Assembly: GCA_016215155.1 (NCBI GenBank)
Contig: JACRLQ010000098.1
Location: forward strand, 1 to 64,000
Direction: 5' to 3'
DNA length: 64,000 nucleotides
DNA from: Nitrospirota bacterium
GTDB taxonomy: Bacteria > Nitrospirota > Thermodesulfovibrionia > Thermodesulfovibrionales > UBA6898
Shown here one piece after another: positions 1 to 64,000 of this stretch. The notes beneath the pieces are model-generated. The model ran no database searches, was not told the origin of the DNA, and saw nothing but the letters and a program-made list of their open reading frames with translations. Position 1 is the stretch's first letter. The number at the start of each line of letters is the position of its first letter. Position numbers and translations under genes: made by a program.

Positions 1-1787
1 CCGGATATGTTTTCCGGCCTTTTTCTGGGCACTATCTTTGTCTGGGTGGGCGTCTCCGCATCGGTTTTTGCAGCCGTCTTGCCGGTGGAAAGGACCTGTT
101 CCTCCCTTGAACCGTCCCGATAAACAGTGACCCCCTTGCAGTTGAGCTTGTAGGCAAGCATATAGACATCCTCGACATCCTTGGCGGTCGCGTCATGCGG
201 GAAGTTCACTGTCTTTGAGACGGCGTTGTCAACATGGCTCTGGAACGCGGCCTGCATGGTCACATGTTCCATAGGGCTGATGTCATGGGCCGTAACGAAA
301 ACGGCCTTGACGTCTTCGGGGATATCGTCGAAATCATGGAGCGAGCCCTTCTCGGCTATCCTCTCCATAAGCTCCCTGGACCAGAAACCCCGCTCTTTCG
401 CGACCTTTTCGAAATAAGGATTGACCTCGATCATCTTCGTCCCTTCCATGACATTCCGCACGTAAGAGACCGCAAACAGGGGCTCGATCCCGGAGGAACA
501 GCCGGCGATGATAGAAAGGGTGCCGGTAGGCGCTATCGTCGTCACCGTGGCGTTTCTGAGCTTCATCTTGCCGTCATATATACTTCCCTTAAAATTGGGG
601 AACACTCCGCGCTCTTCGGCCAGGGCCCCCGAGGCATTTTTCGCCTCGGTGTTGATAAACTCCATGACCTCTTTCGCAAGTGTTATGGCCTTGTCCGAAC
701 TGTAGGGGATGCCCATCTCGATAAGCATGTCAGCCCAGCCCATAACGCCGAGACCTATCTTCCTGTTGGACTTCGTGGTCTCGTCGATCTTTTTTATCGG
801 GTATTTATTTACATCGATCACGTTGTCAAGAAAATGCACCGACTTCCAGACCGTCTTTTTGAGCTTCTGGTAGTCCACGGCGCCGTCTTTGACCATCCTG
901 GCGAGGTTTACGGAACCGAGGTTGCAGGATTCATAGGGCAGAAGCGGCTGCTCGCCGCAGGGGTTGGTGGATTCAATGCGGCCGATATGAGGGGTCGGAT
1001 TTTCGGCGTTTATCCTGTCTATAAAAACAATCCCCGGCTCCCCGTTTTTCCACGCGTGATTTACGATCAGGTTAAAGACATCGCGCGCCTTAAGGCTCTT
1101 TACGATCTTTTTGGTCCTCGGGTTCAGAAGATCATACTGAGTGTCCTCCGACACCGCCTGCATAAAACGGTCGGTTATCGCGACGGATATGTTGAAGTTA
1201 TTAAAACGCTGGTTGTCGTCTTTGGCGGTGATGAACTCCAGAATGTTCGGGTGGTCGACACTCAGTATGCCCATATTGGCGCCCCGCCTCGTGCCGCCCT
1301 GCTTCACGGCCTCTGTCGCGGTATCAAACACCGTCATGAAGGAGATCGGCCCTGACGATACGCCCTTTGTCGATCCGACTATGTCCCCGGCCGGCCTGAG
1401 GTTCGAGAAGCTGAAGCCGGTGCCTCCGCCTGATTTATGTATGATCGCCGTGCTCTTGACCGCGTCGAATATCGAATCCATCGAGTCCTCGATCGGAAGG
1501 ACAAAACAGGCGGAGAGCTGCCCGAGTTTCCTGCCGGCGTTCATAAGAGTGGGGCTGTTGGGAAGGAAATCAAGGCATGAGATCATGTTATAGAAATCTT
1601 CTTCGAGGAGCACTATCTCGGCCTCTGACTTGCCGTAGAGGAGGTCCGCGGAGGCCACGGCCCTTGCGACCCTCCTGAAAAGGGCCTCGACCGTCTCTAC
1701 TACCTTGCCCTCTTCGTTTTTCTTAAGATACCTCTTTTCAAGAACCTTCAATGAATTCGGCGTCAGATGCGTCGCGGCAACTCCCAT
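1..1787 (-). CDS. nrdJ: Adenosylcobalamin-dependent (class II) ribonucleotide reductase, 3' end outside window
   Basis: This enzyme reduces ribonucleotides to deoxyribonucleotides with a vitamin B12 radical, which works without oxygen. The reverse strand is open from about 1829 to the left edge, so the C-terminus is missing. Visible family signatures are [14 protein letters not shown], a stretch [13 protein letters not shown], the active-site block [21 protein letters not shown] and, near the edge, [21 protein letters not shown]. Two in-frame ATG starts exist, at 1829 and 1787. I prefer 1787: it follows GGGGGAG (short spacing), and the 1829 start would sit directly against a putative NrdR box. 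The gene stands alone, with repeats and then zapA upstream. Identity is secure; the start is uncertain. Confidence 0.95.
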
Positions 1788-1831
1788 AGTCTCCCCCGTC
1801 TGTTTTTTATTTGGATTTTTATTAGGCATAA

Positions 1832-1847
1832 TAACTACACATTGTGT
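1832..1847. promoter_or_regulatory. NrdR box, start-proximal
   Basis: The 16-mer TAACTACACATTGTGT agrees with the NrdR box consensus acaCwAtATaTwGtgt at about 12 of 16 positions, including the C-w-A and T-w-G cores. It sits just upstream of the class II reductase gene. NrdR is the ATP/dATP-sensing repressor of ribonucleotide reductase genes. It forms a pair with the box at 1863-1878. Confidence 0.7.
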
Positions 1848-1862
1848 TGAGATTTAATTAAA

Positions 1863-1878
1863 CCACAACATATTGTGT
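1863..1878. promoter_or_regulatory. NrdR box, start-distal
   Basis: The 16-mer CCACAACATATTGTGT matches the NrdR consensus at about 14 of 16 positions. Its register lies exactly 31 bp from the other box, about three helical turns, which is the paired arrangement usual for NrdR targets. Repression of the reductase by NrdR is inferred; no nrdR gene lies in the window. Confidence 0.75.
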
Positions 1879-1992
1879 ATGTCAAGCAAAATAAAAAGAG
1901 GCGGGAACCCATTGATTATTAATGATTTTAGTCATGCACAACGAGGTTGCAGCACAGGCAACGGCACTTTTCAGGACCGAAAATCCCTTTAG

Positions 1993-2132
1993 CAGGCTGT
2001 TGAAAACTCTTTATTTTGTCAGTTAGAGCCGTCATACTCGCGAAGGCGGGTATCCAAACGCCTTAGAAACAATGGATTCCCGTCTGCACGGGAATGACGA
2101 AAAATATCTGAAAACACTTTTTCAACAGCCTG
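1993..2132. repeat. MITE-like element, CAGGCTGTTGAAAA ends
   Basis: Perfect 14-bp terminal inverted repeats (CAGGCTGTTGAAAA at 1993-2006, complement at 2119-2132) enclose about 110 bp with no gene. Inside is the palindrome ATTCCCGT-CTGC-ACGGGAAT (2076-2095). A related right end and palindrome occur at 18347-18412. This fits a non-autonomous mobile repeat. Short reading frames across it are products of the repeat, not genes. Confidence 0.7.
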
Positions 2133-2256
2133 TTAGGCATCTGTTTACTATGTTTTGCACCGGGGGGACAAAGAAGATAATGTCATTGCCCGACCCTGGT
2201 CGCCTGCGGCGCCGCCAGAGGCGGGTAAACTTGATCGGGCAATCCAGAAAAAATGG

Positions 2257-2329
2257 ATTCTCCGGTCAAGCCGGAGAATGACGGACAGGTGTGTTTTTCT
2301 CGATACCAGTCCCGAAAGCTTTCGGGACT
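2257..2329. repeat. Two intergenic palindromes between zapA and the nrdJ promoter
   Basis: ATTCTCCGG-TCAAG-CCGGAGAAT (2257-2279) is followed by a perfect 22-bp palindrome, AGTCCCGAAAG-CTTTCGGGACT (2308-2329). The second lies just downstream of the zapA stop and could act as a terminator, but it has no clear T-run. The rest of 1880-2345 holds no recognisable gene. Confidence 0.5.
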
Positions 2330-2345
2330 TTGGCAGGTGATTTAA

Positions 2346-2612
2346 TCAGTCGAACAGGCCGGTCAGTACGTCAGCGCGCTCTTCTATGTTTTTGGCGATG
2401 GCGTTATGCTCTTCCCTGGTCCGGTAAAGTTCGTCGGCTATGTCCAAGGAGGCCAGGATGGCGGCCTTCAGGGGAGCGATCCCCGGTGAGGCGTTATATA
2501 CCTCCTTCATCCTGGTATCGACAAACATCGCCAGTTTTTTTATATGTTCTTCCGACGCGTCGCCCTTGATCGTATATTTCTGCCCGAGTATATTGACCTC
2601 AGTGCTTCCCAT
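2346..2612 (-). CDS. zapA: Cell division protein ZapA
   Basis: This 88-residue protein has the ZapA layout. An N-terminal beta domain (EVNILGQKYTIKGDASEEHI) is followed by MFVDTRMKEV and then a long helix. In the helix, ILASLDIADELYRTREEHNA is the usual ZapA region for coiled-coil tetramer formation. ZapA binds FtsZ polymers at midcell and stabilises the Z-ring. The start has GAGGTCC just upstream. It follows the ZapB-like gene by only seven bases, so the two are probably translated together. No 6S RNA, a frequent neighbour of zapA, could be recognised downstream. Confidence 0.9.
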   Translation of the reverse strand: MGSTEVNILGQKYTIKGDASEEHIKKLAMFVDTRMKEVYNASPGIAPLKAAILASLDIADELYRTREEHNAIAKNIEERADVLTGLFD

Positions 2613-2619
2613 ATGGACC

Positions 2620-2838
2620 TCAAACCTCTATGGTATCGAGTTCGTCCAGGAGCTCCTGGATCTGTCCCCCGATAGAGATCTTCTCCGATTTAAGGCCCTC
2701 TATCTCCATGTTCTTTTCGTTAAGCATGTTCTGAAGGTCTCTTATTTTGTTTTCGAGCTGGACCTTCTCCTCTTTCAATGCCTTAACTCTCTCGACAGCA
2801 GCGTTTATCTTCTCTTCCAGGTTCTTAAGTCTGTCCAC
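2620..2838 (-). CDS. ZapB-like coiled-coil protein
   Basis: This is a short, almost wholly coiled-coil protein (VDRLKNLEEKINAAVERVKALKEEK...), rich in Lys and Glu with heptad leucines and isoleucines, of ZapB type. I place the start at the GTG at 2838 because GGAGGG lies seven bases before it; this gives 72 residues, typical of ZapB. A longer frame reaches back to an ATG at 2940, but its extra 34 residues look non-coding. Position directly before zapA supports a role in Z-ring organisation. Sequence similarity alone is weak for coiled coils. Confidence 0.75.
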   Translation of the reverse strand: MDRLKNLEEKINAAVERVKALKEEKVQLENKIRDLQNMLNEKNMEIEGLKSEKISIGGQIQELLDELDTIEV

Positions 2839-2991
2839 TGGCAGGCCCTCCTTCTTTATTGTTGTCCGTTTACAGGTGGATCCGGCAACTGATCTCGATA
2901 TAACTTTGTGATCATCAAAAAGCGTCTCCCTGAACTCCATTTGATAAAATAACAGATGAAGGCGGACTATGTCTAGATATCGGCTTGAAGG

Positions 2992-3663
2992 CTACCAGTC
3001 AACCTTCAGAAGCTCGCCGAAGTCCTCAAGATGTCCGAACTCGTCCGAACTCCCCTTGTCCGCCCGTGAGCTCGAATATGATTTATACAGTATGTACCTT
3101 ATGCCGAACTGCCTTGCCGTTTTAAGAACAGCCTTGGTGTCGTCAATGAAGAGGGTTTTTTCCTTATCGAAGCCCAGAAGGCCCTGCGCCTTTTCCCAGA
3201 ATTCGACCCTCTCCTTCGGGTAGCCTATTTCGAACGAGGTTATCGCAGCGTCAAAATACCTGCCCAGTTCCGTCTTTTTAAATTTCAGGTCGAGCACCTT
3301 ATAATGGGCGTTCGTGACCAGAAAGACCTTCTTTTTATGCCGCCTCAGCACCTTAAGAAAATCCTCCACATGGGGATGGACCTCTATCAGGTGCCGTATC
3401 TGCTCCTTGAGCGCGGGGATGTCGAGGTCAACCTCCCTCGACCAGAAGTCGATGTCCGTCCAGTTAAGCGTCCCCTCGTGGGTCTTGTATTTCGCGAGCA
3501 GTTCTTCCTTCGCCCTGCCGAAGGTGATCTTCTTCAGTTCCGCATATTTTTCAGGCAGGAGGTGCTCCCAGAAGTAGTCGTCGAAATACTTGTCTAGTAT
3601 AGTCCCGTCCATGTCGAGGAGGACATATTTAATGTCTTTAAAGGGGATCCCTGAGTGGTCCAT
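2992..3663 (-). CDS. HAD-family hydrolase, probable GMP/IMP nucleotidase (YrfG-like)
   Basis: The 223-residue protein has all four haloacid dehalogenase motifs: LLDMDGTILD with the nucleophile Asp (about residue 17), LVTNAH (motif II), a lysine in YPKERVEFW (motif III) and LFIDDTKAV (motif IV). Overall arrangement and length resemble YrfG, which dephosphorylates GMP and IMP in the cytoplasm; the substrate is inferred from that likeness only. It lies 39 bp beyond hisB on the same strand and is probably co-transcribed with it. Confidence 0.75.
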   Translation of the reverse strand: MDHSGIPFKDIKYVLLDMDGTILDKYFDDYFWEHLLPEKYAELKKITFGRAKEELLAKYKTHEGTLNWTDIDFWSREVDLDIPALKEQIRHLIEVHPHVEDFLKVLRRHKKKVFLVTNAHYKVLDLKFKKTELGRYFDAAITSFEIGYPKERVEFWEKAQGLLGFDKEKTLFIDDTKAVLKTARQFGIRYILYKSYSSSRADKGSSDEFGHLEDFGELLKVDW

Positions 3664-3702
3664 AATGATGCTGCCGCCAGCGGTGAAATACCCCCTGACT
3701 TT

Positions 3703-4296
3703 TTACAGCCTGCCTTTTGTCGAAGGGACGCCCTTGACCCTCGGGTCGAGCGTGACGGCCTGCCTGAGCGCCCTGCCCAAGGCCTTAAACGATGCCTCGA
3801 TAATATGGTGGGTATTTCTTCCATAAGCGGAGTTGACATGAAGCGTAATGCCGGCGTTACTCACGAACCCGTGCATAAAGTCCTCTATGAGGTCGGGGTC
3901 GAAGCCCTTGAGCCTGCTTTTTTTGGGGAACTCGACTTTATAAACGAGGTAAGGCCTCCCGCTTATGTCAAGGCTGACCGACACAAGCGCCTCGTCCATC
4001 GGCACCGAGGCCTGTCCATATCTCGATATGCCTTTCATATCTCCGATCGCCTGCCTGAAAGACTTTCCAAGGGCTATGCCTACGTCCTCCACCGTATGGT
4101 GGTCGTCAATTTCAATATCGCCCTTTGCCTTTATATCAAGATCAAAAAGCCCGTGTTTTGCCATCAGTGACAACATGTGATCAAGAAACGGCACGGAGGT
4201 CTCTATCGAGTATTTCCCGGAACCATCGAGGTCCAGGGCTATTTTTATGTCGGTCTCTTTCGTCGTGCGTTTTGTCTTCGATCTTCTCATGCTCAC
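3703..4296 (-). CDS. hisB: Imidazoleglycerol-phosphate dehydratase
   Basis: HisB dehydrates imidazole glycerol phosphate in histidine synthesis. The 197-residue length is that of the monofunctional enzyme, without the HisB-N phosphatase of enterobacteria. The manganese-binding repeats are plain: HMLSLMAKHG, DIEIDDHHTVEDVGIALG, MDEALVSVSLDISGR and RNTHHIIEASFKALGRAL. It follows hisC by seven bases. No other his gene is present, so the pathway genes are split over the genome. Confidence 0.96.
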   Translation of the reverse strand: MSMRRSKTKRTTKETDIKIALDLDGSGKYSIETSVPFLDHMLSLMAKHGLFDLDIKAKGDIEIDDHHTVEDVGIALGKSFRQAIGDMKGISRYGQASVPMDEALVSVSLDISGRPYLVYKVEFPKKSRLKGFDPDLIEDFMHGFVSNAGITLHVNSAYGRNTHHIIEASFKALGRALRQAVTLDPRVKGVPSTKGRL

Positions 4297-4303
4297 CCCT
4301 GCC

Positions 4304-5338
4304 TTATTTACTTAAAATCTTTTTTAGCGCGGAAAAAAAGGCGGCGTTTTCCGCCCTGGTCCCTATAGTCACCCTGAGGCATCCCTTCACCACGTCATCG
4401 AGGTCCCTTACAAGTATCCCGGCCTTAAGGAGGCTGGCATAGACCCCGGCAGGGTCTTCGACTTTAAAGAGTATGAAATTGGCCTCAGACTGAAACACCG
4501 TCACCCCGGCCAAAGACGACATCTTCCCCAGCATCCGGTCCCTTTCCGCGACAACCCCTTTAATAAAGCCGCGCAGTTTTTTAGTGTCGCCGAGGGCCGC
4601 GACCGCCACCGCCTGTGAAAGTGAATTTACGTTAAAGGGAAGCCTGACCTTGTTCACCTCTTCGACGATCTCCGGATGGCCGATCATATAGCCGAGCCTG
4701 ATGGCGGCAAGCCCTATTTTACTGAGGGTCCTTAGGATGACCACGTTTTTGTAATCTTTAAGAAGCGGGAGGAATCCCCTTTCGCTCGAAAACGGCTGGT
4801 AGGCCTCGTCAATAACCACGATACCCTTTGAGGCCTCGACCACGGCAAGAATTCTTTCGGCGGAAAAACAGTTTCCCGTAGGATTATTCGGACTGCTCAA
4901 AAAGATAAGTTTAGGCCTGTGTTTTTTAATTGCAGCGAGCATATCGGCTGTATTTAAGTCGAAATTTTCATCGAGCCCGACGGGGACCTTATTTTCGCCC
5001 AGGGCCTGGGCTATTATCCCGTACATCGAGAAAGTGGGCACAGGGAAAAGCACCGGGCCTCCGAAGGCCGTGATGAGATAATATATCAGCTCATCAGAGC
5101 CGTTGCCCTGGAGAATGTTTGCGGGCTTAATCCCCAGCTGCCTTGAAAGAAGCTTCTTGAACTCATTGGCCTCAGGGTCAGGGTACCTGTTGGTGCTTAT
5201 CCTGCCCGCTGCCTTCAGTGCCCCGGAAATCCCGTAGGGGCTTTCATTGGCGTCGAGCTTTATCCTGCATGGGACCTCCTTCGCGTTATAGGCCCGGAGC
5301 CCGGCGACTTCTTTTTTGACCAGTTTTTTAATATTCAT
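4304..5338 (-). CDS. hisC: Histidinol-phosphate aminotransferase
   Basis: This is a class I/II PLP aminotransferase of 344 residues. It shows NILQGNGSDELIYYL, the nucleotide-site segment LSSPNNPTGN, VVIDEAYQPF, the PLP lysine in ILRTLSKIGLAAIRLGY and the C-terminal CLRVTIGTRAENAAF. It transfers an amino group from glutamate to imidazole acetol phosphate. Pairing with hisB seven bases downstream makes HisC more likely than a broad aromatic aminotransferase. The unknown gene at 5348 ends nine bases upstream, so all three may share one transcript. Confidence 0.93.
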   Translation of the reverse strand: MNIKKLVKKEVAGLRAYNAKEVPCRIKLDANESPYGISGALKAAGRISTNRYPDPEANEFKKLLSRQLGIKPANILQGNGSDELIYYLITAFGGPVLFPVPTFSMYGIIAQALGENKVPVGLDENFDLNTADMLAAIKKHRPKLIFLSSPNNPTGNCFSAERILAVVEASKGIVVIDEAYQPFSSERGFLPLLKDYKNVVILRTLSKIGLAAIRLGYMIGHPEIVEEVNKVRLPFNVNSLSQAVAVAALGDTKKLRGFIKGVVAERDRMLGKMSSLAGVTVFQSEANFILFKVEDPAGVYASLLKAGILVRDLDDVVKGCLRVTIGTRAENAAFFSALKKILSK

Positions 5339-5347
5339 AGGCCTGGA

Positions 5348-6004
5348 TCAGGCAGCGTTCGAGGCAGGGTCCATTATATATTTCATCCATATAAGGTTGA
5401 AGACGTCTCCGTAATCCTTGAGATAGCCCTCCATGGTCCCCTCCGGGTCCACATTTCTTTTGAACCTGATGAACTGCTTGTCAACATACCGGAGGACCTG
5501 GTCCTTCTGTTCGGAAGCGTACGGATAGACGCATCCGCTCATGACATAATGACCATCAAGTTTTAGGAGTCTTGTGGCAAAGATATCGCCTTTTTTAAGT
5601 CCCCTTGTAAGTGGCTTGTCCCTGAGAGGGAATTCACCGCCGCGCAGAAGGTCCCTGAGCTGCACTTTTTTGTCGAGCAATACGGAATCCACTTCATATA
5701 GACTAAGGACGGAACCCTTGATTTTATCGACGACCTCCGCGTCCCCGTCACCCGGACAGGGGTTGCGGTTGACATAGATGGAAAGGAACGATTCCTTCTC
5801 CTCGTTTGCCTTATAGTCGAAGATCAGCCAGTCCTCAAAATTTATGAAACCGAGTTCGAGGGCCACGCCCCCCATAAACTCATCCGGCTGCTGATCGTCC
5901 CAGAAATAATTGTAGGCAGTATCTATCGCCGCGGGGTGTGTCTCTCTCACATAGTTGAGGGCCCCCTGAAAGACCCTCGCCTTAATCTCCTCTTCCTTGC
6001 CCAT
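5348..6004 (-). CDS. Conserved hypothetical protein (218 aa)
   Basis: I do not recognise a named domain. The protein is soluble and acidic, with many aromatic residues (NYFWDDQQPDEFMGG, FEDWLIFDYKANEE) and no signal peptide or membrane segment. The start follows AGGAGAGGACTTTA. It is the first gene of a tight run with hisC and hisB, which gives no functional clue beyond co-expression. Composition matches its neighbours, so it looks like a vertically inherited gene. Confidence 0.8.
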   Translation of the reverse strand: MGKEEEIKARVFQGALNYVRETHPAAIDTAYNYFWDDQQPDEFMGGVALELGFINFEDWLIFDYKANEEKESFLSIYVNRNPCPGDGDAEVVDKIKGSVLSLYEVDSVLLDKKVQLRDLLRGGEFPLRDKPLTRGLKKGDIFATRLLKLDGHYVMSGCVYPYASEQKDQVLRYVDKQFIRFKRNVDPEGTMEGYLKDYGDVFNLIWMKYIMDPASNAA

Positions 6005-6116
6005 TAAAGTCCTCTCCTTTTGAGTCGTATGAACATCAAATTATAGCTTTTTGATTCTCATCAAGACAAACAGGTGAAAGCGTTTTGTCAAAGCCTCCCG
6101 GCATCCTTTGTTTTTT

Positions 6117-6470
6117 TTAATGTTCCATGCCGCCGAAGAACTGCCCTCCGGATTCCTGGCCCGCTATTTCGTCGAGCATGCTGTTTTTTACGGATTCCAG
6201 CCTCTCGACCGGGAGCTTAAGCCTCTTTGAAAGGTCCTCAAGAGTTACCCCTTTGGTGAAATGTTCTCCGGCCAAAATTATCTTGAGCGCGTCTTCGAGG
6301 ATGAGCCCCCTCAGCCCCTCGTCCTTTTCCTCCACCGCAGCCGCCGCCTCTTCAAACCCGAGGCCCCTGGACAGGCCTTCCCTGATCCTGTTGATCTCAA
6401 GCATATACTGCCTGTCCGCTTCCGACGTGAAGGCGTCATCCGGCAGGTCTTCATACCACGACTGGGCCAT
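6117..6470 (-). CDS. Conserved hypothetical protein (117 aa)
   Basis: A small acidic, mostly helical protein (LPDDAFTSEADRQYMLEINR near the start) ending in a glycine and phenylalanine-rich tail, GGQFFGGMEH. The segment GVTLEDLSKRLKLPVERLES could be a helix-turn-helix-like pair of helices, but I see no firm DNA-binding motif. It has an AAGGAGAAGTC ribosome site before its ATG. Function unknown. Confidence 0.7.
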   Translation of the reverse strand: MAQSWYEDLPDDAFTSEADRQYMLEINRIREGLSRGLGFEEAAAAVEEKDEGLRGLILEDALKIILAGEHFTKGVTLEDLSKRLKLPVERLESVKNSMLDEIAGQESGGQFFGGMEH

Positions 6471-6586
6471 GACTTCTCCTTATAATAATTATAGATTAAG
6501 ACAGCTCCCCTATAATAAGAGATTAAGCCGGCTAAAATCTTCAATTCCGGGGGTGTTTCATCTCCCCGAAAGTTGTTCGATCATTT

Positions 6587-7804
6587 TTATTCCGCTTTCA
6601 ACGCTTCTATAGGATCAAGCCTGGCGGCCCTGGCGGCGGGGTATACTCCAAATATTAGGCCGATGATGGCCGAAAAGAAGAAAGCCGCGGCTATTGCAGG
6701 AAACGAAAGGCTCATCGGCCAATGAGTAAAATATGAGCCTCCGAGGGACAGGACAACCCCCAGTAAAATCCCTGCAATCCCACCGCTTGCGCTAAGGACA
6801 AGAGATTCCACGACAAACTGAAGCAGGAGGTCTTTTTTCAGGGCGCCGACAGCCCTGCGAAGTCCTATCTCCCTCGTCCTTTCCTTTATCGAGATGAGCA
6901 TAATCGCAAGAATTCCTACACCCCCGACGAGAAGGGATATGCCGGCAACAGTGCTCAGAAGGTTAGTAAATGTCTGCGTAGTTTCTCTTTCACTTTTTAA
7001 TATCTCCGTTTGGCTCTGGATCGTAAAATCGTCAGGTTTGTCTTTCAGCCTATGCTTCTCCTTCAGTAAATCTCTTATCTCTGAGACAGCCTTCTCTATA
7101 TGGTCCGAGCTCTTTGCCTGGACGTAGATATTGTTGATATAGGTCAGGTTAAGAAGGCGTCTGAGGGCTGTATTAATCGGTATGTATATGACGTCGTCCT
7201 GATCCGCGCCAACAAGGTCGGTGCCCTTTTTATCGATAACGCCGATAATCTCGAATGAAACTTTGCCGATGCGGACACTTTCACCGACAGGGTTTCCGTC
7301 TCCAAAGAGATTTCTTGCCACAGTCTCTCCTATTACGGCAACCCGCTGGGAGGTCTTGTCCTCGTCATCCGTAAAGAACCGCCCTTTGCCGAGGCCGAGG
7401 TCCCTTACAGGGATGATCGTCTCCGTCGTTCCGATGACGCTTGTTGTCGTAGTTATGGCCCCATATTTGACCGGCATCTTTTTACCCTGTGCGGGGGCGG
7501 CTGCCATAACGTTCCGTGCCTCCTCTGTAATTGCTTTGGCGTCTTTCATGGTGAGTGTAGAGACGTTGCCGGTTTGCCGCTGCCTGCCGGCTATTGTCTT
7601 GACTTGCCCGGCAGTCACGATGACAAGGTCAGTGCCCATAGCTCGTATTTTAGAAAGCACCTGCTGCTGGGCTCCGTCACCAAGGGCCACCATAACAATG
7701 ACCGAGCAAATTCCGACGACTATTCCTGTCATCGCAAGGGCCGTCCTCAGCTTATGGCTGAAAAGGGCCTTTAATGCTATGCGCGTGCCCTTGACGAGTT
7801 TCAT
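6587..7804 (-). CDS. MacB-type ABC transporter permease (second of pair)
   Basis: The protein begins MKLVKGTRIALKALFSHKLR and has the MacB-family plan: one N-terminal membrane helix (MTGIVVGICSVIVMVALGDG), a large periplasmic domain of about 220 residues and three C-terminal helices. The ATG at 7804 overlaps the TAA of the preceding permease gene (TAATG), so translation is coupled. That makes it the right start; an upstream ATG would add 38 residues inside the other gene. The last periplasmic stretch is followed by ISIKERTREIGLRRAVGA, the cytoplasmic coupling segment. Two permeases with one ATPase suggest a heterodimer. Confidence 0.92.
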   Translation of the reverse strand: MKLVKGTRIALKALFSHKLRTALAMTGIVVGICSVIVMVALGDGAQQQVLSKIRAMGTDLVIVTAGQVKTIAGRQRQTGNVSTLTMKDAKAITEEARNVMAAAPAQGKKMPVKYGAITTTTSVIGTTETIIPVRDLGLGKGRFFTDDEDKTSQRVAVIGETVARNLFGDGNPVGESVRIGKVSFEIIGVIDKKGTDLVGADQDDVIYIPINTALRRLLNLTYINNIYVQAKSSDHIEKAVSEIRDLLKEKHRLKDKPDDFTIQSQTEILKSERETTQTFTNLLSTVAGISLLVGGVGILAIMLISIKERTREIGLRRAVGALKKDLLLQFVVESLVLSASGGIAGILLGVVLSLGGSYFTHWPMSLSFPAIAAAFFFSAIIGLIFGVYPAARAARLDPIEALKAE

Positions 7805-9015
7805 TATCCCTTTATGGCATCCACAGGGTCCATTGCGGCCGCTCGCCTGGCCGGTTGAAGCCCGGCTATCAGCCCGACTATCGTAGAAAACATGATGGCC
7901 AGCGCAAACGGCTCCCACGAAAGTACCACGGGCATTCTTTTAATCACTGCCAGGCCTTCCGAAATGATAAGGCCCATGACCGCGCCCGCAATTCCTCCCC
8001 CGATGGTCACGAACAGCGCTTCTCCAAGGAACTGTTTTTTTATGTCACCCGCAGTTGCGCCAAACGCACGCCTTATACCGATCTCCTTTTTTCGCTCATT
8101 AACAGAAATAAACATGATATTTGCAATAACGATGCCCCCGACCCCGAGCGAGATCAATGACAGCAGCGCCAGAAATGTTCCTAAAGTCCTCGACACCCCT
8201 TTGGCCATGTTTGCCATGGACATTGTATTGGTCACCCTGAAATCGTCTTCCTGGGGTGGAGTTATATGATGGCGTTCCTTCAGTATCGAGGTCACTGTCT
8301 TCGATACCTCATCGAGCCTTGAGGCATCATCGATATACATCCTGATCATCCCGATGTATGTGACGTTAAACAGCCTCTTCATGGCGGTCGTAAGAGGCAC
8401 CATTACCCTTCTGTCCATGTCCATTCCCATAGGACTTGTGCCCCGCCCGGTCAAGACCCCGATGACCTTGAAGTTCGTGTTATTGACTCTTATTGTCTCA
8501 CCAACCGGGTCCTGGTCCCCGAATAACTCGCGCACAACTGTCCGGCCAAGCATGCAGTTCTTAGACATGGAAGCGTTGTCCTCATCACTTATAAAATCAC
8601 CCTTCTCCGCATACCACTGCCAGGCGTCCGCGAATTCGGGGGTCGCTCCGACAACCGGCGCCGTTGAATTCCTGTTCCCATAAATTATGCTCTGTTCAAG
8701 GGTTATGGTAAAAGGCGAAAATGCTCTTATTCCCTTTATCGACTCCTTTATCGCAGTGGCGTCATCGAGTGTAAGAGTGGTCACCTTGTCATCGGGAGGT
8801 CCGAACATCTTACCCCCGCCAGCGGAAACCATGACCGCATTAGGTCCGAAGCTCTGGATGCTCTTTGTGATCTTCTTCTGCATACCCTTGCCTGCGGAGA
8901 CTATTACGGTAAGCGTGGCGATGCCGATGATAATACCCAGCATCATAAGGAACGCGCGCATCTTGTGCTTCGACAGGCCCCTCAAAGAAATACCCGCGAC
9001 TCTTGAAATAAGCAT
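7804..9015 (-). CDS. MacB-type ABC transporter permease (first of pair)
   Basis: This is a 403-residue permease with an N-terminal membrane helix (MRAFLMMLGIIIGIATLTVIV), a MacB-like periplasmic domain and three C-terminal helices ending in LIAGLQPARRAAAMDPVDAIKG. The coupling motif NERKKEIGIRRAFGAT is present. Its start touches the end of the ATPase gene, and its stop overlaps the next permease. In MacAB-TolC systems such a permease moves substrates from the periplasm to TolC rather than across the inner membrane; substrates may be peptides, lipoproteins, macrolides or siderophores. The substrate here cannot be told. Confidence 0.92.
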   Translation of the reverse strand: MLISRVAGISLRGLSKHKMRAFLMMLGIIIGIATLTVIVSAGKGMQKKITKSIQSFGPNAVMVSAGGGKMFGPPDDKVTTLTLDDATAIKESIKGIRAFSPFTITLEQSIIYGNRNSTAPVVGATPEFADAWQWYAEKGDFISDEDNASMSKNCMLGRTVVRELFGDQDPVGETIRVNNTNFKVIGVLTGRGTSPMGMDMDRRVMVPLTTAMKRLFNVTYIGMIRMYIDDASRLDEVSKTVTSILKERHHITPPQEDDFRVTNTMSMANMAKGVSRTLGTFLALLSLISLGVGGIVIANIMFISVNERKKEIGIRRAFGATAGDIKKQFLGEALFVTIGGGIAGAVMGLIISEGLAVIKRMPVVLSWEPFALAIMFSTIVGLIAGLQPARRAAAMDPVDAIKG

Positions 9016-9692
9016 TACTCGGCCCTCCTTTCATCGCTCAGGATCTTGCCGTCCTTCATCTTGATTATTCGCTGTGCCTCTCCTGCCACATCCGGTTCAT
9101 GGGTGACAAGGACAATTGTCCGTCCGTCCTGATGCAGCTTTCTGAAAATATTCATGACCTCGTGACTTGACGCCGTGTCAAGGTTTCCTGTCGGCTCATC
9201 GGCAAGAATAAGCGCCGGGTCATTTACAAGTGCCCTTGCTATTGCAACCCTCTGCTGTTGACCACCCGAGAGTTCGGAGGGAACATGGTCAAGCCTGTCG
9301 CCCAGGCCCACGGCCTCAAGCGCCGCCCTTGCCTTTGCTTTCAAATCAACATCTTCAGTCGAGTAGATTAACGGCAGTTCAACGTTTTCAAGCGCAGTCG
9401 TCTTCGACAGGAGATTAAAAGACTGAAAGACAAACCCTATCTTTTTGTTTCGGGTGCGGGAAAGTTGATCGTCGTCCATGCTCACCACTTCAGTGCCGTC
9501 AAGAAAGTACTGTCCTGCGCTCGGTCTGTCGAGACAGCCGATGATGTTCATGAGTGTGGATTTCCCCATGCCGGACGGCGCCATGATTGCGACGAACTCA
9601 CCCTTTCTTATCTCAAGGTCTACGCCCTGCAACACGCTGACCTCTGGAGAACCATTTTTTGTATATTTCTTTGTAATGCCTTTAAGTTCTAT
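9015..9692 (-). CDS. ABC transporter ATP-binding protein (MacB/LolD type)
   Basis: A complete ABC ATPase with Walker A (APSGMGKST), Q-loop (VFQSFNLL), signature LSGGQQQRVAIARAL, Walker B ALILADEPTGNLD and the H-loop VTHEP. I place the start at 9692 (MIELKGITKKY) because AAAGGAGAC lies before it; an in-frame ATG at 9722 has no such site. It powers the two MacB-like permeases encoded next. Unlike MacB itself, ATPase and permease are separate chains. Confidence 0.95.
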   Translation of the reverse strand: MELKGITKKYTKNGSPEVSVLQGVDLEIRKGEFVAIMAPSGMGKSTLMNIIGCLDRPSAGQYFLDGTEVVSMDDDQLSRTRNKKIGFVFQSFNLLSKTTALENVELPLIYSTEDVDLKAKARAALEAVGLGDRLDHVPSELSGGQQQRVAIARALVNDPALILADEPTGNLDTASSHEVMNIFRKLHQDGRTIVLVTHEPDVAGEAQRIIKMKDGKILSDERRAE

Positions 9693-9737
9693 CATTTGTA
9701 TGTCTCCTTTATGCAGGGGCAATTCATGAATTGCCCC

Positions 9738-10808
9738 CTACTCCTTATTCGTTTTTACGACCTCGCCTGTTACGACTTTGTCACCTTCCTTCAGCCCCTC
9801 AAGGATTTCCGTATAAGCGCTGTCTTTCCATCCGGTTTTGATGGTTTTCTGTACCGCCCTGTCGTTTTCAAGCACTGTCACGACTTTCTTGCCGCCCTCT
9901 CTCTTTATCGCCTTGTTGAGCACCGCGGGCACATCCTCCCGTTTATTCAGATATATCGCTGCGTTCACCGTCATGTCGGGCTTCAACTTACCTTCCGGGT
10001 TATCTATCGAAATTATTGTTATGTAATAGACGACATTGTCCTGGATAGTCGCCTTTGGATATATGGCGGTAACCTTGCCCTTAAAGTCCTTTTCAGGCAG
10101 GGAGTCCACTGTGAAGACGGCGTCAATTCCCGGTTTTATCTTGCCGATATCGGTCTCATCGACGTAGGCGTATATCTCAAGACGTTGCAGGTCCACAATC
10201 GTCACAAAGGTAGGTACGTTCTGGGCTGATGCGGACACCGTCTCTCCCTGCTGGGTTGCCACAGAGGCGATCACCCCTGATATTGGAGCATAGATGTTCG
10301 CGTAGGTCATCTGCGTTTCGTTATACCGGATGGACTCCCTTATGAGACCCGCCTGAGCCTGCGCGGCTTTTAGGTCGCGCTCGGCAACATCGACTTTGTC
10401 CTTCGATACATAGTCCTTGGCATAAAGGTTCTGCATCCGCTGATAATTCTTCTGCCCCAGCTCAAGATTCGCCTCAGCGATCTTGAGATTCATCTTTGCC
10501 TCGTTCACCTTTGCCTTAAGATCTTCCTGTTCAATCTGCGCGATCAGCTGTCCTTTTTTGACCCGGTCCCCGATATTGGCGTAAAGCTTCTCAACCCTTC
10601 CGGATATCCTTGCGCCCACCTTGACCTCTGCCCCAATCTTTGCCCTGATAACCCCTGTAGCCTGGACAGAGGAGGCGATGTCCCGCTTTTTCACCGTCTC
10701 GGTCTGGAAATTTACTTCTTTGTCAGATTTGGTGAGAAACAGCCTGTACCCCCAAAAAGAGGCAGCTGCAAAAAGCACGACAACGACAAAAAAAATCCAC
10801 TTCTTCAT
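9738..10808 (-). CDS. Periplasmic adaptor subunit, MacA/HlyD family
   Basis: 356 residues with an N-terminal membrane anchor (WIFFVVVVLFAAASFWGYRLF). The split lipoyl domain is visible (ISGRVEKLYANIGDRVKKGQ), as is a long helical hairpin (about residues 95-160). The second lipoyl half (TYANIYAPISGVIASV) is followed by beta-barrel domains. Such adaptors bridge the inner membrane ABC complex and TolC. It overlaps the TolC gene start region by four bases (ATGA). The C-terminal half carries MacA-like KREGGKKVVTVLENDRAV. Confidence 0.92.
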   Translation of the reverse strand: MKKWIFFVVVVLFAAASFWGYRLFLTKSDKEVNFQTETVKKRDIASSVQATGVIRAKIGAEVKVGARISGRVEKLYANIGDRVKKGQLIAQIEQEDLKAKVNEAKMNLKIAEANLELGQKNYQRMQNLYAKDYVSKDKVDVAERDLKAAQAQAGLIRESIRYNETQMTYANIYAPISGVIASVATQQGETVSASAQNVPTFVTIVDLQRLEIYAYVDETDIGKIKPGIDAVFTVDSLPEKDFKGKVTAIYPKATIQDNVVYYITIISIDNPEGKLKPDMTVNAAIYLNKREDVPAVLNKAIKREGGKKVVTVLENDRAVQKTIKTGWKDSAYTEILEGLKEGDKVVTGEVVKTNKE

Positions 10809-12118
10809 TTATTTGTGTCCTCCATTGTATCTTTACCGGTGGCCCTGTCGAGTTTGGCGCTGGCGCCGGCGATATCGTATAGGGTGACCACATTATTGGT
10901 TTTTGCCTGGGTCAAAGTGGTCTGGGCATCGATCACCTCAAGGATGTTCCCGAGTCCTTCCTTGTATCTCCCGTCGGAGACTTGTATATCCTCCTGTGCC
11001 TGCTCCAACGTCTTTTTTGTGACATCGAGCCGTTCCATCGCCTCTTTAAGGGCAAGCCACGACTGCCGGACATCGAGTTCTATATTCCGCATTGTCTGCA
11101 TTTCCGTTGCTTTAAGGCCATTGAGACCGGCCGTTGCCTGACTTATCTTTGCCATTGCCGTCAACTGCTCAAAGATGGGTATGCCGACCGTCAGTCCGAT
11201 GCTCCACTTCCTGTCACCGGGGGAAAATCCACCCTGCTGCCATCCATATGACGCATCGAGACTCAAATAGGGATAAAGCCCGCTTTTCGCCTGATCTGCG
11301 CTTGCCTTTGCGGATTCTATCCTTGCGCGATTTATCTTGAGTTCGGGCCTCAGGTCGTAAGCAAGCAGCAATACATCTTTGAACGCTGGCAGGGCAGGTA
11401 ATAGAGCTGTATCAGGGGAAACGATATCGAAGTCTGTTGTCACCGTCTGCCCCATGGCCGATGAGAGATTTGCCTTTGCTGAAAGAAAAGCATTCTCGGC
11501 CTTTATTACATCAAACCTCGCATTAGATACATGGACTTCTGACTTTATTACATCTGACCTCGGAGCAACCCCTTCCTTATAGAGCTCTTTTGTCTGAGCA
11601 AGACGCTTTTCGGCGGCGACAAGCGCCGCCTTGGAAACCTCACGCAGATCTCTTTTCTTCAGGACATCAAAATACGCGCTTTTAACACTCAGTACAATGT
11701 CGAATGAGACCCTTTTTACCTCGTAGTCCTGTGCGGCTGCCGTGTGTCGTATACTTCTAACCAGGGCTGAGACGCCCCCTGCATCATACAAAGGTTGTCT
11801 GAGGAAAAAACGAGAATCATAGGCATCCGGGCCGATCGGCATTATCGACTGCTGGGCCGTATAAGTATAGGCAGAGGAAAACTTAAAGGACGGATAATAA
11901 CCGCCCAGCGCCTCCCCTATCTTTTCCTCTGCAGCCTTGAGATTCTGCCGCGATATCTCTGCCTGCGGATTTTGCTTGAGAGCGATAGATATGCATTCCC
12001 TGAGTGCGAGGGTCTTTCCTTCAATATTGACTGTCTCATTCTGTGCGTTTGCGTTGACGATAAATAAAACAAAAAATAGAATGCCGGCAACCGCTAATTC
12101 TGCTCTGTTGGCGAACAT
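10805..12118 (-). CDS. TolC-family outer membrane efflux protein
   Basis: A 437-residue protein with a signal peptide (AGILFFVLFIVNANAQ) and two internally similar halves of long helices, the TolC plan. Landmarks are LRECISIALKQNPQAEISRQNLKAAEEKIGEALG cut short here to its pattern, FFLRQPLYDAGG in the first barrel segment and SIGLTVGIPIFEQ in the second. It forms the outer membrane channel for the adaptor and ABC genes that follow. The start overlaps the end of the Spy-like gene by 25 bases. Confidence 0.92.
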   Translation of the reverse strand: MFANRAELAVAGILFFVLFIVNANAQNETVNIEGKTLALRECISIALKQNPQAEISRQNLKAAEEKIGEALGGYYPSFKFSSAYTYTAQQSIMPIGPDAYDSRFFLRQPLYDAGGVSALVRSIRHTAAAQDYEVKRVSFDIVLSVKSAYFDVLKKRDLREVSKAALVAAEKRLAQTKELYKEGVAPRSDVIKSEVHVSNARFDVIKAENAFLSAKANLSSAMGQTVTTDFDIVSPDTALLPALPAFKDVLLLAYDLRPELKINRARIESAKASADQAKSGLYPYLSLDASYGWQQGGFSPGDRKWSIGLTVGIPIFEQLTAMAKISQATAGLNGLKATEMQTMRNIELDVRQSWLALKEAMERLDVTKKTLEQAQEDIQVSDGRYKEGLGNILEVIDAQTTLTQAKTNNVVTLYDIAGASAKLDRATGKDTMEDTNK

Positions 12119-12579
12119 CCCATCTGTCTCCCCTCCGTCATGGCGGTTTCTATCAAATCGACGAACTTCATCTGCTGTTCTTTATCCAGACCTGATTTCA
12201 TGTTGATCATATGCATGGCTATCATCTTTTGCATCTCCTCCTGTATGCTGCTGATTTCTGAAACAACGTCCTCTACCGCCTTCCTGTCCGGATTGTCCCG
12301 CCGTATAAGAGTTATGAGGTCTTTTCTCCTGGAGGCTATCGCCTGTCTTTTTTCATCGACTACCGCCCGGAATTTGGTTGCAGCTTCCTTCATATTCTGC
12401 ATCTGGTCCGGCTTCAAAGAAAGCTCTTCGAATAAAAAATGATTCTTCTGCATCTTGTAGCCAAAGGGCGATGTCCAGTACATTGATTTCTTGTAATACT
12501 GATATCCGACAGCTCCGAGGAAAGAAATATTCAATATCAGGGATATCAAAAGGAGGAATTTCAGTCCGCTATTTTTCAT
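12094..12579 (-). CDS. Spy/CpxP-like periplasmic stress or metal-sensing protein
   Basis: 161 residues: an N-terminal membrane or signal helix (FLLLISLILNISFLGAVGY) and a helical domain with LSLKPDQMQNMKEAATKF, resembling the LTxxQ repeat of CpxP/Spy/CnrX-type proteins. A second helix pair carries many methionines (EEMQKMIAMHMINMKSG). These proteins act as periplasmic chaperones or bind metals to signal stress. Here it lies between an anti-sigma factor and an efflux system, so a part in sensing for the ECF sigma factor is plausible (inference). It ends in GCSPTEQN. Confidence 0.8.
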   Translation of the reverse strand: MKNSGLKFLLLISLILNISFLGAVGYQYYKKSMYWTSPFGYKMQKNHFLFEELSLKPDQMQNMKEAATKFRAVVDEKRQAIASRRKDLITLIRRDNPDRKAVEDVVSEISSIQEEMQKMIAMHMINMKSGLDKEQQMKFVDLIETAMTEGRQMGCSPTEQN

Positions 12580-13021
12580 TCCTCACCTCCGTCATAGCAA
12601 GATAAACACCACCCAGAGAACCTGGAGGCGCCGAATCAAATACATCCAGAGAAAGAGACGCTATAACATCCGTCGCCCTGTCGGGCTGGGCGCCTTTTAT
12701 AACAAGGCTGCCGGATAGAATGCCGAAAGCGATGACCATAATAACAGCGGTTGCCTCCGCAAGCCCGGCCAGGACTGCAAATCTTGAGCTTTTATCCGCT
12801 TTCTCAGGACTCAGGTTAGCCATGACTCTTGTATTAAACCCATATGGGGCTTTATGGATATCCGCCATTGAAAGCAAATTTTGCAGCTCCCTGCCTTCTT
12901 CCAGTTCCTTGCGACACTTGAAACAGTCCTTTATATGGCCTTCGAGCGCGTTCATCTCAGACTCCGGCAGTTCACTGTCAATATAGGGCGATATGAGTTT
13001 ATGCGCCTTTGAGCATTTCAT
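12569..13021 (-). CDS. Anti-sigma factor with zinc-finger (zf-HC2) domain
   Basis: 150 residues beginning with the ZAS pattern: C3...H (KAHKLISPYIDSELPESEM) then HIKDCFKCRKEL, giving His and a CxxC. A single membrane helix lies at about residues 89-110 (GLAEATAVIMVIAFGILSGS), with a periplasmic tail. Such proteins hold their ECF sigma factor at the membrane until a signal arrives. It follows the sigma gene by 36 bp and overlaps the Spy-like gene by 11 bases. Confidence 0.88.
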   Translation of the reverse strand: MKCSKAHKLISPYIDSELPESEMNALEGHIKDCFKCRKELEEGRELQNLLSMADIHKAPYGFNTRVMANLSPEKADKSSRFAVLAGLAEATAVIMVIAFGILSGSLVIKGAQPDRATDVIASLSLDVFDSAPPGSLGGVYLAMTEVRNEK

Positions 13022-13057
13022 AATTTGCCTCCTTCTGCTGATTAAACGATTGAGGTA

Positions 13058-13627
13058 TCATCTTTGTTCCATAAATTCTTTCAATAATTTTTTTAACTCT
13101 TCTTTTGCCCTTGAAATTCGTGATTTTACTGTGCCTATGGAGATTTCAAGTATGTCAGCAATTTCAGCGTATGAAAGACCCTCAATCTCGTTTAAGATGA
13201 TTGCGGTCCTTAGCCTGGGGGGCAGTTTTCTTATGCTATTGTGAACAGCCAGGCCAATCTGCTTTGATTGGTATAGTGTTTCCGGCGAGGGCCAATCTGA
13301 AGCCGGTTCGTAAACAGAGGGTCCCCCTTCGGACTTTGCAAAGAGCGATTCCCAGAAAGGTTTTTTTTTGTAGTCAAGGCAGGTATTGACCGCAATGCGG
13401 TAGAGCCAGGTATAAAAAGAAGCTTCCGGCCTGAAATTGTTCAGATTTTGATAGGCCTTGATAAAAGTGTCCTGCGCGGCATCCTCTGCCTCATGCGCAT
13501 TCCCGAGCATATGACGGCAGAGGTTATATATTCTGTTCTGGTATTTCAGGACAAGCTCTTCAAATGCCGCTTTTTCACCATTTTTGAATCTGTCCAAGAT
13601 GGAAACGTCCTGAGGATTATCGCCCAT
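13058..13627 (-). CDS. ECF-subfamily RNA polymerase sigma factor
   Basis: 189 residues with sigma region 2 (YNLCRHMLGNAHEAEDAAQDTFIKAY) and region 4 (LPPRLRTAIILNEIEGLSYAEIADILEISIGTVKSRISRA). It is RpoE-like. Gene order sigma, anti-sigma, Spy-like sensor, TolC, adaptor, ABC transporter indicates that the sigma factor controls an envelope efflux response. A promoter of ECF type lies just upstream, so the operon is probably self-activating. Confidence 0.93.
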   Translation of the reverse strand: MGDNPQDVSILDRFKNGEKAAFEELVLKYQNRIYNLCRHMLGNAHEAEDAAQDTFIKAYQNLNNFRPEASFYTWLYRIAVNTCLDYKKKPFWESLFAKSEGGPSVYEPASDWPSPETLYQSKQIGLAVHNSIRKLPPRLRTAIILNEIEGLSYAEIADILEISIGTVKSRISRAKEELKKLLKEFMEQR

Positions 13628-13638
13628 TATAATTATAT

Positions 13639-13664
13639 TAACGATTCAAACCGGATTTTGTTCC
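13639..13664 (-). promoter_or_regulatory. Candidate ECF sigma promoter of the sigma operon
   Basis: Read on the reverse strand, GGAAC is followed by a 16-base spacer and CGTTA, close to the GGAAC-N16-CGTC pattern of RpoE-type promoters. It ends 12 bp before the sigma start codon, so the transcript leader would be very short. Positive self-regulation is inferred. Confidence 0.5.
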
Positions 13665-14038
13665 ATAAAAAAGATGATTTTCGTTGAGAACCTGATGAGG
13701 GAGGTAAGAATACTCATACTGGTGGTCTCTTGCGCGAAGGTTGCGATCTTAACCGGGCAGTTTGTGTGTTCTATACACTGCTTTTTATACAGGCTCTATC
13801 AGCCGGCCTGTTGATGTGAGGGCCGGTATATGATATCCTGAAATCAGGATCTTTTGTGAGGGTATCCCTCTCTAATTTCCTGACACTTGTTTAGTTCGAC
13901 CTTGTACGATGAGGATTTGTGCTTGCAAACTACTATGCTAAAATGGAGACCGGATAACAGCCTGTTAACCGCATTTTTTGCCGGGGATACATATCGTGTT
14001 TTTGAGAATATTCTGCGCATGAGCCTTGGAAGAAATAT
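13665..14038. other. Intergenic region without a recognised gene
   Basis: About 370 bp between the sigma operon and the divergent ubiB gene. It contains a hairpin ATCCTGA-AA-TCAGGAT (near 13832) followed by TTTT on the plus strand, and GGCCGG-containing inverted words near 13803-13828. I see no convincing gene. The ubiB promoter should lie at its right end. Confidence 0.5.
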
Positions 14039-15658
14039 ATGGCTGTAATTATCGACCCGGAAAATAGCAGCCTGCTGCGAGCGACGCCGCGACTGATGCA
14101 AATCCTGCGCGTGCTCATCCGTTACAAGTTTCTGGGTGCCCTGCGCGGCAGGAGTCATTGGCCGACGCCTAAAGAGGTGCGTGAAACCTTCGAGGAACTT
14201 GGGCTGGCCTTTCTCAAATTCGGGCAGGTACTCGCGATGCGACGCGACCTGCTGCCGGATGCGTACATTGATGAGTTGGAATTGCTGCATGACCAGCTTC
14301 CTGCGCTTGGCATTGATGCCGTGCGTGCTACGGTCGAAGCCGAACTGGGCGCGCCGCTTTCGGAGTTGTTCTCTTCGTTCAGCGAGACGCCGATAGCCGC
14401 CGCCACCATCGCCCAGGTGCATGAGGCGACAATGCGGGACGGGCGGCATGTGGCTGTAAAGGTGCAGCGGCCCGGACTTGAGGCGATGATCTCCACTGAC
14501 ATCTCGGCGCTGACTTATCTGGTAGCGCTGGGAGAAAGGCTCTTCCCGCGTCTTCGAGCGCTCGACCTCCCTGTTGTGGTGCGTGAATTTGCCAATAGTC
14601 TGGACCGGGAAACTGATTTCAATCGTGAAGCACGTTCCATCGTGCTCTTTCGCACTGCGCTGGCGGATATCCCCGACCTCTGGATCCCGGACGTCGTGAC
14701 GGAGTGTTCGAGAGGAAACGTGCTCACTCTGGAGTTTTCATCCGGCGAACGGGTGGACCTCTACGCCAGGCTGCACCCGGAAGCAATGCCGAAGGCGATC
14801 GCCACACTGGTAAAGCTGATGTTGCAAACAATATTTGAAGAAGGGTTGTTTCATGCTGATCCTCATCCCGGCAATGTTTTCGTTCTGCCCGACGGGCGGC
14901 TGAGCCTTCTCGATTTCGGGATGACGGGCGAACTTGACGAGCCTATGCGCGATTCGCTGACACTTCTGCTTGAATCGGTCGTCAAGGGCGATGCGCGGGC
15001 AGCCACGGAGGCTTATCTCGAAATGGCTCCGACGAGCGAAAAGGTCAACCGTGCGGCGCTGCTGGTGGACATAAAGGCAGTGCTCTATGAAATACACAGG
15101 AACGATTTAGCGGATGTTTCAATAGGGGATGCGTTCGATTCTCTTCTGCGTGCCGGAAGCCGTCATGGCGTGCATAATCCAGGCGAGTTTTTCCTGCTGA
15201 CGCGCGCTTTTGTAATCCTGGAATCAATGATACGCCAGCTCGACCCCCGGCATAACTATATGGAATCGTTTCGCGCAGAGATCTCACGCCTGTCTTCGCG
15301 GCATTTTTCAGCGGAGCGGGTAATGGAAAAGACAACCAAATTTGCGCGCGAAATAGAACGCCTGATAAATGATGCGCCAGGCGACACGCGCCGTGTCCTC
15401 CGGCGTATCGCGGAAAGCGATCTGGGAAGACTTCAGGTCCCGGGCATTGAAGCCCTGGGAGGTCGGGTAAGCCGCAATCTCGAACGGCTCACCGTCGCCA
15501 TTGCCGCTGCCTCGCTCGTGATCGGCGGCGCCATGCTGGTAATTGCTCCGACTGGCGGCTGGCATCAGATCCTCGGCGAGGCAATGATAATCAGCGGCGT
15601 CTTCGGCACACTTGTTATAAGCATTGGCGCCTTTCGACGCGACCGTGGCCGGCGCTGA
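14039..15658 (+). CDS. ABC1/UbiB family atypical kinase
   Basis: 539 residues with the UbiB signatures: KFGQ in AFLKFGQVLAMRRDLLP, the alanine-rich loop PIAAATIAQVHEA, the lysine in HVAVKVQRPG, and HADPHPGNVFVLPDGRL followed by LLDFGMTGEL. Two membrane helices end the protein (VAIAAASLVIGGAMLVIAP; IISGVFGTLVISIGAF). UbiB proteins help quinone synthesis or lipid handling at the membrane, probably as ATPases. The gene is richer in GC (many GCG, CGC codons) than its neighbours and stands alone, which hints at transfer. Menaquinone rather than ubiquinone would be expected in this host. Confidence 0.92.
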   Translation: MAVIIDPENSSLLRATPRLMQILRVLIRYKFLGALRGRSHWPTPKEVRETFEELGLAFLKFGQVLAMRRDLLPDAYIDELELLHDQLPALGIDAVRATVEAELGAPLSELFSSFSETPIAAATIAQVHEATMRDGRHVAVKVQRPGLEAMISTDISALTYLVALGERLFPRLRALDLPVVVREFANSLDRETDFNREARSIVLFRTALADIPDLWIPDVVTECSRGNVLTLEFSSGERVDLYARLHPEAMPKAIATLVKLMLQTIFEEGLFHADPHPGNVFVLPDGRLSLLDFGMTGELDEPMRDSLTLLLESVVKGDARAATEAYLEMAPTSEKVNRAALLVDIKAVLYEIHRNDLADVSIGDAFDSLLRAGSRHGVHNPGEFFLLTRAFVILESMIRQLDPRHNYMESFRAEISRLSSRHFSAERVMEKTTKFAREIERLINDAPGDTRRVLRRIAESDLGRLQVPGIEALGGRVSRNLERLTVAIAAASLVIGGAMLVIAPTGGWHQILGEAMIISGVFGTLVISIGAFRRDRGRR

Positions 15659-15722
15659 AGCGGTCTGCTCAGACTAAGGCCTGAAGGGGTGGCTTTGAAA
15701 TATTTTTTGAAAAGGGTTTGCC

Positions 15723-17075
15723 ATGAAAGATGACGGGAAAACTAAAGCGCAATTAATTCATGAGATCGCCGAACTTCGCAAGAGGTACGCCATACTTGAA
15801 ATAACCGCGAGTGACCGCAAGCGGCTGGAAACGGAGATCCAGGACGCCCGGGAATATGCCGAAAACATAGTTGAGACAGTGCGCGAGCCGCTTGTTGTTA
15901 TGAATTCCGACCTGAAGATCCTGACCGCCAACCACAGCTTCTACAATACGTTCAAGGTAACACCAGAGGCGACAATCGGAAATTTCATTTACGACCTGGG
16001 CAACCGGCAATGGGACATTCCCAAGCTGAGGGTACTCTTCGAGGATATACTCCCCCTTGAAACCGTGTTCAATGGTTATGAAGTAGAGCATGATTTCCCC
16101 GGCATAGGCCGCAAGATTATCCGGCTTAACGCCCGGGAGATTTCCCGGAAAGATATAGGCTCACGCGTTATACTCCTGGCCATGGAAGACATAACCGGGC
16201 GCAAGCTGGCTGAAGAACGGATCGGCGAAGTCATTCGGCAGCAGCAGGCCATTCTCGACAATATCCCCAATATTGCCTGGCTTAAGGACAGGTATGGGAG
16301 GTATGTTGCCGTAAACGAGCCCTTCGGGAAAGCTTTTGGCGTTGCGCCTAAGGATATGGTCGGAAAAAACGATTATGATATTTATCCGCGGGAACTTGCG
16401 GTGAAATATGAAAAAGACTTCAGGGAGGTGATGGCAACCGGCACGCGCACATATTTTGAAGAGTCGATGGTCGACCGGGAGGGGAAGGTCCAGTACGTGG
16501 AAAAGATCGAAACGCCCATCTTTAATGATACAGGAGTGGTCATCGGCATCATCGGGAGCGCCCATGACATTACCAGTCGCAAGGAAGTAGAAGTAACGCT
16601 CCGCCACGAGAGTACTCACGATATTTTGACCGGCCTTTATAACCGCGCTTTTTTCGATGAAGAGCTGGCACGTCTTGCGCATGGCAGAATGTTTCCAATA
16701 AGCATAGTGATGGCGGATATAAACGGTCTGAAACCGGTCAATGACGTCCAGGGGCATGAAGCGGGGGATAATCTGATCCGGATGGCGGCCCGGATTATCC
16801 TGGGAGCCTTTCGGGCCGAGGATATAGTCGCCCGCATCGGGGGAGATGAGTTTGCCGTTCTTCTTCCCGGGACGGACGAAAGAGTTGCGGAGGAATCCGT
16901 CAAAAGGGTTATGAGCTGCCCGGAAATCATCAATGGTCTTGTGAGCATCGCTTTCGGAATTGCCTCCGCAGGGAATAAAGATCAGCTTGCGGGGGCTTTG
17001 AAGCTCAGCGACGAGCGGATGTATCGACATAAATCCGACAAAAGGAAATTGCCGGCTGAAGGAAAATCATCATGA
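15723..17075 (+). CDS. PAS-PAS-GGDEF diguanylate cyclase
   Basis: 450 residues: a short N-terminal coiled coil, a PAS domain (about 50-155), a second PAS/PAC domain (about 170-285, IPNIAWLKDRYGRYVAVN) and a GGDEF domain (about 295-440). The catalytic loop reads RIGGDEFAVLLPG. An inhibitory-site RxxD (RAED) lies five residues before GGDEF, so both the active site and product feedback site look intact. It should make cyclic di-GMP; no EAL domain is attached. The stop codon overlaps the start of the broken PAS/HD-GYP gene (ATGA), which suggests an operon of c-di-GMP synthesis and breakdown. Confidence 0.93.
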   Translation: MKDDGKTKAQLIHEIAELRKRYAILEITASDRKRLETEIQDAREYAENIVETVREPLVVMNSDLKILTANHSFYNTFKVTPEATIGNFIYDLGNRQWDIPKLRVLFEDILPLETVFNGYEVEHDFPGIGRKIIRLNAREISRKDIGSRVILLAMEDITGRKLAEERIGEVIRQQQAILDNIPNIAWLKDRYGRYVAVNEPFGKAFGVAPKDMVGKNDYDIYPRELAVKYEKDFREVMATGTRTYFEESMVDREGKVQYVEKIETPIFNDTGVVIGIIGSAHDITSRKEVEVTLRHESTHDILTGLYNRAFFDEELARLAHGRMFPISIVMADINGLKPVNDVQGHEAGDNLIRMAARIILGAFRAEDIVARIGGDEFAVLLPGTDERVAEESVKRVMSCPEIINGLVSIAFGIASAGNKDQLAGALKLSDERMYRHKSDKRKLPAEGKSS

Positions 17076-18315
17076 AGCGCTCCGCTGCAACTGAAAAAGC
17101 GGCGGCCAAGACATCCGTCTCCGATAAGGTATGTGGTGAACAGTCACTCAGAAACTCGGAGCTTCGTTACCGCCGCCTCTTCGAATCAGCGCAGGACGGC
17201 ATATTGATTCTGAATGCGGAGACGGGATCCATCAGTGATGTCAACCCGTATCTGATAGATATGTTGGGATACTCACGTGAAGAATTTGTGGAAAAGAAAC
17301 TATGGGAAGTCGGCGCGTTCATGGACATCGAGGCCAGCAGGAATTCCTTCCTCTCTTTGCAGAAGGATAAGTTTATCCGCTACGACGACCTGCCGCTCAA
17401 GACGAAAGACGGACGTCTTGTCCATGTGGAATTTGTAAGTAACGTTTATATGGTTGGTGATGATAAGGTCATCCAGTGCAATATACGTGACATCAGCGAC
17501 CGAAAGCGTGCAGAGGCAGCCTTAAAGGCGAAAGAGGTGGCCCACTGGTCATTAATGCAAAATCTGCCTGTAGGTGTAGTTGTCCATGCCCCGGATACCC
17601 GGATTCTGCTTTGTAACCCCGAAGCCTTGCAAGTATTCGGGATGTCATCTGACCAGATGCTGGGCAAGGGCTCGAGCGACGCGGACTGGCACTTCGTACG
17701 CGAAAACGGTACCCGGATGCCCATAGGTGAGTTCCCAGTCAATCAGGTCATAGCCACTGGCCATGTATTGAAAAATTTTGTCATGGGGGTCGTGCGGAGC
17801 ACTGACGGAGAACAAAAGTGGGTGTTGGTGAATGCCTATCCCGAGTTTGGAATCGGCTTGCGCGGCTATTCGGACTGGGAGATACGGAACTGGTGCAGGT
17901 CCGCTGGGGCGCGCTGCTGCATGACATCGGCAAGATGGGTGTCCCTGACGAGATTTTGCTCAAACACGAATCACTGACCGAGGCGGAATGGAGCGTGATG
18001 AAAAAACACCCTGTCTTTGCTTACGAAATGCTCTCTCCCATCCGTTACTTGCGCCGGGCGCTCGACATCCCCCACGCCCATCATGAAAAATGGGATGGTA
18101 CGGGCTATCCGCTCGGCCTTAAAGGCGAACAGATCCCTCTTGTGGCGCGCATTTTTGCGGTGGCCGACGTCTGGGATGCGATGAGGTCCGACCGTGTCTA
18201 CCGCACCTCCTTGTCTGTCGATAAGGTCAGAGAACACCTGCGATCACTGGCGGGAACGCACTTTGATCCGCGCGTTGTAACCGTTTGTCTTGATTCCGAC
18301 GTTCTCGTGGATTGA
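17072..18315 (+). pseudogene. PAS / HD-GYP phosphodiesterase gene broken by deletion and frameshift
   Basis: The first frame (17072-17977) encodes two PAS domains ending near WVLVNAYPEFG (about 17850), then continues as unrelated residues to a stop. From about 17845 the next frame carries the HD-GYP domain from LARLFGLGDTELVQVRWGAL, through HDIGKMGVP and HHEKWDGTGYP, to its normal end at 18315. The domain's N-terminal part (the usual EGHS-R-VT helix) is missing. The simplest reading is an internal deletion that fused PAS to a truncated HD-GYP out of frame. A re-start inside could make the HD-GYP fragment, but it would lack the first helix. Confidence 0.85.
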
Positions 18316-18346
18316 AGGTAAAGCGCTTTCTTCAGGCCGGCAGAAT

Positions 18347-18412
18347 GTGTTCCCGTCTGCACGGGAATGACGGGAACACACCTGTAACCACTTTTTCAAC
18401 GGCCTGCTAATG
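18347..18412. repeat. Palindromic repeat, partial copy of the CAGGCTGTTGAAAA element
   Basis: An 11-bp perfect stem, GTGTTCCCGTC / GACGGGAACAC, with loop TGCACGGGAAT (18347-18379), is followed by CTTTTTCAACGGCCTGCTAA. The loop and right end match the element at 1993-2132, but the left terminal repeat is lost. It separates the convergent HD-GYP remnant and the TSUP gene and may serve both as terminator. Confidence 0.6.
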
Positions 18413-18413
18413 A

Positions 18414-19193
18414 CTAAAGGATGTCCATCCAGATCTTTACCGCCGTGGCTATGATTATCACCGCAAGCAGCCACCTCAGATACTCGGCCTTTGTTTTCTT
18501 GCCGACCACCCCTCCATAACGCGCCAGGGGGATGGCCCCGAAGAGGAGCGCGGCCGCCATATTGAAGGGCACCTGGCCTGTGGCCGCCTTCCCGATCAAT
18601 CCGGCCGATGAGGAGAAAAGCCCTATCGCCAGGGTGCTTCCGAGCGCCACCCTTAGCGGTATCTTAAGTACATATAACATGAGAGGTATTATTATGAACG
18701 CCCCTCCCTGCCCTACCAGGCCGATAAGAAATCCGATGCTTATCCCTATAAAAATGGCAGTCGGTTTATGAAACGCCACCTGCTCCTCCGTCAGCTCGTC
18801 TTTGGCATAACTGCGTGGGATGAGCATCATTATGGACGCGACAAATGCCAGTGCGCCGAAGATAAAAAGGAGAGGTTTGTCTGGAACGACCTTCGAAACG
18901 AATGACCCGGTGAGGGACGACATAAATAGCGAGAGTCCAAGGGTCAGGACGAGGGGTTTATTCACGAGATTATGCCTGTTATAAAAAAACATCGCTGAAA
19001 GGGACGCGAAAAACCCCTGTATCATCGTCAGCCCTGTAATATTTTTGACACCTATCGGCTCCAGCCCAAGAAGGGGCGGAACATAAAGAAGGAGGGGGAA
19101 CATCAGTATCCCCCCTCCTATCCCCAATAATCCGGAAAAGAAGCCGACTATCGAGCCGGCTGCCCACAAAAAAAGATAAAACACCATGGGCAT
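18414..19193 (-). CDS. TSUP (TauE/SafE) family permease, next to selD
   Basis: 259 residues and about eight membrane helices with the TSUP signatures GFFSGLLGIGGGILMFPLLLY near the N-terminus and the matching GLVGQGGAFIIIPLMLY in the second half. Members carry sulfite, thiosulfate, sulfoacetate or other sulfur compounds. The start is one base after the selD stop region, so the two are almost surely co-translated. That pairing suggests a selenium or sulfur oxyanion substrate (inference). A second TSUP gene with other selenoprotein genes lies at 27621. Confidence 0.9.
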   Translation of the reverse strand: MPMVFYLFLWAAGSIVGFFSGLLGIGGGILMFPLLLYVPPLLGLEPIGVKNITGLTMIQGFFASLSAMFFYNRHNLVNKPLVLTLGLSLFMSSLTGSFVSKVVPDKPLLFIFGALAFVASIMMLIPRSYAKDELTEEQVAFHKPTAIFIGISIGFLIGLVGQGGAFIIIPLMLYVLKIPLRVALGSTLAIGLFSSSAGLIGKAATGQVPFNMAAALLFGAIPLARYGGVVGKKTKAEYLRWLLAVIIIATAVKIWMDIL

Positions 19194-19194
19194 A

Positions 19195-20241
19195 TCAGCG
19201 CTCTACGATTATATGCTTTTCTTCTTTTAAGGGAGCGTCAAGTACATCTCCTATATGGGCGGCCAGGATATTTTCTTTCTGAAGTGCTAAGATCAGGGTT
19301 TCCTTCTTTTCCTGCGGCACGAAGATAAGGAGCCCGCCGGACGTCTGCGCGTCGTTCATAAGAACTTTTTCATATTCCGGCACACCGGCTGACCACTCAA
19401 CAAGCAGGTTATACATCTTAAGATTGCTTAATGTCCCCCCGGGCGCCACGTTTTCCTTGACCAGCCTCACCGCATCATCAAAAAACGGGACACGGCCTGA
19501 ATGGAGGCGGGCTGAACAACCGGATGCGGTGAGCACCTCGTTGAGGTGGCCGACGAGTCCGAACCCCGTTATATCTGTCGCCGTACTGACACCTACCTCG
19601 CACATGATCTCTCCGGCCCGTTTATTAAGAGTCGCCATGGACAGGGTGAACTCCTCGATAACCGCATCACCGCACAGGCCGGCCTTAACCCCGGTGGAGA
19701 CGATCCCGGTGCCGATCTTTTTTGTGAGTATGAGCGCGTCTCCCGGTTTTGCCTTTGAATTATCGTATATTTTATCAGGGTGAATGAGCCCCATGACCGT
19801 ATACCCGAACTTAGGTTCCCTGTCTTTGATCGTGTGGCCGCCTATGATCGAGACCCCTGCCTCGGTCATCTTGTCGATGCCGCCCTGCATGACCCTTTTT
19901 AGATGCGGAAAAAAATCGGCGTCACTTGGGAACATGGCTATATTGAGGGCAACCGTAGGTTTCCCGCCCATGGCCCAGACATCCGAAAGTGAATTGGCCG
20001 CGGCGATAGCTCCGAACCAATATGGGTCATCCACTATTGGTGTAAAAAAATCCGTGGTCAGGACGACGGCGATATCATCCGTAATCCGGTATATGCCGGC
20101 GTCATCGGCATTGTTTGAGCCGACCAGCACATTCTTGTCTGTTATTGCAGGCAGCTGCCCCAGCACGTGGGACAGGTCCAGAGGACTGAATTTAGCCGCT
20201 CAGCCCGCGCAGCTTGATAGATCTGTAAGTTTGATATTCAT
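19195..20241 (-). CDS. selD: Selenide, water dikinase with selenocysteine (in-frame TGA)
   Basis: SelD makes selenophosphate from selenide and ATP. The part from MLGQLPAITDKNVLVG onward is plain SelD (DDAGIYRI, DFFTPIVDDPYWFG, GGHTIKDREPKFGYTV, TDITGFGLVGHL). The start codon of that frame is not real: upstream the frame continues through one TGA (20202-20200) to an ATG at 20241 with GAGAGG before it. The restored N-terminus, MNIKLTDLSSCAGU followed by AAKFSPLDLSHV, places Sec at the catalytic Cys/Sec site of SelD. Residue 14 is Sec; total 348 residues. The usual glycine and cysteine around it are altered (CAGUAAK rather than CG[CU]GCK). The TSUP permease gene follows directly. Confidence 0.93.
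20173..20188 (-). promoter_or_regulatory. Candidate SECIS hairpin of selD
   Basis: In the mRNA, the hairpin CAGUCC-UCU-GGACCUG begins 11 nt after the UGA. Six base pairs form with one bulged C and a three-base loop. Distance and size fit a bacterial SECIS that recruits SelB. The loop lacks a clear GU, so this is tentative. Confidence 0.5.
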
Positions 20242-20370
20242 GTTATCCTCTCATGGTCTCCTATATTTCAATTATAGATGAGTTGGTTCCTAAAGAGGAA
20301 GAGAAAGTTGGCCCGGATAAAATGTGTCCTGATGGATTAATGCTTATCCGGACTCAGCATAGCGGTATAA

Positions 20371-21738
20371 TTAAAACTCGTATCTGACCTGAAGATAAAC
20401 ATTATCGTTTTTATCCAATTGCCCGAACTGGCTCCATGATTTATCGCCTCCGAAGACCATTCCTCCCAGGGCCGCCCAGACATGATCGGAAAAGTTGTAT
20501 TTGATCTCCGGGTTCAGCAAATAGTCACTGTCTGAGGGACCCCAGAAGGAAAACCACGAAAGTCTGAGCGTCTGGTGCATCAGAAATTGCGTAAGCCTTA
20601 TCGAAACAAGGTCATGCAGGTGTCTTTCCTGAGGAAAACCTGACGGCAGGTTCTTCATGTAAGGTCTATAATCATGCATGTATGCGGCGTAGTATTGAAA
20701 ACTTACGGTGAAATCTTCCCATAATTGTCTTTGATAACACAGTAGAAACCTCGTCTGTGAATTCGGGACCATCGGATCTGTTCCGTTTCTGTCTTGCCTT
20801 GAATCATAATGCCCTGCTTCAAGACTCAGAACACCATCCAGCGCCTTCCCCTGAAGGCTAGCGCCATAGACCGAAAGTTTGGGATAGGAGAGGGTCAGCT
20901 TTGTCGGCATTGTCATATTGTCGGGCAGCATGGATGGTTGCCTAAAAAACCCGCGATAGTAATACAGGGAAGCGTCAAAGCCCGCAATATCCCGATACGC
21001 CCGCAAGGCGATCTCGGTATTTTCAATCGTCGCAGCGGGCTTTACTGTTTCTCTATTTGTTATGCCCGGCCCATTTCCGGACAATGGATCAAACATCCAG
21101 AAACGCTGAGAATCCGGAAAATGATTAGGCGTAAATAGCGGGATTGCAACAAGCTCGAAGGACGCAAAGCCGGGATAGAGACCTATCTTAGCGCCGTCAA
21201 CACCCTTCTTCAGATATTCCAGGGGTCTTCCGGAAAAAAACGCCTCGTAATCCTTCGGAAATACATCGTTGATAAATACCAAATCACCAACTCCCCAGGT
21301 GATGACCTGCCTGCCAAGCCGTGCATCCCATTTGCCTGCCGTGTAGTCGATATAGCCCTCTCTTAGTTCAGAGCCCCATTTTTGTCCAATATGGTCATAC
21401 CATCCGTCTGCCTTGATAAAGAGATGAAACGGGTCCGCTGTTGCATCAAGTTTCAGCTGAAGCCGCTCCTCGGCCAACTTGAAATCTCCACCTTGAGGAT
21501 TAGAAGCCGCGACACCGGCGGAATAGTTGCCCTGCATGAACCCATGTAATGAGATATCAGACGCATATGCCGAAGTGCAAAACAGCAAAACGCAACTCAG
21601 AAAAAAGAGATAACTTGCGGCATTAACAACGGTCGTGTCCGGCCTCCTGAGGTCGAATCGCCTGGGTGACCACAGATTGGACCTGTATCTTTTTTTAGTA
21701 GTTGTCCAGGGTCCTTGAGTTGTCACTTGTTTATTCAT
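20371..21738 (-). CDS. Outer membrane beta-barrel protein (DUF1302/porin-like)
   Basis: 455 residues. A signal-like segment lies at about residues 40-60 (AASYLFFLSCVLLFCTSAYAS), so the true start may be later than the ATG at 21738, though no better start is seen. The mature part is rich in alternating aromatic and polar strands and ends in QVRYEF, the C-terminal phenylalanine of barrel proteins. GRQVITWGVGDLVFINDVFPKDY resembles DUF1302-type proteins, which often sit with a LolA-like protein and an RND/MMPL exporter, as here. Likely role: outer membrane partner for lipid or hydrophobic compound export. Confidence 0.8.
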   Translation of the reverse strand: MNKQVTTQGPWTTTKKRYRSNLWSPRRFDLRRPDTTVVNAASYLFFLSCVLLFCTSAYASDISLHGFMQGNYSAGVAASNPQGGDFKLAEERLQLKLDATADPFHLFIKADGWYDHIGQKWGSELREGYIDYTAGKWDARLGRQVITWGVGDLVFINDVFPKDYEAFFSGRPLEYLKKGVDGAKIGLYPGFASFELVAIPLFTPNHFPDSQRFWMFDPLSGNGPGITNRETVKPAATIENTEIALRAYRDIAGFDASLYYYRGFFRQPSMLPDNMTMPTKLTLSYPKLSVYGASLQGKALDGVLSLEAGHYDSRQDRNGTDPMVPNSQTRFLLCYQRQLWEDFTVSFQYYAAYMHDYRPYMKNLPSGFPQERHLHDLVSIRLTQFLMHQTLRLSWFSFWGPSDSDYLLNPEIKYNFSDHVWAALGGMVFGGDKSWSQFGQLDKNDNVYLQVRYEF

Positions 21739-21751
21739 CTGTCAATCACAA

Positions 21752-22456
21752 TCAATAACTGACGATATCCGGAAACAGCTTTGTTAATTGTCTCAGGCCG
21801 TCCGTTGCAAGAAGATACGCTATGACCGCCAAAACAGAACCACTGACGACTCTGGCCGCGGTCAAGGCGATATTGTTCTTTCTGATAAGGTTAATGAAGG
21901 CATTTATAAGGAGCGTGACCGCCAGAAATGGCGCTGCAAGCCCGATAGAATAGAGTACAAGCTTCAGCAATCCCGAAGAGACCGTTCCCTGAGTACTCGC
22001 AAGAATCAATATATCTCCGAGCGTCGGTCCGATACAGGGCGTCCATCCGGCTGCAACGCCCGTCCCGATGAATAACGCTGCCGGATATGCCGCGGCGCCT
22101 GTATTGGGAAGAGCGTCCCGCTTTTGTGAAAAGACGGCAAAGCCTGCCTTAATGAGCGCGTATATGCCCAGTAAGGCCAGGAGGAGGCTGCCCGTTATCC
22201 TGAAATAATGTCCATAGTCAGCAATGAAGTTTCCAAATGATGGGGATGCGCTTATACCTATAAAGATTGCCAGGAACCCTGCAAGGAATGACAATGAATA
22301 CAGCGCCGGCCTTTTATTGCAGGCCTTATCCGTCGGGCCTGCTCCTGACAGCGCGATGAGAAGCGCGCAATATGCCGGAATGAGCGGCATTACGCAGGGA
22401 GATATAAATGAGATCATCCCTGCCAGAGCCGCGCGAAAAATAGTAATTTCCGTCAT
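21752..22456 (-). CDS. CcdA/DsbD-like thiol-disulfide membrane transporter
   Basis: 234 residues from the ATG at 22456, chosen because GAGGGG lies before it; a longer frame to 22543 would overlap the upstream gene. Six or more membrane helices carry the paired CcdA motifs GMISFISPCVMPLIPAY and GVAAGWTPCIGPTLG, each with one cysteine. CcdA passes electrons from cytoplasmic thioredoxin to periplasmic thiol proteins, for cytochrome c assembly or disulfide repair. Thirteen bases separate it from the LolA-like gene. Confidence 0.92.
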   Translation of the reverse strand: MTEITIFRAALAGMISFISPCVMPLIPAYCALLIALSGAGPTDKACNKRPALYSLSFLAGFLAIFIGISASPSFGNFIADYGHYFRITGSLLLALLGIYALIKAGFAVFSQKRDALPNTGAAAYPAALFIGTGVAAGWTPCIGPTLGDILILASTQGTVSSGLLKLVLYSIGLAAPFLAVTLLINAFINLIRKNNIALTAARVVSGSVLAVIAYLLATDGLRQLTKLFPDIVSY

Positions 22457-22469
22457 CGGCGGTCCCCTC

Positions 22470-23270
22470 TTATTCGGTCCATTTCTTTGGAGGCTGTTTG
22501 AGGAACCTCTCGGAAAAGAGGCTGTCATCAATGCCGATGCCATAATCAGCCCTGGAGTATGAAACCTCTGTCAAATGCCCGCTCTGAAGGTTTTTCATGC
22601 TTCTTTTGGTTATCGTCGGAAATCCCTTGATGTCCTTAACCTCGATAGCGGTAAATACTTTATACAGCTCGCCCCTTTTGTCGTAATATTCTTCTTTAAG
22701 CGGAAGGAATGTGGATTTATCAATCCATGACATTTTGTAACTGTAATCCATATCCCCTGCTTTCGGCGTGCTTTTTACGACGTAGGAATCTTTACCGCCT
22801 GTTTTTTCCTCCTTTATAATGCCGTGGGTGTCTTCCGCAAGGCTCCTCCCTGATACGTCCTCATAGGTAAAATCGGAGCCGACAAAACTCGAATGCTTGT
22901 CCTTTGCCGCGATACGCCTGACCATGCTTATCGCCGGAACGAAAAGCCAGCGGTCAGCGTCTCTGCCGGGATATTTATAGACCATGAAGGTCATGTCCTT
23001 GACATCCGCCGGCTGGAAAAAGTAGATAAAATACTTCTGGTCCCCGCCGCTTTCGCCATAATTCTTTCTGAGCATGGTCATCTCTCTTACCCGCTCCTGA
23101 CCGCCCTTGCTTATGAGCTTCATCATGACCCGGGCCTTGAAGTCCTTGCCAGGATATAGAAACGCGGCCTGAGACTTCTTCATGACCTCGTCAGGAGTTA
23201 CAGCAAGTGAAATGCCGCATAAGGCAGCAGAAACTGCGATTGCAAAAACAATTATTAAAGTCTTTTTCAT
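22470..23270 (-). CDS. Outer membrane lipoprotein-sorting (LolA-like) protein
   Basis: 266 residues with a signal peptide (MKKTLIIVFAIAVSAALCG...SLA) and a LolA-like beta fold (RVMMKLISKGGQERVREMTML, YFIYFFQPADVKDMTFMVY, WLFVPAISMVRRIAAKDK, SFVGSDFTYEDVSG). Proteins of this type next to an MMPL exporter are periplasmic carriers of lipids or similar hydrophobic molecules, related to but distinct from LolA. It overlaps the exporter gene by four bases (ATGA), so the two are co-translated. Confidence 0.9.
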   Translation of the reverse strand: MKKTLIIVFAIAVSAALCGISLAVTPDEVMKKSQAAFLYPGKDFKARVMMKLISKGGQERVREMTMLRKNYGESGGDQKYFIYFFQPADVKDMTFMVYKYPGRDADRWLFVPAISMVRRIAAKDKHSSFVGSDFTYEDVSGRSLAEDTHGIIKEEKTGGKDSYVVKSTPKAGDMDYSYKMSWIDKSTFLPLKEEYYDKRGELYKVFTAIEVKDIKGFPTITKRSMKNLQSGHLTEVSYSRADYGIGIDDSLFSERFLKQPPKKWTE

Positions 23271-25633
23271 ATTTTATCTCCTTTTAGCAGCCATCCCTGC
23301 ATGAGCGTGATAAGAGCCGGCAAATAGATTATAGTCATAAAGGCGCTTAGCAGCATCATGCTGACGATAAACGCACCTACGGTGATATACGGGGTAAGCG
23401 GGGCAAACATCATCACCGCAAAAGAAGCGGCGAATAAAACGGCATTGCGGACTATGCCCTTCCCCGGCCTTGCCGCGGTCCAGTGAAGCGTGTCAGTAAC
23501 AACGTCACGTGTAAGGGCAGCCCCCTGTGGCTGCCCTGCCTGAGCCTGAGAGGGCGAACACAGGGGTTCGCCCCTGCATTCCGTCAGCCGCTGCCTGAAC
23601 CTGCTCACAAAATGGATCGCAAAGTCCACGGCCATGCCGAGGGAAAGGCAGGAGAGGACCGATATCGGCATATCAAAGTCCTTGCCGATGAAACCCAAAA
23701 CACCATAAATGATAAGGATTGTGAACAGAAGAGGCGTATAACCGACAAGCGCCCATTTCACTGAGCGGAAATCATAGGCGAGTATCGCAAATACCACGAT
23801 CAGCGCGAGAATAAAGCCCTTGACCATATCCCAGAGCACCTCATGGTTCCAGACCAGGTTAAAGTAGGCGGTCCCGGCGGGCTTCATCTCCATCGGTGTC
23901 TGGTTGGCCCTTTTATATCCTTCCACTGCGCTTATCACATTCTGCATTGCCGTGGCGTCCCAGGTCTTGAGCTGGACCCAGATGTTCGCCCGCCTGAACG
24001 GATAGTCAACGACATTGTCCAGGTCCGAGGGCTTTGCGGACATGGAAAAGAGAAAGATATACTGCCCGATCATCTCCTTTGTCTCGGGCACGACATCGTA
24101 CTTTGGGTCGTCATCATGAAGCACCCGGTTTATGCGTTTTACGTAATCAACGACTGATGTAGTCTTGCCGACGACCGGGAGCTTCTCCAGATGCCTCTGA
24201 AGCCCTTCGATATATCTCATCGCCTCCGGCGTCTTGATATAATCGTCCTCCTTCGCAATTGCTATTATATACCCAAGTGACGTGCCGCCCAGGGCCTGGT
24301 TGATAACCGTATCGGAGATACGGACATCGCTGCCTTTTTTGAACCATTCGACCATATTATTGTTGACCCTCGTCTTTGCTATCCCTATGATCGCGATTAT
24401 GACAAGGATAATGCCTGCGGCAACCGTCATTGCGGGCTTGTGGGTGCCGATCCCGGCAAGCTTTCCAAGAAACTGTGATGTCCTGTCCGTGCCGATGTCT
24501 TCAGCGTGGGCGATCTTTTCTATCTTCTCGTCCTTCACAAAGGTGAACATTGCAGGTATGAAGCTGAAGCTGAGAAGTCTGAGTGCGATAGTTCCGAAGG
24601 CAACAAGACCGCCGAAGACCCTCACTGGAATGATATTCATGAATAAAAGCACGGCAAACCCTGCCGCAGTCGCGAGGGCCGTATTTCTGACCGGGCGGCT
24701 GACCGCGTTCATCGTCTCGATGATCGCCTTTTTCTTGTCCTTTGTCTCCCTGTACCGGAAATAAAACTCATTGAAGATATGCATACTGTCCGTCGCTATT
24801 GCCATAAGGAAGACCGGCGCCATGGAACTCATGATATGGATAGGAAAACCCAGTCCGATAAGAAGACCCATGCTCCAGACAATGGCGATCATTGCGTCCA
24901 TCATAAGCGTGATCGAAAGGAAGAGGTCCCTGAACATGAGATATCTGACAAAGAGCATGACCATACCGGCAATAGGCGCGAAAATGGCCATAAGCTTGAA
25001 CATCTCGGCCCCGAAGGTATCGCGGGCGACAGGGTCTCCGGCTACATAATATTTTCCGTCTCCCTTTTCTTTCTTTACGATCTCCTTTATTCTGTCGGCA
25101 ATCTCCTTTCCGTTGGCCCCTTTTTCAAGGGGGACATAGATTGCCGTCGTCTTTCCGTCTTTTGAAATTATACGATTGATGAAAAGAGGGTTTTCATAAA
25201 GCATTTTTCTGAGATGTTCGATCCCCAGGGTGTCTTCAGGGACCTTTGTCATTAAAGGGGCTACCGTCAGTGTCTGATTTTCGGCGGTAACGTTATCAAT
25301 GGTCGTAAAACTCGACACGTCCCGGGCGGCGACACCTTTGATTTTCAAAACTTCATCAGTGATCCTCTGAATAGACGCAAGGGTGTCTTTGTTGAGTATC
25401 CCTTTTTCATTCACGATGCCGAGGGCTATCATGTCCTCATAAAGGCCGAAGGTCTTTTCCACTTCATCATTCCAGACCCTTACATCAGAGGTCGCAGGCA
25501 GCATATTTTTGGGGTTGGTATCGGTCCGGACCTTCGGAAACTGTGTCATGAAGAGCATTGTGATAAGCACGGACAGGGCCACAATCAGTCTGGGATGTTC
25601 TACGGAAAACTCAACAAGGGAAAACTTACGCAT
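23267..25633 (-). CDS. RND/MMPL family exporter
   Basis: 788 residues with twelve predicted membrane helices in two sets and two large periplasmic loops. Family features include PKVRTDTNPKNMLPATSDVRVW in the first loop, SSMAPVFLMAIATDSMHIFNEFYF in the first helix set and SVLSCLSLGMAVDFAIHFVSRFRQR in the second. Likely substrate class is lipids, hopanoids or similar. An odd segment follows FRQRL: about 20 residues (ECRGEPLCSPSQAQAGQPQG) come from two palindromic repeats inserted in frame at 23515-23573. Confidence 0.92.
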   Translation of the reverse strand: MRKFSLVEFSVEHPRLIVALSVLITMLFMTQFPKVRTDTNPKNMLPATSDVRVWNDEVEKTFGLYEDMIALGIVNEKGILNKDTLASIQRITDEVLKIKGVAARDVSSFTTIDNVTAENQTLTVAPLMTKVPEDTLGIEHLRKMLYENPLFINRIISKDGKTTAIYVPLEKGANGKEIADRIKEIVKKEKGDGKYYVAGDPVARDTFGAEMFKLMAIFAPIAGMVMLFVRYLMFRDLFLSITLMMDAMIAIVWSMGLLIGLGFPIHIMSSMAPVFLMAIATDSMHIFNEFYFRYRETKDKKKAIIETMNAVSRPVRNTALATAAGFAVLLFMNIIPVRVFGGLVAFGTIALRLLSFSFIPAMFTFVKDEKIEKIAHAEDIGTDRTSQFLGKLAGIGTHKPAMTVAAGIILVIIAIIGIAKTRVNNNMVEWFKKGSDVRISDTVINQALGGTSLGYIIAIAKEDDYIKTPEAMRYIEGLQRHLEKLPVVGKTTSVVDYVKRINRVLHDDDPKYDVVPETKEMIGQYIFLFSMSAKPSDLDNVVDYPFRRANIWVQLKTWDATAMQNVISAVEGYKRANQTPMEMKPAGTAYFNLVWNHEVLWDMVKGFILALIVVFAILAYDFRSVKWALVGYTPLLFTILIIYGVLGFIGKDFDMPISVLSCLSLGMAVDFAIHFVSRFRQRLTECRGEPLCSPSQAQAGQPQGAALTRDVVTDTLHWTAARPGKGIVRNAVLFAASFAVMMFAPLTPYITVGAFIVSMMLLSAFMTIIYLPALITLMQGWLLKGDKI
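23515..23573. repeat. Pair of palindromic repeats inside the RND exporter gene
   Basis: GGGCAGCC-CCCTGT-GGCTGCCC (23515-23536) and GGGCGAAC-ACAGGG-GTTCGCCC (23552-23573) are the sort of palindromes otherwise found between genes (compare 9712-9735 and 58753-58776). Here they keep the reading frame and add a loop to the exporter. Confidence 0.7.
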
Positions 25634-25684
25634 CAGCCCTCCTAATGTATGCAGCCATAATAATTTAAGATGAAATTGAATTTT

Positions 25685-25810
25685 TTAAAAAGTCAGATTC
25701 ATGTCGGCCTGGACTACGATCTCTTTGTAGTATGTTCCGGGATCGGCGAATTCCACTCCCTCAACAAGATCAGCCTTGTCCATGCCAAAAAGTGGCGCAG
25801 AGGTCGTCAT
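25685..25810 (-). pseudogene. C-terminal relict of an outer membrane protein gene
   Basis: A 41-residue frame, MTTSAPLFGMDKADLVEGVE... ending YYKEIVVQADMNLTF. The alternating hydrophobic end with final phenylalanine is the barrel-assembly signature of outer membrane proteins, but the rest of a barrel is absent. It lies between the SQR gene and the RND exporter, so it is probably what remains of a deleted porin gene. A real 41-residue protein cannot be excluded. Confidence 0.45.
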
Positions 25811-25861
25811 GGAAACACATCACAGATACATTTTTCGTCATCTTTGCCATTGTATCCTCTT

Positions 25862-27049
25862 TTACGGCAGATTGCTAATCCCGTTTTTCATCTTCCAGAG
25901 AAAATATTTCTCAAACCCGACCTTCATCCACTTTGCCCAGATGCCTTTTTTGGTATAGGAGTCCTGCCTGGGCGGCAGCACGGGAGATGCCTTCATCAGT
26001 GCCGCCGTATTCCCCATGTCCATTATGCAGACAACACTCAATTCCTCCATCGGAGGCGGGGGTGATCCTTTTATATCGGAATATATCGCCGCGGCAGCGG
26101 TCTTTGCCATCTTTACCGTCATGAAGCCTGTTTTCGGGACTCCCGTCGGCACTGGCGTCGCTTCGGGCGGGGCTATCGCCATTGCAACCCCTATGGTGAA
26201 GATGTTCTTATGTTTTGGGTGACGGTAGTTTTTGTCGGCAGGGATGAAGCCGCGTGGATTGCCCAGGGGAGCTACGGCCGGCACACCCTTGAAAGGAGGC
26301 GCGATCATGGCCATCTTGAAGGGTATCTTTGTGCCGTCCTTCAGTTTGATCTCCCCCGGCGTCACCTCTTCAATCGCCTGACTGACGATAGGTTTGATAT
26401 CTCTGACAGCGAATTCATCTTCAAAGAACCTCTTTGAATTGCCAAGACCGCCGACTCCCATATGCCCGAGATACGGTTCTGACGTAAGGTAGATGATAGG
26501 AACTTTATGCCGCATCTTTCTGCGTCTTAACTCCGCATCGATTTCGAAGGCCAGTTCGTACGACGGACCGAAACAGCTCACCATCTGTGACGAGCCGAGC
26601 ACTACAGGGCCAGGGGATTCAAACACCTTTTCCACGCTCTCATGCGCTTTCGTCCCGTGATCGAGTGTAAACGTGCAGTCGGTGTGCCCTTTGTCGGGGC
26701 CGAGCCCAGGGATCTCGTCGAAAGACAGATAGGGGCCGGTAGAGATGACAAGGTAATCGTATGATATTTCTTTCGTTGCGGTCCGCACCTTCGAGGAGTC
26801 GGCATCGACATTTATCACCGCTTCATGGACAAATTGAACTCCTTTGGCCCTAAGAATTCCGGGGACCTTCAACGTTATATCGTCTGGCTTTCTCCAGCCC
26901 ATGATAAGCCAGGGGAGCGATGGAAGAAATACGAACCTGTCATCATCGCTCACAACGGTCACGTCGGCGTCTTTGCCGAGAAGTCTTTTCAGCTCAAGTG
27001 CAGCCGTGAGTCCGCCGAATGAACCGCCTAAAACAACTATTTTCGCCAT
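25862..27049 (-). CDS. Sulfide:quinone oxidoreductase-like flavoprotein
   Basis: 395 residues from the ATG at 27049 (AAGGGG before it). The FAD-binding Rossmann motif is KIVVLGGSFGGLTAALEL. Three cysteines sit at spacings expected for SQR: GHTDCTFTL, MVSCFGPSYE and SVVCIMDMGN. They would form the sulfur-relay disulfide and the flavin-linked site. A C-terminal amphipathic region (WAKWMKVGFEKYFLWKMKNG) suits attachment to the membrane surface. It would oxidise sulfide or persulfide to polysulfide with quinone as acceptor, or act as a flavocytochrome c-like dehydrogenase. Upstream genes are a Sec rhodanese, TSUP permease and ArsR regulator. Confidence 0.87.
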   Translation of the reverse strand: MAKIVVLGGSFGGLTAALELKRLLGKDADVTVVSDDDRFVFLPSLPWLIMGWRKPDDITLKVPGILRAKGVQFVHEAVINVDADSSKVRTATKEISYDYLVISTGPYLSFDEIPGLGPDKGHTDCTFTLDHGTKAHESVEKVFESPGPVVLGSSQMVSCFGPSYELAFEIDAELRRRKMRHKVPIIYLTSEPYLGHMGVGGLGNSKRFFEDEFAVRDIKPIVSQAIEEVTPGEIKLKDGTKIPFKMAMIAPPFKGVPAVAPLGNPRGFIPADKNYRHPKHKNIFTIGVAMAIAPPEATPVPTGVPKTGFMTVKMAKTAAAAIYSDIKGSPPPPMEELSVVCIMDMGNTAALMKASPVLPPRQDSYTKKGIWAKWMKVGFEKYFLWKMKNGISNLP

Positions 27050-27136
27050 GTTACACCCCTTTTTTACTACGGCCTCCTTCACTTTTTAACCTGCCCGGTC
27101 AGGAACCCCTGGGGGAGTCCATGTTTATTATTTTGA

Positions 27137-27580
27137 TTATTTCTTTTCGAAAGGATATCCGGCTGCCTCCCAGGCCTTCATACCACCTTTCAGGTTGACC
27201 GCATTTTTGTATCCCAGGACATTGAGCGACCTGGTCGCCAACGGCGACCTCTTGTCGAACATTCATATCACGACAATTTTGGCGTTCTTATCCTCGATAA
27301 TCTCGTTTACATGGAAGTCAAGAAGTCCGCGTGACATATGAATAGCGCCGGGCAAATGGCTTTTTTCATATTCCTCCTTGTCCCTGATATCGAGGAATAT
27401 CACCTTTTCGTTGTTGTCCATCATCTTTTTTGCATCCTGCACGGACACTTCCTTGATCTTCGCCTTGGCTTCCGTGATAAGCTGGTCCGGAGTTTTTACT
27501 TTTTCCGCCGCATATAGGCCGGCAGTTGAACTCAGGGCAAAGATCAGAGTCAGAATAAGCACGGTAAATCTTTTTCTCAT
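27137..27580 (-). CDS. Periplasmic rhodanese with selenocysteine at the active site (in-frame TGA)
   Basis: Normal reading stops after AKIVVI at a TGA (27265-27263). Beyond it the frame stays open to a TAA at 27137 and completes a rhodanese domain: U, MFDKRSPLATRSL, NVLGYKNAVNLKGGMKAW, EAAGYPFEKK. Sec falls exactly at the catalytic cysteine of the C-x4-R loop (U-MFDK-R). Upstream parts are also rhodanese: FLDIRDKEEYEKSHLPGAIHM. A signal peptide (RFTVLILTLIFALSSTAGLYA) exports it, so this is a periplasmic selenoprotein of 147 residues. It should carry sulfane sulfur or selenium. The TSUP gene precedes it and SQR follows. Confidence 0.92.
27233..27249 (-). promoter_or_regulatory. Candidate SECIS hairpin of the rhodanese gene
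   Basis: In the mRNA, GGUCGCC-GUU-GGCGACC, a perfect seven-pair stem with loop GUU, begins 13 nt after the UGA. It has the same 17-nt length as the apical hairpin of the E. coli fdhF SECIS, whose loop also carries GU. This is the best of the three SECIS candidates in the window. Confidence 0.72.
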
Positions 27581-27620
27581 GAATCCTCCTTCTTTTTTTG
27601 GACTTCCCCCAGAAATTCCC

Positions 27621-28409
27621 TTAATGACCTGTAATTATCTGATACCACATGCGCATGCCTGTAATGGCGATTATGACCGCGATCGCAAGCCGCAGATATT
27701 TGGTATTTATTTTTTTACTGACCGCGCCTCCAATTTGCGCGCCCGGTACTGTTCCAATCACCAGGGCTATGGCTGCGGGCCAGATTATCTGCCCGGTCGT
27801 CATCTTTCCGATCGTTCCGGCTATCGCCCCCAGAAATACAATGCCGAGCGTACTGCCGATTACGATGCGTGTGGGGATGTTCAGCAGATATATCATGATC
27901 GGGATGTAGATGAAGGCCCCCGGCGCGCCGACCATGCCTCCGAAGGTCCCGATAACGAGACTCACCATCAGGGCGAGCGCTTTGTTATAGACGATATCTT
28001 CCGGCGGTATGTCCTGCCCCTGTTCGCGTTTCGGCACGAACATAACGGCCGCCGCAATCACGGCCAGGGTCGCGAATATTGAAAGAAGTAATTCACTTTT
28101 TGTCTGCTTTGATAAAAGAGACCCGACAAGGTTCCCCACGGCATTGGCGGAGCCCATATAAAGAAGAATGGACCTGCTTACGAACTTGTTTTTCTTATGC
28201 ACGATGAGACCCGAAAGAGACGCCGAGAGGACCTGCACCATGCTGATTGCGGCCACCTGCTTCATATCGAACTGTCCGACGCCAAGCAGCGGAGGAACGT
28301 ATAACAGAAGGGGGATCATAAAGATCGCCCCGCCAAGGCCAAGCAGGCCTGAGAGAAACCCGCCTCCCAAACCCAGGAGCAATAAAGTGACGAGCAATGG
28401 GATTTCCAT
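27621..28409 (-). CDS. TSUP (TauE/SafE) family permease, in the selenoprotein cluster
   Basis: 262 residues, about eight membrane helices, TSUP motifs GGGFLSGLLGLGGAIFMIPLLLY and FGGMVGAPGAFIYIPIMIYLL. Close in plan to the TSUP protein beside selD, but not a recent duplicate at the residue level. The ATG lies two bases after the stop of the small selenoprotein gene, and a Sec rhodanese follows, so it is the membrane member of a sulfur or selenium handling operon. Substrate unknown; sulfite, thiosulfate, sulfide-derived species or selenium oxyanions are options. Confidence 0.9.
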   Translation of the reverse strand: MEIPLLVTLLLLGLGGGFLSGLLGLGGAIFMIPLLLYVPPLLGVGQFDMKQVAAISMVQVLSASLSGLIVHKKNKFVSRSILLYMGSANAVGNLVGSLLSKQTKSELLLSIFATLAVIAAAVMFVPKREQGQDIPPEDIVYNKALALMVSLVIGTFGGMVGAPGAFIYIPIMIYLLNIPTRIVIGSTLGIVFLGAIAGTIGKMTTGQIIWPAAIALVIGTVPGAQIGGAVSKKINTKYLRLAIAVIIAITGMRMWYQIITGH

Positions 28410-28411
28410 GT

Positions 28412-28666
28412 CTAGCCCTTATCACAGAGGGCCGTCTTCAGGACATCATAGCTGATCGTACCGTCTTTAACGACAAGCGTTGTGCCGACTGCGACTGACG
28501 GACAGGGGGGAGGATTGTCCTCCGCGAGGTACTCCCCTGACAGTTTGCTGATAATGACCAGCGTTGATCCAAGTTCCTTTTCAGCCATCCTGGCTGCTTC
28601 AAGGTTCTGCTGTCAGCGTTTTCCCATGGGCTCATTTACATAAAGAGTGATAATGTTTTCTTTCAT
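28412..28666 (-). CDS. Small thioredoxin-like selenoprotein (in-frame TGA), 84 aa
   Basis: From an ATG at 28666 with a strong GGGAGG site, the frame reads MKENIITLYVNEPMGKR, then TGA (28615-28613), then QQNLEAARMAEKELGSTLVI and on to a TAG at 28412, two bases before the TSUP start. Sec would be residue 18, at the end of the first strand and before the first helix, as the CxxC of thioredoxins. A Pro preceded by Cys (PPPCPSVAVG) sits where thioredoxin folds have their cis-proline, followed by two strands and a last helix with another Cys. I recognise no named family. The intact frame, start site and spacing argue for a real selenoprotein. Confidence 0.85.
28576..28604 (-). promoter_or_regulatory. 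Candidate SECIS hairpin of the small selenoprotein gene
   Basis: In the mRNA, CAGCC-AGGAU-GGCUG begins 16 nt after the UGA and is enclosed by CCUU/AAGG pairs, giving an extended stem-loop 9 to 37 nt after the UGA. Size fits a bacterial SECIS, although the apical stem is slightly farther from the UGA than in fdhF. Confidence 0.55.
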
Positions 28667-28705
28667 CGATGCCTCCCTATTATTTTTGTCCTGCATTATT
28701 CGCCG

Positions 28706-29095
28706 CTAAAAATTTGCCGCTGCATCCCGGTCTGTCTGAGATTCGATTGTCTTGTGCCCCGGTCTTTTGCCTGGATATGTCCCTCTTTTGGTGACTGGAC
28801 AACAGGGAGGGGCTGGAATATTCTCTTTATATTCTTTTTTTATGATAGCGACAAGGTCAGGGATCATCGGATCGACAAGAAAATAGCATTTGAGCCTTCC
28901 GTCGACATAATAATCTACCACGCCGGATCTTCTCAGAAGCGAAAGATGCTGAGAAACATTGGGCTGGCTTATATCAAGAAACTCCTCAAAATCACTTACG
29001 CACTTTACCCCTTTTATGAGTTCTTCGAGGATTTTGAGCCTCACGGGGTGAGCAACTATCTTTAATATCTCCAGCCTTTCCTCTGCTGTCGTCAT
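28706..29095 (-). CDS. ArsR/SmtB family transcriptional regulator
   Basis: 129 residues with a winged helix-turn-helix: LEILKIVAHPVRLKILEEL, then FLDISQPNVSQHLSLLRRSGVV and the wing YYVDGRLKCYFLVDP. Cysteines lie before the recognition helix (GVKCVSDF), after the wing (LKCYF) and as a CC pair in the tail (PAPPCCPVTK). They may bind a metalloid or sense persulfide; the classic CVC arsenic site is not present. GGGAGGAAAT precedes the ATG. It heads the operon of small selenoprotein, TSUP, Sec rhodanese and SQR, and probably represses it. Confidence 0.92.
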   Translation of the reverse strand: MTTAEERLEILKIVAHPVRLKILEELIKGVKCVSDFEEFLDISQPNVSQHLSLLRRSGVVDYYVDGRLKCYFLVDPMIPDLVAIIKKEYKENIPAPPCCPVTKRGTYPGKRPGHKTIESQTDRDAAANF

Positions 29096-29114
29096 ATTTC
29101 CTCCCGGTTATCTA

Positions 29115-29138
29115 ATGCTTATATTGTTATATTAGCAT
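29115..29138. promoter_or_regulatory. Candidate ArsR operator
   Basis: ATGCTTATAT-TGTT-ATATTAGCAT is an inverted repeat matching at 9 of 10 positions, 20 bp before the arsR start. Its AT-rich form resembles operators of ArsR/SmtB repressors. It would block the promoter of the whole cluster. Confidence 0.6.
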
Positions 29139-29235
29139 ATTTGCATGTATTGTCAAGGGAAAAATATTAGGCGGTATGCGAGCCTTCAGTGACGGGGGGA
29201 AATGAAGAAATAGTCTTTTGGAATAGGTGTTAGGA

Positions 29236-30486
29236 TTATTTGAGGTAAGGCTTGATAATTTCCAGAGACCTGTCAACAGCCCCGGCGTTCTTCAGATAAA
29301 GCCGGCGGGCCTTCTCCCCTGCTTCTGCGGCCTTCTCGGGCTCCATCAACAGGTTTCTTATCATCCGGGCAAGCGACGTAGGCTCGACCTGGAATGCCGC
29401 CCCCTCCTCGATAAATTCCCTCATGAAAGGAAAGTTCTCCATATGAGGGCCGCATATTATCGGCTTTCCCCAACTGGCCGGTTCAAGAGGGTTCTGGCCG
29501 CCAACACCCAGGAAGCTCTTGCCTATCAGGGCCACGTCTGCGGCCCCGTAGACAGACGAAAGCTCCCCTATACTATCAAGCAGTATGATATTTTTGTCCT
29601 CATAGGCTGTCCTGCTTCCGCTTTCAATTTCAGACCTTTTGATAAACGGGACCCCGCTTTTTCTTATAAGCGCCTCGACCTCTCCGAAACGGGCAGGATG
29701 CCTTGGCGCCAGTACCAGTTTGAGAGATTTGAAAAACTCCAGATTTACGCTGAGGGCGGAAATGATCAACTCCTCCTCTCCTGGATGAGTGCTTCCTGCC
29801 ACAATTACCGGTCCTGTCAGGACCTCTGCCCAGGTGGGAATATTATTATGGTCGGGCATGTCGAATTTGAAATTACCAGTGACCGTGATCCTCGACTTTT
29901 CCGCCCCGATTTTTTCGATCCTCTCCGCGTCGGCACTGCTCTGCATCGCAAAAGCGCTGACACATCCAAGGACTGTTTTGGTAAAACCGGGGACCATTGA
30001 ATAACCGCGGGCCGATTTTTCCGAAAGCCGGCCGTTTAACATTAAAGCAGGCACACCCCTTCGGGCCGCTGTCCTTAAAATATTGGGCCATATTTCAGTC
30101 TCGATGACAATGAAAAGCCGCGGGTTGATGCGGTCTAAACACCTCCAGAGTATAGCGCTGATATCAAAAGGCATATATATTACCTCGACGTCCGGGGGGA
30201 CCCTGTCCAACGCAACCTTCAGGCCCGTATCGGTTATCGTGGATATTATTACGGGAAACCCCGGATAAACGGCCTTGAGTCTATTGATCAGGGGAATTGA
30301 GGCCGCGACCTCTCCAACTGAAACTGCGTGGACCCATATCGGGGAGCTGCCTTCCGCCTTAAGACGAAAGAGCCCGAGCTTGTCTCTCAGCCATTTCCCT
30401 CTTAGTTCCACTGGACGCTTCAGATACTGGGGCAGGAACAAAACAAAAACCACTGCGGCATATAAAATACTATATAAAAAATACAT
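29236..30486 (-). CDS. waaA: 3-deoxy-D-manno-octulosonic acid (Kdo) transferase
   Basis: 416 residues: an N-terminal membrane anchor (FLYSILYAAVVFVLFLPQYL), then the GT30 fold. Recognisable blocks are IWVHAVSVGEVAASIPLINRL, EIWPNILRTAARRGVPALMLNGRLSEKS cut here to its pattern, VIVAGSTHPGEEELI, LVLAPRHPARFGEVEALI and GGQNPLEPASWGKPIICGPHM. It adds Kdo to lipid A at the inner membrane. It follows lpxB by 15 bp, within a lipid A cluster. Confidence 0.95.
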   Translation of the reverse strand: MYFLYSILYAAVVFVLFLPQYLKRPVELRGKWLRDKLGLFRLKAEGSSPIWVHAVSVGEVAASIPLINRLKAVYPGFPVIISTITDTGLKVALDRVPPDVEVIYMPFDISAILWRCLDRINPRLFIVIETEIWPNILRTAARRGVPALMLNGRLSEKSARGYSMVPGFTKTVLGCVSAFAMQSSADAERIEKIGAEKSRITVTGNFKFDMPDHNNIPTWAEVLTGPVIVAGSTHPGEEELIISALSVNLEFFKSLKLVLAPRHPARFGEVEALIRKSGVPFIKRSEIESGSRTAYEDKNIILLDSIGELSSVYGAADVALIGKSFLGVGGQNPLEPASWGKPIICGPHMENFPFMREFIEEGAAFQVEPTSLARMIRNLLMEPEKAAEAGEKARRLYLKNAGAVDRSLEIIKPYLK

Positions 30487-30501
30487 TTGCTGATTATATA
30501 A

Positions 30502-31644
30502 CTATTCCCGGGTCCCTGCCATAGCGAGTACCATGTCCGAAACCCTCTCTGAGGCCCTCCGTCCGCTGAACATGTCCCTGATCATGGCAAAGGAACTGAG
30601 CATCCCGTCCCTGTACCCGCTGTCCGTGAGTATCTTTCTTAGTTCATCCATGACGTTTTTTGCGGATGCCCTGTCCTGAATGAACTCCTGCACCACCTCC
30701 CTGCCTGAAATTATGTTCGCAAGGGAGATATGTTCGCCTTTGAGGACGAGCCTGCCGATAAGATATGTCAGGCCGGTGACCTTATAGATTACAACGATCG
30801 GTACGTCCTGAAGGACCGCCTGTAGAGATGCGGTGCCAGAGGCGATGACTGCGCAATCGGATGCCGCAAGCACCTCGACCGATTTACCCTGGTTGATAAG
30901 GACCCCCTCCTTCCGGAGGTCCCTGACCTGGCTCCTGTATGTGTCAAGATCGGTGTTCGGGGCGAAGGGGATGCAGAACTGAAAGTCAGGAAATTCCTTT
31001 TTGAAGACGCTGATTACCTCAGTCATGACGGGAAGAAGTCGGTTGATCTCGTCTGGCCTGCTGCCCGGAAGAAGCGCCAGGAGGGGGCTCTCCGGATTCA
31101 GCCCAAGCGACTCTCTGATGCCTTTTTTATCGGCCTTCAATGACCGCAGTTCATCCATAACGGGGTGCCCTACGAACTCACAGTCAACTCCTATGTCAGT
31201 ATATATCTTCTCCTCGAAAGGCAGGATGACCGCCATCTTATCGACAAGTCTCGCGATCTTGTAGATCCTTTTCCTCCGCCAGACCCAGACCTGAGGACTG
31301 ACGTAATAGAGTATCTTTATCCCCATTTTTTTTGCTTTTTCCGCGAGCCTCAGGTTGAAATCAGGATAGTCGATTAATACGAGCACAGTGGGCCTGTCTC
31401 TGACAAGGGCCTCCACCGCTTTATTAAAAGTCTTTTTTAATTCCGAGACAGAGGAAAGGACCTCTGAAAAACCAAAGGCGCTTGATATTCCTGCTATCAG
31501 GTTGACCCCTGCTTCCTTCATCCTCTGTCCGCCGATGCCGGTTATTGTAAGGTCCGGTCTTTTTCTCCTCAGGGAAGAAGCCAGCAGAGCGCCGTATAAC
31601 TCGCCTGACGTCTCGCCCGCCACGATCATGACCGTCTCAGGCAT
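30502..31644 (-). CDS. lpxB: Lipid-A-disaccharide synthase
   Basis: 380 residues, GT19 family: VMIVAGETSGELYGALLASSL at the start, VLIDYPDFNLRLAEKAKKMG, YYVSPQVWVWRRKRIYKIARLVD, LLALLPGSRPDEINRLLPVM and VIASGTASLQAVLQDVPIVV. It joins UDP-diacylglucosamine (or its diamino analogue) to lipid X. It overlaps the DegT aminotransferase gene by eight bases, which ties that enzyme to lipid A synthesis. Confidence 0.96.
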   Translation of the reverse strand: MPETVMIVAGETSGELYGALLASSLRRKRPDLTITGIGGQRMKEAGVNLIAGISSAFGFSEVLSSVSELKKTFNKAVEALVRDRPTVLVLIDYPDFNLRLAEKAKKMGIKILYYVSPQVWVWRRKRIYKIARLVDKMAVILPFEEKIYTDIGVDCEFVGHPVMDELRSLKADKKGIRESLGLNPESPLLALLPGSRPDEINRLLPVMTEVISVFKKEFPDFQFCIPFAPNTDLDTYRSQVRDLRKEGVLINQGKSVEVLAASDCAVIASGTASLQAVLQDVPIVVIYKVTGLTYLIGRLVLKGEHISLANIISGREVVQEFIQDRASAKNVMDELRKILTDSGYRDGMLSSFAMIRDMFSGRRASERVSDMVLAMAGTRE

Positions 31645-32725
31645 TATTGATGATTTCAGCTATCTCCCTGATCGAGGCCTCCTCCAATTCAGGATACACA
31701 GGGAGGGAAAGGACCTTTTCCGAGGCCTCCTCGGCCACAGGCAGGTCACCCTTCCTATAGCCCAGGAATGCTACCGCTTCCTGCAGGTGCACCGGGACAG
31801 GATAATATACGACAGAGGATACGCCCTTGTCATGAAGGACTTTCTGGATCTGGTCTCTTCCGCTGCTCCTTATGGTATATTGATGGTATACATGCCTGCA
31901 TCCGGGTCTTTCTACCGGAAGTTCCACTCTGCCCGACAACAACTGGTTATAGAGGGACGCCTTCTTGCGCCTGAGTTCATTGTACTGGTCGATCCTCCTT
32001 AATTTTACAAGAAGGACCCCTGCCTGGATCTCGTCGAGTCTGCTGTTGAACCCGACAGACTCATGCCGGTATTGTCCTTTCGAGCCATGGTTCCTTAATT
32101 TTCGGATCGCCTCTGCAACGGAACCGTCATTGAGGAGTATCATGCCCCCGTCCCCGAAGGCCCCCAGGTTTTTTGAAGGATAGAAGCTGAAACAGCCTGT
32201 GTCCCCGAAACTGCCGGTCTTCTTACCGTCGATCTCAGCGCCGAAAGACTGGGCGCAGTCTTCGATTATCCTCAGATCATGCTTCCTTGCAATCCGGGTT
32301 ATCTTCTCCATGTCAGCCGGATGACCGAAAATATGCACAGGGATGATCGCCTTGGTTTTTTTTGTTATCTTCTTCTCTATCTCGACGGGGTCAATATTCA
32401 TCGTGTCCGGTTCGATATCGACAAATACAGGGGTAGCTCCGGTATACATGATCGCCTCGGCGGTCGCAAAAAAGGTAAAGGGCGTCGTTATGACCTCGTC
32501 ACCTTCGCCTATCCCGAGGGCCTCGACGGAAAGGTGGAGGGCGTCAGTGCCGGAGGCGACCCCCAGGGCCTCGGAAATTCCATGGTACAGGGCGATCTTC
32601 TTTTCCAGTTCCATGACCTTGGGGCCGAGGATATACTGGGAACTCTCAAGGACCTCCGTGATGACCGTGAATATCTCTTCCTTTATATCATTAAACTGCC
32701 TTTTAAGGTCAACCATAGGTATCAT
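31637..32725 (-). CDS. DegT/DnrJ/EryC1 family sugar aminotransferase, probable GnnB
   Basis: 362 residues, PLP-dependent. Key parts: DLKRQFNDIKEEIF, ALGVASGTDALHLSVEALGIG, the aspartate block IIEDCAQSFGAEI, the PLP lysine in CFSFYPSKNLGAFGDGG and the closing RHVYHQYTIRSS. Alone it could serve O-antigen sugars. But it overlaps lpxB and follows a Gfo/Idh/MocA oxidoreductase gene, the gnnA-gnnB arrangement known from Acidithiobacillus and Leptospira. GnnA and GnnB convert UDP-GlcNAc to its 3-amino form for lipid A with amide-linked chains. That role is inferred. Confidence 0.85.
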   Translation of the reverse strand: MIPMVDLKRQFNDIKEEIFTVITEVLESSQYILGPKVMELEKKIALYHGISEALGVASGTDALHLSVEALGIGEGDEVITTPFTFFATAEAIMYTGATPVFVDIEPDTMNIDPVEIEKKITKKTKAIIPVHIFGHPADMEKITRIARKHDLRIIEDCAQSFGAEIDGKKTGSFGDTGCFSFYPSKNLGAFGDGGMILLNDGSVAEAIRKLRNHGSKGQYRHESVGFNSRLDEIQAGVLLVKLRRIDQYNELRRKKASLYNQLLSGRVELPVERPGCRHVYHQYTIRSSGRDQIQKVLHDKGVSSVVYYPVPVHLQEAVAFLGYRKGDLPVAEEASEKVLSLPVYPELEEASIREIAEIINNA

Positions 32726-32756
32726 TATGCATTTTCTCCAATAATAAATATTTTAT

Positions 32757-33689
32757 TCACTGCCGGCACGCCTGACATCCGGCCTTAAGTATGTCCGTTA
32801 TCCGGAGGGCCACCTCAAGCGCGTTCATGCCCTCGACGCCTGAAACATCCGGTCTTCTTCTGTCAATTACGCAGGACACAAAGTCCTTCAATTCCTCTTT
32901 GAGGGGCTCCCTCGTTTCGGGCCTGATATGCTCGGAAGTGACCTTCCTGTCGGCCTTGAAATGGCGCATGACCTCCTGCTTCTGGTAATCTATCTCTACA
33001 AATGAATCCTGCTGGAATACCGTCAGGGTACGCACCTTTTCAGAAGCTATCCGGCTTGCCGATATCAGGGCGGTGCAGCCGTTTGTGAATTCCAGCCATG
33101 CCTTCGCAAAATCTATCTTGTCGGTAATGACGCTCTCTCCGATTGCCCTGATATGCATAAGCCTCGAAGGCACAAGGCTCAGGACTATGTCTATATCATG
33201 GATCATGAGGTCTATGGTTACATCGACATCGTCCGCCCTCCCCATAAACGGGGACATCCGCCGGGACTCGATAAAACTGGGGGAGTTTATCATTGCTGAT
33301 GCGGCCTTGATTCCAGGGTTATACCTCTCCAGATGCCCTATCTGTATGAGCACGTTGCGCCTCTCTGCCTCTTCCACGATCTCCCGGGCCTGTCTCAGAT
33401 CGGAGGCTATCGGCTTTTCGATGAGCAGGTCCTTGCCCGCCCTTATGCAGTCCAGGGCGATGGCATGGTGGGTTGTTGTGTTTGTAACGATGCTCAGGGC
33501 GTCACATGCCCCTATCATATCTTCATATTTGGTGTGAACGCCGCAACCGAAGTCCTGCGCGACTTTTTCGGCCTGTTCCCTGTTACAATCAGCCACGGCA
33601 ACAAGTTCTACCCCCGGTAATTCGGAGTATATTCTGGCGTGGTGTCTCCCAAGATACCCTACGCCTATAACACCAACCTTTAAAGACAC
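32757..33689 (-). CDS. Gfo/Idh/MocA family oxidoreductase, probable GnnA
   Basis: 310 residues: N-terminal Rossmann motif VGVIGVGYLGRHHARIYSEL, the family signature DLLIEKPIASDLRQA and the H-containing DLMIHDIDIVLSLV. It probably oxidises the 3-hydroxyl of UDP-GlcNAc with NAD so that the aminotransferase encoded 31 bp downstream can add an amino group. It is the first gene of the lipid A run gnnA, gnnB, lpxB, waaA. A general sugar dehydrogenase role is the alternative. Confidence 0.85.
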   Translation of the reverse strand: MSLKVGVIGVGYLGRHHARIYSELPGVELVAVADCNREQAEKVAQDFGCGVHTKYEDMIGACDALSIVTNTTTHHAIALDCIRAGKDLLIEKPIASDLRQAREIVEEAERRNVLIQIGHLERYNPGIKAASAMINSPSFIESRRMSPFMGRADDVDVTIDLMIHDIDIVLSLVPSRLMHIRAIGESVITDKIDFAKAWLEFTNGCTALISASRIASEKVRTLTVFQQDSFVEIDYQKQEVMRHFKADRKVTSEHIRPETREPLKEELKDFVSCVIDRRRPDVSGVEGMNALEVALRITDILKAGCQACRQ

Positions 33690-34140
33690 TGGAATCTCCC
33701 TGTCATATAAAAAATATGTGCGACATGCGTCAGACTGCGGGCACGGCTCAGGGCTGAGCTATTGAATACCGATAATTGTCATGCCGGGACATTCCAAAAC
33801 CATCTCAAGCGAGGCAGGACCGCAGTCAATCGGCCCTGTATTATAGTATAAACATGCAGGATAATGCAGAGATGAGACCCCCGAAACATAAAAAAGATGG
33901 ACTTGTTGGTCCCCCTTATCCAGGTCTTATTGAGATTAATCATCTCACAACTAAGTGTCTTGCGACCTTACTTCTTATGACCTTGAATAAAGAGGAGCAA
34001 GCCCACCTTCACAACCAGTTTTAATGCTTACTCCTTAGTTAATTTTTACTCCTTTCCAGCCGGATTGTCAAGAAGTTTTATCACCGCCTCTTTACGGCGG
34101 GTTAAATGATCATTTTTTATGCCGTATGATAGAATGATCA
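33690..34140. other. Intergenic region with a doubtful small frame
   Basis: About 450 bp between divergent gnnA and the DUF401 gene. A 56-codon frame on the plus strand (33854-34024; MQDNAEMRPPKHKKDGLVGP...) has lower GC than its surroundings and no clear ribosome site, so it may be a small gene or chance. A short hairpin, GCCGTA-...-TACGGC-like words near 34090-34125, adds nothing firm. Nothing else is recognised. Confidence 0.4.
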
Positions 34141-35361
34141 ATGTCCGACGTCATAAAGATCATCGCGGTTTTTTCGATCATCCTCCTTCTGATGAGGAAA
34201 AAACTTGCCGTAGGTTACGTCATGGCCATCGCGGCCGGGTCACTTGCCCTGCTCTACAGAATGGACATCGAAAGTTTTTTTGCCGCGGCAAGGAAGGCCT
34301 CCATAAGCGATGTTACGGTCAAACTCTGGCTGTCCCTGTCGCTTATCAGGATCTTCGAGCTTCTGCTGAGAGAAAAAGGCGTTCTTTCGGCCATGATGGC
34401 CGCCGTCAAGTCCTCTTTAAAAAACAGAAAGGCCGTGATCGTATCGATGCCGCTTCTTATCGGCATGCTGCCTTCTTTGGGCGGGGCATATTTTTCGGCC
34501 CCTATGGTAAAAGAGGCGACCGAGGGACTCGACATGACAAAAGAGGAGAAGGCCTATATAAATTACTGGTTCAGACATCCATGGGAATATGTCCTTCCGC
34601 TTTATCCAGGGGTCCTTCTTGCGTCCGCTGTCTCGGGCGTCGCGATATACAGCCTGGTCACCGCGAATATCATATGCGCATTTACCTTGCTATGTGCCGG
34701 ATTATTCTTCAGCATGCGCAAAGTCAATAGCGGACCCGGGACGCACATACAGACCCAAAAGAGGCCTGACCATACGGGGAGCTTTGATCTGAAGGCGGCA
34801 TTGAGCTTTCTTCCGGTGATGTCAGTTCTGCTGCTTGCGGTTGTTTTACGGGTTGAACTTCATTACTCGTTGTTAATCCTGATCGTCCCGCTTTTTTTCA
34901 TTTTCAGATACGGGGCAAAAGATCTTGTTCGCGTTATAAGACACGGCTTCGGCCTTGACGTTGTCGTCCTCATTGCCGGGATAATGCTCTTTAAAGAGAC
35001 TATGGAGGCCTCAGGGGCGGTGAAAAACTTGAGTACGGTCTTCCTCAGTAACGGCATCCCGGTATTGCCTGTTGCCTGCCTGCTTCCCTTTTTGACGGGA
35101 CTTCTGACCGGCCTTACGGTAGGTTTTGTCGGAAGCTCTTTCCCTCTTATCATCAGCATAGCGGGAGACGCACCCCTTCACATTATATCTGTCGCCTTTG
35201 CCGCGGGATTTCTGGGGGTGCTGATCTCCCCGGTCCACCTCTGCCTGATCCTGACAAAAGAATACTTCGCGGCCGACCTCTGGGGTGTCTATAAAAAAAT
35301 AGTGCCCTCCGCGATCTTCATATTTATCGCGGCCTTAATCCAGTATCTGGTCCTTTCGTAA
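34141..35361 (+). CDS. DUF401 family membrane protein
   Basis: 406 residues and about ten to twelve membrane helices, starting with KIIAVFSIILLLMRKKLAVGY. Conserved-looking blocks are LLIGMLPSLGGAYFSAPMVKEA, YWFRHPWEYVLPLYPGVLLAS and FLTGLLTGLTVGFVGSSFPLI near the end. DUF401 proteins resemble ion or carboxylate transporters of the citrate/GntP type but have no proven role. It stands alone, flanked by a repeat element. Confidence 0.85.
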   Translation: MSDVIKIIAVFSIILLLMRKKLAVGYVMAIAAGSLALLYRMDIESFFAAARKASISDVTVKLWLSLSLIRIFELLLREKGVLSAMMAAVKSSLKNRKAVIVSMPLLIGMLPSLGGAYFSAPMVKEATEGLDMTKEEKAYINYWFRHPWEYVLPLYPGVLLASAVSGVAIYSLVTANIICAFTLLCAGLFFSMRKVNSGPGTHIQTQKRPDHTGSFDLKAALSFLPVMSVLLLAVVLRVELHYSLLILIVPLFFIFRYGAKDLVRVIRHGFGLDVVVLIAGIMLFKETMEASGAVKNLSTVFLSNGIPVLPVACLLPFLTGLLTGLTVGFVGSSFPLIISIAGDAPLHIISVAFAAGFLGVLISPVHLCLILTKEYFAADLWGVYKKIVPSAIFIFIAALIQYLVLS

Positions 35362-35378
35362 GCACACATAAGAGTTAG

Positions 35379-35549
35379 AACCTATCCAAAATCCCATTAT
35401 CTGCAAATCGGGACCATTGTCGTCATTCCCGCGCAGGCGGGAATCCATGTTTCTCGGGCCTTTAAGTGGACCCCCGCTGCTTAAGGCACCTACTGTTGGC
35501 TTCGCGGGGGTGACGCTTCTTTGGCGAATTACCGCTTTTGAGATAGGTT
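35379..35549. repeat. MITE-like element, AACCTATC ends
   Basis: Imperfect terminal inverted repeats AACCTATCCAAAA (35379-35391) and TTTTGAGATAGGTT (35536-35549) enclose about 145 bp with the palindrome ATTCCCGC-GCAG-GCGGGAAT (35425-35444) and a second GC-rich inverted word pair (CCCCCGC ... GCGGGGG). No gene lies inside. Different terminal repeats set it apart from the element at 1993-2132. Confidence 0.65.
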
Positions 35550-35637
35550 GTAGGTCTTTTCATTAAACTTTATTAATACGAGGGCCGCAGGACCGGTTGA
35601 TACACCTTTTTGCCGAAGTTAAGGTTAATATTAAATT

Positions 35638-35961
35638 GTGGGAGCAAAGAGAGAACATCAGCGGTTCCTGATAAAGCATCCGATAGAACTGCATGCCGGG
35701 GACCATACTATAAGCGGGGTCACGGTCAGGGTCTCCCGTAAAGGACTTTTTGTAAGGTCACAGTCAGGCTTCAGGGTCGGGACCCCTGTCGATATGGTCC
35801 TTCACCTTTCGGACGAGATATGGTGCAGATTGACGGGGACGGTCGTTTACTCGAGAAATATTGTCGAATTGAAAAGGCAAAACGGGATGGGAATAGAATT
35901 TTCGGGCATGGACCGGAAATATCTTGATTTTATCTCCTCCGTCGAAAAAGAACAGGCATGA
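35638..35961 (+). CDS. PilZ domain protein
   Basis: 107 residues from a GTG start. The c-di-GMP binding RxxxR is present (REHQRF, residues 5-9). The second motif, usually D/NxSxxG, reads VRVSRKGLFVR, so Ser and Gly remain but the acidic residue is replaced by Arg, which may weaken binding. The rest is the PilZ barrel (VDMVLHLSDEIWCRLTGTVVYS, GMGIEFSGM). It would be a receptor for c-di-GMP such as that made by the cyclase at 15723. It faces murA in convergent orientation. Confidence 0.88.
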   Translation: MGAKREHQRFLIKHPIELHAGDHTISGVTVRVSRKGLFVRSQSGFRVGTPVDMVLHLSDEIWCRLTGTVVYSRNIVELKRQNGMGIEFSGMDRKYLDFISSVEKEQA

Positions 35962-35968
35962 CTTCCGG

Positions 35969-37222
35969 CTATTCCTTTTCTCTCCTTATGTCGGCCCCAA
36001 GCCTGCCGAGCTTGTCCTCTATCTTCTCGTAGCCGCGGTCCAGGTGATAAATCCTGCTGATGGTCGTCCGGCCCTCCGCGGCTAAAGCGGCCACGATCAG
36101 TGACGCGCTTGCCCTGAGGTCTGTTGCCATAAGAGGCGCCCCTTTAAGTCTCTCTATTCCCCTGACTGTTGCCGTCCCTCCCTCTATGGTGATATCGGCG
36201 CCCATCCTCCTTAGTTCAGCCACGTGCATGAACCTGTTTTCAAATATCTTTTCCGAGATGACGCTTGTGCCCTGCGCGACACACATCATCGCCATGAACT
36301 GCGCCTGCATATCGGTAGGAAATCCCGGATAGGGCATGGTCTTAGTATTGGCCGCATTAAGCCTTTCGGGGCCTATGACCCGTATGCCGTCTTTTACATT
36401 CCTGAATCTGATGCCCGCGGCCCTGAGTTTATCGATAAGCGCGTCGAGGTGGTCAGGCCTGCACTTTTTTATGGTTATGTCCCCGGCCGTTATCCCGGCG
36501 ATCGTCATGAAGGTCCCGGTCTCTATCCGGTCAGGTATTATCGAATAGTCCAGCGGCCTGAGGCTTGTTACGCCGTCAATCTCTATAGTGCTGTCCCCGG
36601 CCCCCTTTATCTTCGCCCCCATCGATATAAGCGCGTTTGCAAGGTCCAGGACCTCGGGCTCTTTCGCCGCGTTCTCTATGACGGTCCTTCCTTCGGCCAG
36701 GACCGCGGCCATCATAATATTCTCGGTCCCGGTGACCGTCGGGATATCAAAATAAATAGCGGCGCCCCTCAGCCTCTTTGCCCTGGCAAGCACATATCCT
36801 GCCTCAAGCTTTATCGACGCGCCCATCTTCTTGAGCCCCATGAGATGCAGGTTGATGGGTCTCGCCCCGATTGCACAGCCTCCGGGCAGAGACACCTTTG
36901 CCCTCCCGAGTCTTGCCACCAGAGGACCCAGGATAAGGACCGATGCCCTCATCGTGCTGACAAGGTCATATGGCGCCTCATAATTGGAGATCCTGGAGCA
37001 ATTGAGGATAGCGCCGTTTTCATCCAGATGAAATCCGGCCCCCAGATTGGCGAGCAGTCTCCCCATGGTCATAATGTCCCTCAAACGCGGGACATTATGC
37101 AGAAGGTGGTCGCCTTCCGCAAGAATTGACGCGGCCATGATCGGCAAGGCGGCGTTCTTCGCCCCGCTTATCTCGACCGTGCCCGTTAGTTTCCTTCCGC
37201 CGTTTATTATAAGTCTGTCCAA
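35969..37222 (-). CDS. murA: UDP-N-acetylglucosamine 1-carboxyvinyltransferase
   Basis: MurA catalyses the first committed step of peptidoglycan synthesis. I set the start at the TTG at 37222 ([24 protein letters not shown]) because AAGGAGG lies four bases before it and the product is 417 residues, the family length; an upstream ATG would add 28 residues. The PEP-binding cysteine is in [17 protein letters not shown]. Other blocks are [33 protein letters not shown] and [14 protein letters not shown]. Confidence 0.96.
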
Positions 37223-37361
37223 AAGTCCTCCTTGCTTCTTTCGGAGTATTTTACCCTTATCAGGAATAAAAAGGAACAAAGACGCCACACGGACCAATGC
37301 GGCCACAACTCAGGGCCTCGTAAATAGAATATTTTAATTATACTGTGGTATATTTTTTCAT

Positions 37362-39218
37362 ATGATCAGAGACCTCAGGCTCCACGGCAGCATAGGCGAC
37401 ATCGACTATTTCGCTTTTGTTTCCGGCCTCAGCGCCTATAACACCTACTTCTATGAAGAAGAAGACTCCCGGATAAGGTTCTTCTCGCAGGGCAATGAGT
37501 TCAGCATAACTGAAAACAACGTGACCTACCGCGGAACCGGCGGCAGCTTCTGCGAGTATATGTTCGGGGTCGAAAAACCCCTCAAGGACATGGCCAAAAA
37601 CGACCTGCTCAACCGGCTGATCATGTTCGGCGCCTTTCTGGACGACAAGGAGCAGGTTGTTTTCACAAATAATACCGAGGGTATGGAGACCTTTTCGAGG
37701 CTGTTTCTCCAGGGACACGCGGTAACCAATTATTATTTTGTGGTCTCCTCGGCGTTCGGAGGTGATTACAGAAAGAGGCAGAGACAGATACTGAAGATGG
37801 TCGGGAAGTTCCTCAAGAGGACCAACCTGCTCGCCGACGACCGGGACACCGAGCTGCTCGAACGGTTCTGTTTAGAACTCAAAGAGGAACATTCCGTTGT
37901 CTTTATCTTCAAGCTGATAAACCGCGCCAATCAGGAATATTACAATACGCTCCGGACACTCTACGCTAAAGATCGCGAGTTGAGCTTTGAAGACCAGGCG
38001 CTCCTCGAAAAAATCGTCCTCAGCAACAATATCGACGGGTATCAGCAGGAGCGCATGAAGATCGACATAATGTACAAACACCCTGAAAACCGTGTCGTCG
38101 TCGATGAATACCAGGCCGTGCTCGTAAAAGGCCTTGCCAGAGATACCCTCCAGGCGTCTGAATACGCCAGGCTTAACAGGCTCCGTACGCTGAGCATAAG
38201 AAACAACATCCCGAGCGTGCTTTTTGATACCCTCGACGAACTGCTGCTTAAGGGCAAAAAAATCCAGGAGACCGGCGAACAGAACTATCTTAAGGACGTA
38301 AGGGCCGTGCTGGAGAACCTGTTTTTCAAAGACCCCTCTTTAAAACAGCATATCATCAGGGAAGATATTGTAAAACTGATCAGGGCAAAGCATACGGCTT
38401 ATTCGCTGAACGACCGGGGCTTTGATCAGGTGCTGCTCGACATCGGAAGGGCCTGCGACGAGCTTTCGAGGGAAACCGACAACTTCAGCATCTTCGAGGA
38501 ACTGAGTTCTCTTATTACGTACTTTGACCGTTACGATAACATTCATGCCGTTTTAAGCCAGCTGGCGTTTATGAAGAACATCGATTTCAAAGAGGGCTCA
38601 CTGAGAAGTCTCCTGGGGAACAAGGAGGCCTTCGATACCCTCGACCCCGGCCTCTTCACCTCCGTTTTTATAAAAGACATCCTCGAAAATAAATATATCA
38701 CAAACTACGGCAAACAAAAAATTCGACTGATCGTAAAAGGTCTTGAAAGCATCCGTCAGGGCGAGGCCTCCCTCAGGGACATAATCACCGCTCTTCGGAA
38801 CCTGTCAGACGAAGAAAAACTCTACAATGAGACCCACGTCGCCCTTAAGGAGAGGATGCGGAGCTTCTTCCCCGGCCTTGAGATGAAACAAGTGAGGGAA
38901 AAGATAAGGGCCGACATCATGAAAGAGCTTGCGGAAAAAGGGATGGCCAAAAAGATTCCGGAGAAACTTTTCGAGAAGGTCTTTATAGACCTCCGTAAGG
39001 AATCGGTCTATCTCAATCAGATCTTCCCTGAGGTCATCGTTTCACGCAATGCCGTGCTGAGGGAGGACTTCCTCGACAACAGCGGTCTCGACAGGTTCTA
39101 TGTCGAGTCCCTTGAAAGGGAATACTTCGAGGAGAAAGGGCTTGATACCGGCCTGCTTGAATCTATACGGGACTATAATAAGGGGGCTCAGAAAACTGGA
39201 GGCGACGAGCGGATTTGA
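37362..39218 (+). CDS. Large conserved hypothetical protein (618 aa)
   Basis: A soluble, mostly helical protein with no signal or membrane segment, many charged residues and aromatic-rich N-terminus (GDIDYFAFVSGLSAYNTYF). It may belong to the uncharacterised family TIGR04442 found in Geobacter-like bacteria, but I am not sure of that. No catalytic motif is visible. Its last seven codons and stop lie inside the tRNA-Cys gene on the other strand, so the coding end and tRNA 3' half share DNA. Composition is like neighbouring genes. Confidence 0.85.
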   Translation: MIRDLRLHGSIGDIDYFAFVSGLSAYNTYFYEEEDSRIRFFSQGNEFSITENNVTYRGTGGSFCEYMFGVEKPLKDMAKNDLLNRLIMFGAFLDDKEQVVFTNNTEGMETFSRLFLQGHAVTNYYFVVSSAFGGDYRKRQRQILKMVGKFLKRTNLLADDRDTELLERFCLELKEEHSVVFIFKLINRANQEYYNTLRTLYAKDRELSFEDQALLEKIVLSNNIDGYQQERMKIDIMYKHPENRVVVDEYQAVLVKGLARDTLQASEYARLNRLRTLSIRNNIPSVLFDTLDELLLKGKKIQETGEQNYLKDVRAVLENLFFKDPSLKQHIIREDIVKLIRAKHTAYSLNDRGFDQVLLDIGRACDELSRETDNFSIFEELSSLITYFDRYDNIHAVLSQLAFMKNIDFKEGSLRSLLGNKEAFDTLDPGLFTSVFIKDILENKYITNYGKQKIRLIVKGLESIRQGEASLRDIITALRNLSDEEKLYNETHVALKERMRSFFPGLEMKQVREKIRADIMKELAEKGMAKKIPEKLFEKVFIDLRKESVYLNQIFPEVIVSRNAVLREDFLDNSGLDRFYVESLEREYFEEKGLDTGLLESIRDYNKGAQKTGGDERI

Positions 39219-39272
39219 ACCGCTGAATAAAGGTTTTGCAGACCTCCCCCTTAGCCACTTGGGTACGTCGCC
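39197..39272 (-). tRNA. tRNA-Cys (GCA)
   Basis: The reverse strand reads GGCGACGTACCCAAGTGGC, then anticodon loop CTGCAAA with GCA, then GGTTCGAATCC (T arm), acceptor CGTCGCC, discriminator T and encoded CCA (39200-39197). Acceptor GGCGACG pairs with CGTCGCC. U73 and GCA are identity elements of cysteine tRNA. Confidence 0.95.
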
Positions 39273-39295
39273 TTTTAAAAAGCAACCCGTGAAAA

Positions 39296-39350
39296 GTGAA
39301 TGGTGAAGAGTTAATCGGTTTTATTTGATTTTTTACTGTTCACTATTCAC
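39296..39350. repeat. Inverted repeat between the two tRNA genes
   Basis: GTGAATGGTGAA (39296-39307) and TTCACTATTCAC (39339-39350) form a long AT-rich hairpin with one G-T pair. Similar 'ttcactattcac' repeats are common as intergenic palindromes. It may separate or process the tandem tRNAs. Confidence 0.55.
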
Positions 39351-39359
39351 TGAATTTGT

Positions 39360-39434
39360 TGGAGCGGGAAACGGGATTCGAACCCGCGACCCCAACCTTG
39401 GCAAGGTTATGCTCTACCACTGAGCTATTCCCGC
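39360..39434 (-). tRNA. tRNA-Gly (GCC)
   Basis: The reverse strand reads GCGGGAATAGCTCAGTGGTA, anticodon loop CTTGCCAAG with GCC, T arm GGTTCGAATCC, acceptor TTCCCGC, discriminator T and encoded CCA (39362-39360). The seven acceptor pairs are complete. Confidence 0.96.
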
Positions 39435-39550
39435 ATCTGTTCCAAAAAGAAGCGCCCGGACATCGAAACAGTCCTTAACTTATTGGCGCATCTTAAGGTA
39501 TAATTATAATTGATTTCAAAAAAAATAAACAAGGGATTTTCATAAAAATA

Positions 39551-41023
39551 ATGTTATTTCCTGACCTCAGCACCTTCAGGGGCCTGACAAAAAAAGGCAA
39601 TCTGATCCCGGTATATAAAGAGATCCTCGCGGACACCGACACCCCGGTGACCGCGTTCATGAAGGTAGGGGGCTCGCCGTCTTTTCTGCTTGAGAGCGTC
39701 GAGGGCGGGGAGAAATGGGCCCGGTATTCCTTCATCGGGTCGCGTCCTTCGAGGACCATCAGCGGCACTGGAAACAGGGTCGAGATCACGGACGCTTCAG
39801 GCCTTTCCCAGGTGGTCCATTCCGAGACCCCTTTTGACATTGTGGAAAAAGAGATATCCAGATATACCCCCGTCGAGACGGAGGGCCTGCCGAGGTTCTT
39901 CGGAGGTCTCGTCGGCTACATAGGATACGATATGGTGCGCTACTTCGAACCGATAAGCGAAAGACCGAAGGCAGGCCTCGGCCTGCCGGAGTTCTTTCTT
40001 ATGCTGACCGACACCATGCTCATCTTCGATAACCTGAGACAGAAGATCAAGGTCATATCGAACGCCCATATAAACGGGCAGTCTGCTGAAGAGGCTTACA
40101 GGGAGGCAGAACGGAAGATAGACAATCTCATCTCCATGCTCCGCAACCCACTGGTAATGAAGCAGACGGACAAAGGCGCCGGCGCGGGAGCTTTCGGATC
40201 AAACTATTCAAAGGACGATTTTATGTCTTCAGTCGTTGCTGCCAAGGAGTATATCAAGGCAGGCGATATTTTCCAGGTCGTCTTGTCCCAGCGTTTCGAC
40301 CGGCCGACGTATGCCGACCCGTTCGACATATACAGATCGCTTCGGGTCATCAACCCTTCGCCTTACATGTACTATATCGACATCGGAGATGCAAAAATCG
40401 TCGGATCATCACCTGAAATCCTCGTCAGACTTGAAGACGACAAAATAGTCCTGCGTCCGATCGCCGGGACAAGACGGCGCGGGAAGACCGAGGATGAGGA
40501 TGCAGCGCTTGAGCAGGAGCTAAAAAAAGACCCGAAGGAGACGGCCGAGCATATCATGCTTGTTGATCTCGGAAGAAACGATGTCGGCAGGGTGGCAAAG
40601 ACAGGGACTGTCAGGGTCACGGAGATGATGGAGGTCGAAAGGTACAGCCATGTTATGCACCTTGTGTCGAATGTCGAAGGAGAGATCCTGAGCGGTCTTA
40701 ACGCCTTTGACGTTCTGAGGGCCTGCTTCCCGGCCGGGACTGTCTCCGGGGCTCCGAAGGTCAGGGCGATGGAGATCATAGAGGAACTTGAACCAACGCG
40801 GAGAGGACCTTATGCCGGCTCTGTAGGCTATTTCAGCTATTCCGGAAACATGGATACCTGCATAACGATCAGGACCCTTATCCTGAAAGACGGCAGGGTC
40901 TACGTCCAGTCAGGGGCCGGGATCGTCGCCGATTCCGAACCTGAAAATGAATACACCGAAACCCTCAATAAGGCAAAAGGCATGATTAAGGCCGTCGAGA
41001 TGGCAGAGGAAGGACTAAACTGA
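39551..41023 (+). CDS. trpE: Anthranilate synthase component I
   Basis: 490 residues. It turns chorismate into anthranilate using ammonia from TrpG. Family blocks include the N-terminal [20 protein letters not shown] (the tryptophan-binding LLES element of feedback control), [61 protein letters not shown] and [18 protein letters not shown] favours TrpE over PabB. The stop overlaps the trpG start (TGATG). Confidence 0.95.
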
Positions 41024-41592
41024 TGCTTTTGATGATAGATAATTACGATTCTTTTACTTACAACCTTGTTCAGTATCTCGGCGAACTCGGAGAGGACATC
41101 AGGGTATTCAGAAATAACAGGATCACAATTGCCGAGATCGAGGCGATGCGCCCGGAGCGGATAGTCGTCTCTCCCGGCCCCTGCACCCCCAATGAGGCCG
41201 GCATATCCGTCGAGCTGATACGGCACTTCGCCGGACGGACCCCGATACTCGGGGTCTGCCTGGGTCATCAGTCCATTGGCGCTGCCTTTGGCGGAGATAT
41301 AATCCGGGCGCCTAAGCTAATGCACGGCAAGACCTCGATGATCAGTCATGACGGAAAGACTATCTACTCTGGACTGCCTAACCCTTTTATAGCTACGCGG
41401 TATCATTCACTTGTGATCAAGGAAGATACGATGCCCGGATGCCTTGAGATAACTGCCCGGGCTGACGACGGCGAGGTCATGGGGGTAAGACATAAGGAAT
41501 TTATCGTCGAAGGGGTCCAGTTCCATCCGGAGTCGATCCTTACGACCGCAGGGAAGGACCTGCTGAGGAATTTTTTGAAGCTTAAGTATTAG
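41023..41592 (+). CDS. trpG: Anthranilate/aminodeoxychorismate synthase glutaminase
   Basis: 189 residues, class I glutamine amidotransferase: [31 protein letters not shown], the nucleophile in [16 protein letters not shown] and the His-Glu of VQFHPESIL. It is translationally coupled to trpE. In many bacteria one such subunit serves both TrpE and PabB. The operon stops here: trpD, trpC, trpF, trpB and trpA do not follow. Confidence 0.95.
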
Positions 41593-41599
41593 GCCGTTT

Positions 41600-41797
41600 T
41601 CAAAAAGAACTTCTCGTTAAACCAACACCCGCATAAACCGCGATGATTCCGGCAGCAATATAAACTACGGAGGTCAGTCTTTTTACAGACCCGTCTCTCT
41701 TTGCCAAAGATACAATCCCTGCCATGAAGGCAACCCCTCCAACCAGAATAAGGTTAATGCCGATGACCAGACTGAAAATATTACTGAGCGAACCCAT
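41600..41797 (-). CDS. Small two-helix membrane protein (65 aa)
   Basis: Two hydrophobic segments (FSLVIGINLILVGGVAFMAGIVSLA and VYIAAGIIAVYAGVGL) are separated by a basic loop KRDGSVKRL. No family is recognised. It ends close to trpG in convergent orientation. A plausible small membrane protein of unknown role. Confidence 0.6.
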   Translation of the reverse strand: MGSLSNIFSLVIGINLILVGGVAFMAGIVSLAKRDGSVKRLTSVVYIAAGIIAVYAGVGLTRSSF

Positions 41798-41879
41798 ATG
41801 ATATCCTTGTCATACCAAATTCCCCATTATTTCAGTTTCTTTCTGCCGATATGCGGCAATTCTTTATAATTCTTGCTGC

Positions 41880-42665
41880 TTACCACCGGCGTGCCGGTCT
41901 GTCTTTCAATATCTTTTCGCGTCCGGCCTGCAACAGCCCCTCCGTCCTGCGCATCCTTTTTAAGAGGAGTAAAGCCCTTAGATCCCTGTATTTAGTTATC
42001 TTAGTTGTCGTGGCCTCGCCCAGCATGGTTAAAATCAGTTCAATGTCTGTCATATGATCACGCAGGTTCTCTCGCTCCAGTCCCTTCACCTGCTTGTATT
42101 CATCGACCTTAAGATCAAACGCCCCCTGCATAATCTCATTGGTCAGAATAGCAAATTCCTGATTGCTCCGAACTCCCCGGGTTTTCCATTCATCGGTCAA
42201 ATCCTGACGCACGGCTATCCCCCGCGTCCGCTTGTCTATCCATTCCTTGGGGTACCCCTTCTTTTCATAAAGCTCCTTCATCCGCTCCATGGACAGTTCA
42301 GGGTTTTCTATCTCGTCAATCCTCTCTTTGCCTACCCGGGCCAGCCAGCGTTTGAAAGGTTCCACCTTCGGGGAAGGGATTGACTGGATAATGCGGAACA
42401 TGGTTTCTGTATCGGCACAGTCAGAGGCATAAAATTTTCCATCTGATGACTGCAATTTCAGTTGTCCGATTTTTTCGGACAACTGATCATATCCCTCCTT
42501 AAATAGCCTCTTTTTAAGGTCGTTCCAGTATTTTCGGGGCCTGTCGCTCCCAACCAGAACCTCGATAACGTCAATAATCGAAAACCACCATTCGCCCTCA
42601 TGGAATACTTTTCTGATGTGCTTTCCCTGAAAAACCGCGAGCTTGTTGTCTTCAGTCTTGCTCAT
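41880..42665 (-). CDS. BRO-N domain protein (phage antirepressor-like)
   Basis: 261 residues from the ATG at 42665 (GGGAGG eight bases before). The N-terminal BRO domain reads FHEGEWWFSIIDVIEVL, RPRKYWNDLKKRL, then FYASDCADTETMFRIIQSIPSPK and PFKRWLARVGKERIDE. The C-terminal half is helical and charged (GIAVRQDLTDEWKTRGV). Such proteins occur in phages and beside restriction genes as DNA-binding regulators. A second, fragmentary BRO sequence lies at 43581-43688, and an HsdR fragment just upstream. Confidence 0.87.
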   Translation of the reverse strand: MSKTEDNKLAVFQGKHIRKVFHEGEWWFSIIDVIEVLVGSDRPRKYWNDLKKRLFKEGYDQLSEKIGQLKLQSSDGKFYASDCADTETMFRIIQSIPSPKVEPFKRWLARVGKERIDEIENPELSMERMKELYEKKGYPKEWIDKRTRGIAVRQDLTDEWKTRGVRSNQEFAILTNEIMQGAFDLKVDEYKQVKGLERENLRDHMTDIELILTMLGEATTTKITKYRDLRALLLLKRMRRTEGLLQAGREKILKDRPARRW

Positions 42666-42775
42666 GCACATTCCCTCCCGTCTCCACTCCCGCCATTGCC
42701 GATTCCAACCATTTCGGTGATTTCAACGAAATGGGCTGCTACCCTCTGCCCCATAAACTCAAATTTTACCGGCAT
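42662..42775 (-). CDS. Small frame between HsdR fragment and BRO gene (37 aa)
   Basis: MPVKFEFMGQRVAAHFVEIT and 17 further residues. Its ATG overlaps the stop of the HsdR fragment (TAATG), and its stop overlaps the BRO start (ATGA), a spacing typical of coupled genes. No family is recognised. It may be the remains of another restriction-operon gene. Confidence 0.35.
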   Translation of the reverse strand: MPVKFEFMGQRVAAHFVEITEMVGIGNGGSGDGRECA

Positions 42776-42891
42776 TAGTGTTCAGTGTCCGTGATGTCGG
42801 ACTGTTCAAGGACACCGTACTTATGCTCGCGTATGAGGAAGTCAGCGATGTGCTGTTGAAAGGTCAGTTCGGGTGCTTTGCGTTTAGCCAT
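42775..42891 (-). pseudogene. N-terminal fragment of a type I restriction HsdR-like protein
   Basis: 38 residues, MAKRKAPELTFQQHIADFLI then REHKYGVLEQSDITDTEH and a stop. This matches the usual start of HsdR-family type I restriction subunits, which run to about 1000 residues; everything after DTEH is gone. The cut is flush with the next small frame, so a deletion probably removed the rest of the gene. Confidence 0.65.
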
Positions 42892-42909
42892 GTTCTTCTT
42901 TTAAGCAAT

Positions 42910-43233
42910 TCATTTTGGACCACCCAGCAGCCGCGCCAATGCCGAATGATAGACAGCCATATCTTCCCGTTTATCGATCGCCAGAACCAGGACAACCAGC
43001 ACGTCATCCTCGACAGTATATATCAGGCGATAGCCCTGCTTGCGGAGCTTGATTTTGTAACAATTGCGCAAATTGCCATGCAGCTTTGAACCCGGTATAT
43101 GCGGCTGTTCAAGTCGCTTCTTGAGAGCCTTGCGCAAGGGCTCTTTGACGCTGCCGTCAAGCGCATGCCACTCTGCCAACGCCTCGGGAATAAACTTCAG
43201 ACGGTAGCTGTGAGTGACTTCAGATTTCGTCAA
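42910..43233 (-). CDS. RelE/ParE family toxin
   Basis: 107 residues with the RelE fold: YRLKFIPEALAEWHALDGSVKEPLRKALKKRL, then LHGNLRNCYKIKLRKQGYRLIY and VLVLAIDKREDMAVYHSA. Toxins of this kind cut mRNA on the ribosome. The basic strand (KIKLRKQGYRL) and the final Tyr are kept, so it looks active. It overlaps the antitoxin gene by 14 bases. Confidence 0.92.
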   Translation of the reverse strand: MTKSEVTHSYRLKFIPEALAEWHALDGSVKEPLRKALKKRLEQPHIPGSKLHGNLRNCYKIKLRKQGYRLIYTVEDDVLVVLVLAIDKREDMAVYHSALARLLGGPK

Positions 43234-43471
43234 TATCCACCTCTACGGCGGCATCCTTCTGGGCCAAACGATGGCGGATGAGCTCGGCGAGATCGCCGTC
43301 TATCATCTGTTCGACCAGAGCTTCAAACATTCGCGGGGTCACCATGTAAAACACCGGACGGTTGTGGTTGAGGACCGCCACCGGCCTTTCACCCGCAGTG
43401 CGAAGCACCTGGGCCGGGTTTTTCTTAAATTCAGACATGCTTATAGAAAGGTCGGCATAGATAGTGTCCAT
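43220..43471 (-). CDS. Phd/YefM-type antitoxin
   Basis: 83 residues: a DNA-binding N-terminal part (ADLSISMSEFKKNPAQVLRT, PVAVLNHNRPVFYMVTPRMFEAL) as in StbD/Phd antitoxins and an acidic C-terminus (AAVEVDIDEI) that would bind the toxin. AGGAGG precedes the ATG. It should neutralise the RelE protein and repress the pair by binding the repeats upstream. Confidence 0.9.
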   Translation of the reverse strand: MDTIYADLSISMSEFKKNPAQVLRTAGERPVAVLNHNRPVFYMVTPRMFEALVEQMIDGDLAELIRHRLAQKDAAVEVDIDEI

Positions 43472-43491
43472 AATTATAACCTCCTGTTGGA

Positions 43492-43512
43492 TATAGCTCT
43501 AATTATAGCTCT
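43492..43512. promoter_or_regulatory. Candidate toxin-antitoxin operator
   Basis: Two direct copies of TATAGCTCT, 12 bp apart (43492-43500 and 43504-43512), each containing the palindrome AGCT, lie 20 bp before the antitoxin start. This is a likely site for autorepression. Confidence 0.5.
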
Positions 43513-43580
43513 ATATTTGGAGCTTTTCAAGCTTTGGGTCCAGTTTGGGCGATATTCTCACCCGCCCCACAGCTGCCGCT

Positions 43581-43688
43581 GACTACCTTTTTTAGGTCGA
43601 TCCAATATCGCTTGGGAATGCTGCTGTCCGTCAAGACCTCGCTGACATCAATGATCGAAAACCACCCTTCGCCTTCATGAATAAAAAA
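43581..43688 (-). pseudogene. Fragment of a second BRO-N gene
   Basis: The reverse strand encodes FFIHEGEGWFSIIDVSEVL and PKRYWIDLKKVV, clearly similar to the N-terminus of the BRO protein at 41880, and then loses similarity. No intact start or remainder is present. It marks a past duplication or a second insertion in this island. Confidence 0.7.
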
Positions 43689-43718
43689 GGGGCGCTGTCT
43701 TTCACAGAGCCCCTTTGA
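43683..43718 (-). terminator. Terminator after the YkgJ gene
   Basis: On the reverse strand, AAAGGGGC-U-CUGU-GAAAG-ACAG-C-GCCCCUUUUUU forms a stem of about 12 pairs with one mismatch and ends in a T-run. It lies about 35 bp past the stop of the YkgJ gene. Confidence 0.85.
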
Positions 43719-43753
43719 AAATGCTTTATTTGCTAAAGGTCTTATTAGCAGGC

Positions 43754-44650
43754 TCAAATCTCCGGTCCTACTACTTTTCTCTCCACCTTCATCGCGGCCT
43801 GCCTTCTTGCCTGCGCCTCTTTCCTTGCATCTTCCCTGACCTTGAAGTCGCCTTCGCCATAAAGGGTGAACCTGAGCCACGAGAGGGAAAATTTCAGCAG
43901 TTCCAGTTCGTCATTTTTCAGCTTCTCTATCACTTCAGGCTCTATCTCATAGGCCTGGAGGAACCTGCTTTCAAAGACAAATTTCCTGAAGGAATCAAGG
44001 TTTGTGCTTACCATGAAAAACAGGTCCAGTGACTTCTGGCTGAACTCCACCATGCCGAGGGTCTTTGCCTTCAGGACGATCTCCATCCAGTCGTCGTTTA
44101 CCGCGTCGTAAACATCGGAGCCCTGGTCGGCGCGCCATTCGTCGATCGTCCATTCTTTATCTTCGTTATGCCCGAGACAATGGTCTTCCTTTATCTTTAT
44201 GAAAAAATTGGTGCCTGTTTCCTTATCGAACTGCTTCATTATCCCCATGCCTATCGGATAATACCGGCATGTAAGGGGACGGTCTTCATACACGGTGCAG
44301 CCCTCTTTCGTTACAAACGGACAGGACCTTGTTTCGTCTTCCTTCATCTTCATTACCGCGACGGGAAGCTGTGACCTGTCGATCACGGTCTGGAGAGTAT
44401 GCGTAAGGAGAAACTCGTCATAGGTCATCCCGAGCCTTTTTTTCAGTCTGTATATGTCATACGGGGACAGGAATATCTTTATCCCGCTGCAGCATTTTGT
44501 AAAACACGCGATGCCGGGATAGCAGCGGAACTTCATCTTTGATTTCCCGGTCAGGTACTCCGGAACAATGACGCTCTTTTCTATCTTGCCCTCAAGATGT
44601 TTTTTTATATCATTAATATCGGTACTGCCGTTATTGTCCGCGGTGGCCAT
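43754..44650 (-). CDS. YkgJ family cysteine cluster protein
   Basis: 298 residues. The cysteine cluster is CYPGIACFTKCC and later CPFVTKEGC, RPLTCRYYPIG, the pattern of proteins thought to bind zinc or an iron-sulfur centre. An extended C-terminal half (about 170-298) is helical and charged, longer than the short YkgJ proteins. A CHLG-type extra cysteine occurs in KEDHCLGHNED. Function is unknown; longer forms are common in anaerobes. Confidence 0.87.
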   Translation of the reverse strand: MATADNNGSTDINDIKKHLEGKIEKSVIVPEYLTGKSKMKFRCYPGIACFTKCCSGIKIFLSPYDIYRLKKRLGMTYDEFLLTHTLQTVIDRSQLPVAVMKMKEDETRSCPFVTKEGCTVYEDRPLTCRYYPIGMGIMKQFDKETGTNFFIKIKEDHCLGHNEDKEWTIDEWRADQGSDVYDAVNDDWMEIVLKAKTLGMVEFSQKSLDLFFMVSTNLDSFRKFVFESRFLQAYEIEPEVIEKLKNDELELLKFSLSWLRFTLYGEGDFKVREDARKEAQARRQAAMKVERKVVGPEI

Positions 44651-44862
44651 GGATGCTCCCTTAAATGTTAATATGTTTCAATGAACTTTGCGGCCGGCAA
44701 AACAAGGGAAGAGTTAAAAGATTATGCCATGTCCGCGCCGCCAAGTTTCCACTGAATGCGAGTTGGTGTTATTATACTACATCGTGGACATATATATCAC
44801 CGCGGAGGTATATAGGGTCCGGATTTAGCCCTGTTTATACCGGATGCCGGAAGGAGCATATC

Positions 44863-45117
44863 TTGAAGAAGATCACCGTGTATTCCCTCAGTACCTGCCC
44901 GGCATGCAAGAAGCTTAAGGCATTCCTGGATGAAAAAGGCATTTCATATAGCCTCATCGAGGTGGACACTCTCGATTCCGGCGAGCAGTGGGCCGTAACA
45001 AAGGAGCTTTCCAGGCATAACCCGGGCAAGACCTTTCCTACTACCGTAGTTGAAGAGGTTATAATCGGATTCCGTCCCGAGGAGCTTACAGTCAAAATTA
45101 TGGCGGCGTCGGAATGA
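44863..45117 (+). CDS. Glutaredoxin-like protein
   Basis: 84 residues from a TTG start with AAGGAG before it; the frame is open further upstream but non-coding there. The active site is LSTCPACKKLKAFL and the cis-proline lies in GKTFPTTVV. It resembles glutaredoxin/NrdH-type proteins that take electrons from a reductase. Its stop overlaps the ATG of the ferredoxin-thioredoxin reductase chain, which is therefore its likely electron donor. Confidence 0.9.
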   Translation: MKKITVYSLSTCPACKKLKAFLDEKGISYSLIEVDTLDSGEQWAVTKELSRHNPGKTFPTTVVEEVIIGFRPEELTVKIMAASE

Positions 45118-45446
45118 CCCCTGAGGTTCTGTATGAGGCGCTTTCAAAATACGCTGCCGCCCTGGGCATGGAGCTCAACAATGACAGGTCTTTTGTGCTT
45201 GATATCCTCTCCGGCCTCCTCAGGAACGAAGGGCGGTATGGGTACCGTTCCTGCCCGTGCAGGCTGGCGACCGGCAACAGGACTGAGGACCTGGACATCA
45301 TCTGTCCCTGTGCCTTCCGCAACGACGATGTCCGTGAGTACGGGAGCTGTTACTGCGGACTCTATGTATCAAATGATTGGAATGAGGGTAGAATTGCAAG
45401 GCAGATTGTGCCTGAGCGCAGAAAACATAAGGAGATTTTGCAATGA
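45114..45446 (+). CDS. Ferredoxin-thioredoxin reductase catalytic chain
   Basis: 110 residues with the CPC, CPC, CYC motifs that hold the 4Fe-4S cluster and the redox disulfide: YRSCPCRLATG, LDIICPCAFRN, YGSCYCGLYV. Ferredoxin passes electrons through the cluster to the disulfide of a thioredoxin or glutaredoxin. No variable subunit is present, as in other anaerobes. The gene is overlapped at both ends by its neighbours, so the three form one operon. Confidence 0.93.
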   Translation: MTPEVLYEALSKYAAALGMELNNDRSFVLDILSGLLRNEGRYGYRSCPCRLATGNRTEDLDIICPCAFRNDDVREYGSCYCGLYVSNDWNEGRIARQIVPERRKHKEILQ

Positions 45447-45835
45447 CCGAAATTAACCTCGATGATATGAATCTTGAAGACGTGCTGTCTCTTGACGATA
45501 TGAAGTGCAGGCCTGAAATCGTCTCTCAGATAAAATTTGATGTGACCCCTCAGATGATGATGGAGCCGCGGTTTCAGTCGAAGCCTGACGACCTCGCCAG
45601 GCTCAAGGAGATATCCGGTTATATTTTCTATATCGAGACCGAAACGGAGACCCCCGGCGTTATGCTGCTGAAGATCGGCAGGACGGACATCACCACAACT
45701 ATCGGACATATCGCGGAGGTCCCTGCCGGTATGGTCCGCGATGCGATTGACAATCCTGTGCTCCCGCCCATACACGGCATGTTCGCGATATCAGATGAGA
45801 TCAGGGACTGGCTGAAAAAAGCGCTGTCCGTCTGA
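45443..45835 (+). CDS. Conserved hypothetical protein with glutaredoxin/FTR genes (130 aa)
   Basis: No family is recognised. The N-terminus is acidic (EINLDDMNLEDVLSLDDMK), followed by a possible beta-rich part (ISGYIFYIETETETPGVMLLKIGRT) and a Cys near residue 22. Its ATG overlaps the FTR stop (ATGA), so it is translated with the redox pair and may be a partner or target of it. Confidence 0.75.
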   Translation: MTEINLDDMNLEDVLSLDDMKCRPEIVSQIKFDVTPQMMMEPRFQSKPDDLARLKEISGYIFYIETETETPGVMLLKIGRTDITTTIGHIAEVPAGMVRDAIDNPVLPPIHGMFAISDEIRDWLKKALSV

Positions 45836-45851
45836 CTGTTTTTTTTCGGAA

Positions 45852-45892
45852 TAAAAAAAAGGGCTGGCCCCTGATACCGGGTCCAGCCCTTT
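45852..45892. terminator. Bidirectional terminator between the FTR operon and hppA
   Basis: GGGCTGG ... CCAGCCC forms a stem of seven or more pairs with a mixed loop (45861-45889). On the reverse strand it is followed by a run of eight T, on the plus strand by TTT. It ends both convergent units. Confidence 0.85.
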
Positions 45893-45912
45893 GGTATTTC
45901 CTCGTACTGCTT

Positions 45913-47991
45913 TTACAGCATCGGAACTATCAGGAGCGCGACGATGTTGATGACCTTGATCATCGGGTTGATAGCGGGTCCAGCGGTATCCTTGTAAGGA
46001 TCGCCGACAGTATCCCCCGTGACGGAGGCCTTGTGTCCATCGCTGCCCTTCTTATGGACCTTGCCTTTGGAATCGGTGACTCCGTCTTCAAAGGCCTTCT
46101 TGGCATTGTCCCACGCGCCGCCGCCGCTGGTCATGGCGATGGCCTGGAAGAGTCCGGTCAGGATGCTTCCGATAAGAACGCCTCCGAGCGCCTCTTTCCC
46201 AAGGAGAAGCCCCACGACTATAGGAGCGACGACAGGAATAAGGGCCGGGACCATCATCTGCTTGATGGCCGACTGCGTGACGATATCAACGCACTTGCCA
46301 TACTCAGGCTTTGCCTTATACTCCATAATGCCGGGGATCTCCCTGAACTGCCTTCTGACCTCATCAACGATGCTGCCCGCCGCCTTGCCGACCGCCTCCA
46401 TAAGGAGCGAGCCGAAGTAGTAGGGAAGAAGTCCTCCAATAAACAGACCTGCCAGGACCATGGGGTTTGAAAGATCGAAAAGGACCGGGGTCGAAAACGA
46501 CCGCGAATATTCTGCAAAAAGAACAAGCGCTGCAAGTCCTGCAGAGCCGATGGCATAGCCCTTTGTAACTGCCTTTGTGGTGTTGCCGACCGCATCAAGA
46601 GGGTCTGTAATGTTGCGGATCTCTTCAGGCAGACCTGACATTTCAGCGATACCGCCTGCGTTGTCAGTGATCGGTCCGTATGAGTCGATGGCGACAACGA
46701 TACCCGTCATTGAGAGCATCGAGACGGCTGAGAGGGCGATAGCAAAAAGACCGCCCGTCAGATCACCATCAAACCCGCCGCCAAGATGATAGGCGCCGAG
46801 GATAGAAGCGACGATGACTAAAACAGGCGCCGCGGTTGACTTCATGCTGACCGCGAGACCTGCAATGACGTTAGTGCCGTGGCCGGTCAAACTGGCCTGC
46901 GCGATGTGCTTAACCGGGGCGTATTCCTTGGCCGTAAAGTACTCGGTTATGGCCACGATAAGGCCTGTCAGGGCAAGGCCGATCAATGACATAAGAAATA
47001 CATTCATCTGTGTAAATGACGGATGGCTGACTACTGAAGCCATTGCCTCCGGGCTTTTAAGGAATTCGCCGGTCACAATATAAAAGGTTACTGCCGCAAG
47101 GACACCTGCGACGGCAAGACCCTTATAGAGAGCGCCCATAATATAGTTGCTTTTGCCGAGCCTCACAGCAAAGGTTCCGATAATGGAGGCGATGATCGAT
47201 ATGCCGCCGAGCATCATCGGGAATTCGACCCAAGGGCTGTTGGCCCCGAAAACAGTCTTGGCAAGAAGCATTGCCGCAACGAGCGTGACCGTGTAGGTTT
47301 CATAAAGGTCGGCTGCCATACCAGCGCAGTCACCGACGTTGTCACCGACGTTGTCCGCGATGACGGCCGGGTTTCTGGGATCATCTTCAGGAATGCCTGC
47401 CTCAACTTTTCCGACGAGGTCGGCGCCTACGTCGGCAGCCTTTGTATATATACCGCCTGCGATACGGGCGAACACACTCATGAGTGAGCAGCCGAAGCCC
47501 AGACCGATCAGCGCATGAAATGCCTGTTCAGGGGCTGACTGTTTTGCAATAAAATAAAAGCCGGCCAGGCCTATGATGCCGAGACCGACGACCATAACAC
47601 CGGTAACCGAACCGCCCTTGAAGGCAAGTCCGAGCGCCGCCTGCAGACCCCTGCTTGCGGCCGCTGTCGTACGTACGTTTGCACGGACCGTGACCCACAT
47701 GCCGACAAAGCCTGCGAATGCCGAGCCGACGGTCCCGATTATGAAGCCGATAGCCGCCCACATCCCGAGCTGGGGTATTGCCGCAATCGCAACAACCAGA
47801 ACGACTGCCACCATGGCGACTGTTTTGTATTCACGCGCCAGAAACGCATAAGCGCCCTCTTTTACCGCATTTGAAATCTCCTGCATCTTTGCACTTCCCG
47901 CATCCTGCTTGTTCACCCACATTGCGGTCATAATGGCGTATACGACGCCTAACAATCCGCAACCTAAAGCAAAAAGTATTGTTGAACTCAT
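45913..47991 (-). CDS. hppA: Membrane-bound pyrophosphatase, K+-independent proton-pumping type
   Basis: 692 residues and about 16 membrane helices. The pyrophosphate site is [19 protein letters not shown], with [23 protein letters not shown] before it and [17 protein letters not shown] near the end. [10 protein letters not shown] has Lys where K+-dependent enzymes have Ala, so this is the K+-independent, H+-pumping class (family knowledge). It uses pyrophosphate to pump protons. Nearby Sat releases pyrophosphate, so HppA both pulls the reaction and saves energy. Confidence 0.96.
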
Positions 47992-48131
47992 CCACTTCCT
48001 CCTTTTTTAAAAAAATTTTTTATATGAAAAAAATCGTAATCTGGCCATTAAAAAGTGTCTCCCTGCTTCACCTCCTCCAGGCTCGGTATTATAAAAAAAA
48101 TTTATTCGTTTGTAAATAATATTAATATTAT

Positions 48132-48578
48132 TTATCCGGGATATTTGTCCGAAATATAGTCCTTCAGATAATGGTTCTCCGCCCTCAGATCGCTGACCTG
48201 CGCCTTTACGACGTCCCTGATGGAGATCATGGCCACAAGACGGTTTTTTTCGAGGACCGGAAGGTGTCTGATCCGGTTTTTGATCATGATCGACGTCACA
48301 TAGCAGAGGTCATCGTCGGTCTCGACTATGATCAGATTGGTGGACATCACTTCATGGACCTGGATGTCCTTAAAATGCCTGTCTCCCTTCCTCGTCCAGC
48401 ACTTAAGCACGTCCCTCTCGGTGAACATCCCGACCGGCTTGCCGTCATTGTCAACCACGACGAGTGCGCCGATCTCGTTTTCCACGAGCAGGCTCACTGC
48501 GTCCGCGACGGTCTTGTCCTTTCCCAGCGAGATCAACTCCTTCTCAACATCTCCAACCATTTCCTTTACTGTCGCCAT
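48132..48578 (-). CDS. Protein with two CBS domains
   Basis: 148 residues made of a CBS pair: VADAVSLLVENEIGALVVVDNDGKPVGMFTERDVLK and DDLCYVTSIMIKNRIRHLPVLEKNRLVAMISIRDVV, shown here by their ends. CBS pairs bind adenine nucleotides and sense energy charge. It lies between qmoC and hppA on the same strand, so it may sense AMP or ATP for the sulfate-reduction enzymes, since Sat uses ATP (inference). Confidence 0.92.
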   Translation of the reverse strand: MATVKEMVGDVEKELISLGKDKTVADAVSLLVENEIGALVVVDNDGKPVGMFTERDVLKCWTRKGDRHFKDIQVHEVMSTNLIIVETDDDLCYVTSIMIKNRIRHLPVLEKNRLVAMISIRDVVKAQVSDLRAENHYLKDYISDKYPG

Positions 48579-48623
48579 CTTCGGTACCTCCAGTACTTCC
48601 GCTTATAAGCGTTAAACAGCCTG

Positions 48624-49781
48624 TTAATTTCCCGTGTCCCTGCCGGTCTGCCTTGAATAGACCAGCGCGGTCGTCCTGTATGCCATATGCGCCATTTTTG
48701 AAAAAGGCGCATATGCAAAAAGGAAGAAGACCAGACAAAGGTGCGCAACGTATGTCGGATAGGCCGCCACGGTATTGGCCATCCTCAGAAACTGCGCAAG
48801 CAGTCCGGAAATTCCGACCCCTGCAACTAAAGAGATGAACAACCAGTCGTAGTAGCTTCCCAGCCCGGCCTTGCCCTGGTTTTTGAACCTGTTGGACATC
48901 ATGAGAAAAATCCCGAGCACCAGGGCCGCCGCGCTGACGTTTCCGATAGGTTTATATATGTAGGCAAGCCAGTCCAGCATATGAACGTCTATGCCCTCAG
49001 ACAGGTGCAGATGATGTATGTATTCCGGGATGACCCTCGCAAAGGCCAGTATGGTCGTTATGAACAGACCGATAAAGCTGTAAAAAACCAGCATATGCGC
49101 CGTTGCCCTGTCTTTCGTGACCTCGCATTTTTTAAACCTGTTATGTCCGAGGATATCCATGAAGGTATCCGACAGGGCCTTCCCGAAATCCCCGGAGCTC
49201 ACCCCGCCGTTTGCCGCGGCCATGGCCCTCCAGTATTTAGTGACGCCCAGATACAGACTGAAGACGGCAAAGAGGGCGGCAGCGGTAAACACGGTGTCGA
49301 CATAATAAAGGGAAAAAAGGAACTTTCCGAAAACTATCTTCCCGTTTTCCGTTGGGACCCCATCCGTAAAAAACCCCTGGGACGCGATGATTAACGTATA
49401 AAGCAGCACCGGCGCCGCAAGCAGCACCAGAAGAAACTTCGGCTGATTGACCATCCTGGCAAGAAAACCGGGGACCGAGAATTCCTCTATGCTGAGCTTT
49501 CTTATCGCGCCCAGGACCTCGCCGGGCTTCGCGCCCCTCGGACAATAGGCCGTGCAGTCGCTGCACTGATGGCATAGCCAGATGTCGGGGTTCCCGAAGA
49601 GTTTGTCCTTCATACCCCACTGGGCCTGGACCATCTCTTTCCTCGGGAAAGGCTTGTCATCGGGGGTCACGTTACATACGACCGTACAGGTTGAACACTG
49701 GTAGCACTTCTTCAGAGATTCACCCCCGGCATTTATTACACTGTTTATAAAATTCAGGTCCGGCTTGATCTGTTCTGTCAT
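48624..49781 (-). CDS. qmoC: Quinone-interacting membrane-bound oxidoreductase subunit C
   Basis: 385 residues, an HdrC-HdrE fusion. The N-terminal part has two 4Fe-4S motifs, CYQCSTCTVVCNV and CHQCSDCTAYCPRG. The C-terminal part has six membrane helices with histidines for haem b (LGHNRFKKCEVTKDRATAHML and others), like the NarI family. It would take electrons from menaquinol and pass them to QmoA/B. A gap of about 100 bp with a small repeat separates it from qmoB. Confidence 0.95.
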   Translation of the reverse strand: MTEQIKPDLNFINSVINAGGESLKKCYQCSTCTVVCNVTPDDKPFPRKEMVQAQWGMKDKLFGNPDIWLCHQCSDCTAYCPRGAKPGEVLGAIRKLSIEEFSVPGFLARMVNQPKFLLVLLAAPVLLYTLIIASQGFFTDGVPTENGKIVFGKFLFSLYYVDTVFTAAALFAVFSLYLGVTKYWRAMAAANGGVSSGDFGKALSDTFMDILGHNRFKKCEVTKDRATAHMLVFYSFIGLFITTILAFARVIPEYIHHLHLSEGIDVHMLDWLAYIYKPIGNVSAAALVLGIFLMMSNRFKNQGKAGLGSYYDWLFISLVAGVGISGLLAQFLRMANTVAAYPTYVAHLCLVFFLFAYAPFSKMAHMAYRTTALVYSRQTGRDTGN

Positions 49782-49851
49782 TATATTCCTCCTCTGATAA
49801 AAGTCTACTTTTTGCCAAATGTCCTTAACCCGTGATGCGCCCCTATGTGTT

Positions 49852-49868
49852 CCCCCTTGATAAGGGGG
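49852..49868. repeat. CCCCCTT palindrome between qmoB and qmoC
   Basis: CCCCCTT-GAT-AAGGGGG, followed by a further run ending AAAGGGGGG at the qmoB end. Such palindromes are common dispersed repeats. Here it lies within the qmo operon and could tune the amount of qmoC mRNA. Confidence 0.45.
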
Positions 49869-49883
49869 GAATTGAAAGGGGGG

Positions 49884-52109
49884 TTAAAATTCCTTAAAAG
49901 GATTCGGCCCTATCTCTTCCACTCTTTCCACGAAATCGTTTATCATCTGCGGCAGCTTGTCATAGTCTGATATCGACACCTGCATTAACTGACAGCGGTC
50001 GGACTCAAGCTGGAGCTTGTCGAGAGTTTCCTTGACCTTGCTGAAACGATAGTTCGCAAGCTCACTTCCCTTTACGAAATGGCACTGGTAATTCTCGCCG
50101 TATTTGCAGCCAAGGAGGATCATTCCGTCGATGCCGGTTGAAAAGGCGTCCGTGACCCAGACCAGGTTTGTGGACCCCAGACACCGTACAGGAATTATCC
50201 TTACGGCCGGGTTCAACTTCATGCGCTTTATCGCGGCGCTGTCGAGCGCCGGACATGCGTCGTTTTCGCAGGCAAGGACGATAATCCTGAAGTCGTCTTC
50301 GTTGATATCGACTCCCTTTATCATCGAGCCGACGATGTCGACACTGAAGTCCTTGAACGCCACTATCCTCTCAGGACAGGCGCCCATGCATGTCCCGCAG
50401 CGACGGCAGCGGTTGATCCTGTAAAAGGGAGTCCCCTTTTCATCTTCGTCGATCGCGCCGAAAGGACATTCTTCGGTACAGCGCTTACAAGAGGTACACC
50501 TGATCATCATCGGGTCAGGATAGGTGACGTCCCATGCCCTCGGATGTACGGCGATACCCTTCGCCACATGCTCAACGCACTGTATGGCCTTAAGCGCGGC
50601 CCCGGACGCGTCCTGCGCGGCCTCGGACATATTCATCGGCTGACGCACGCAGCCTGCCGAATAGATGCCGGTCCTCCTCGTCTCGTACTGGAAGCATATG
50701 AAGTTCGAGTCCGCAAACCCGTAGGCCCCCTCAAGGGTCGGGATTTCAGGTCCCTGGCGGTAACCCAGATTAAGTATGTAATCCGGTTTTGCGGTCTCCT
50801 CCAGATAGGCCTTTTTGGCGTCGTCGCCTTTTTTGCCGGCCTCGCTGAGCCCGTCGAGATATTCCTGCGGCGCCCTCGTGGCCGGGACGATGCCCGTGGC
50901 AAGCACGACGAGGTCGGCCTCTACACTGATCTTTTCACCAAGCAGGGTATTTTCGGCCTCGACGAAGAGGTTGCCGTTTCCGGCGTCCGCAATCCCGGTT
51001 ACGTCGCCCTTCGTAAGAAGGACACCGGGGTCATTCTGCATGTTTTTATAAAACAGCTCCGACTGTCCGGGGGTCCGTATATCTTTATAAAAAATCATCG
51101 CTATCGCATCGGCGCTTTTTTCTCTTACATATTTCGCCTGCTTAAGAGAAGTTGCGCAGCAAAAAGATGAACAGTACGGAAGATGGTTTGCGTCCCGTGA
51201 CCCGGCGCACTGTATGAAGGCCACCTTCATCGCGGGCTTGCCGTCTGAAGGACGGACTATCCCGCCTTTTTTGGCCATCTCTTCCATCTGGACATTGGTG
51301 ATTACGTTCGGGTGTCCGTACCCGAGATGCCCGAGTTTCGTAGCGTCATAGGGCGTCCAGCCGGCGGCCATGACGATCGCGCCGATCTTTATGGTTTCGG
51401 TCGAGCCGTTGCCCGTAAGGGTAACATCGAAAAGGCCCGGCTGTCCGTCCGTCTTTTCGACCATCGTTGACTTATAGACCTTTATGCCTGAATGCGCTTC
51501 CACTTCCCTGATCGTGTCGAAGATCATGGGCTCGTCAAGTTTCTCGTACGGGTAAGCCCTTGGCGCCTCTTTGTAAAGTTTAGCGGACCATCCGCCGAGT
51601 TCGGCCTCTTTTTCGACCAGCGTCACCTGATAGCCGGCATTGGCGGCCTCAAGCGCCGCAGTAAGTCCGGTAATTCCCCCGCCGATGACCAATATCGAGT
51701 TGCTGAGGTCAGGCAGGATATTCGGCTCGGGGAGGCTCCCCTTTTGGGTCTTTATAATGCCCATCTTCATATAGTCATCAGCCAGAGTCTGCGTGGCCTC
51801 CGTCATAGGGTCGGAGGTCCAGGACACGAATTCCCTGAGGTTGACCCTCTCGACTATGGCGCCCGGGAAGTCAAATTCCTCGAACTTGACCCTCGGCGAA
51901 CAGGCCCCGATAATAAGGGTGTTCGTCCCCGCGCTGACATCGTTTTTTATCAATTCAAGCCCTTCGGGGCTGCAGAGTATCTGATGTTCCCTTACAGAGT
52001 CCGCCGGTATCTTCGCGGCGATTGAAGCGCTCTTTTTCAGTTTTTCGATATCAACCGTCTCAGCAATATTACAGCCCTTGCATATATATACACCGAATTT
52101 TTTCTCCAT
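49884..52109 (-). CDS. qmoB: Quinone-interacting membrane-bound oxidoreductase subunit B
   Basis: 741 residues, HdrA-like with an MvhD-like tail. The flavin fold begins SILVIGGGITGLTAALEAANAG. Two 4Fe-4S motifs follow: CTSCKRCTEECPFG and CRRCGTCMGACPER. The C-terminal 140 residues (IIVLACENDACPALDSAA, IPVRCLGSTNLVW, LLGCKYGENYQCHF) are MvhD-like and hold a 2Fe-2S centre in relatives. It links the membrane subunit to AprBA. The start is eight bases after the qmoA stop. Confidence 0.95.
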   Translation of the reverse strand: MEKKFGVYICKGCNIAETVDIEKLKKSASIAAKIPADSVREHQILCSPEGLELIKNDVSAGTNTLIIGACSPRVKFEEFDFPGAIVERVNLREFVSWTSDPMTEATQTLADDYMKMGIIKTQKGSLPEPNILPDLSNSILVIGGGITGLTAALEAANAGYQVTLVEKEAELGGWSAKLYKEAPRAYPYEKLDEPMIFDTIREVEAHSGIKVYKSTMVEKTDGQPGLFDVTLTGNGSTETIKIGAIVMAAGWTPYDATKLGHLGYGHPNVITNVQMEEMAKKGGIVRPSDGKPAMKVAFIQCAGSRDANHLPYCSSFCCATSLKQAKYVREKSADAIAMIFYKDIRTPGQSELFYKNMQNDPGVLLTKGDVTGIADAGNGNLFVEAENTLLGEKISVEADLVVLATGIVPATRAPQEYLDGLSEAGKKGDDAKKAYLEETAKPDYILNLGYRQGPEIPTLEGAYGFADSNFICFQYETRRTGIYSAGCVRQPMNMSEAAQDASGAALKAIQCVEHVAKGIAVHPRAWDVTYPDPMMIRCTSCKRCTEECPFGAIDEDEKGTPFYRINRCRRCGTCMGACPERIVAFKDFSVDIVGSMIKGVDINEDDFRIIVLACENDACPALDSAAIKRMKLNPAVRIIPVRCLGSTNLVWVTDAFSTGIDGMILLGCKYGENYQCHFVKGSELANYRFSKVKETLDKLQLESDRCQLMQVSISDYDKLPQMINDFVERVEEIGPNPFKEF

Positions 52110-52117
52110 CTTGGCCT

Positions 52118-53371
52118 CTACCTCCTCACACTCTGAATGCTTTTGATTGCAACCCCTGTTGCATCCTGGACCGATTTTGCGACATCGACCGGGCTCTTGA
52201 GAGTGCCGACCGCATATACACCCTTCATCAGGGTGGCCGGCATCACGAAGCCTTCAGGAGTATATGAGACCTGTACCGGGATCTTGGAGCTGCTCGTCGA
52301 GGGGACCATTCCGGTGGCAAGCACGACCATGTCGAACGCCTGTTTGATCTTCTTTCCCTGGAGGATGTCCTCGGCCTCGATGATGGGGTTTCCTGTTGCC
52401 GGGTCCTCCGTGATCCTTGCAATTTTTCCCTTGATCAAAGAAACATTGGGGTCTTCCTTGACCTTCCAGTAAAACTGCTCGTACCGTCCGGGCGTCCTGA
52501 TATCGATATAGAAGATACTTGCGGTCGAGTCGGGATACTGCTCCCGCAGATAGGTCGCCTGTTTGAGTGAGGCCATACAGCAGATGAAGGAGCAATAAGG
52601 GAGATGGTTTTCGTCCCTGCTGCCGGCGCACTGCACGAAGGCGATACTCTTTGGTTCTTTGCCGTCGGAGGGCCTCAGGATCTTTCCTCCGGTCGGTCCG
52701 TTGGGAGACGCAAGCCTCTCCATCTGCATATTGGTAATTACATTCTTGATATTCCCCGCTCCCAGGTTGTCGAGCTTTGTGACATCATAGGGGTCCCAGC
52801 CCGAGGCAAGGATGATCGAGCCGACGTTTACCGTTACAGTCTGCGGCTTCATATCGAGGTCTATGGCGTCGTACTTGCAAGCCTCGGCGCACTTTCCGCA
52901 GGCCTTGCCTTTACAAAACCTGTCATCAATTGCATAAACAAACGGGAAGGCCTGGTTATGCGTGATGTAGGCGGCCTTTGTCTTGTCCATCCCGAAATTG
53001 AATTCATTCGGCATCTCGACAGGACAGGCCTCTGCGCAGGCGTTACAGCCGACGCATTTATCATTAACATAACGGGGTTTCACCTTTATCGTTACTTCAA
53101 AATTCCCTTCCTGCCCGGTGACCTTCTCGACCTCGGCCATCATATGGAAAGTAACGTCCCCGCTGTTTTTGATCCTCTTGAAATTGATCTCCAGACCGCA
53201 GTTCGGCGGACAGAGCTTCGGGAAGTACTTGTTAAGTTGTGTGACCCTGCCCCCAAAAAACGGGGTTTTTTCAACAATTATGACGTCCGAGCCGGCCTCT
53301 GCCGTCTCGACCGCCGCGGTGAGGCCGCTGAAACCCCCACCGATTACCAACACCTTTTTATTTTCTGCCAT
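52118..53371 (-). CDS. qmoA: Quinone-interacting membrane-bound oxidoreductase subunit A
   Basis: 417 residues, HdrA-like flavoprotein. KVLVIGGGFSGLTAAVETA binds FAD, CPPNCGLEINFKRI follows the first strand set, and CVGCNACAEACPVE holds a 4Fe-4S cluster; KACGKCAEACKYDAI adds further cysteines. With QmoB it moves electrons to AprBA. First gene of qmoABC, separated from aprA by about 150 bp with a hairpin. Confidence 0.95.
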   Translation of the reverse strand: MAENKKVLVIGGGFSGLTAAVETAEAGSDVIIVEKTPFFGGRVTQLNKYFPKLCPPNCGLEINFKRIKNSGDVTFHMMAEVEKVTGQEGNFEVTIKVKPRYVNDKCVGCNACAEACPVEMPNEFNFGMDKTKAAYITHNQAFPFVYAIDDRFCKGKACGKCAEACKYDAIDLDMKPQTVTVNVGSIILASGWDPYDVTKLDNLGAGNIKNVITNMQMERLASPNGPTGGKILRPSDGKEPKSIAFVQCAGSRDENHLPYCSFICCMASLKQATYLREQYPDSTASIFYIDIRTPGRYEQFYWKVKEDPNVSLIKGKIARITEDPATGNPIIEAEDILQGKKIKQAFDMVVLATGMVPSTSSSKIPVQVSYTPEGFVMPATLMKGVYAVGTLKSPVDVAKSVQDATGVAIKSIQSVRR

Positions 53372-53482
53372 ATCTATCCTCCTTTAGGCAGTAAGTCTAT
53401 CGCGACCGGATAATGCATACTGCGCACCGCAAAAAAATTTTTTTGTGCATTGTGCATTATGCATTGCACGGCAAGAAAGAAG

Positions 53483-53506
53483 CGGGGAGGGCCGAAACCC
53501 TCCCCG
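53483..53506 (-). terminator. Hairpin between aprA and qmoA
   Basis: CGGGGAGGG-TTTCGG-CCCTCCCCG is a nine-pair perfect stem about 14 bp after the aprA stop. On the reverse strand it is followed by GCTTCTTTCTT, a weak T-run. It may let only part of the transcripts continue into qmo, or protect the aprBA mRNA end. Confidence 0.65.
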
Positions 53507-53519
53507 TAATGAATTTCAA

Positions 53520-55523
53520 CTACGGATACATCTGAACATACGGGACCTTCTTGAATTCCCATGTGTTTGTGTCTGCGTTGTACTTGGAATTGGTGAAGCA
53601 CTTCCAGTTTACGTCATCGATCTTGTTGAAGTCGCCCCTGTAGTAGTAACCAGGATACCTGGACTCTTCCCTGAAGAGGATATGCCTTGCATGCGCCTCT
53701 ACCGACAGGATTCTGTGGTAGTTCTCGAAGCACCTCAAGAGCTCATGGAGGTCTTTTGCCGCCATTTTGGCTGCGTCCTCTTTCAGCATCTCAAGCTTCG
53801 CAAGCCCTGCTTCAAGCATCGTCCTGGAGGTCATGTACCAGGTTGCAACCCCGCCGAAGTACTCGTCGGCGATCTTCTGGAACCTGAGCTGAAGTGACTT
53901 CGGACCGATGTAGTTCGGATTGATCGTGGGATCAGTCGTGTACACCTTGTATTTCTCGTACATCTCAAAAGGCAGATAGAGCTCAGCGGCGATCTCGTCA
54001 AGGGACAGCTTCGGAGACGGCTTGTAATCAGCATGGTCAAGTATGTACTGCAGTGCCGACTTGGCCGCTATCCTTCCCTCAGCATGTGAACCTGAGGAGA
54101 ACTTATGGCCGGATGCGCCGACAACGTCGCCAGCCATGAAAAGACCTGGAACTGTGGACATCCTGTTATAGCCCCAGCTGTAGTGCTCAGGGGTGCCCGG
54201 CAGATCGCCAGGGCCGCTTACCCAGAAGCCCGCGCAGCCTGCGTGTGAGCCCAGGAGATAAGGCTCGGTAGGCATGATCTCTGAAGGGGTCTTGTCAGGC
54301 TCGATATTGGTCGCAGCCCAGATGGACGCCTGACCGATAGCCATATCGAGGAAGTCTTCCCAGGCCTCTGCCTCGAGGTGCTTCATCTTCTTCTTGCCTT
54401 CTTTTTCACCAAGCTTGTCCGCAAATGCCTTGCCCAGTTCCGCCATGGCGGTGTGGGTGTTCATAAGGATCGGGCCCTTGCCGTCTTTCATGGCCCTCAT
54501 CATCAGATGGTTTCTGATGGCTGTGCCCATGCCCTTGGCGTAGTCTCCGTATCGTGCCACTGCGTCATCAAAATATTCCTTGTTGGTGCAATAGTCTTCC
54601 CCAAAGCTGTCTGTCGCCTTCGCCTTGAAGAAAAGGAACCATGCGTCGACCGGGCCGTATCCGTCTTTGAACCTTGCGGGCACGAACCTGTTTGCCATCA
54701 GTGAGAGCTCCGCGCCTGCCTGCATACCGAAGGCATAGCCTGAACCCGCGCTGAACACAGGGTACCATGTCCTTCCCATACCCTCGCCGACGGACCTCGG
54801 CCTGAAGCAGTTGACCGCGCCGGCTGTAGCGCAGATCATCGCCTTTGCCTTGAAGGAGTAGATCTTGTTCTCTCTGGTGCTGAAGCCGATGGCGGCTGCA
54901 ACGTTCTTGCCGTTTGTGTCCATGACGGCCTTCACGATGAAGACCCTCTCAAAATGGTTCTGTTCCATACCGGTCTTTTCGCGGTTGGTCGCGAGGGCCT
55001 TCTTTGCTGCCTCGGCCACGATGACCTTGTAGGATTCGCCGTTGATCATGATCTGCCATTTTCCGGACCTGACGGGTGTACCGCCGTCCTTCAGGCTTGC
55101 CTTTCCTGCATCCCTCGCCTGGAAACCGTCGAGCGAAAAGCCGTCATCGCCCTTCTTCCAGATCGGAAGTCCCCACTCCTCGAAGAGCTGGACGGAATTG
55201 TCAACGTGCCTGCCCAGATCGAATACGAGGTCTTCCCTGATGATGCCCATAAGGTCGTTTCTTACATACTTGACGTAATCGGCAACCTGGTTTTCGCCGA
55301 CGTATGTATTGATGGCCGACAGACCCATAGCAACCGCGCCGCTTCTGTCGGTTGCAGCCTTATCGACCATGACGACCTTAAGCCCTTTTTCATTTGCCCA
55401 GCGGGCGCCTTCAAAAGCCGCGCCGCATCCTGCCATACCGCCGCCCATGATCAGGAGGTCACACTCGACCTCGGTGACTGCGGGCTTCTGACAGTATGAA
55501 AACGTACAAGTTTCTTTTTCCAT
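53520..55523 (-). CDS. aprA: Adenylylsulfate reductase, alpha subunit
   Basis: 667 residues, fumarate reductase-type flavoprotein. The FAD fold is LLIMGGGMAGCGAAFEGARW, with DKAATDRSGAVAMGLSAINTY and SGSHAEGRIAAKSA later. It reduces APS to sulfite and AMP in the cytoplasm. The presence of complete qmoABC suggests the reductive direction; sequence alone here does not prove it. It follows aprB by 13 bp. Confidence 0.97.
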   Translation of the reverse strand: MEKETCTFSYCQKPAVTEVECDLLIMGGGMAGCGAAFEGARWANEKGLKVVMVDKAATDRSGAVAMGLSAINTYVGENQVADYVKYVRNDLMGIIREDLVFDLGRHVDNSVQLFEEWGLPIWKKGDDGFSLDGFQARDAGKASLKDGGTPVRSGKWQIMINGESYKVIVAEAAKKALATNREKTGMEQNHFERVFIVKAVMDTNGKNVAAAIGFSTRENKIYSFKAKAMICATAGAVNCFRPRSVGEGMGRTWYPVFSAGSGYAFGMQAGAELSLMANRFVPARFKDGYGPVDAWFLFFKAKATDSFGEDYCTNKEYFDDAVARYGDYAKGMGTAIRNHLMMRAMKDGKGPILMNTHTAMAELGKAFADKLGEKEGKKKMKHLEAEAWEDFLDMAIGQASIWAATNIEPDKTPSEIMPTEPYLLGSHAGCAGFWVSGPGDLPGTPEHYSWGYNRMSTVPGLFMAGDVVGASGHKFSSGSHAEGRIAAKSALQYILDHADYKPSPKLSLDEIAAELYLPFEMYEKYKVYTTDPTINPNYIGPKSLQLRFQKIADEYFGGVATWYMTSRTMLEAGLAKLEMLKEDAAKMAAKDLHELLRCFENYHRILSVEAHARHILFREESRYPGYYYRGDFNKIDDVNWKCFTNSKYNADTNTWEFKKVPYVQMYP

Positions 55524-55536
55524 TTATATAGTCCTC

Positions 55537-55956
55537 CTATTCTGTTCTTGCAGGCCCGTTGAAGAACCCGGGCTTATTGAGATTTGCGAAATCCGGAGCG
55601 GGCTTTCCTGCATAAGGATCTATCGAACCCTCCGCGGTCGTTCTGATCGGGAATTTGAACCTTTTGAGGATCCCGTTTCTGAACTTGATCGTCCACATAA
55701 TGGAGTCCGTGCCCCTCATCGGGACGTTGCTGGAGCCCAGCGGAACAAAATCTGAATAACCCCTGGTCTCGATCGCCTGCTGAGGGCAGATCTTTACGCA
55801 GTTGAAGCACTCCCAGCACTGCTCGGGCTCCTGGTTGTAGGCCTTCATGATATCCCTGTTAAGGGCCATCAGGTCATGAGGGCAGATATACTGGCAGGCG
55901 GTCTTATCCTGCGCCTTGCAGCCGTCACACTTTTCCGTAATAACAAAACTTGGCAT
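55537..55956 (-). CDS. aprB: Adenylylsulfate reductase, beta subunit
   Basis: 139 residues with eight cysteines for two 4Fe-4S clusters: CDGCKAQDKTACQYICP and CWECFNCVKICP. The C-terminal tail (KFPIRTTAEGSIDPYAGKP) wraps around AprA in known structures. It accepts electrons from QmoABC and hands them to the AprA flavin. It comes 230 bp after sat, a gap holding a GTCCAGGG/CCCTGGAC hairpin. Confidence 0.97.
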   Translation of the reverse strand: MPSFVITEKCDGCKAQDKTACQYICPHDLMALNRDIMKAYNQEPEQCWECFNCVKICPQQAIETRGYSDFVPLGSSNVPMRGTDSIMWTIKFRNGILKRFKFPIRTTAEGSIDPYAGKPAPDFANLNKPGFFNGPARTE

Positions 55957-56185
55957 TGCTAACCTCCTTGAAATTTATTGATATTGAACAACACTTAAAT
56001 TACCGTCCAAACATGCTACTCACAATTAAGTCTGGTACTTCACCCCCTCTCGATTATGACAGGGATCGGGAATCGGCAGTCCAGGGACCGTTGGAAACCC
56101 GGCCCCTGGACTCTAAATCCTAAACCCATAGTATTTTTATGCGCCTTCCGAGCATTTATATGTATCGATCTCGACCTTCCGGTAA

Positions 56186-57385
56186 TTATTTCTCAAGACT
56201 CTGATAATACTTGATCAGAATTTCGGCCACCTCAGGACGGGAGAATTCCTTGGGCGGCGCGATGCCCTGGCCCAGCATTTCGCGGACCTTTGTGCCTGAA
56301 AGCAGAACAAAGTCTTCTTTTTTGTGGTCAGGCGCCTCGCACATCATCACGACCTTGTTGAGTTTCTTCGAGTATGCGGTATGGTCAGCCTTGAAGATTT
56401 CGATCTTCAGGGCGCCGGCGGGCACCTCTTCGTCAAATATTTTCTGCGCGTCGAATGCGCCGTAGTGGTCGCCCACACCGGCGTGGTCGCGGCCGACGAT
56501 GAAGTGGGTCGCGCCCATGTTCTGGCGGAATATGGCATGCAGCACGCCCTCGCGCGGGCCGGCATACAGCATATCGAACCCGTACCCTGTGACCATCGCG
56601 CTGTTTTTGGGGAAGTACAGCTCGACCATCTTACGGATAGCGGCATCACGGACAGGCGCCGGGATATCTCCCTTTTTCAGCTTGCCAAGCAGCATGTGAA
56701 TGACCAGGCCGTCGCAGCCTAAACGGTCCATTGCCATGTGGCAGAGTTCTTCGTGGGCAAGGTGCATAGGGTTACGGGTCTGGAAGGCGACGACCTTCTT
56801 CCAGCCGCGCTCAGCGATTTCGTTACGAATTTCGACCGCGGTGCGGAAAGTGTCAGGGAATTCATCCTGGAAGTAAGAGAAGTTTAATACCTTGATCGGA
56901 CCTGATATGCAAACTTTACCCTGCGCGTTGAAGGCCTCGACCCCCGGATGCGCCTCGGGCGGCTTGGGACGGTACACTTTTTCAGACATCATCGCCATAT
57001 CCGCATCGCTGAATTCTTCAACCGCCTTTACATCCATGACTGCGAGGATCGGATTACCTTCAACGTTTGGATCTTTAAGGGCTATGCGGTCACCCGCTTT
57101 AATGTTTCCGGCATCCTTGACCAGGTTTAATACCGGAACAGGCCAGAACAACCCCGAGGTTGTTTTCATATCTTTGGCTACCGACAAGGCGTCAGCCTTA
57201 TTCATGTAGCCTGTCAGCGGGTTAAAGTATCCGCCACCCAGCATGACTGCATTGGCCGCGGTAGCCGAACTCACAACAATAGAAGGCAGACCCTTCGCTT
57301 CTTTCTGCAGGGCTTCATTTTGAGCCGTATCATACACAAATAGCGGATTCAGTTCATCTGAACCATGTGGTTTAATCAAAGACAT
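56186..57385 (-). CDS. sat: Sulfate adenylyltransferase (ATP sulfurylase)
   Basis: 399 residues, homo-oligomeric type. The nucleotide-binding motifs are FQTRNPMHLAHEELC and VGRDHAGVGDHYGAFDAQ. KVREMLGQGIAPPKEFSRPE lies at the C-terminus. It activates sulfate with ATP to APS and pyrophosphate. AGGAGGAAG precedes the ATG, and a long AT-rich leader region lies upstream, so the main promoter of the sulfate-reduction cluster is probably there. Confidence 0.97.
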   Translation of the reverse strand: MSLIKPHGSDELNPLFVYDTAQNEALQKEAKGLPSIVVSSATAANAVMLGGGYFNPLTGYMNKADALSVAKDMKTTSGLFWPVPVLNLVKDAGNIKAGDRIALKDPNVEGNPILAVMDVKAVEEFSDADMAMMSEKVYRPKPPEAHPGVEAFNAQGKVCISGPIKVLNFSYFQDEFPDTFRTAVEIRNEIAERGWKKVVAFQTRNPMHLAHEELCHMAMDRLGCDGLVIHMLLGKLKKGDIPAPVRDAAIRKMVELYFPKNSAMVTGYGFDMLYAGPREGVLHAIFRQNMGATHFIVGRDHAGVGDHYGAFDAQKIFDEEVPAGALKIEIFKADHTAYSKKLNKVVMMCEAPDHKKEDFVLLSGTKVREMLGQGIAPPKEFSRPEVAEILIKYYQSLEK

Positions 57386-57866
57386 TGTGCTTCCTCCTGT
57401 TTAATTTTGATAAAGTTAGCCATTGTCACGGTCTTAGCTTTTAAAAACATATACGGTCACCATTGCCAAATTAAATTGTTTGAAGCGGTTTTTCCGATCT
57501 TCCGCAAGACCTCAAAAAACTGCACGATGCTTAACTGCATTTAATTTATGGCGGTTTATAACTTTTACAACCTTATAACTATAGACGCCTGCAATTTTTT
57601 AAGTCAAATTCATATTTCTGATGAAATGATAAGAATTATTTATTTATCTGATTCCAGAATTATCATGTCGCATCATAATGACCTGCCGATATCGCCGCGC
57701 ACTGACGGAGTAATTGTAAGAATCCACTTTAAATCAATGGGTTACATGACCGGTTGAGATTTTTTATAAATTATATTTATTATTGATATATCAGATTTAA
57801 GGACACTATTCCTACAACATGGTCTTTATAACGATCAGATCCTAAACACCACAGCGAGGCGGAAAA
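57386..57866. other. AT-rich divergent regulatory region between sat and the transaldolase gene
   Basis: About 480 bp, clearly lower in GC than the neighbours. It must hold promoters for the leftward sat-apr-qmo unit and the rightward transaldolase gene. A 69-codon plus-strand frame (57548-57757) lacks a ribosome site and similarity, so I do not call it. I see no riboswitch. Confidence 0.5.
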
Positions 57867-58529
57867 ATGAAATTTTTTATCGACACTGCAAATATCGACG
57901 AGATCAGGAAGGCCTGGGAACTAGGGGTAATCGACGGCGTTACAACAAACCCCTCGCTCCTTGCAAAAGAGGGAAAAGACCCTGTCGAGACGTTCAGGGC
58001 CATATGTAATATTGTTGACGGTCCTGTCAGCGCGGAGGTCATAGGGACAACATCAGATGAAATGGTGAAGGAGGCAAAGGCGCTCTCGAAGATCCATAAA
58101 AACATCGTCGTCAAGATACCTATGACGGAAGAAGGCCTGAAAACGGTAAAAAAACTCTCCGGCCTTAAGATAAAAACCAATGTAACATTAATTTTTTCTT
58201 CAACGCAGGCGCTGCTCGCTGCAAAGGCGGGGGCCACATACGTCAGCCCCTTCGTCGGACGGCTCGACGACATCAGCCATAACGGGATGGACCTGGTAGG
58301 CGAGATTATAGATATATATGAAAATTATATGTTCAAAACCGAGATCATCGTCGCCAGCGTCCGCAATCCGCTCCATGTGGTAGATGCCGCAAGGATGGGG
58401 GCGGACATAGCCACGATACCTTTTGCCGTCATTTCCCAACTGATACAGCATCCCCTGACCGATATCGGGCTGGCGAAATTCCTGAAGGACTGGGAGAAGG
58501 TCCCTTGCAAGGAGAAGGCGCGCAAGTAA
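57867..58529 (+). CDS. Transaldolase family protein (TalC/FSA type)
   Basis: 220 residues, the short class: [33 protein letters not shown], the Schiff-base lysine in [42 protein letters not shown] given here by its ends, and [24 protein letters not shown]. It acts either as transaldolase or as fructose-6-phosphate aldolase; the two are hard to tell apart from sequence. One base separates it from the zinc-ribbon gene. Confidence 0.93.
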
Positions 58530-58530
58530 C

Positions 58531-58743
58531 ATGCCGATTTATGAATATATATGTAACGACTGCGGGGAAGAGTTCGAAAGACTTGTCTTCGGAGGGACTG
58601 TAGTCATCTGTATGAAGTGCGCCTCAGGCAATATCAAAAAAAAGATGTCCGCCTTCGGCATGAGCGGCGTCGAGAAGCCTTTTGCAGGGTCCAAAGACGG
58701 CTGCGGAACATGCAGCAAGGGTTCCTGCAGTTCGTGCCATTGA
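58531..58743 (+). CDS. FmdB-type zinc ribbon protein
   Basis: 70 residues: MPIYEYICNDCGEEFERLV and then ICMKCASGNIKKK form the FmdB-like zinc ribbon. A C-terminal cysteine-rich tail, CGTCSKGSCSSCH, could bind another metal. Regulatory roles have been proposed for the family but are not proven. It is co-transcribed with the transaldolase gene. Confidence 0.88.
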   Translation: MPIYEYICNDCGEEFERLVFGGTVVICMKCASGNIKKKMSAFGMSGVEKPFAGSKDGCGTCSKGSCSSCH

Positions 58744-58752
58744 ATTAAAGGC

Positions 58753-58776
58753 GGGCGACCACAAGGGGACCGCCCC
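58753..58776. repeat. Palindromic repeat after the zinc ribbon gene
   Basis: GGGCGACC-ACAAGG-GGACCGCCC, an imperfect palindrome of the same kind as the second repeat inside the RND exporter (23552-23573). It lies between two convergent genes. Confidence 0.5.
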
Positions 58777-58787
58777 TGCGAAAACCC

Positions 58788-59210
58788 CTACTGTTCCGGA
58801 TATATAAACGGGTTTGCCCGGATGATTTTTGTCAATTTAAGAGGCTTGCCCTCCATCTGAAAAACAGCCATGCCCCTGTCCTCGGACTTCCTGCTGCCTG
58901 CGGTCCAGGCGCTTTTCCAGGAGATATTAAGCAATGTCTTTGTATTTTCGATCTCTACCCATCGGGGGGTAAAGGACAGCTCAACCTTGTCAAAGCCTTT
59001 CTTGCCTGCGGTTATGTCCCTGAACCCCTCCGGAGTGGAGTGCTTCTGTAACGCGTCCTTGTCATTATTTATAAAGGCAGTTCTGAGAGTCTCGGCGAGG
59101 GCGAAGGCCTCCTGTGACATCAGAGATTCCGGCGATACCTGCTTGACCTCCTTCTTTCCGCATGAAATCAGGGCCATAACGATAATTAACAATAGAACTG
59201 TTTTTTTCAT
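58788..59210 (-). CDS. Lipoprotein of unknown function (140 aa)
   Basis: A lipoprotein signal peptide, MKKTVLLLIIVMALISCGKK, has the lipobox LISC with Cys 17. The mature part (LAETLRTAFINNDKDALQKH ... VELSFTPRWVEIENTKTLLN) looks like a small alpha/beta fold with a wedge-like pattern seen in NTF2/SnoaL-type proteins, but I do not assign a family. Probably membrane attached and periplasmic. Confidence 0.8.
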   Translation of the reverse strand: MKKTVLLLIIVMALISCGKKEVKQVSPESLMSQEAFALAETLRTAFINNDKDALQKHSTPEGFRDITAGKKGFDKVELSFTPRWVEIENTKTLLNISWKSAWTAGSRKSEDRGMAVFQMEGKPLKLTKIIRANPFIYPEQ

Positions 59211-59358
59211 TCCGTGAATTTCTCCTTCTCGATAGTCTCACGATAATGATAAATCGCGGCCTGTTTTTTTGCAACTGGCGGCTATCCCATGTCAGTCTAA
59301 CGATATTTCAGTAACCGGTACCTACTTGATCTTGTTGGGAATTCTGCTAAAATGACCT

Positions 59359-60039
59359 ATGGGCAGACTCATCGAAAATCTTCGCCTCAGAGGCAGGTCT
59401 CATGTATTCAGGAACAGGGCCGACGCCGGGAGAAAGCTTGCCGAAAGTCTCGCTGCCTATGCGTCTTCGGACGCGCTGGTGCTGGCGATTCCGGCGGGCG
59501 GCGTGCCTGTAGCGCACGAAATAGCAATACGCCTGGCCCTGGCAATGGACATAATAATCGTCAGAAAGGTGCAATTCCCTGACAACACGGAGGCAGGGTT
59601 CGGCGCTGTCGGCCCCGACGGAGAAGTAATCTTTAATGACACTCTCGTAAAAAGCCTGCGACTTTCGCCCGAGGCAGTCCATCGGCAGGTAGAAAAGACA
59701 AAAAAAGTCGTTGAAGCCAGAAACATTACATTCAGAAAAGGGCGTCCCTTTCCCGACCTGGCGGAAAAGACCGTCATTATCGCTGATGACGGCCTGGCTT
59801 CGGGCTATACCATGGCGGAAGCGGTCAGGTTCGCCGTGAGGAAGAAGGCCGGCAAAATTGTCGTGGCCGTCCCGACCGCTTCAGAAAGCTCCGTATTGTT
59901 ACTCCTTCCATCTGTTGACGAGCTTCATTGTCTGAACGTCAGAGGCTACCCCTTTGCCGTTGCGGAGGCATACCTCCAATGGCATGACCTGAGCGATGAA
60001 GAAGTTATCTCAATATTGAACATGCATCCGGCCGGATAG
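59359..60039 (+). CDS. Phosphoribosyltransferase family protein
   Basis: 226 residues with the PRPP-binding loop KTVIIADDGLASGYTM and an N-terminal hood containing LAIPAGGVPVAHEIAIRLAL. It resembles the orphan phosphoribosyltransferases often fused or adjacent to dienelactone-hydrolase-like genes. Substrate unknown. No operon partner is apparent. Confidence 0.9.
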   Translation: MGRLIENLRLRGRSHVFRNRADAGRKLAESLAAYASSDALVLAIPAGGVPVAHEIAIRLALAMDIIIVRKVQFPDNTEAGFGAVGPDGEVIFNDTLVKSLRLSPEAVHRQVEKTKKVVEARNITFRKGRPFPDLAEKTVIIADDGLASGYTMAEAVRFAVRKKAGKIVVAVPTASESSVLLLLPSVDELHCLNVRGYPFAVAEAYLQWHDLSDEEVISILNMHPAG

Positions 60040-60062
60040 TCTATACTCTCGAAAAGATGACG

Positions 60063-60731
60063 TTAGTCCTTTTGCTTACGCGTTTTTCTCGCGCACCCTT
60101 TTTGGGCATAAACTGACACTACATTACCATACCAGTCTTTTTTCTGCTCATACCGCAAACATAGAACAGGCGATTCTGCAAACGTATCCTCGAAATACTT
60201 TTCCCATAAGATCCAATATTCACCGCCCGGCCCCATGCCCGGTAACTCGCGCACCTCTTTGTTATCAAAGAAATCGAAGAAGTCGAGGTGAAGATCAGCA
60301 AGAGCCATGACGCGATTGAAGTTATTGTCGGTATTTGTGATGGATTGCGTATTTGTAATGGCTTTTGCGTTATTGAAATACGGCCAGACCTCAGGGTGCT
60401 CAATAAATACTTTATCAATATCTAGCATTTGCGTATATATATTTTGCCAAACCCCAGTTTGAGCAGCGGTTTCATTTGCCTTCGTCTGGCGCTCATTTAT
60501 CTTCATCTGACGTTCCATTGCATCCATTTGACGTTCCATTGCGATCATTTGACGCTCATTTATTTTCATCTGACGTATTGACGAGTAAAGTCCAAACCCA
60601 GAAATAATCGCAGCTATTGCCAAGATCGTAACTTCAAGAAGTTTCCAGTTAAAGCCCTTCGAATCTTGTGCTTTTGTGAGACTTTGCCCTTCATGTGCGT
60701 CTCGTTCTGAATGTGTGTCCTCTTCCGTCAT
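60063..60731 (-). CDS. Membrane-anchored coiled-coil protein (222 aa)
   Basis: A charged N-terminus, one membrane helix (LEVTILAIAAIISGFGLY, about 31-50) and then a repeated coiled coil: QMKINERQ, MIAMERQ, MDAMERQ, MKINERQ, seven residues per unit. After it comes a helical domain ending in a basic tail (ARKTRKQKD). Domains of this plan occur as unknown proteins in defence islands. It lies downstream of the ubiquitin-like operon on the same strand, about 410 bp away. Whether it belongs to that system is open. Confidence 0.75.
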   Translation of the reverse strand: MTEEDTHSERDAHEGQSLTKAQDSKGFNWKLLEVTILAIAAIISGFGLYSSIRQMKINERQMIAMERQMDAMERQMKINERQTKANETAAQTGVWQNIYTQMLDIDKVFIEHPEVWPYFNNAKAITNTQSITNTDNNFNRVMALADLHLDFFDFFDNKEVRELPGMGPGGEYWILWEKYFEDTFAESPVLCLRYEQKKDWYGNVVSVYAQKGCARKTRKQKD

Positions 60732-60819
60732 GATGTCCCCCTCCTATTTGGCAACTGCATGCGAAAAGACTATTAGTCTGGATTACGCAAATTATAGCAT
60801 GTACCTATGATTGGAAAAA

Positions 60820-61143
60820 ATGTCAGACTTGGCCGAGTAGTGCTGAAGTTCGTCGCGCCAGCACAGCACTGGACAAGCTTGGAGGAATCGAAGGCGTGAG
60901 CTTGCTTCTGGCATGAGCTTTAAGTATGTCGCGGCGCGTAGGCCTGCCCGGAGAGGAGCGACGTGCTTGAAGCATTCCCCGTGCATCGCCGGAATGTTCC
61001 GTGCGCAGTCAAAGGATCTTGAAGGCGATCCGTGCAAGGGGCATGACAGAACTGCAAGCGGAGTGACTAAGCGACTGGGGGGTATGGATAAACCGAGTGG
61101 CTGTGAATGGTGGGTGGGAGAACAGCCACGGTGCCAGCGGCTG
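60820..61143. ncRNA. GC-rich structured stretch, possible non-coding RNA
   Basis: No convincing protein is encoded. Several hairpins can be drawn on the plus strand: CATTCC/GGAATG (about 60973-60996), GGATC/GATCC (61015-61032) and GGCTGT/ACAGCC (61100-61128). The word CCGTGC recurs after CATTCC, after GTTCC and after GATCC. GC content is higher than in flanking genes. It ends right at the stop codon of the E1 gene. It might be a HEARO/omega-RNA-like or intron-derived element that has lost its protein gene; I cannot assign a family. Confidence 0.35.
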
Positions 61144-62517
61144 CTACTTTTCCATAGTGCCTGATAGCGTAGCGTACTTACTATTCTGGATCATCTGTCG
61201 ATGTACTCGCGTACTTAAGCGTTTGCATATACAGTCGGGACGCCGCACTTGTGAAACGTTTACTATACGCGGCAAAGGCGATGTATAAAGCATTGTCCTA
61301 TTTGAGGTATACGGAAGGTCAGGCATTGAAACCTTCAGAATTTCCGCGGCAGCCATAGCACCAGCAGCAAAAGAAAGAAACGGCAAGGCAGCATCTACCT
61401 GTTGCTCATTCCCCGGTTCAGGGATTTTGCCAGTGGCGCAAGTCGTCTCAACATGACTGGTTTCAGGGAAAAGACAGCAAGAACAAGGCTCTTTAATAGG
61501 GATATGCCGGATGACGCTTGCCTGCCAGTTTCGCCCAGTGGTCCCATATATTTGTATAGGCGGATATGAGCTTTCTATGATGGACCGCACATTACGCTCA
61601 TTCGCGGCTGAGATTAGCATGTCTGGCCTTCCGGCTGGGCGGCAAGCCCATTGTGTGGCAATATCAAGGGTACAGCTCTCACTTATAACATTCGCAATAC
61701 TTGCAGCCTCAAGGTATTCTTTCACAGCGTCTGCTTTCAATTGCCCGACGTGCTTGTTGATGAATATAGGTGATCTATCAAGGTTGTGGATGAATATAGG
61801 TGATCTATCAAGGTTGTGGATTTTTACAATATCACCATCAAACAAGATAGTGGAGAAATACGGCGCAGTTAAGGTCAAGAAATAAAGAATCGCTGTGCCT
61901 ACAGACCCGGTGCCGACTGTCCATAATTCGCCCAGATCAGGATGCATTGGCAGAACAGGGGCAGTTGAATCTGTAAAGTCGTGGTTCCAAAATAATGTGT
62001 TGAAAGTAAGAGGCTGTGAGGCCATAGGGCAGTCATGAATGAACAGATTGGCTGCCGCGATGATTGCTGCCATAGCGGGGCCGATGGGATTTGCAGAAGT
62101 GCAAGGGCTCAGAGGTGAGGGGCCAGGGCCTATATAGGTGTTCCAGCCAGATCCATGTACTACAATGTCATGGTCAGCAGAACCGAAGCGTAATATGGAG
62201 TCACCGGCCCGACGAATACGTAATTCGAAGCGACCGTAAGGATCAGCCTCATAGAGCCGTTGCTGGATGAATTCGCGAAGATTACGGCCAGCCCATGGCA
62301 GAGGGCTAACAATTTGCACATTTGGAATGTCAAGGGCCAGTGCAGGCGTCATACGACCGAGAAGATTGGCGGCTGTCAAAACTGCAACCTGGCCATCGTA
62401 GCGAGCAGCATAGGAGGGTTCAACACTTAAAAGAAGCCAGCGATTAGGGTCAAGCCTTCGACCCGCATAACGAAGGGTGCGGTTATCGCGCTCATCGCGC
62501 CAAAGCTGTTCGTTCAT
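61144..62517 (-). CDS. E1-like (ThiF fold) ubiquitin-like activating enzyme
   Basis: 457 residues. The C-terminal half has the adenylation domain: LWTVGTGSVGTAILYFLTL (nucleotide loop), ILFDGDIVKIHNLDR and a zinc-type cysteine set CSCC and CIC, with TTCATG as a possible catalytic-cysteine region. The N-terminal half (1-200) looks like an inactive partner domain. A perfect 30-bp duplication doubles HNLDRSPIFI, right at the conserved NxxR of the active site. It overlaps the JAB gene by four bases. It should activate a ubiquitin-like protein with ATP. Confidence 0.87.
   Translation of the reverse strand: MNEQLWRDERDNRTLRYAGRRLDPNRWLLLSVEPSYAARYDGQVAVLTAANLLGRMTPALALDIPNVQIVSPLPWAGRNLREFIQQRLYEADPYGRFELRIRRAGDSILRFGSADHDIVVHGSGWNTYIGPGPSPLSPCTSANPIGPAMAAIIAAANLFIHDCPMASQPLTFNTLFWNHDFTDSTAPVLPMHPDLGELWTVGTGSVGTAILYFLTLTAPYFSTILFDGDIVKIHNLDRSPIFIHNLDRSPIFINKHVGQLKADAVKEYLEAASIANVISESCTLDIATQWACRPAGRPDMLISAANERNVRSIIESSYPPIQIYGTTGRNWQASVIRHIPIKEPCSCCLFPETSHVETTCATGKIPEPGNEQQVDAALPFLSFAAGAMAAAEILKVSMPDLPYTSNRTMLYTSPLPRIVNVSQVRRPDCICKRLSTRVHRQMIQNSKYATLSGTMEK
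61759..61818. repeat. Perfect 30-bp tandem duplication inside the E1 gene
   Basis: The unit of 30 bp at 61759-61788 is repeated without change at 61789-61818. It keeps the frame and adds ten residues, so the protein reads HNLDRSPIFI twice. Identical copies indicate a recent event. Confidence 0.97.
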
Positions 62518-63035
62518 TTTATCCTCCCTGGAATGATATGGACACTTCTGGAATTAAGCTCTACGAAACCACGTTCGGCGTAATACATATAAAAAGCTGC
62601 GCCATTCAATGAAGGTAGATGTCGCCCGTAAGATGGCAGCACTATGGAGACGAACCCGCTGTAAGCGATACGAGCGCCAGCGTTGTCTCCATTGCTGTGA
62701 AACGCGTGGCCGGGGTGCGTATGAACTTGACCAACAACCTGAAGCCCAAGATTAGAAGCAGCCCGTACTACTTTAGCCATGGAAGGTGCACTGACAAAGA
62801 AACTTCCAGGTGTGGTTTCGGCTTCCGGCTTATACGCTGAGACAGCCAGTGTTGTTACATCATCACTCTGACCAAACAGGTAGGCAACTCCCTCATTTTT
62901 CTGATGGATTTCTTTGGACAGGCAGTCCTGCAGAGCTTTAATTACAGACTCGCCAAGTATGAGGCGCGTGTTCCGTGATGCGGCGGTATTCTTATTTGGC
63001 TTGCGACGTAGCAATCTCTCAAAAATAGAGCTCAT
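62514..63035 (-). CDS. JAB/MPN-domain (JAMM) peptidase
   Basis: 173 residues. The JAMM zinc site is complete: the glutamate in KNEGVAYLFG, HTHP in VVGQVHTHPGHAF, and S-x-x-D-like SNGDNAGARIA. Such proteins remove or mature ubiquitin-like proteins. It lies between E2 and E1 genes with overlaps or gaps of a few bases, the usual composition of bacterial ubiquitin-like operons and of Cap2/Cap3 in CBASS. Confidence 0.9.
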   Translation of the reverse strand: MSSIFERLLRRKPNKNTAASRNTRLILGESVIKALQDCLSKEIHQKNEGVAYLFGQSDDVTTLAVSAYKPEAETTPGSFFVSAPSMAKVVRAASNLGLQVVGQVHTHPGHAFHSNGDNAGARIAYSGFVSIVLPSYGRHLPSLNGAAFYMYYAERGFVELNSRSVHIIPGRIK

Positions 63036-63037
63036 AA

Positions 63038-63493
63038 CTACCCCTTGCGTCCTTTGAAATTGGGACCGTAAAGTTCTCGATAGATGCGAATCGCCATTGC
63101 CGATAATGTGGTAGTGCTCCCTGTGTAGGAATTCGTCATCCAGTTAGCAAGCTCCCAGTCACTGTGTGGCCCGGCAGGATCAATCTTCTTGTAGGCGAGT
63201 CTGTTCCAAGGAGCGCAGATGCGCCCAGAGTCGTGAAAATATCCACCACCCTTTGGCGTATCTTTTGGTTCATCTAATGTCTTCGTTCTCAGGTTATACC
63301 AATGGAAGGCGGGCGGGACCCCGGGGAAGCCCTCACAATCCACAAACAGGTGGAAGCAGGTTCTATCCGGGGCCGCCATTCCGATAACAAACTGTATATC
63401 AGTAAGCATATTAAGAAACCAGCAGCGTGCCAAAGCAATCTCTTCCAGATCGCGGTATTGCTCTATTACAGTCAGCTCTGTCGCGCCTTGCAT
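63038..63493 (-). CDS. E2-like ubiquitin-conjugating protein
   Basis: 151 residues with the E2 plan: FHLFVDCEGFPGVPPAFHWYN (the YPxxPP strand region) and DSGRICAPWNRLAY, in which Cys is the likely catalytic residue, followed by helices (WELANWMTNSYTG). GGAG lies eight bases before the ATG. The JAB gene starts two bases after its stop. Together with E1 and JAB it forms a three-gene operon. A ubiquitin-like gene is expected upstream. Confidence 0.85.
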   Translation of the reverse strand: MQGATELTVIEQYRDLEEIALARCWFLNMLTDIQFVIGMAAPDRTCFHLFVDCEGFPGVPPAFHWYNLRTKTLDEPKDTPKGGGYFHDSGRICAPWNRLAYKKIDPAGPHSDWELANWMTNSYTGSTTTLSAMAIRIYRELYGPNFKGRKG

Positions 63494-63496
63494 GGC

Positions 63497-63619
63497 TCAA
63501 ACTCCGGAGCCAGTGGCGACAAGCTCCAAAGCGATAGTACCATGAAACCCGAAGCTTATTAATGTCCTTTCAACGGGCTGAAGAACTATCCCGCTATGCA
63601 CGGAAAGTCTTAATGGGGT
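63497..63619 (-). pseudogene. Possible C-terminal remnant of a ubiquitin-like gene
   Basis: An open stretch without a start codon ends three bases before the E2 ATG. It reads TPLRLSVHSGIVLQPVERTL, then ISFGFHGTIALELVATGSGV and a stop. The end GTIALELVATGSG has the pattern of the last strand and glycine tail of ubiquitin (TLHLVLRLRGG). The stretch begins exactly at the end of the transposase unit, as if the transposase had replaced the gene's first half. Chance is possible in 120 bp. Confidence 0.4.
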
Positions 63620-64000
63620 CAGCCCTTGAATCGTGACATAATGTCTGTTTTCTTTTTTTTATATTGTTGTAGTGATTTCCCATCAGCTTCAAGTTTCCTC
63701 ATCACCCTCCGATATTGATGCGCTATAGCCGAATCGCTTTTCCCTCCGGCTTTTTCTGCAATCTCCCGGTTAAGCGCCTGGCTCTCTTCTTTTGCAATAC
63801 ACACAAACATATCCTGCACTCTGGAATCTTTGATTAAATCAACACCGTAATAGTCACAAACGGCGCGATAGATCTCATTCACTCCAGGCCTTCCGTCAAA
63901 GTAACGCTTTGCCGAAATGTCCCCAAGGATTTCTCCTTTCAATGTCTTTACTACTTTACTTACGAACTTTTCTGCCCCAAGCACCGCCTGCCCGGTAATT
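63619..64000 (-). mobile_element. REP-associated (IS200-like) transposase, C-terminal part, runs off the window
   Basis: The frame is open to the right edge; only the C-terminal 126 or so residues are visible. GQAVLGAEKFVSKVVKTLKG and the following DnaA-C-like helices (SRVQDMFVCIAKEESQALNR ... SDSAIAHQYRRVMRKLEADG) are typical of the tail of REP-associated tyrosine transposases. The Y1 catalytic domain should lie outside. The stop region has the motif TGGGGTCAGCCCTTGAATCG (read on the plus strand), often found at the end of these elements. Confidence 0.75.

Follow-up and report, generated by a model that had tools for sequence, protein, structure and literature searches.

The 64,000-nucleotide stretch of DNA analysed here (the window) carries on its minus strand an 84-codon gene whose in-frame TGA at codon 18 almost certainly encodes selenocysteine, judging by all of the sequence tests that we ran. 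The product very probably belongs to a TsoC-like clade of selenoproteins. We give a probability of roughly 0.8 to the explanation that best fits the evidence overall, namely a genuine selenocysteine gene of this clade with a role in thiol or persulfide redox chemistry. What is new is a clade that lies below the TsoC family cut-off and has its own gene setting; the TsoC motif itself is already known. The result adds a clear and testable selenoprotein clade, one that would go without annotation under the present NCBI model.

The gene and its translation signals are as follows.

28412..28666, minus strand: TsoC-like selenoprotein gene, from ATG through TGA (Sec18) to TAG, 84 aa, identified by its translation and by homologues in which codon 18 is TGA or Cys
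28613..28615, minus strand: selenocysteine codon 18, an in-frame TGA
28672..28677, minus strand: ribosome-binding site GGGAGG, by direct reading, five bases 5′ of the ATG

Read from 28666 down to 28412, the frame translates as MKENIITLYVNEPMGKRUQQNLEAARMAEKELGSTLVIISKLSGEYLAEDNPPPCPSVAVGTTLVVKDGTISYDVLKTALCDKG with one TGA inside, and its TAG stop lies two bases ahead of the ATG (28409) of a TSUP transporter gene. An earlier note on this DNA, made from its letters, had described a strong ribosome site and a full frame stopping two bases before the TSUP gene, and direct reading bears out both. Its statement that standard gene calling misses the gene wholly is accurate in that the table-11 (standard-code) list has nothing of 60 aa or longer in this frame, but the in-frame internal ATG at residue 27 could be called as the start of a 58-aa fragment, so that the miss need not be complete. 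The sense-strand reading of the same interval has three TGAs and makes no sense; the minus strand is the right one. A single TGA at the same codon of the same frame recurs across many genomes, which argues against chance.

Relatives were identified in two ways, by scanning 150 related genomes with the NF045708 profile and by searching 396 genomes from the phylum with an alignment; together these recovered many copies with exactly one internal TGA. A single-sequence query of the genome contigs found no relatives, whereas the alignment query did; viral contigs yielded none by the pattern used. From the related genomes plus named public genomes we collected 32 distinct members of the subfamily, all from Nitrospirota apart from one from Desulfobacterales. 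Codon 18 is TGA in 25 of these 32 proteins and Cys in the other 7, and six more members of a sister clade also have Cys at the Sec position. The earlier note had named the absence of Cys or Sec homologues from related arsR–TSUP operons as the outcome that would speak against a selenoprotein; such an absence is not what we see, because Cys homologues adjoin ArsR and TSUP genes at loci L087, L132 and L133.

The exchange of Sec for Cys follows the host machinery. SelA is absent from all five genomes that have only Cys forms (G169, G191, G185, G152 and G161) and present in 22 of 24 genomes with Sec forms, the remaining two being G014 (96% complete) and G220 (74% complete). As all of the Cys genomes come from a single family, this link does not represent five independent events, let alone many. 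The replacement of Sec by Cys where the Sec machinery is missing provides a clean natural control. The window's own genome encodes tRNA-Sec (69.5 bits), SelB (368 bits) and SelA (613 bits), each above its cut-off. Between the window gene and its closest relative (L097), dN is 0.14 and dS 1.19 overall; past the TGA the values are 0.15 and 1.00, indicating that purifying selection continues there. Sec/Cys exchange, host SelA/SelB/tRNA-Sec, selection beyond the TGA and the covarying hairpin described below all agree with the earlier claim of a real selenoprotein. A second tRNA-Sec match above the gathering score in the window's genome (G000:C79:23364-23453, 53.7 bits) may be a tRNA-Sec or another long-arm tRNA.

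Downstream of the TGA, at a distance of 16 bases, begins a candidate element for selenocysteine insertion.

28582..28596, minus strand: bSECIS-like hairpin with a 5-bp stem (CAGCC/GGCTG) and a 5-base loop whose second base is G

Taken by itself, the window sequence has an unremarkable folding energy (z −0.97), and the hairpin stands out only weakly in energy against synonymous shuffles (mean z −1.1); for this reason, the case for the hairpin is built on pairing and covariation. Across 16 sequences, 97.5% of cells are paired compared with 88% in shuffles, with eight both-sided changes, a result reached by 1 of 500 shuffles. Covariation comes from one pair only (21/33, each base at the wobble position of an Ala codon, seen as A-U, C-G and U-A), and the other four of the five pairs never vary. 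Columns 24 and 30, also wobble positions, do not vary even though residue 27 changes. No Rfam family matches the stretch around the hairpin. The earlier observation of a hairpin after the TGA is thus extended to a structure that is conserved and covarying in 16 relatives.

The sole NCBIfam match of the window protein is NF045708, ‘NEPxGxxU motif selenoprotein TsoC’ (E 1.2e-8, 34.9 bits, full-length profile match), and Pfam gives no match. TsoC, credited to Haft and Tolstoy (2025), appears in a list within a 2026 review, in which Tso denotes a three selenoprotein operon (PMC13188914). The residues PMGKRU-QQN around Sec had been said to match no known motif, a statement that does not survive: NEPMGKRU satisfies NEPxGxxU, the TsoC motif, with Sec at the same place in a protein of the same size. 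The form N[DE]PxGxxU is found in most clade members. The window protein falls under the curated NF045708 cut-off of 45 bits, as do other clade members (for example L083 with 39.1, L087 with 34.2 and L095 with 39.5 bits), which marks them as a separate clade uncaptured by the family model. The protein has kin in TsoC, and the clade is what is new.

In a tree of 53 rows, built from few columns with a midpoint root, the 32 clade members stand apart from TsoC and from two other TsoC-like groups (branch 97/95), and the window protein does not group inside TsoC. All 32 carry GxxU or GxxC, the classical CxxC active site being absent, and all 32 have a Cys directly before a conserved Pro (Cys55-Pro56 in the window protein); this Cys is absent from the other groups, TsoC included. 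The gene setting of the window also differs from that of TsoC, as the Tso operon (TsoA, TsoB, TsoR) is not encountered in its genome: no TsoB is found there above the cut-off, and the neighbouring ArsR-type regulator reaches only 38.6 of the 115 bits of the TsoR profile NF045707. In locus L083 (Desulfobacterales GWB2_56_26), TsoR (153 bits) comes first, followed by a TsoA-like frame whose LULAEC, read by eye, fits the TsoA motif LULAxC, then TsoB (1014 bits), TsoC (143 bits) and, 27 bases beyond TsoC, a member of the window clade (39 bits). This order argues that the clade is related to TsoC and has at least once resided inside a Tso operon. In related genomes of the same taxonomic order, TsoB (a UxxxxU rhodanese/DsbD fusion; 838 bits in L052) adjoins a third TsoC-like group with SNRPAGKRU (L052:3976-5706, L053 and L054), and these TsoC-like proteins likewise score under the NF045708 cut-off.

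With a 17-row alignment, AlphaFold2 gave a model with pLDDT 87.7 and pTM 0.76; a single-sequence model (pLDDT 47.9) was discarded. The predicted strands (5-10, 35-40, 57-60 and 63-67) and helices (16-32, 44-48 and 73-82) follow the order beta-alpha-beta-alpha-beta-beta-alpha. Foldseek returned thioredoxins as best matches, MTH895 first (E 2.2e-3), with E-values of only 1e-3 to 1e-2 and TM-scores of up to 0.78 (a clostridial thioredoxin in the PDB); sequence matches to the PDB were weak and not significant. This confident model predicts a thioredoxin fold, with its elements ordered as in thioredoxin and Sec18 located where helix 1 makes its first turn, in line with the earlier proposal of a thioredoxin-like protein with the TGA at the active-site position. 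From the helix start, Sec18 would correspond by position to the second Cys of CxxC. MTH895/ArsE-type proteins (TIGR00412, PF13192) share the predicted fold, MTH895 being the closest solved structure, but they carry CxxC whereas the window protein has GxxU and no Pfam match. Glutaredoxin matches in the window's genome are unrelated.

The selenoprotein gene is flanked by a regulator upstream and by three further genes downstream.

29115..29138, minus strand: putative operator-like inverted repeat ATGCTAATAT-AACA-ATATAAGCAT before arsR, 9 of 10 bases complementary
28706..29095, minus strand: ArsR/SmtB-type regulator with Cys32, Cys70 and Cys98-Cys99 (PF01022; NF033788, 71 bits)
27621..28409, minus strand: TSUP (TauE/SafE) membrane transporter, 262 aa (Pfam PF01925, 152.7 bits), which adjoins the homologues in many relatives
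27137..27580, minus strand: secreted-looking rhodanese with Sec106, TGA 27263..27265 at the catalytic Cys position (KIVVIUMFDKRS)
25862..27082, minus strand: SQR-like flavoprotein (pyridine nucleotide-disulfide oxidoreductase), 406 aa (Pfam PF07992), syntenic in relatives

The order ArsR, selenoprotein, TSUP, rhodanese(Sec), SQR-like is that of the operon in Nitrospirota and recurs in relatives; searches of the literature turned up no account of this exact operon. Under the standard code the rhodanese ORF ends at 105 aa; read-through yields 147 aa and raises its best NCBIfam score from 43.8 to 91.8 bits, and the TGA is kept in L043, L045 and L049. By this reading of its sequence, the rhodanese is a second selenoprotein of the operon. 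The SQR-like flavoprotein scores 99 bits with NF049943, short of the cut-off of 525. Relatives usually have three extra genes ahead of the SQR-like gene, DsrE-, DsrF- and DsrH-like (named by reading their sequences), which the window lacks between rhodanese and SQR. The DsrE-like protein has no NCBIfam match; its gene carries an in-frame TGA (LKVYLUGGC) followed by the DsrF-/DsrH-like genes at L043:7789-8142, L045:7990-8343, L085:9346-9699 and others. DsrE-like and rhodanese-like selenoproteins are kinds already listed in PMC13188914; here they are co-operonic with the window protein and unrelated to it in sequence, that is, partners and not homologues.

Cys32 and the CCP tail (Cys98-Cys99-Pro) of the regulator are common to the loci of all TsoC subfamilies, including canonical TsoC (L062-L064), so that ArsR proteins of the same type stand upstream of TsoC and of the window clade at several loci. 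The window ArsR is likely a thiophile sensor distinct from TsoR. Similar AT-rich inverted repeats lie at about −40 to −65 before arsR in many relatives.

These features show how the protein is made and suggest how it may work. By sequence and prediction, the UGA at codon 18 is read as selenocysteine by the host SelA/SelB/tRNA-Sec, steered by the downstream hairpin, to give a cytosolic 84-residue thioredoxin-fold protein with the motif N-x-P-x-G-x-x-U and Cys55 before Pro56. Sec18 may act as nucleophile with Cys55 as resolving partner, the two forming a selenenylsulfide/selenol redox pair. The protein would probably serve as a thiol/persulfide reductase or sulfane-sulfur carrier that hands on reducing equivalents or sulfur among the rhodanese, the SQR-like flavoprotein and, in relatives, the DsrEFH-like relay, while TSUP would export or import a small anion of sulfur (or selenium) and ArsR would induce the operon on a thiophile or otherwise sense stress. 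The operon partners are sulfur proteins, which we counted in favor of sulfur handling. Taken as a whole, this functional assignment (a Sec18/Cys55 pair, persulfide reduction or sulfane-sulfur carriage, TSUP anion transport and ArsR sensing) has a little under an even chance of being right. More tentatively still, the NDPMGKRU/Cys55 clade could form a selenoenzyme family of its own, in which a Sec-Cys pair spanning the fold, from the start of the helix to the cis-Pro loop, takes the place of CxxC, and could stand at the core of an undescribed multi-selenoprotein sulfur/persulfide pathway of Nitrospirota comprising ArsR, TSUP, rhodanese-Sec, DsrE-Sec, an SQR-like protein and sometimes SelD. The clade links the puzzling Tso selenoproteins with a recurrent sulfur-handling gene set, which offers a concrete hypothesis for TsoC-like function.

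The chief alternatives to a sulfur role are the detoxification of arsenic or metals and the supply of selenium. The operon could confer resistance to arsenic, antimony or metals, with ArsR using its C-terminal Cys pair to sense As(III) and the selenoprotein acting as an MTH895/ArsE-type arsenical reductase. The conserved Cys32 and Cys98-Cys99 of the regulator, a related TsoC-like copy that matches TIGR00412 (MTH895/ArsE) and the rank of MTH895 as top PDB fold match would all agree with this, but no arsenic-specific gene was found in the operon, whose neighbors are TSUP, rhodanese, SQR-like and DsrEFH-like genes, and we consider such a function unlikely. Slightly less likely again is a selenium-handling set, in which TSUP would move selenite or selenide-like species and the selenoprotein would carry or reduce selenium for SelD. 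A gene for Sec-containing SelD adjoins or lies near the cluster at several loci, sometimes with a second TSUP, but the operon in the window lacks SelD, and genomes without SelA still keep Cys forms together with ArsR and TSUP. Finally, it is highly improbable that the TGA really ends translation and that the 58-residue part from Met27 is the gene or a decayed remnant: Met27 is an in-frame start and the folding energy of the window alone is not exceptional, but the N-terminal strand and the NxPxGxx[U/C] motif are conserved, Cys stands at codon 18 in genomes without SelA, purifying selection acts on both sides of the TGA, and the ribosome site precedes the upstream ATG.

Compared with a sulfur-handling operon of this kind, the SAO operon with its thioredoxin-like SaoT is similar in uniting several selenoproteins, a thioredoxin-like one among them, but by its published description (PMC13188914) it differs in its UxxC motif, organometallic context and other genes. 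In or beside the cluster of several relatives we noted a Sec-containing SelD-like gene (L047:6776-7783, L093:9116-10123, L094:9105-10106 and L138), often with a second TSUP present. In the window, the operon is followed on the minus strand (22470..25633) by two genes, one for an MMPL-like membrane protein of 788 aa and one for a LolA-like protein of 266 aa, both named by eye; the same pair trails the operon in several relatives, and canonical TsoC in L062.
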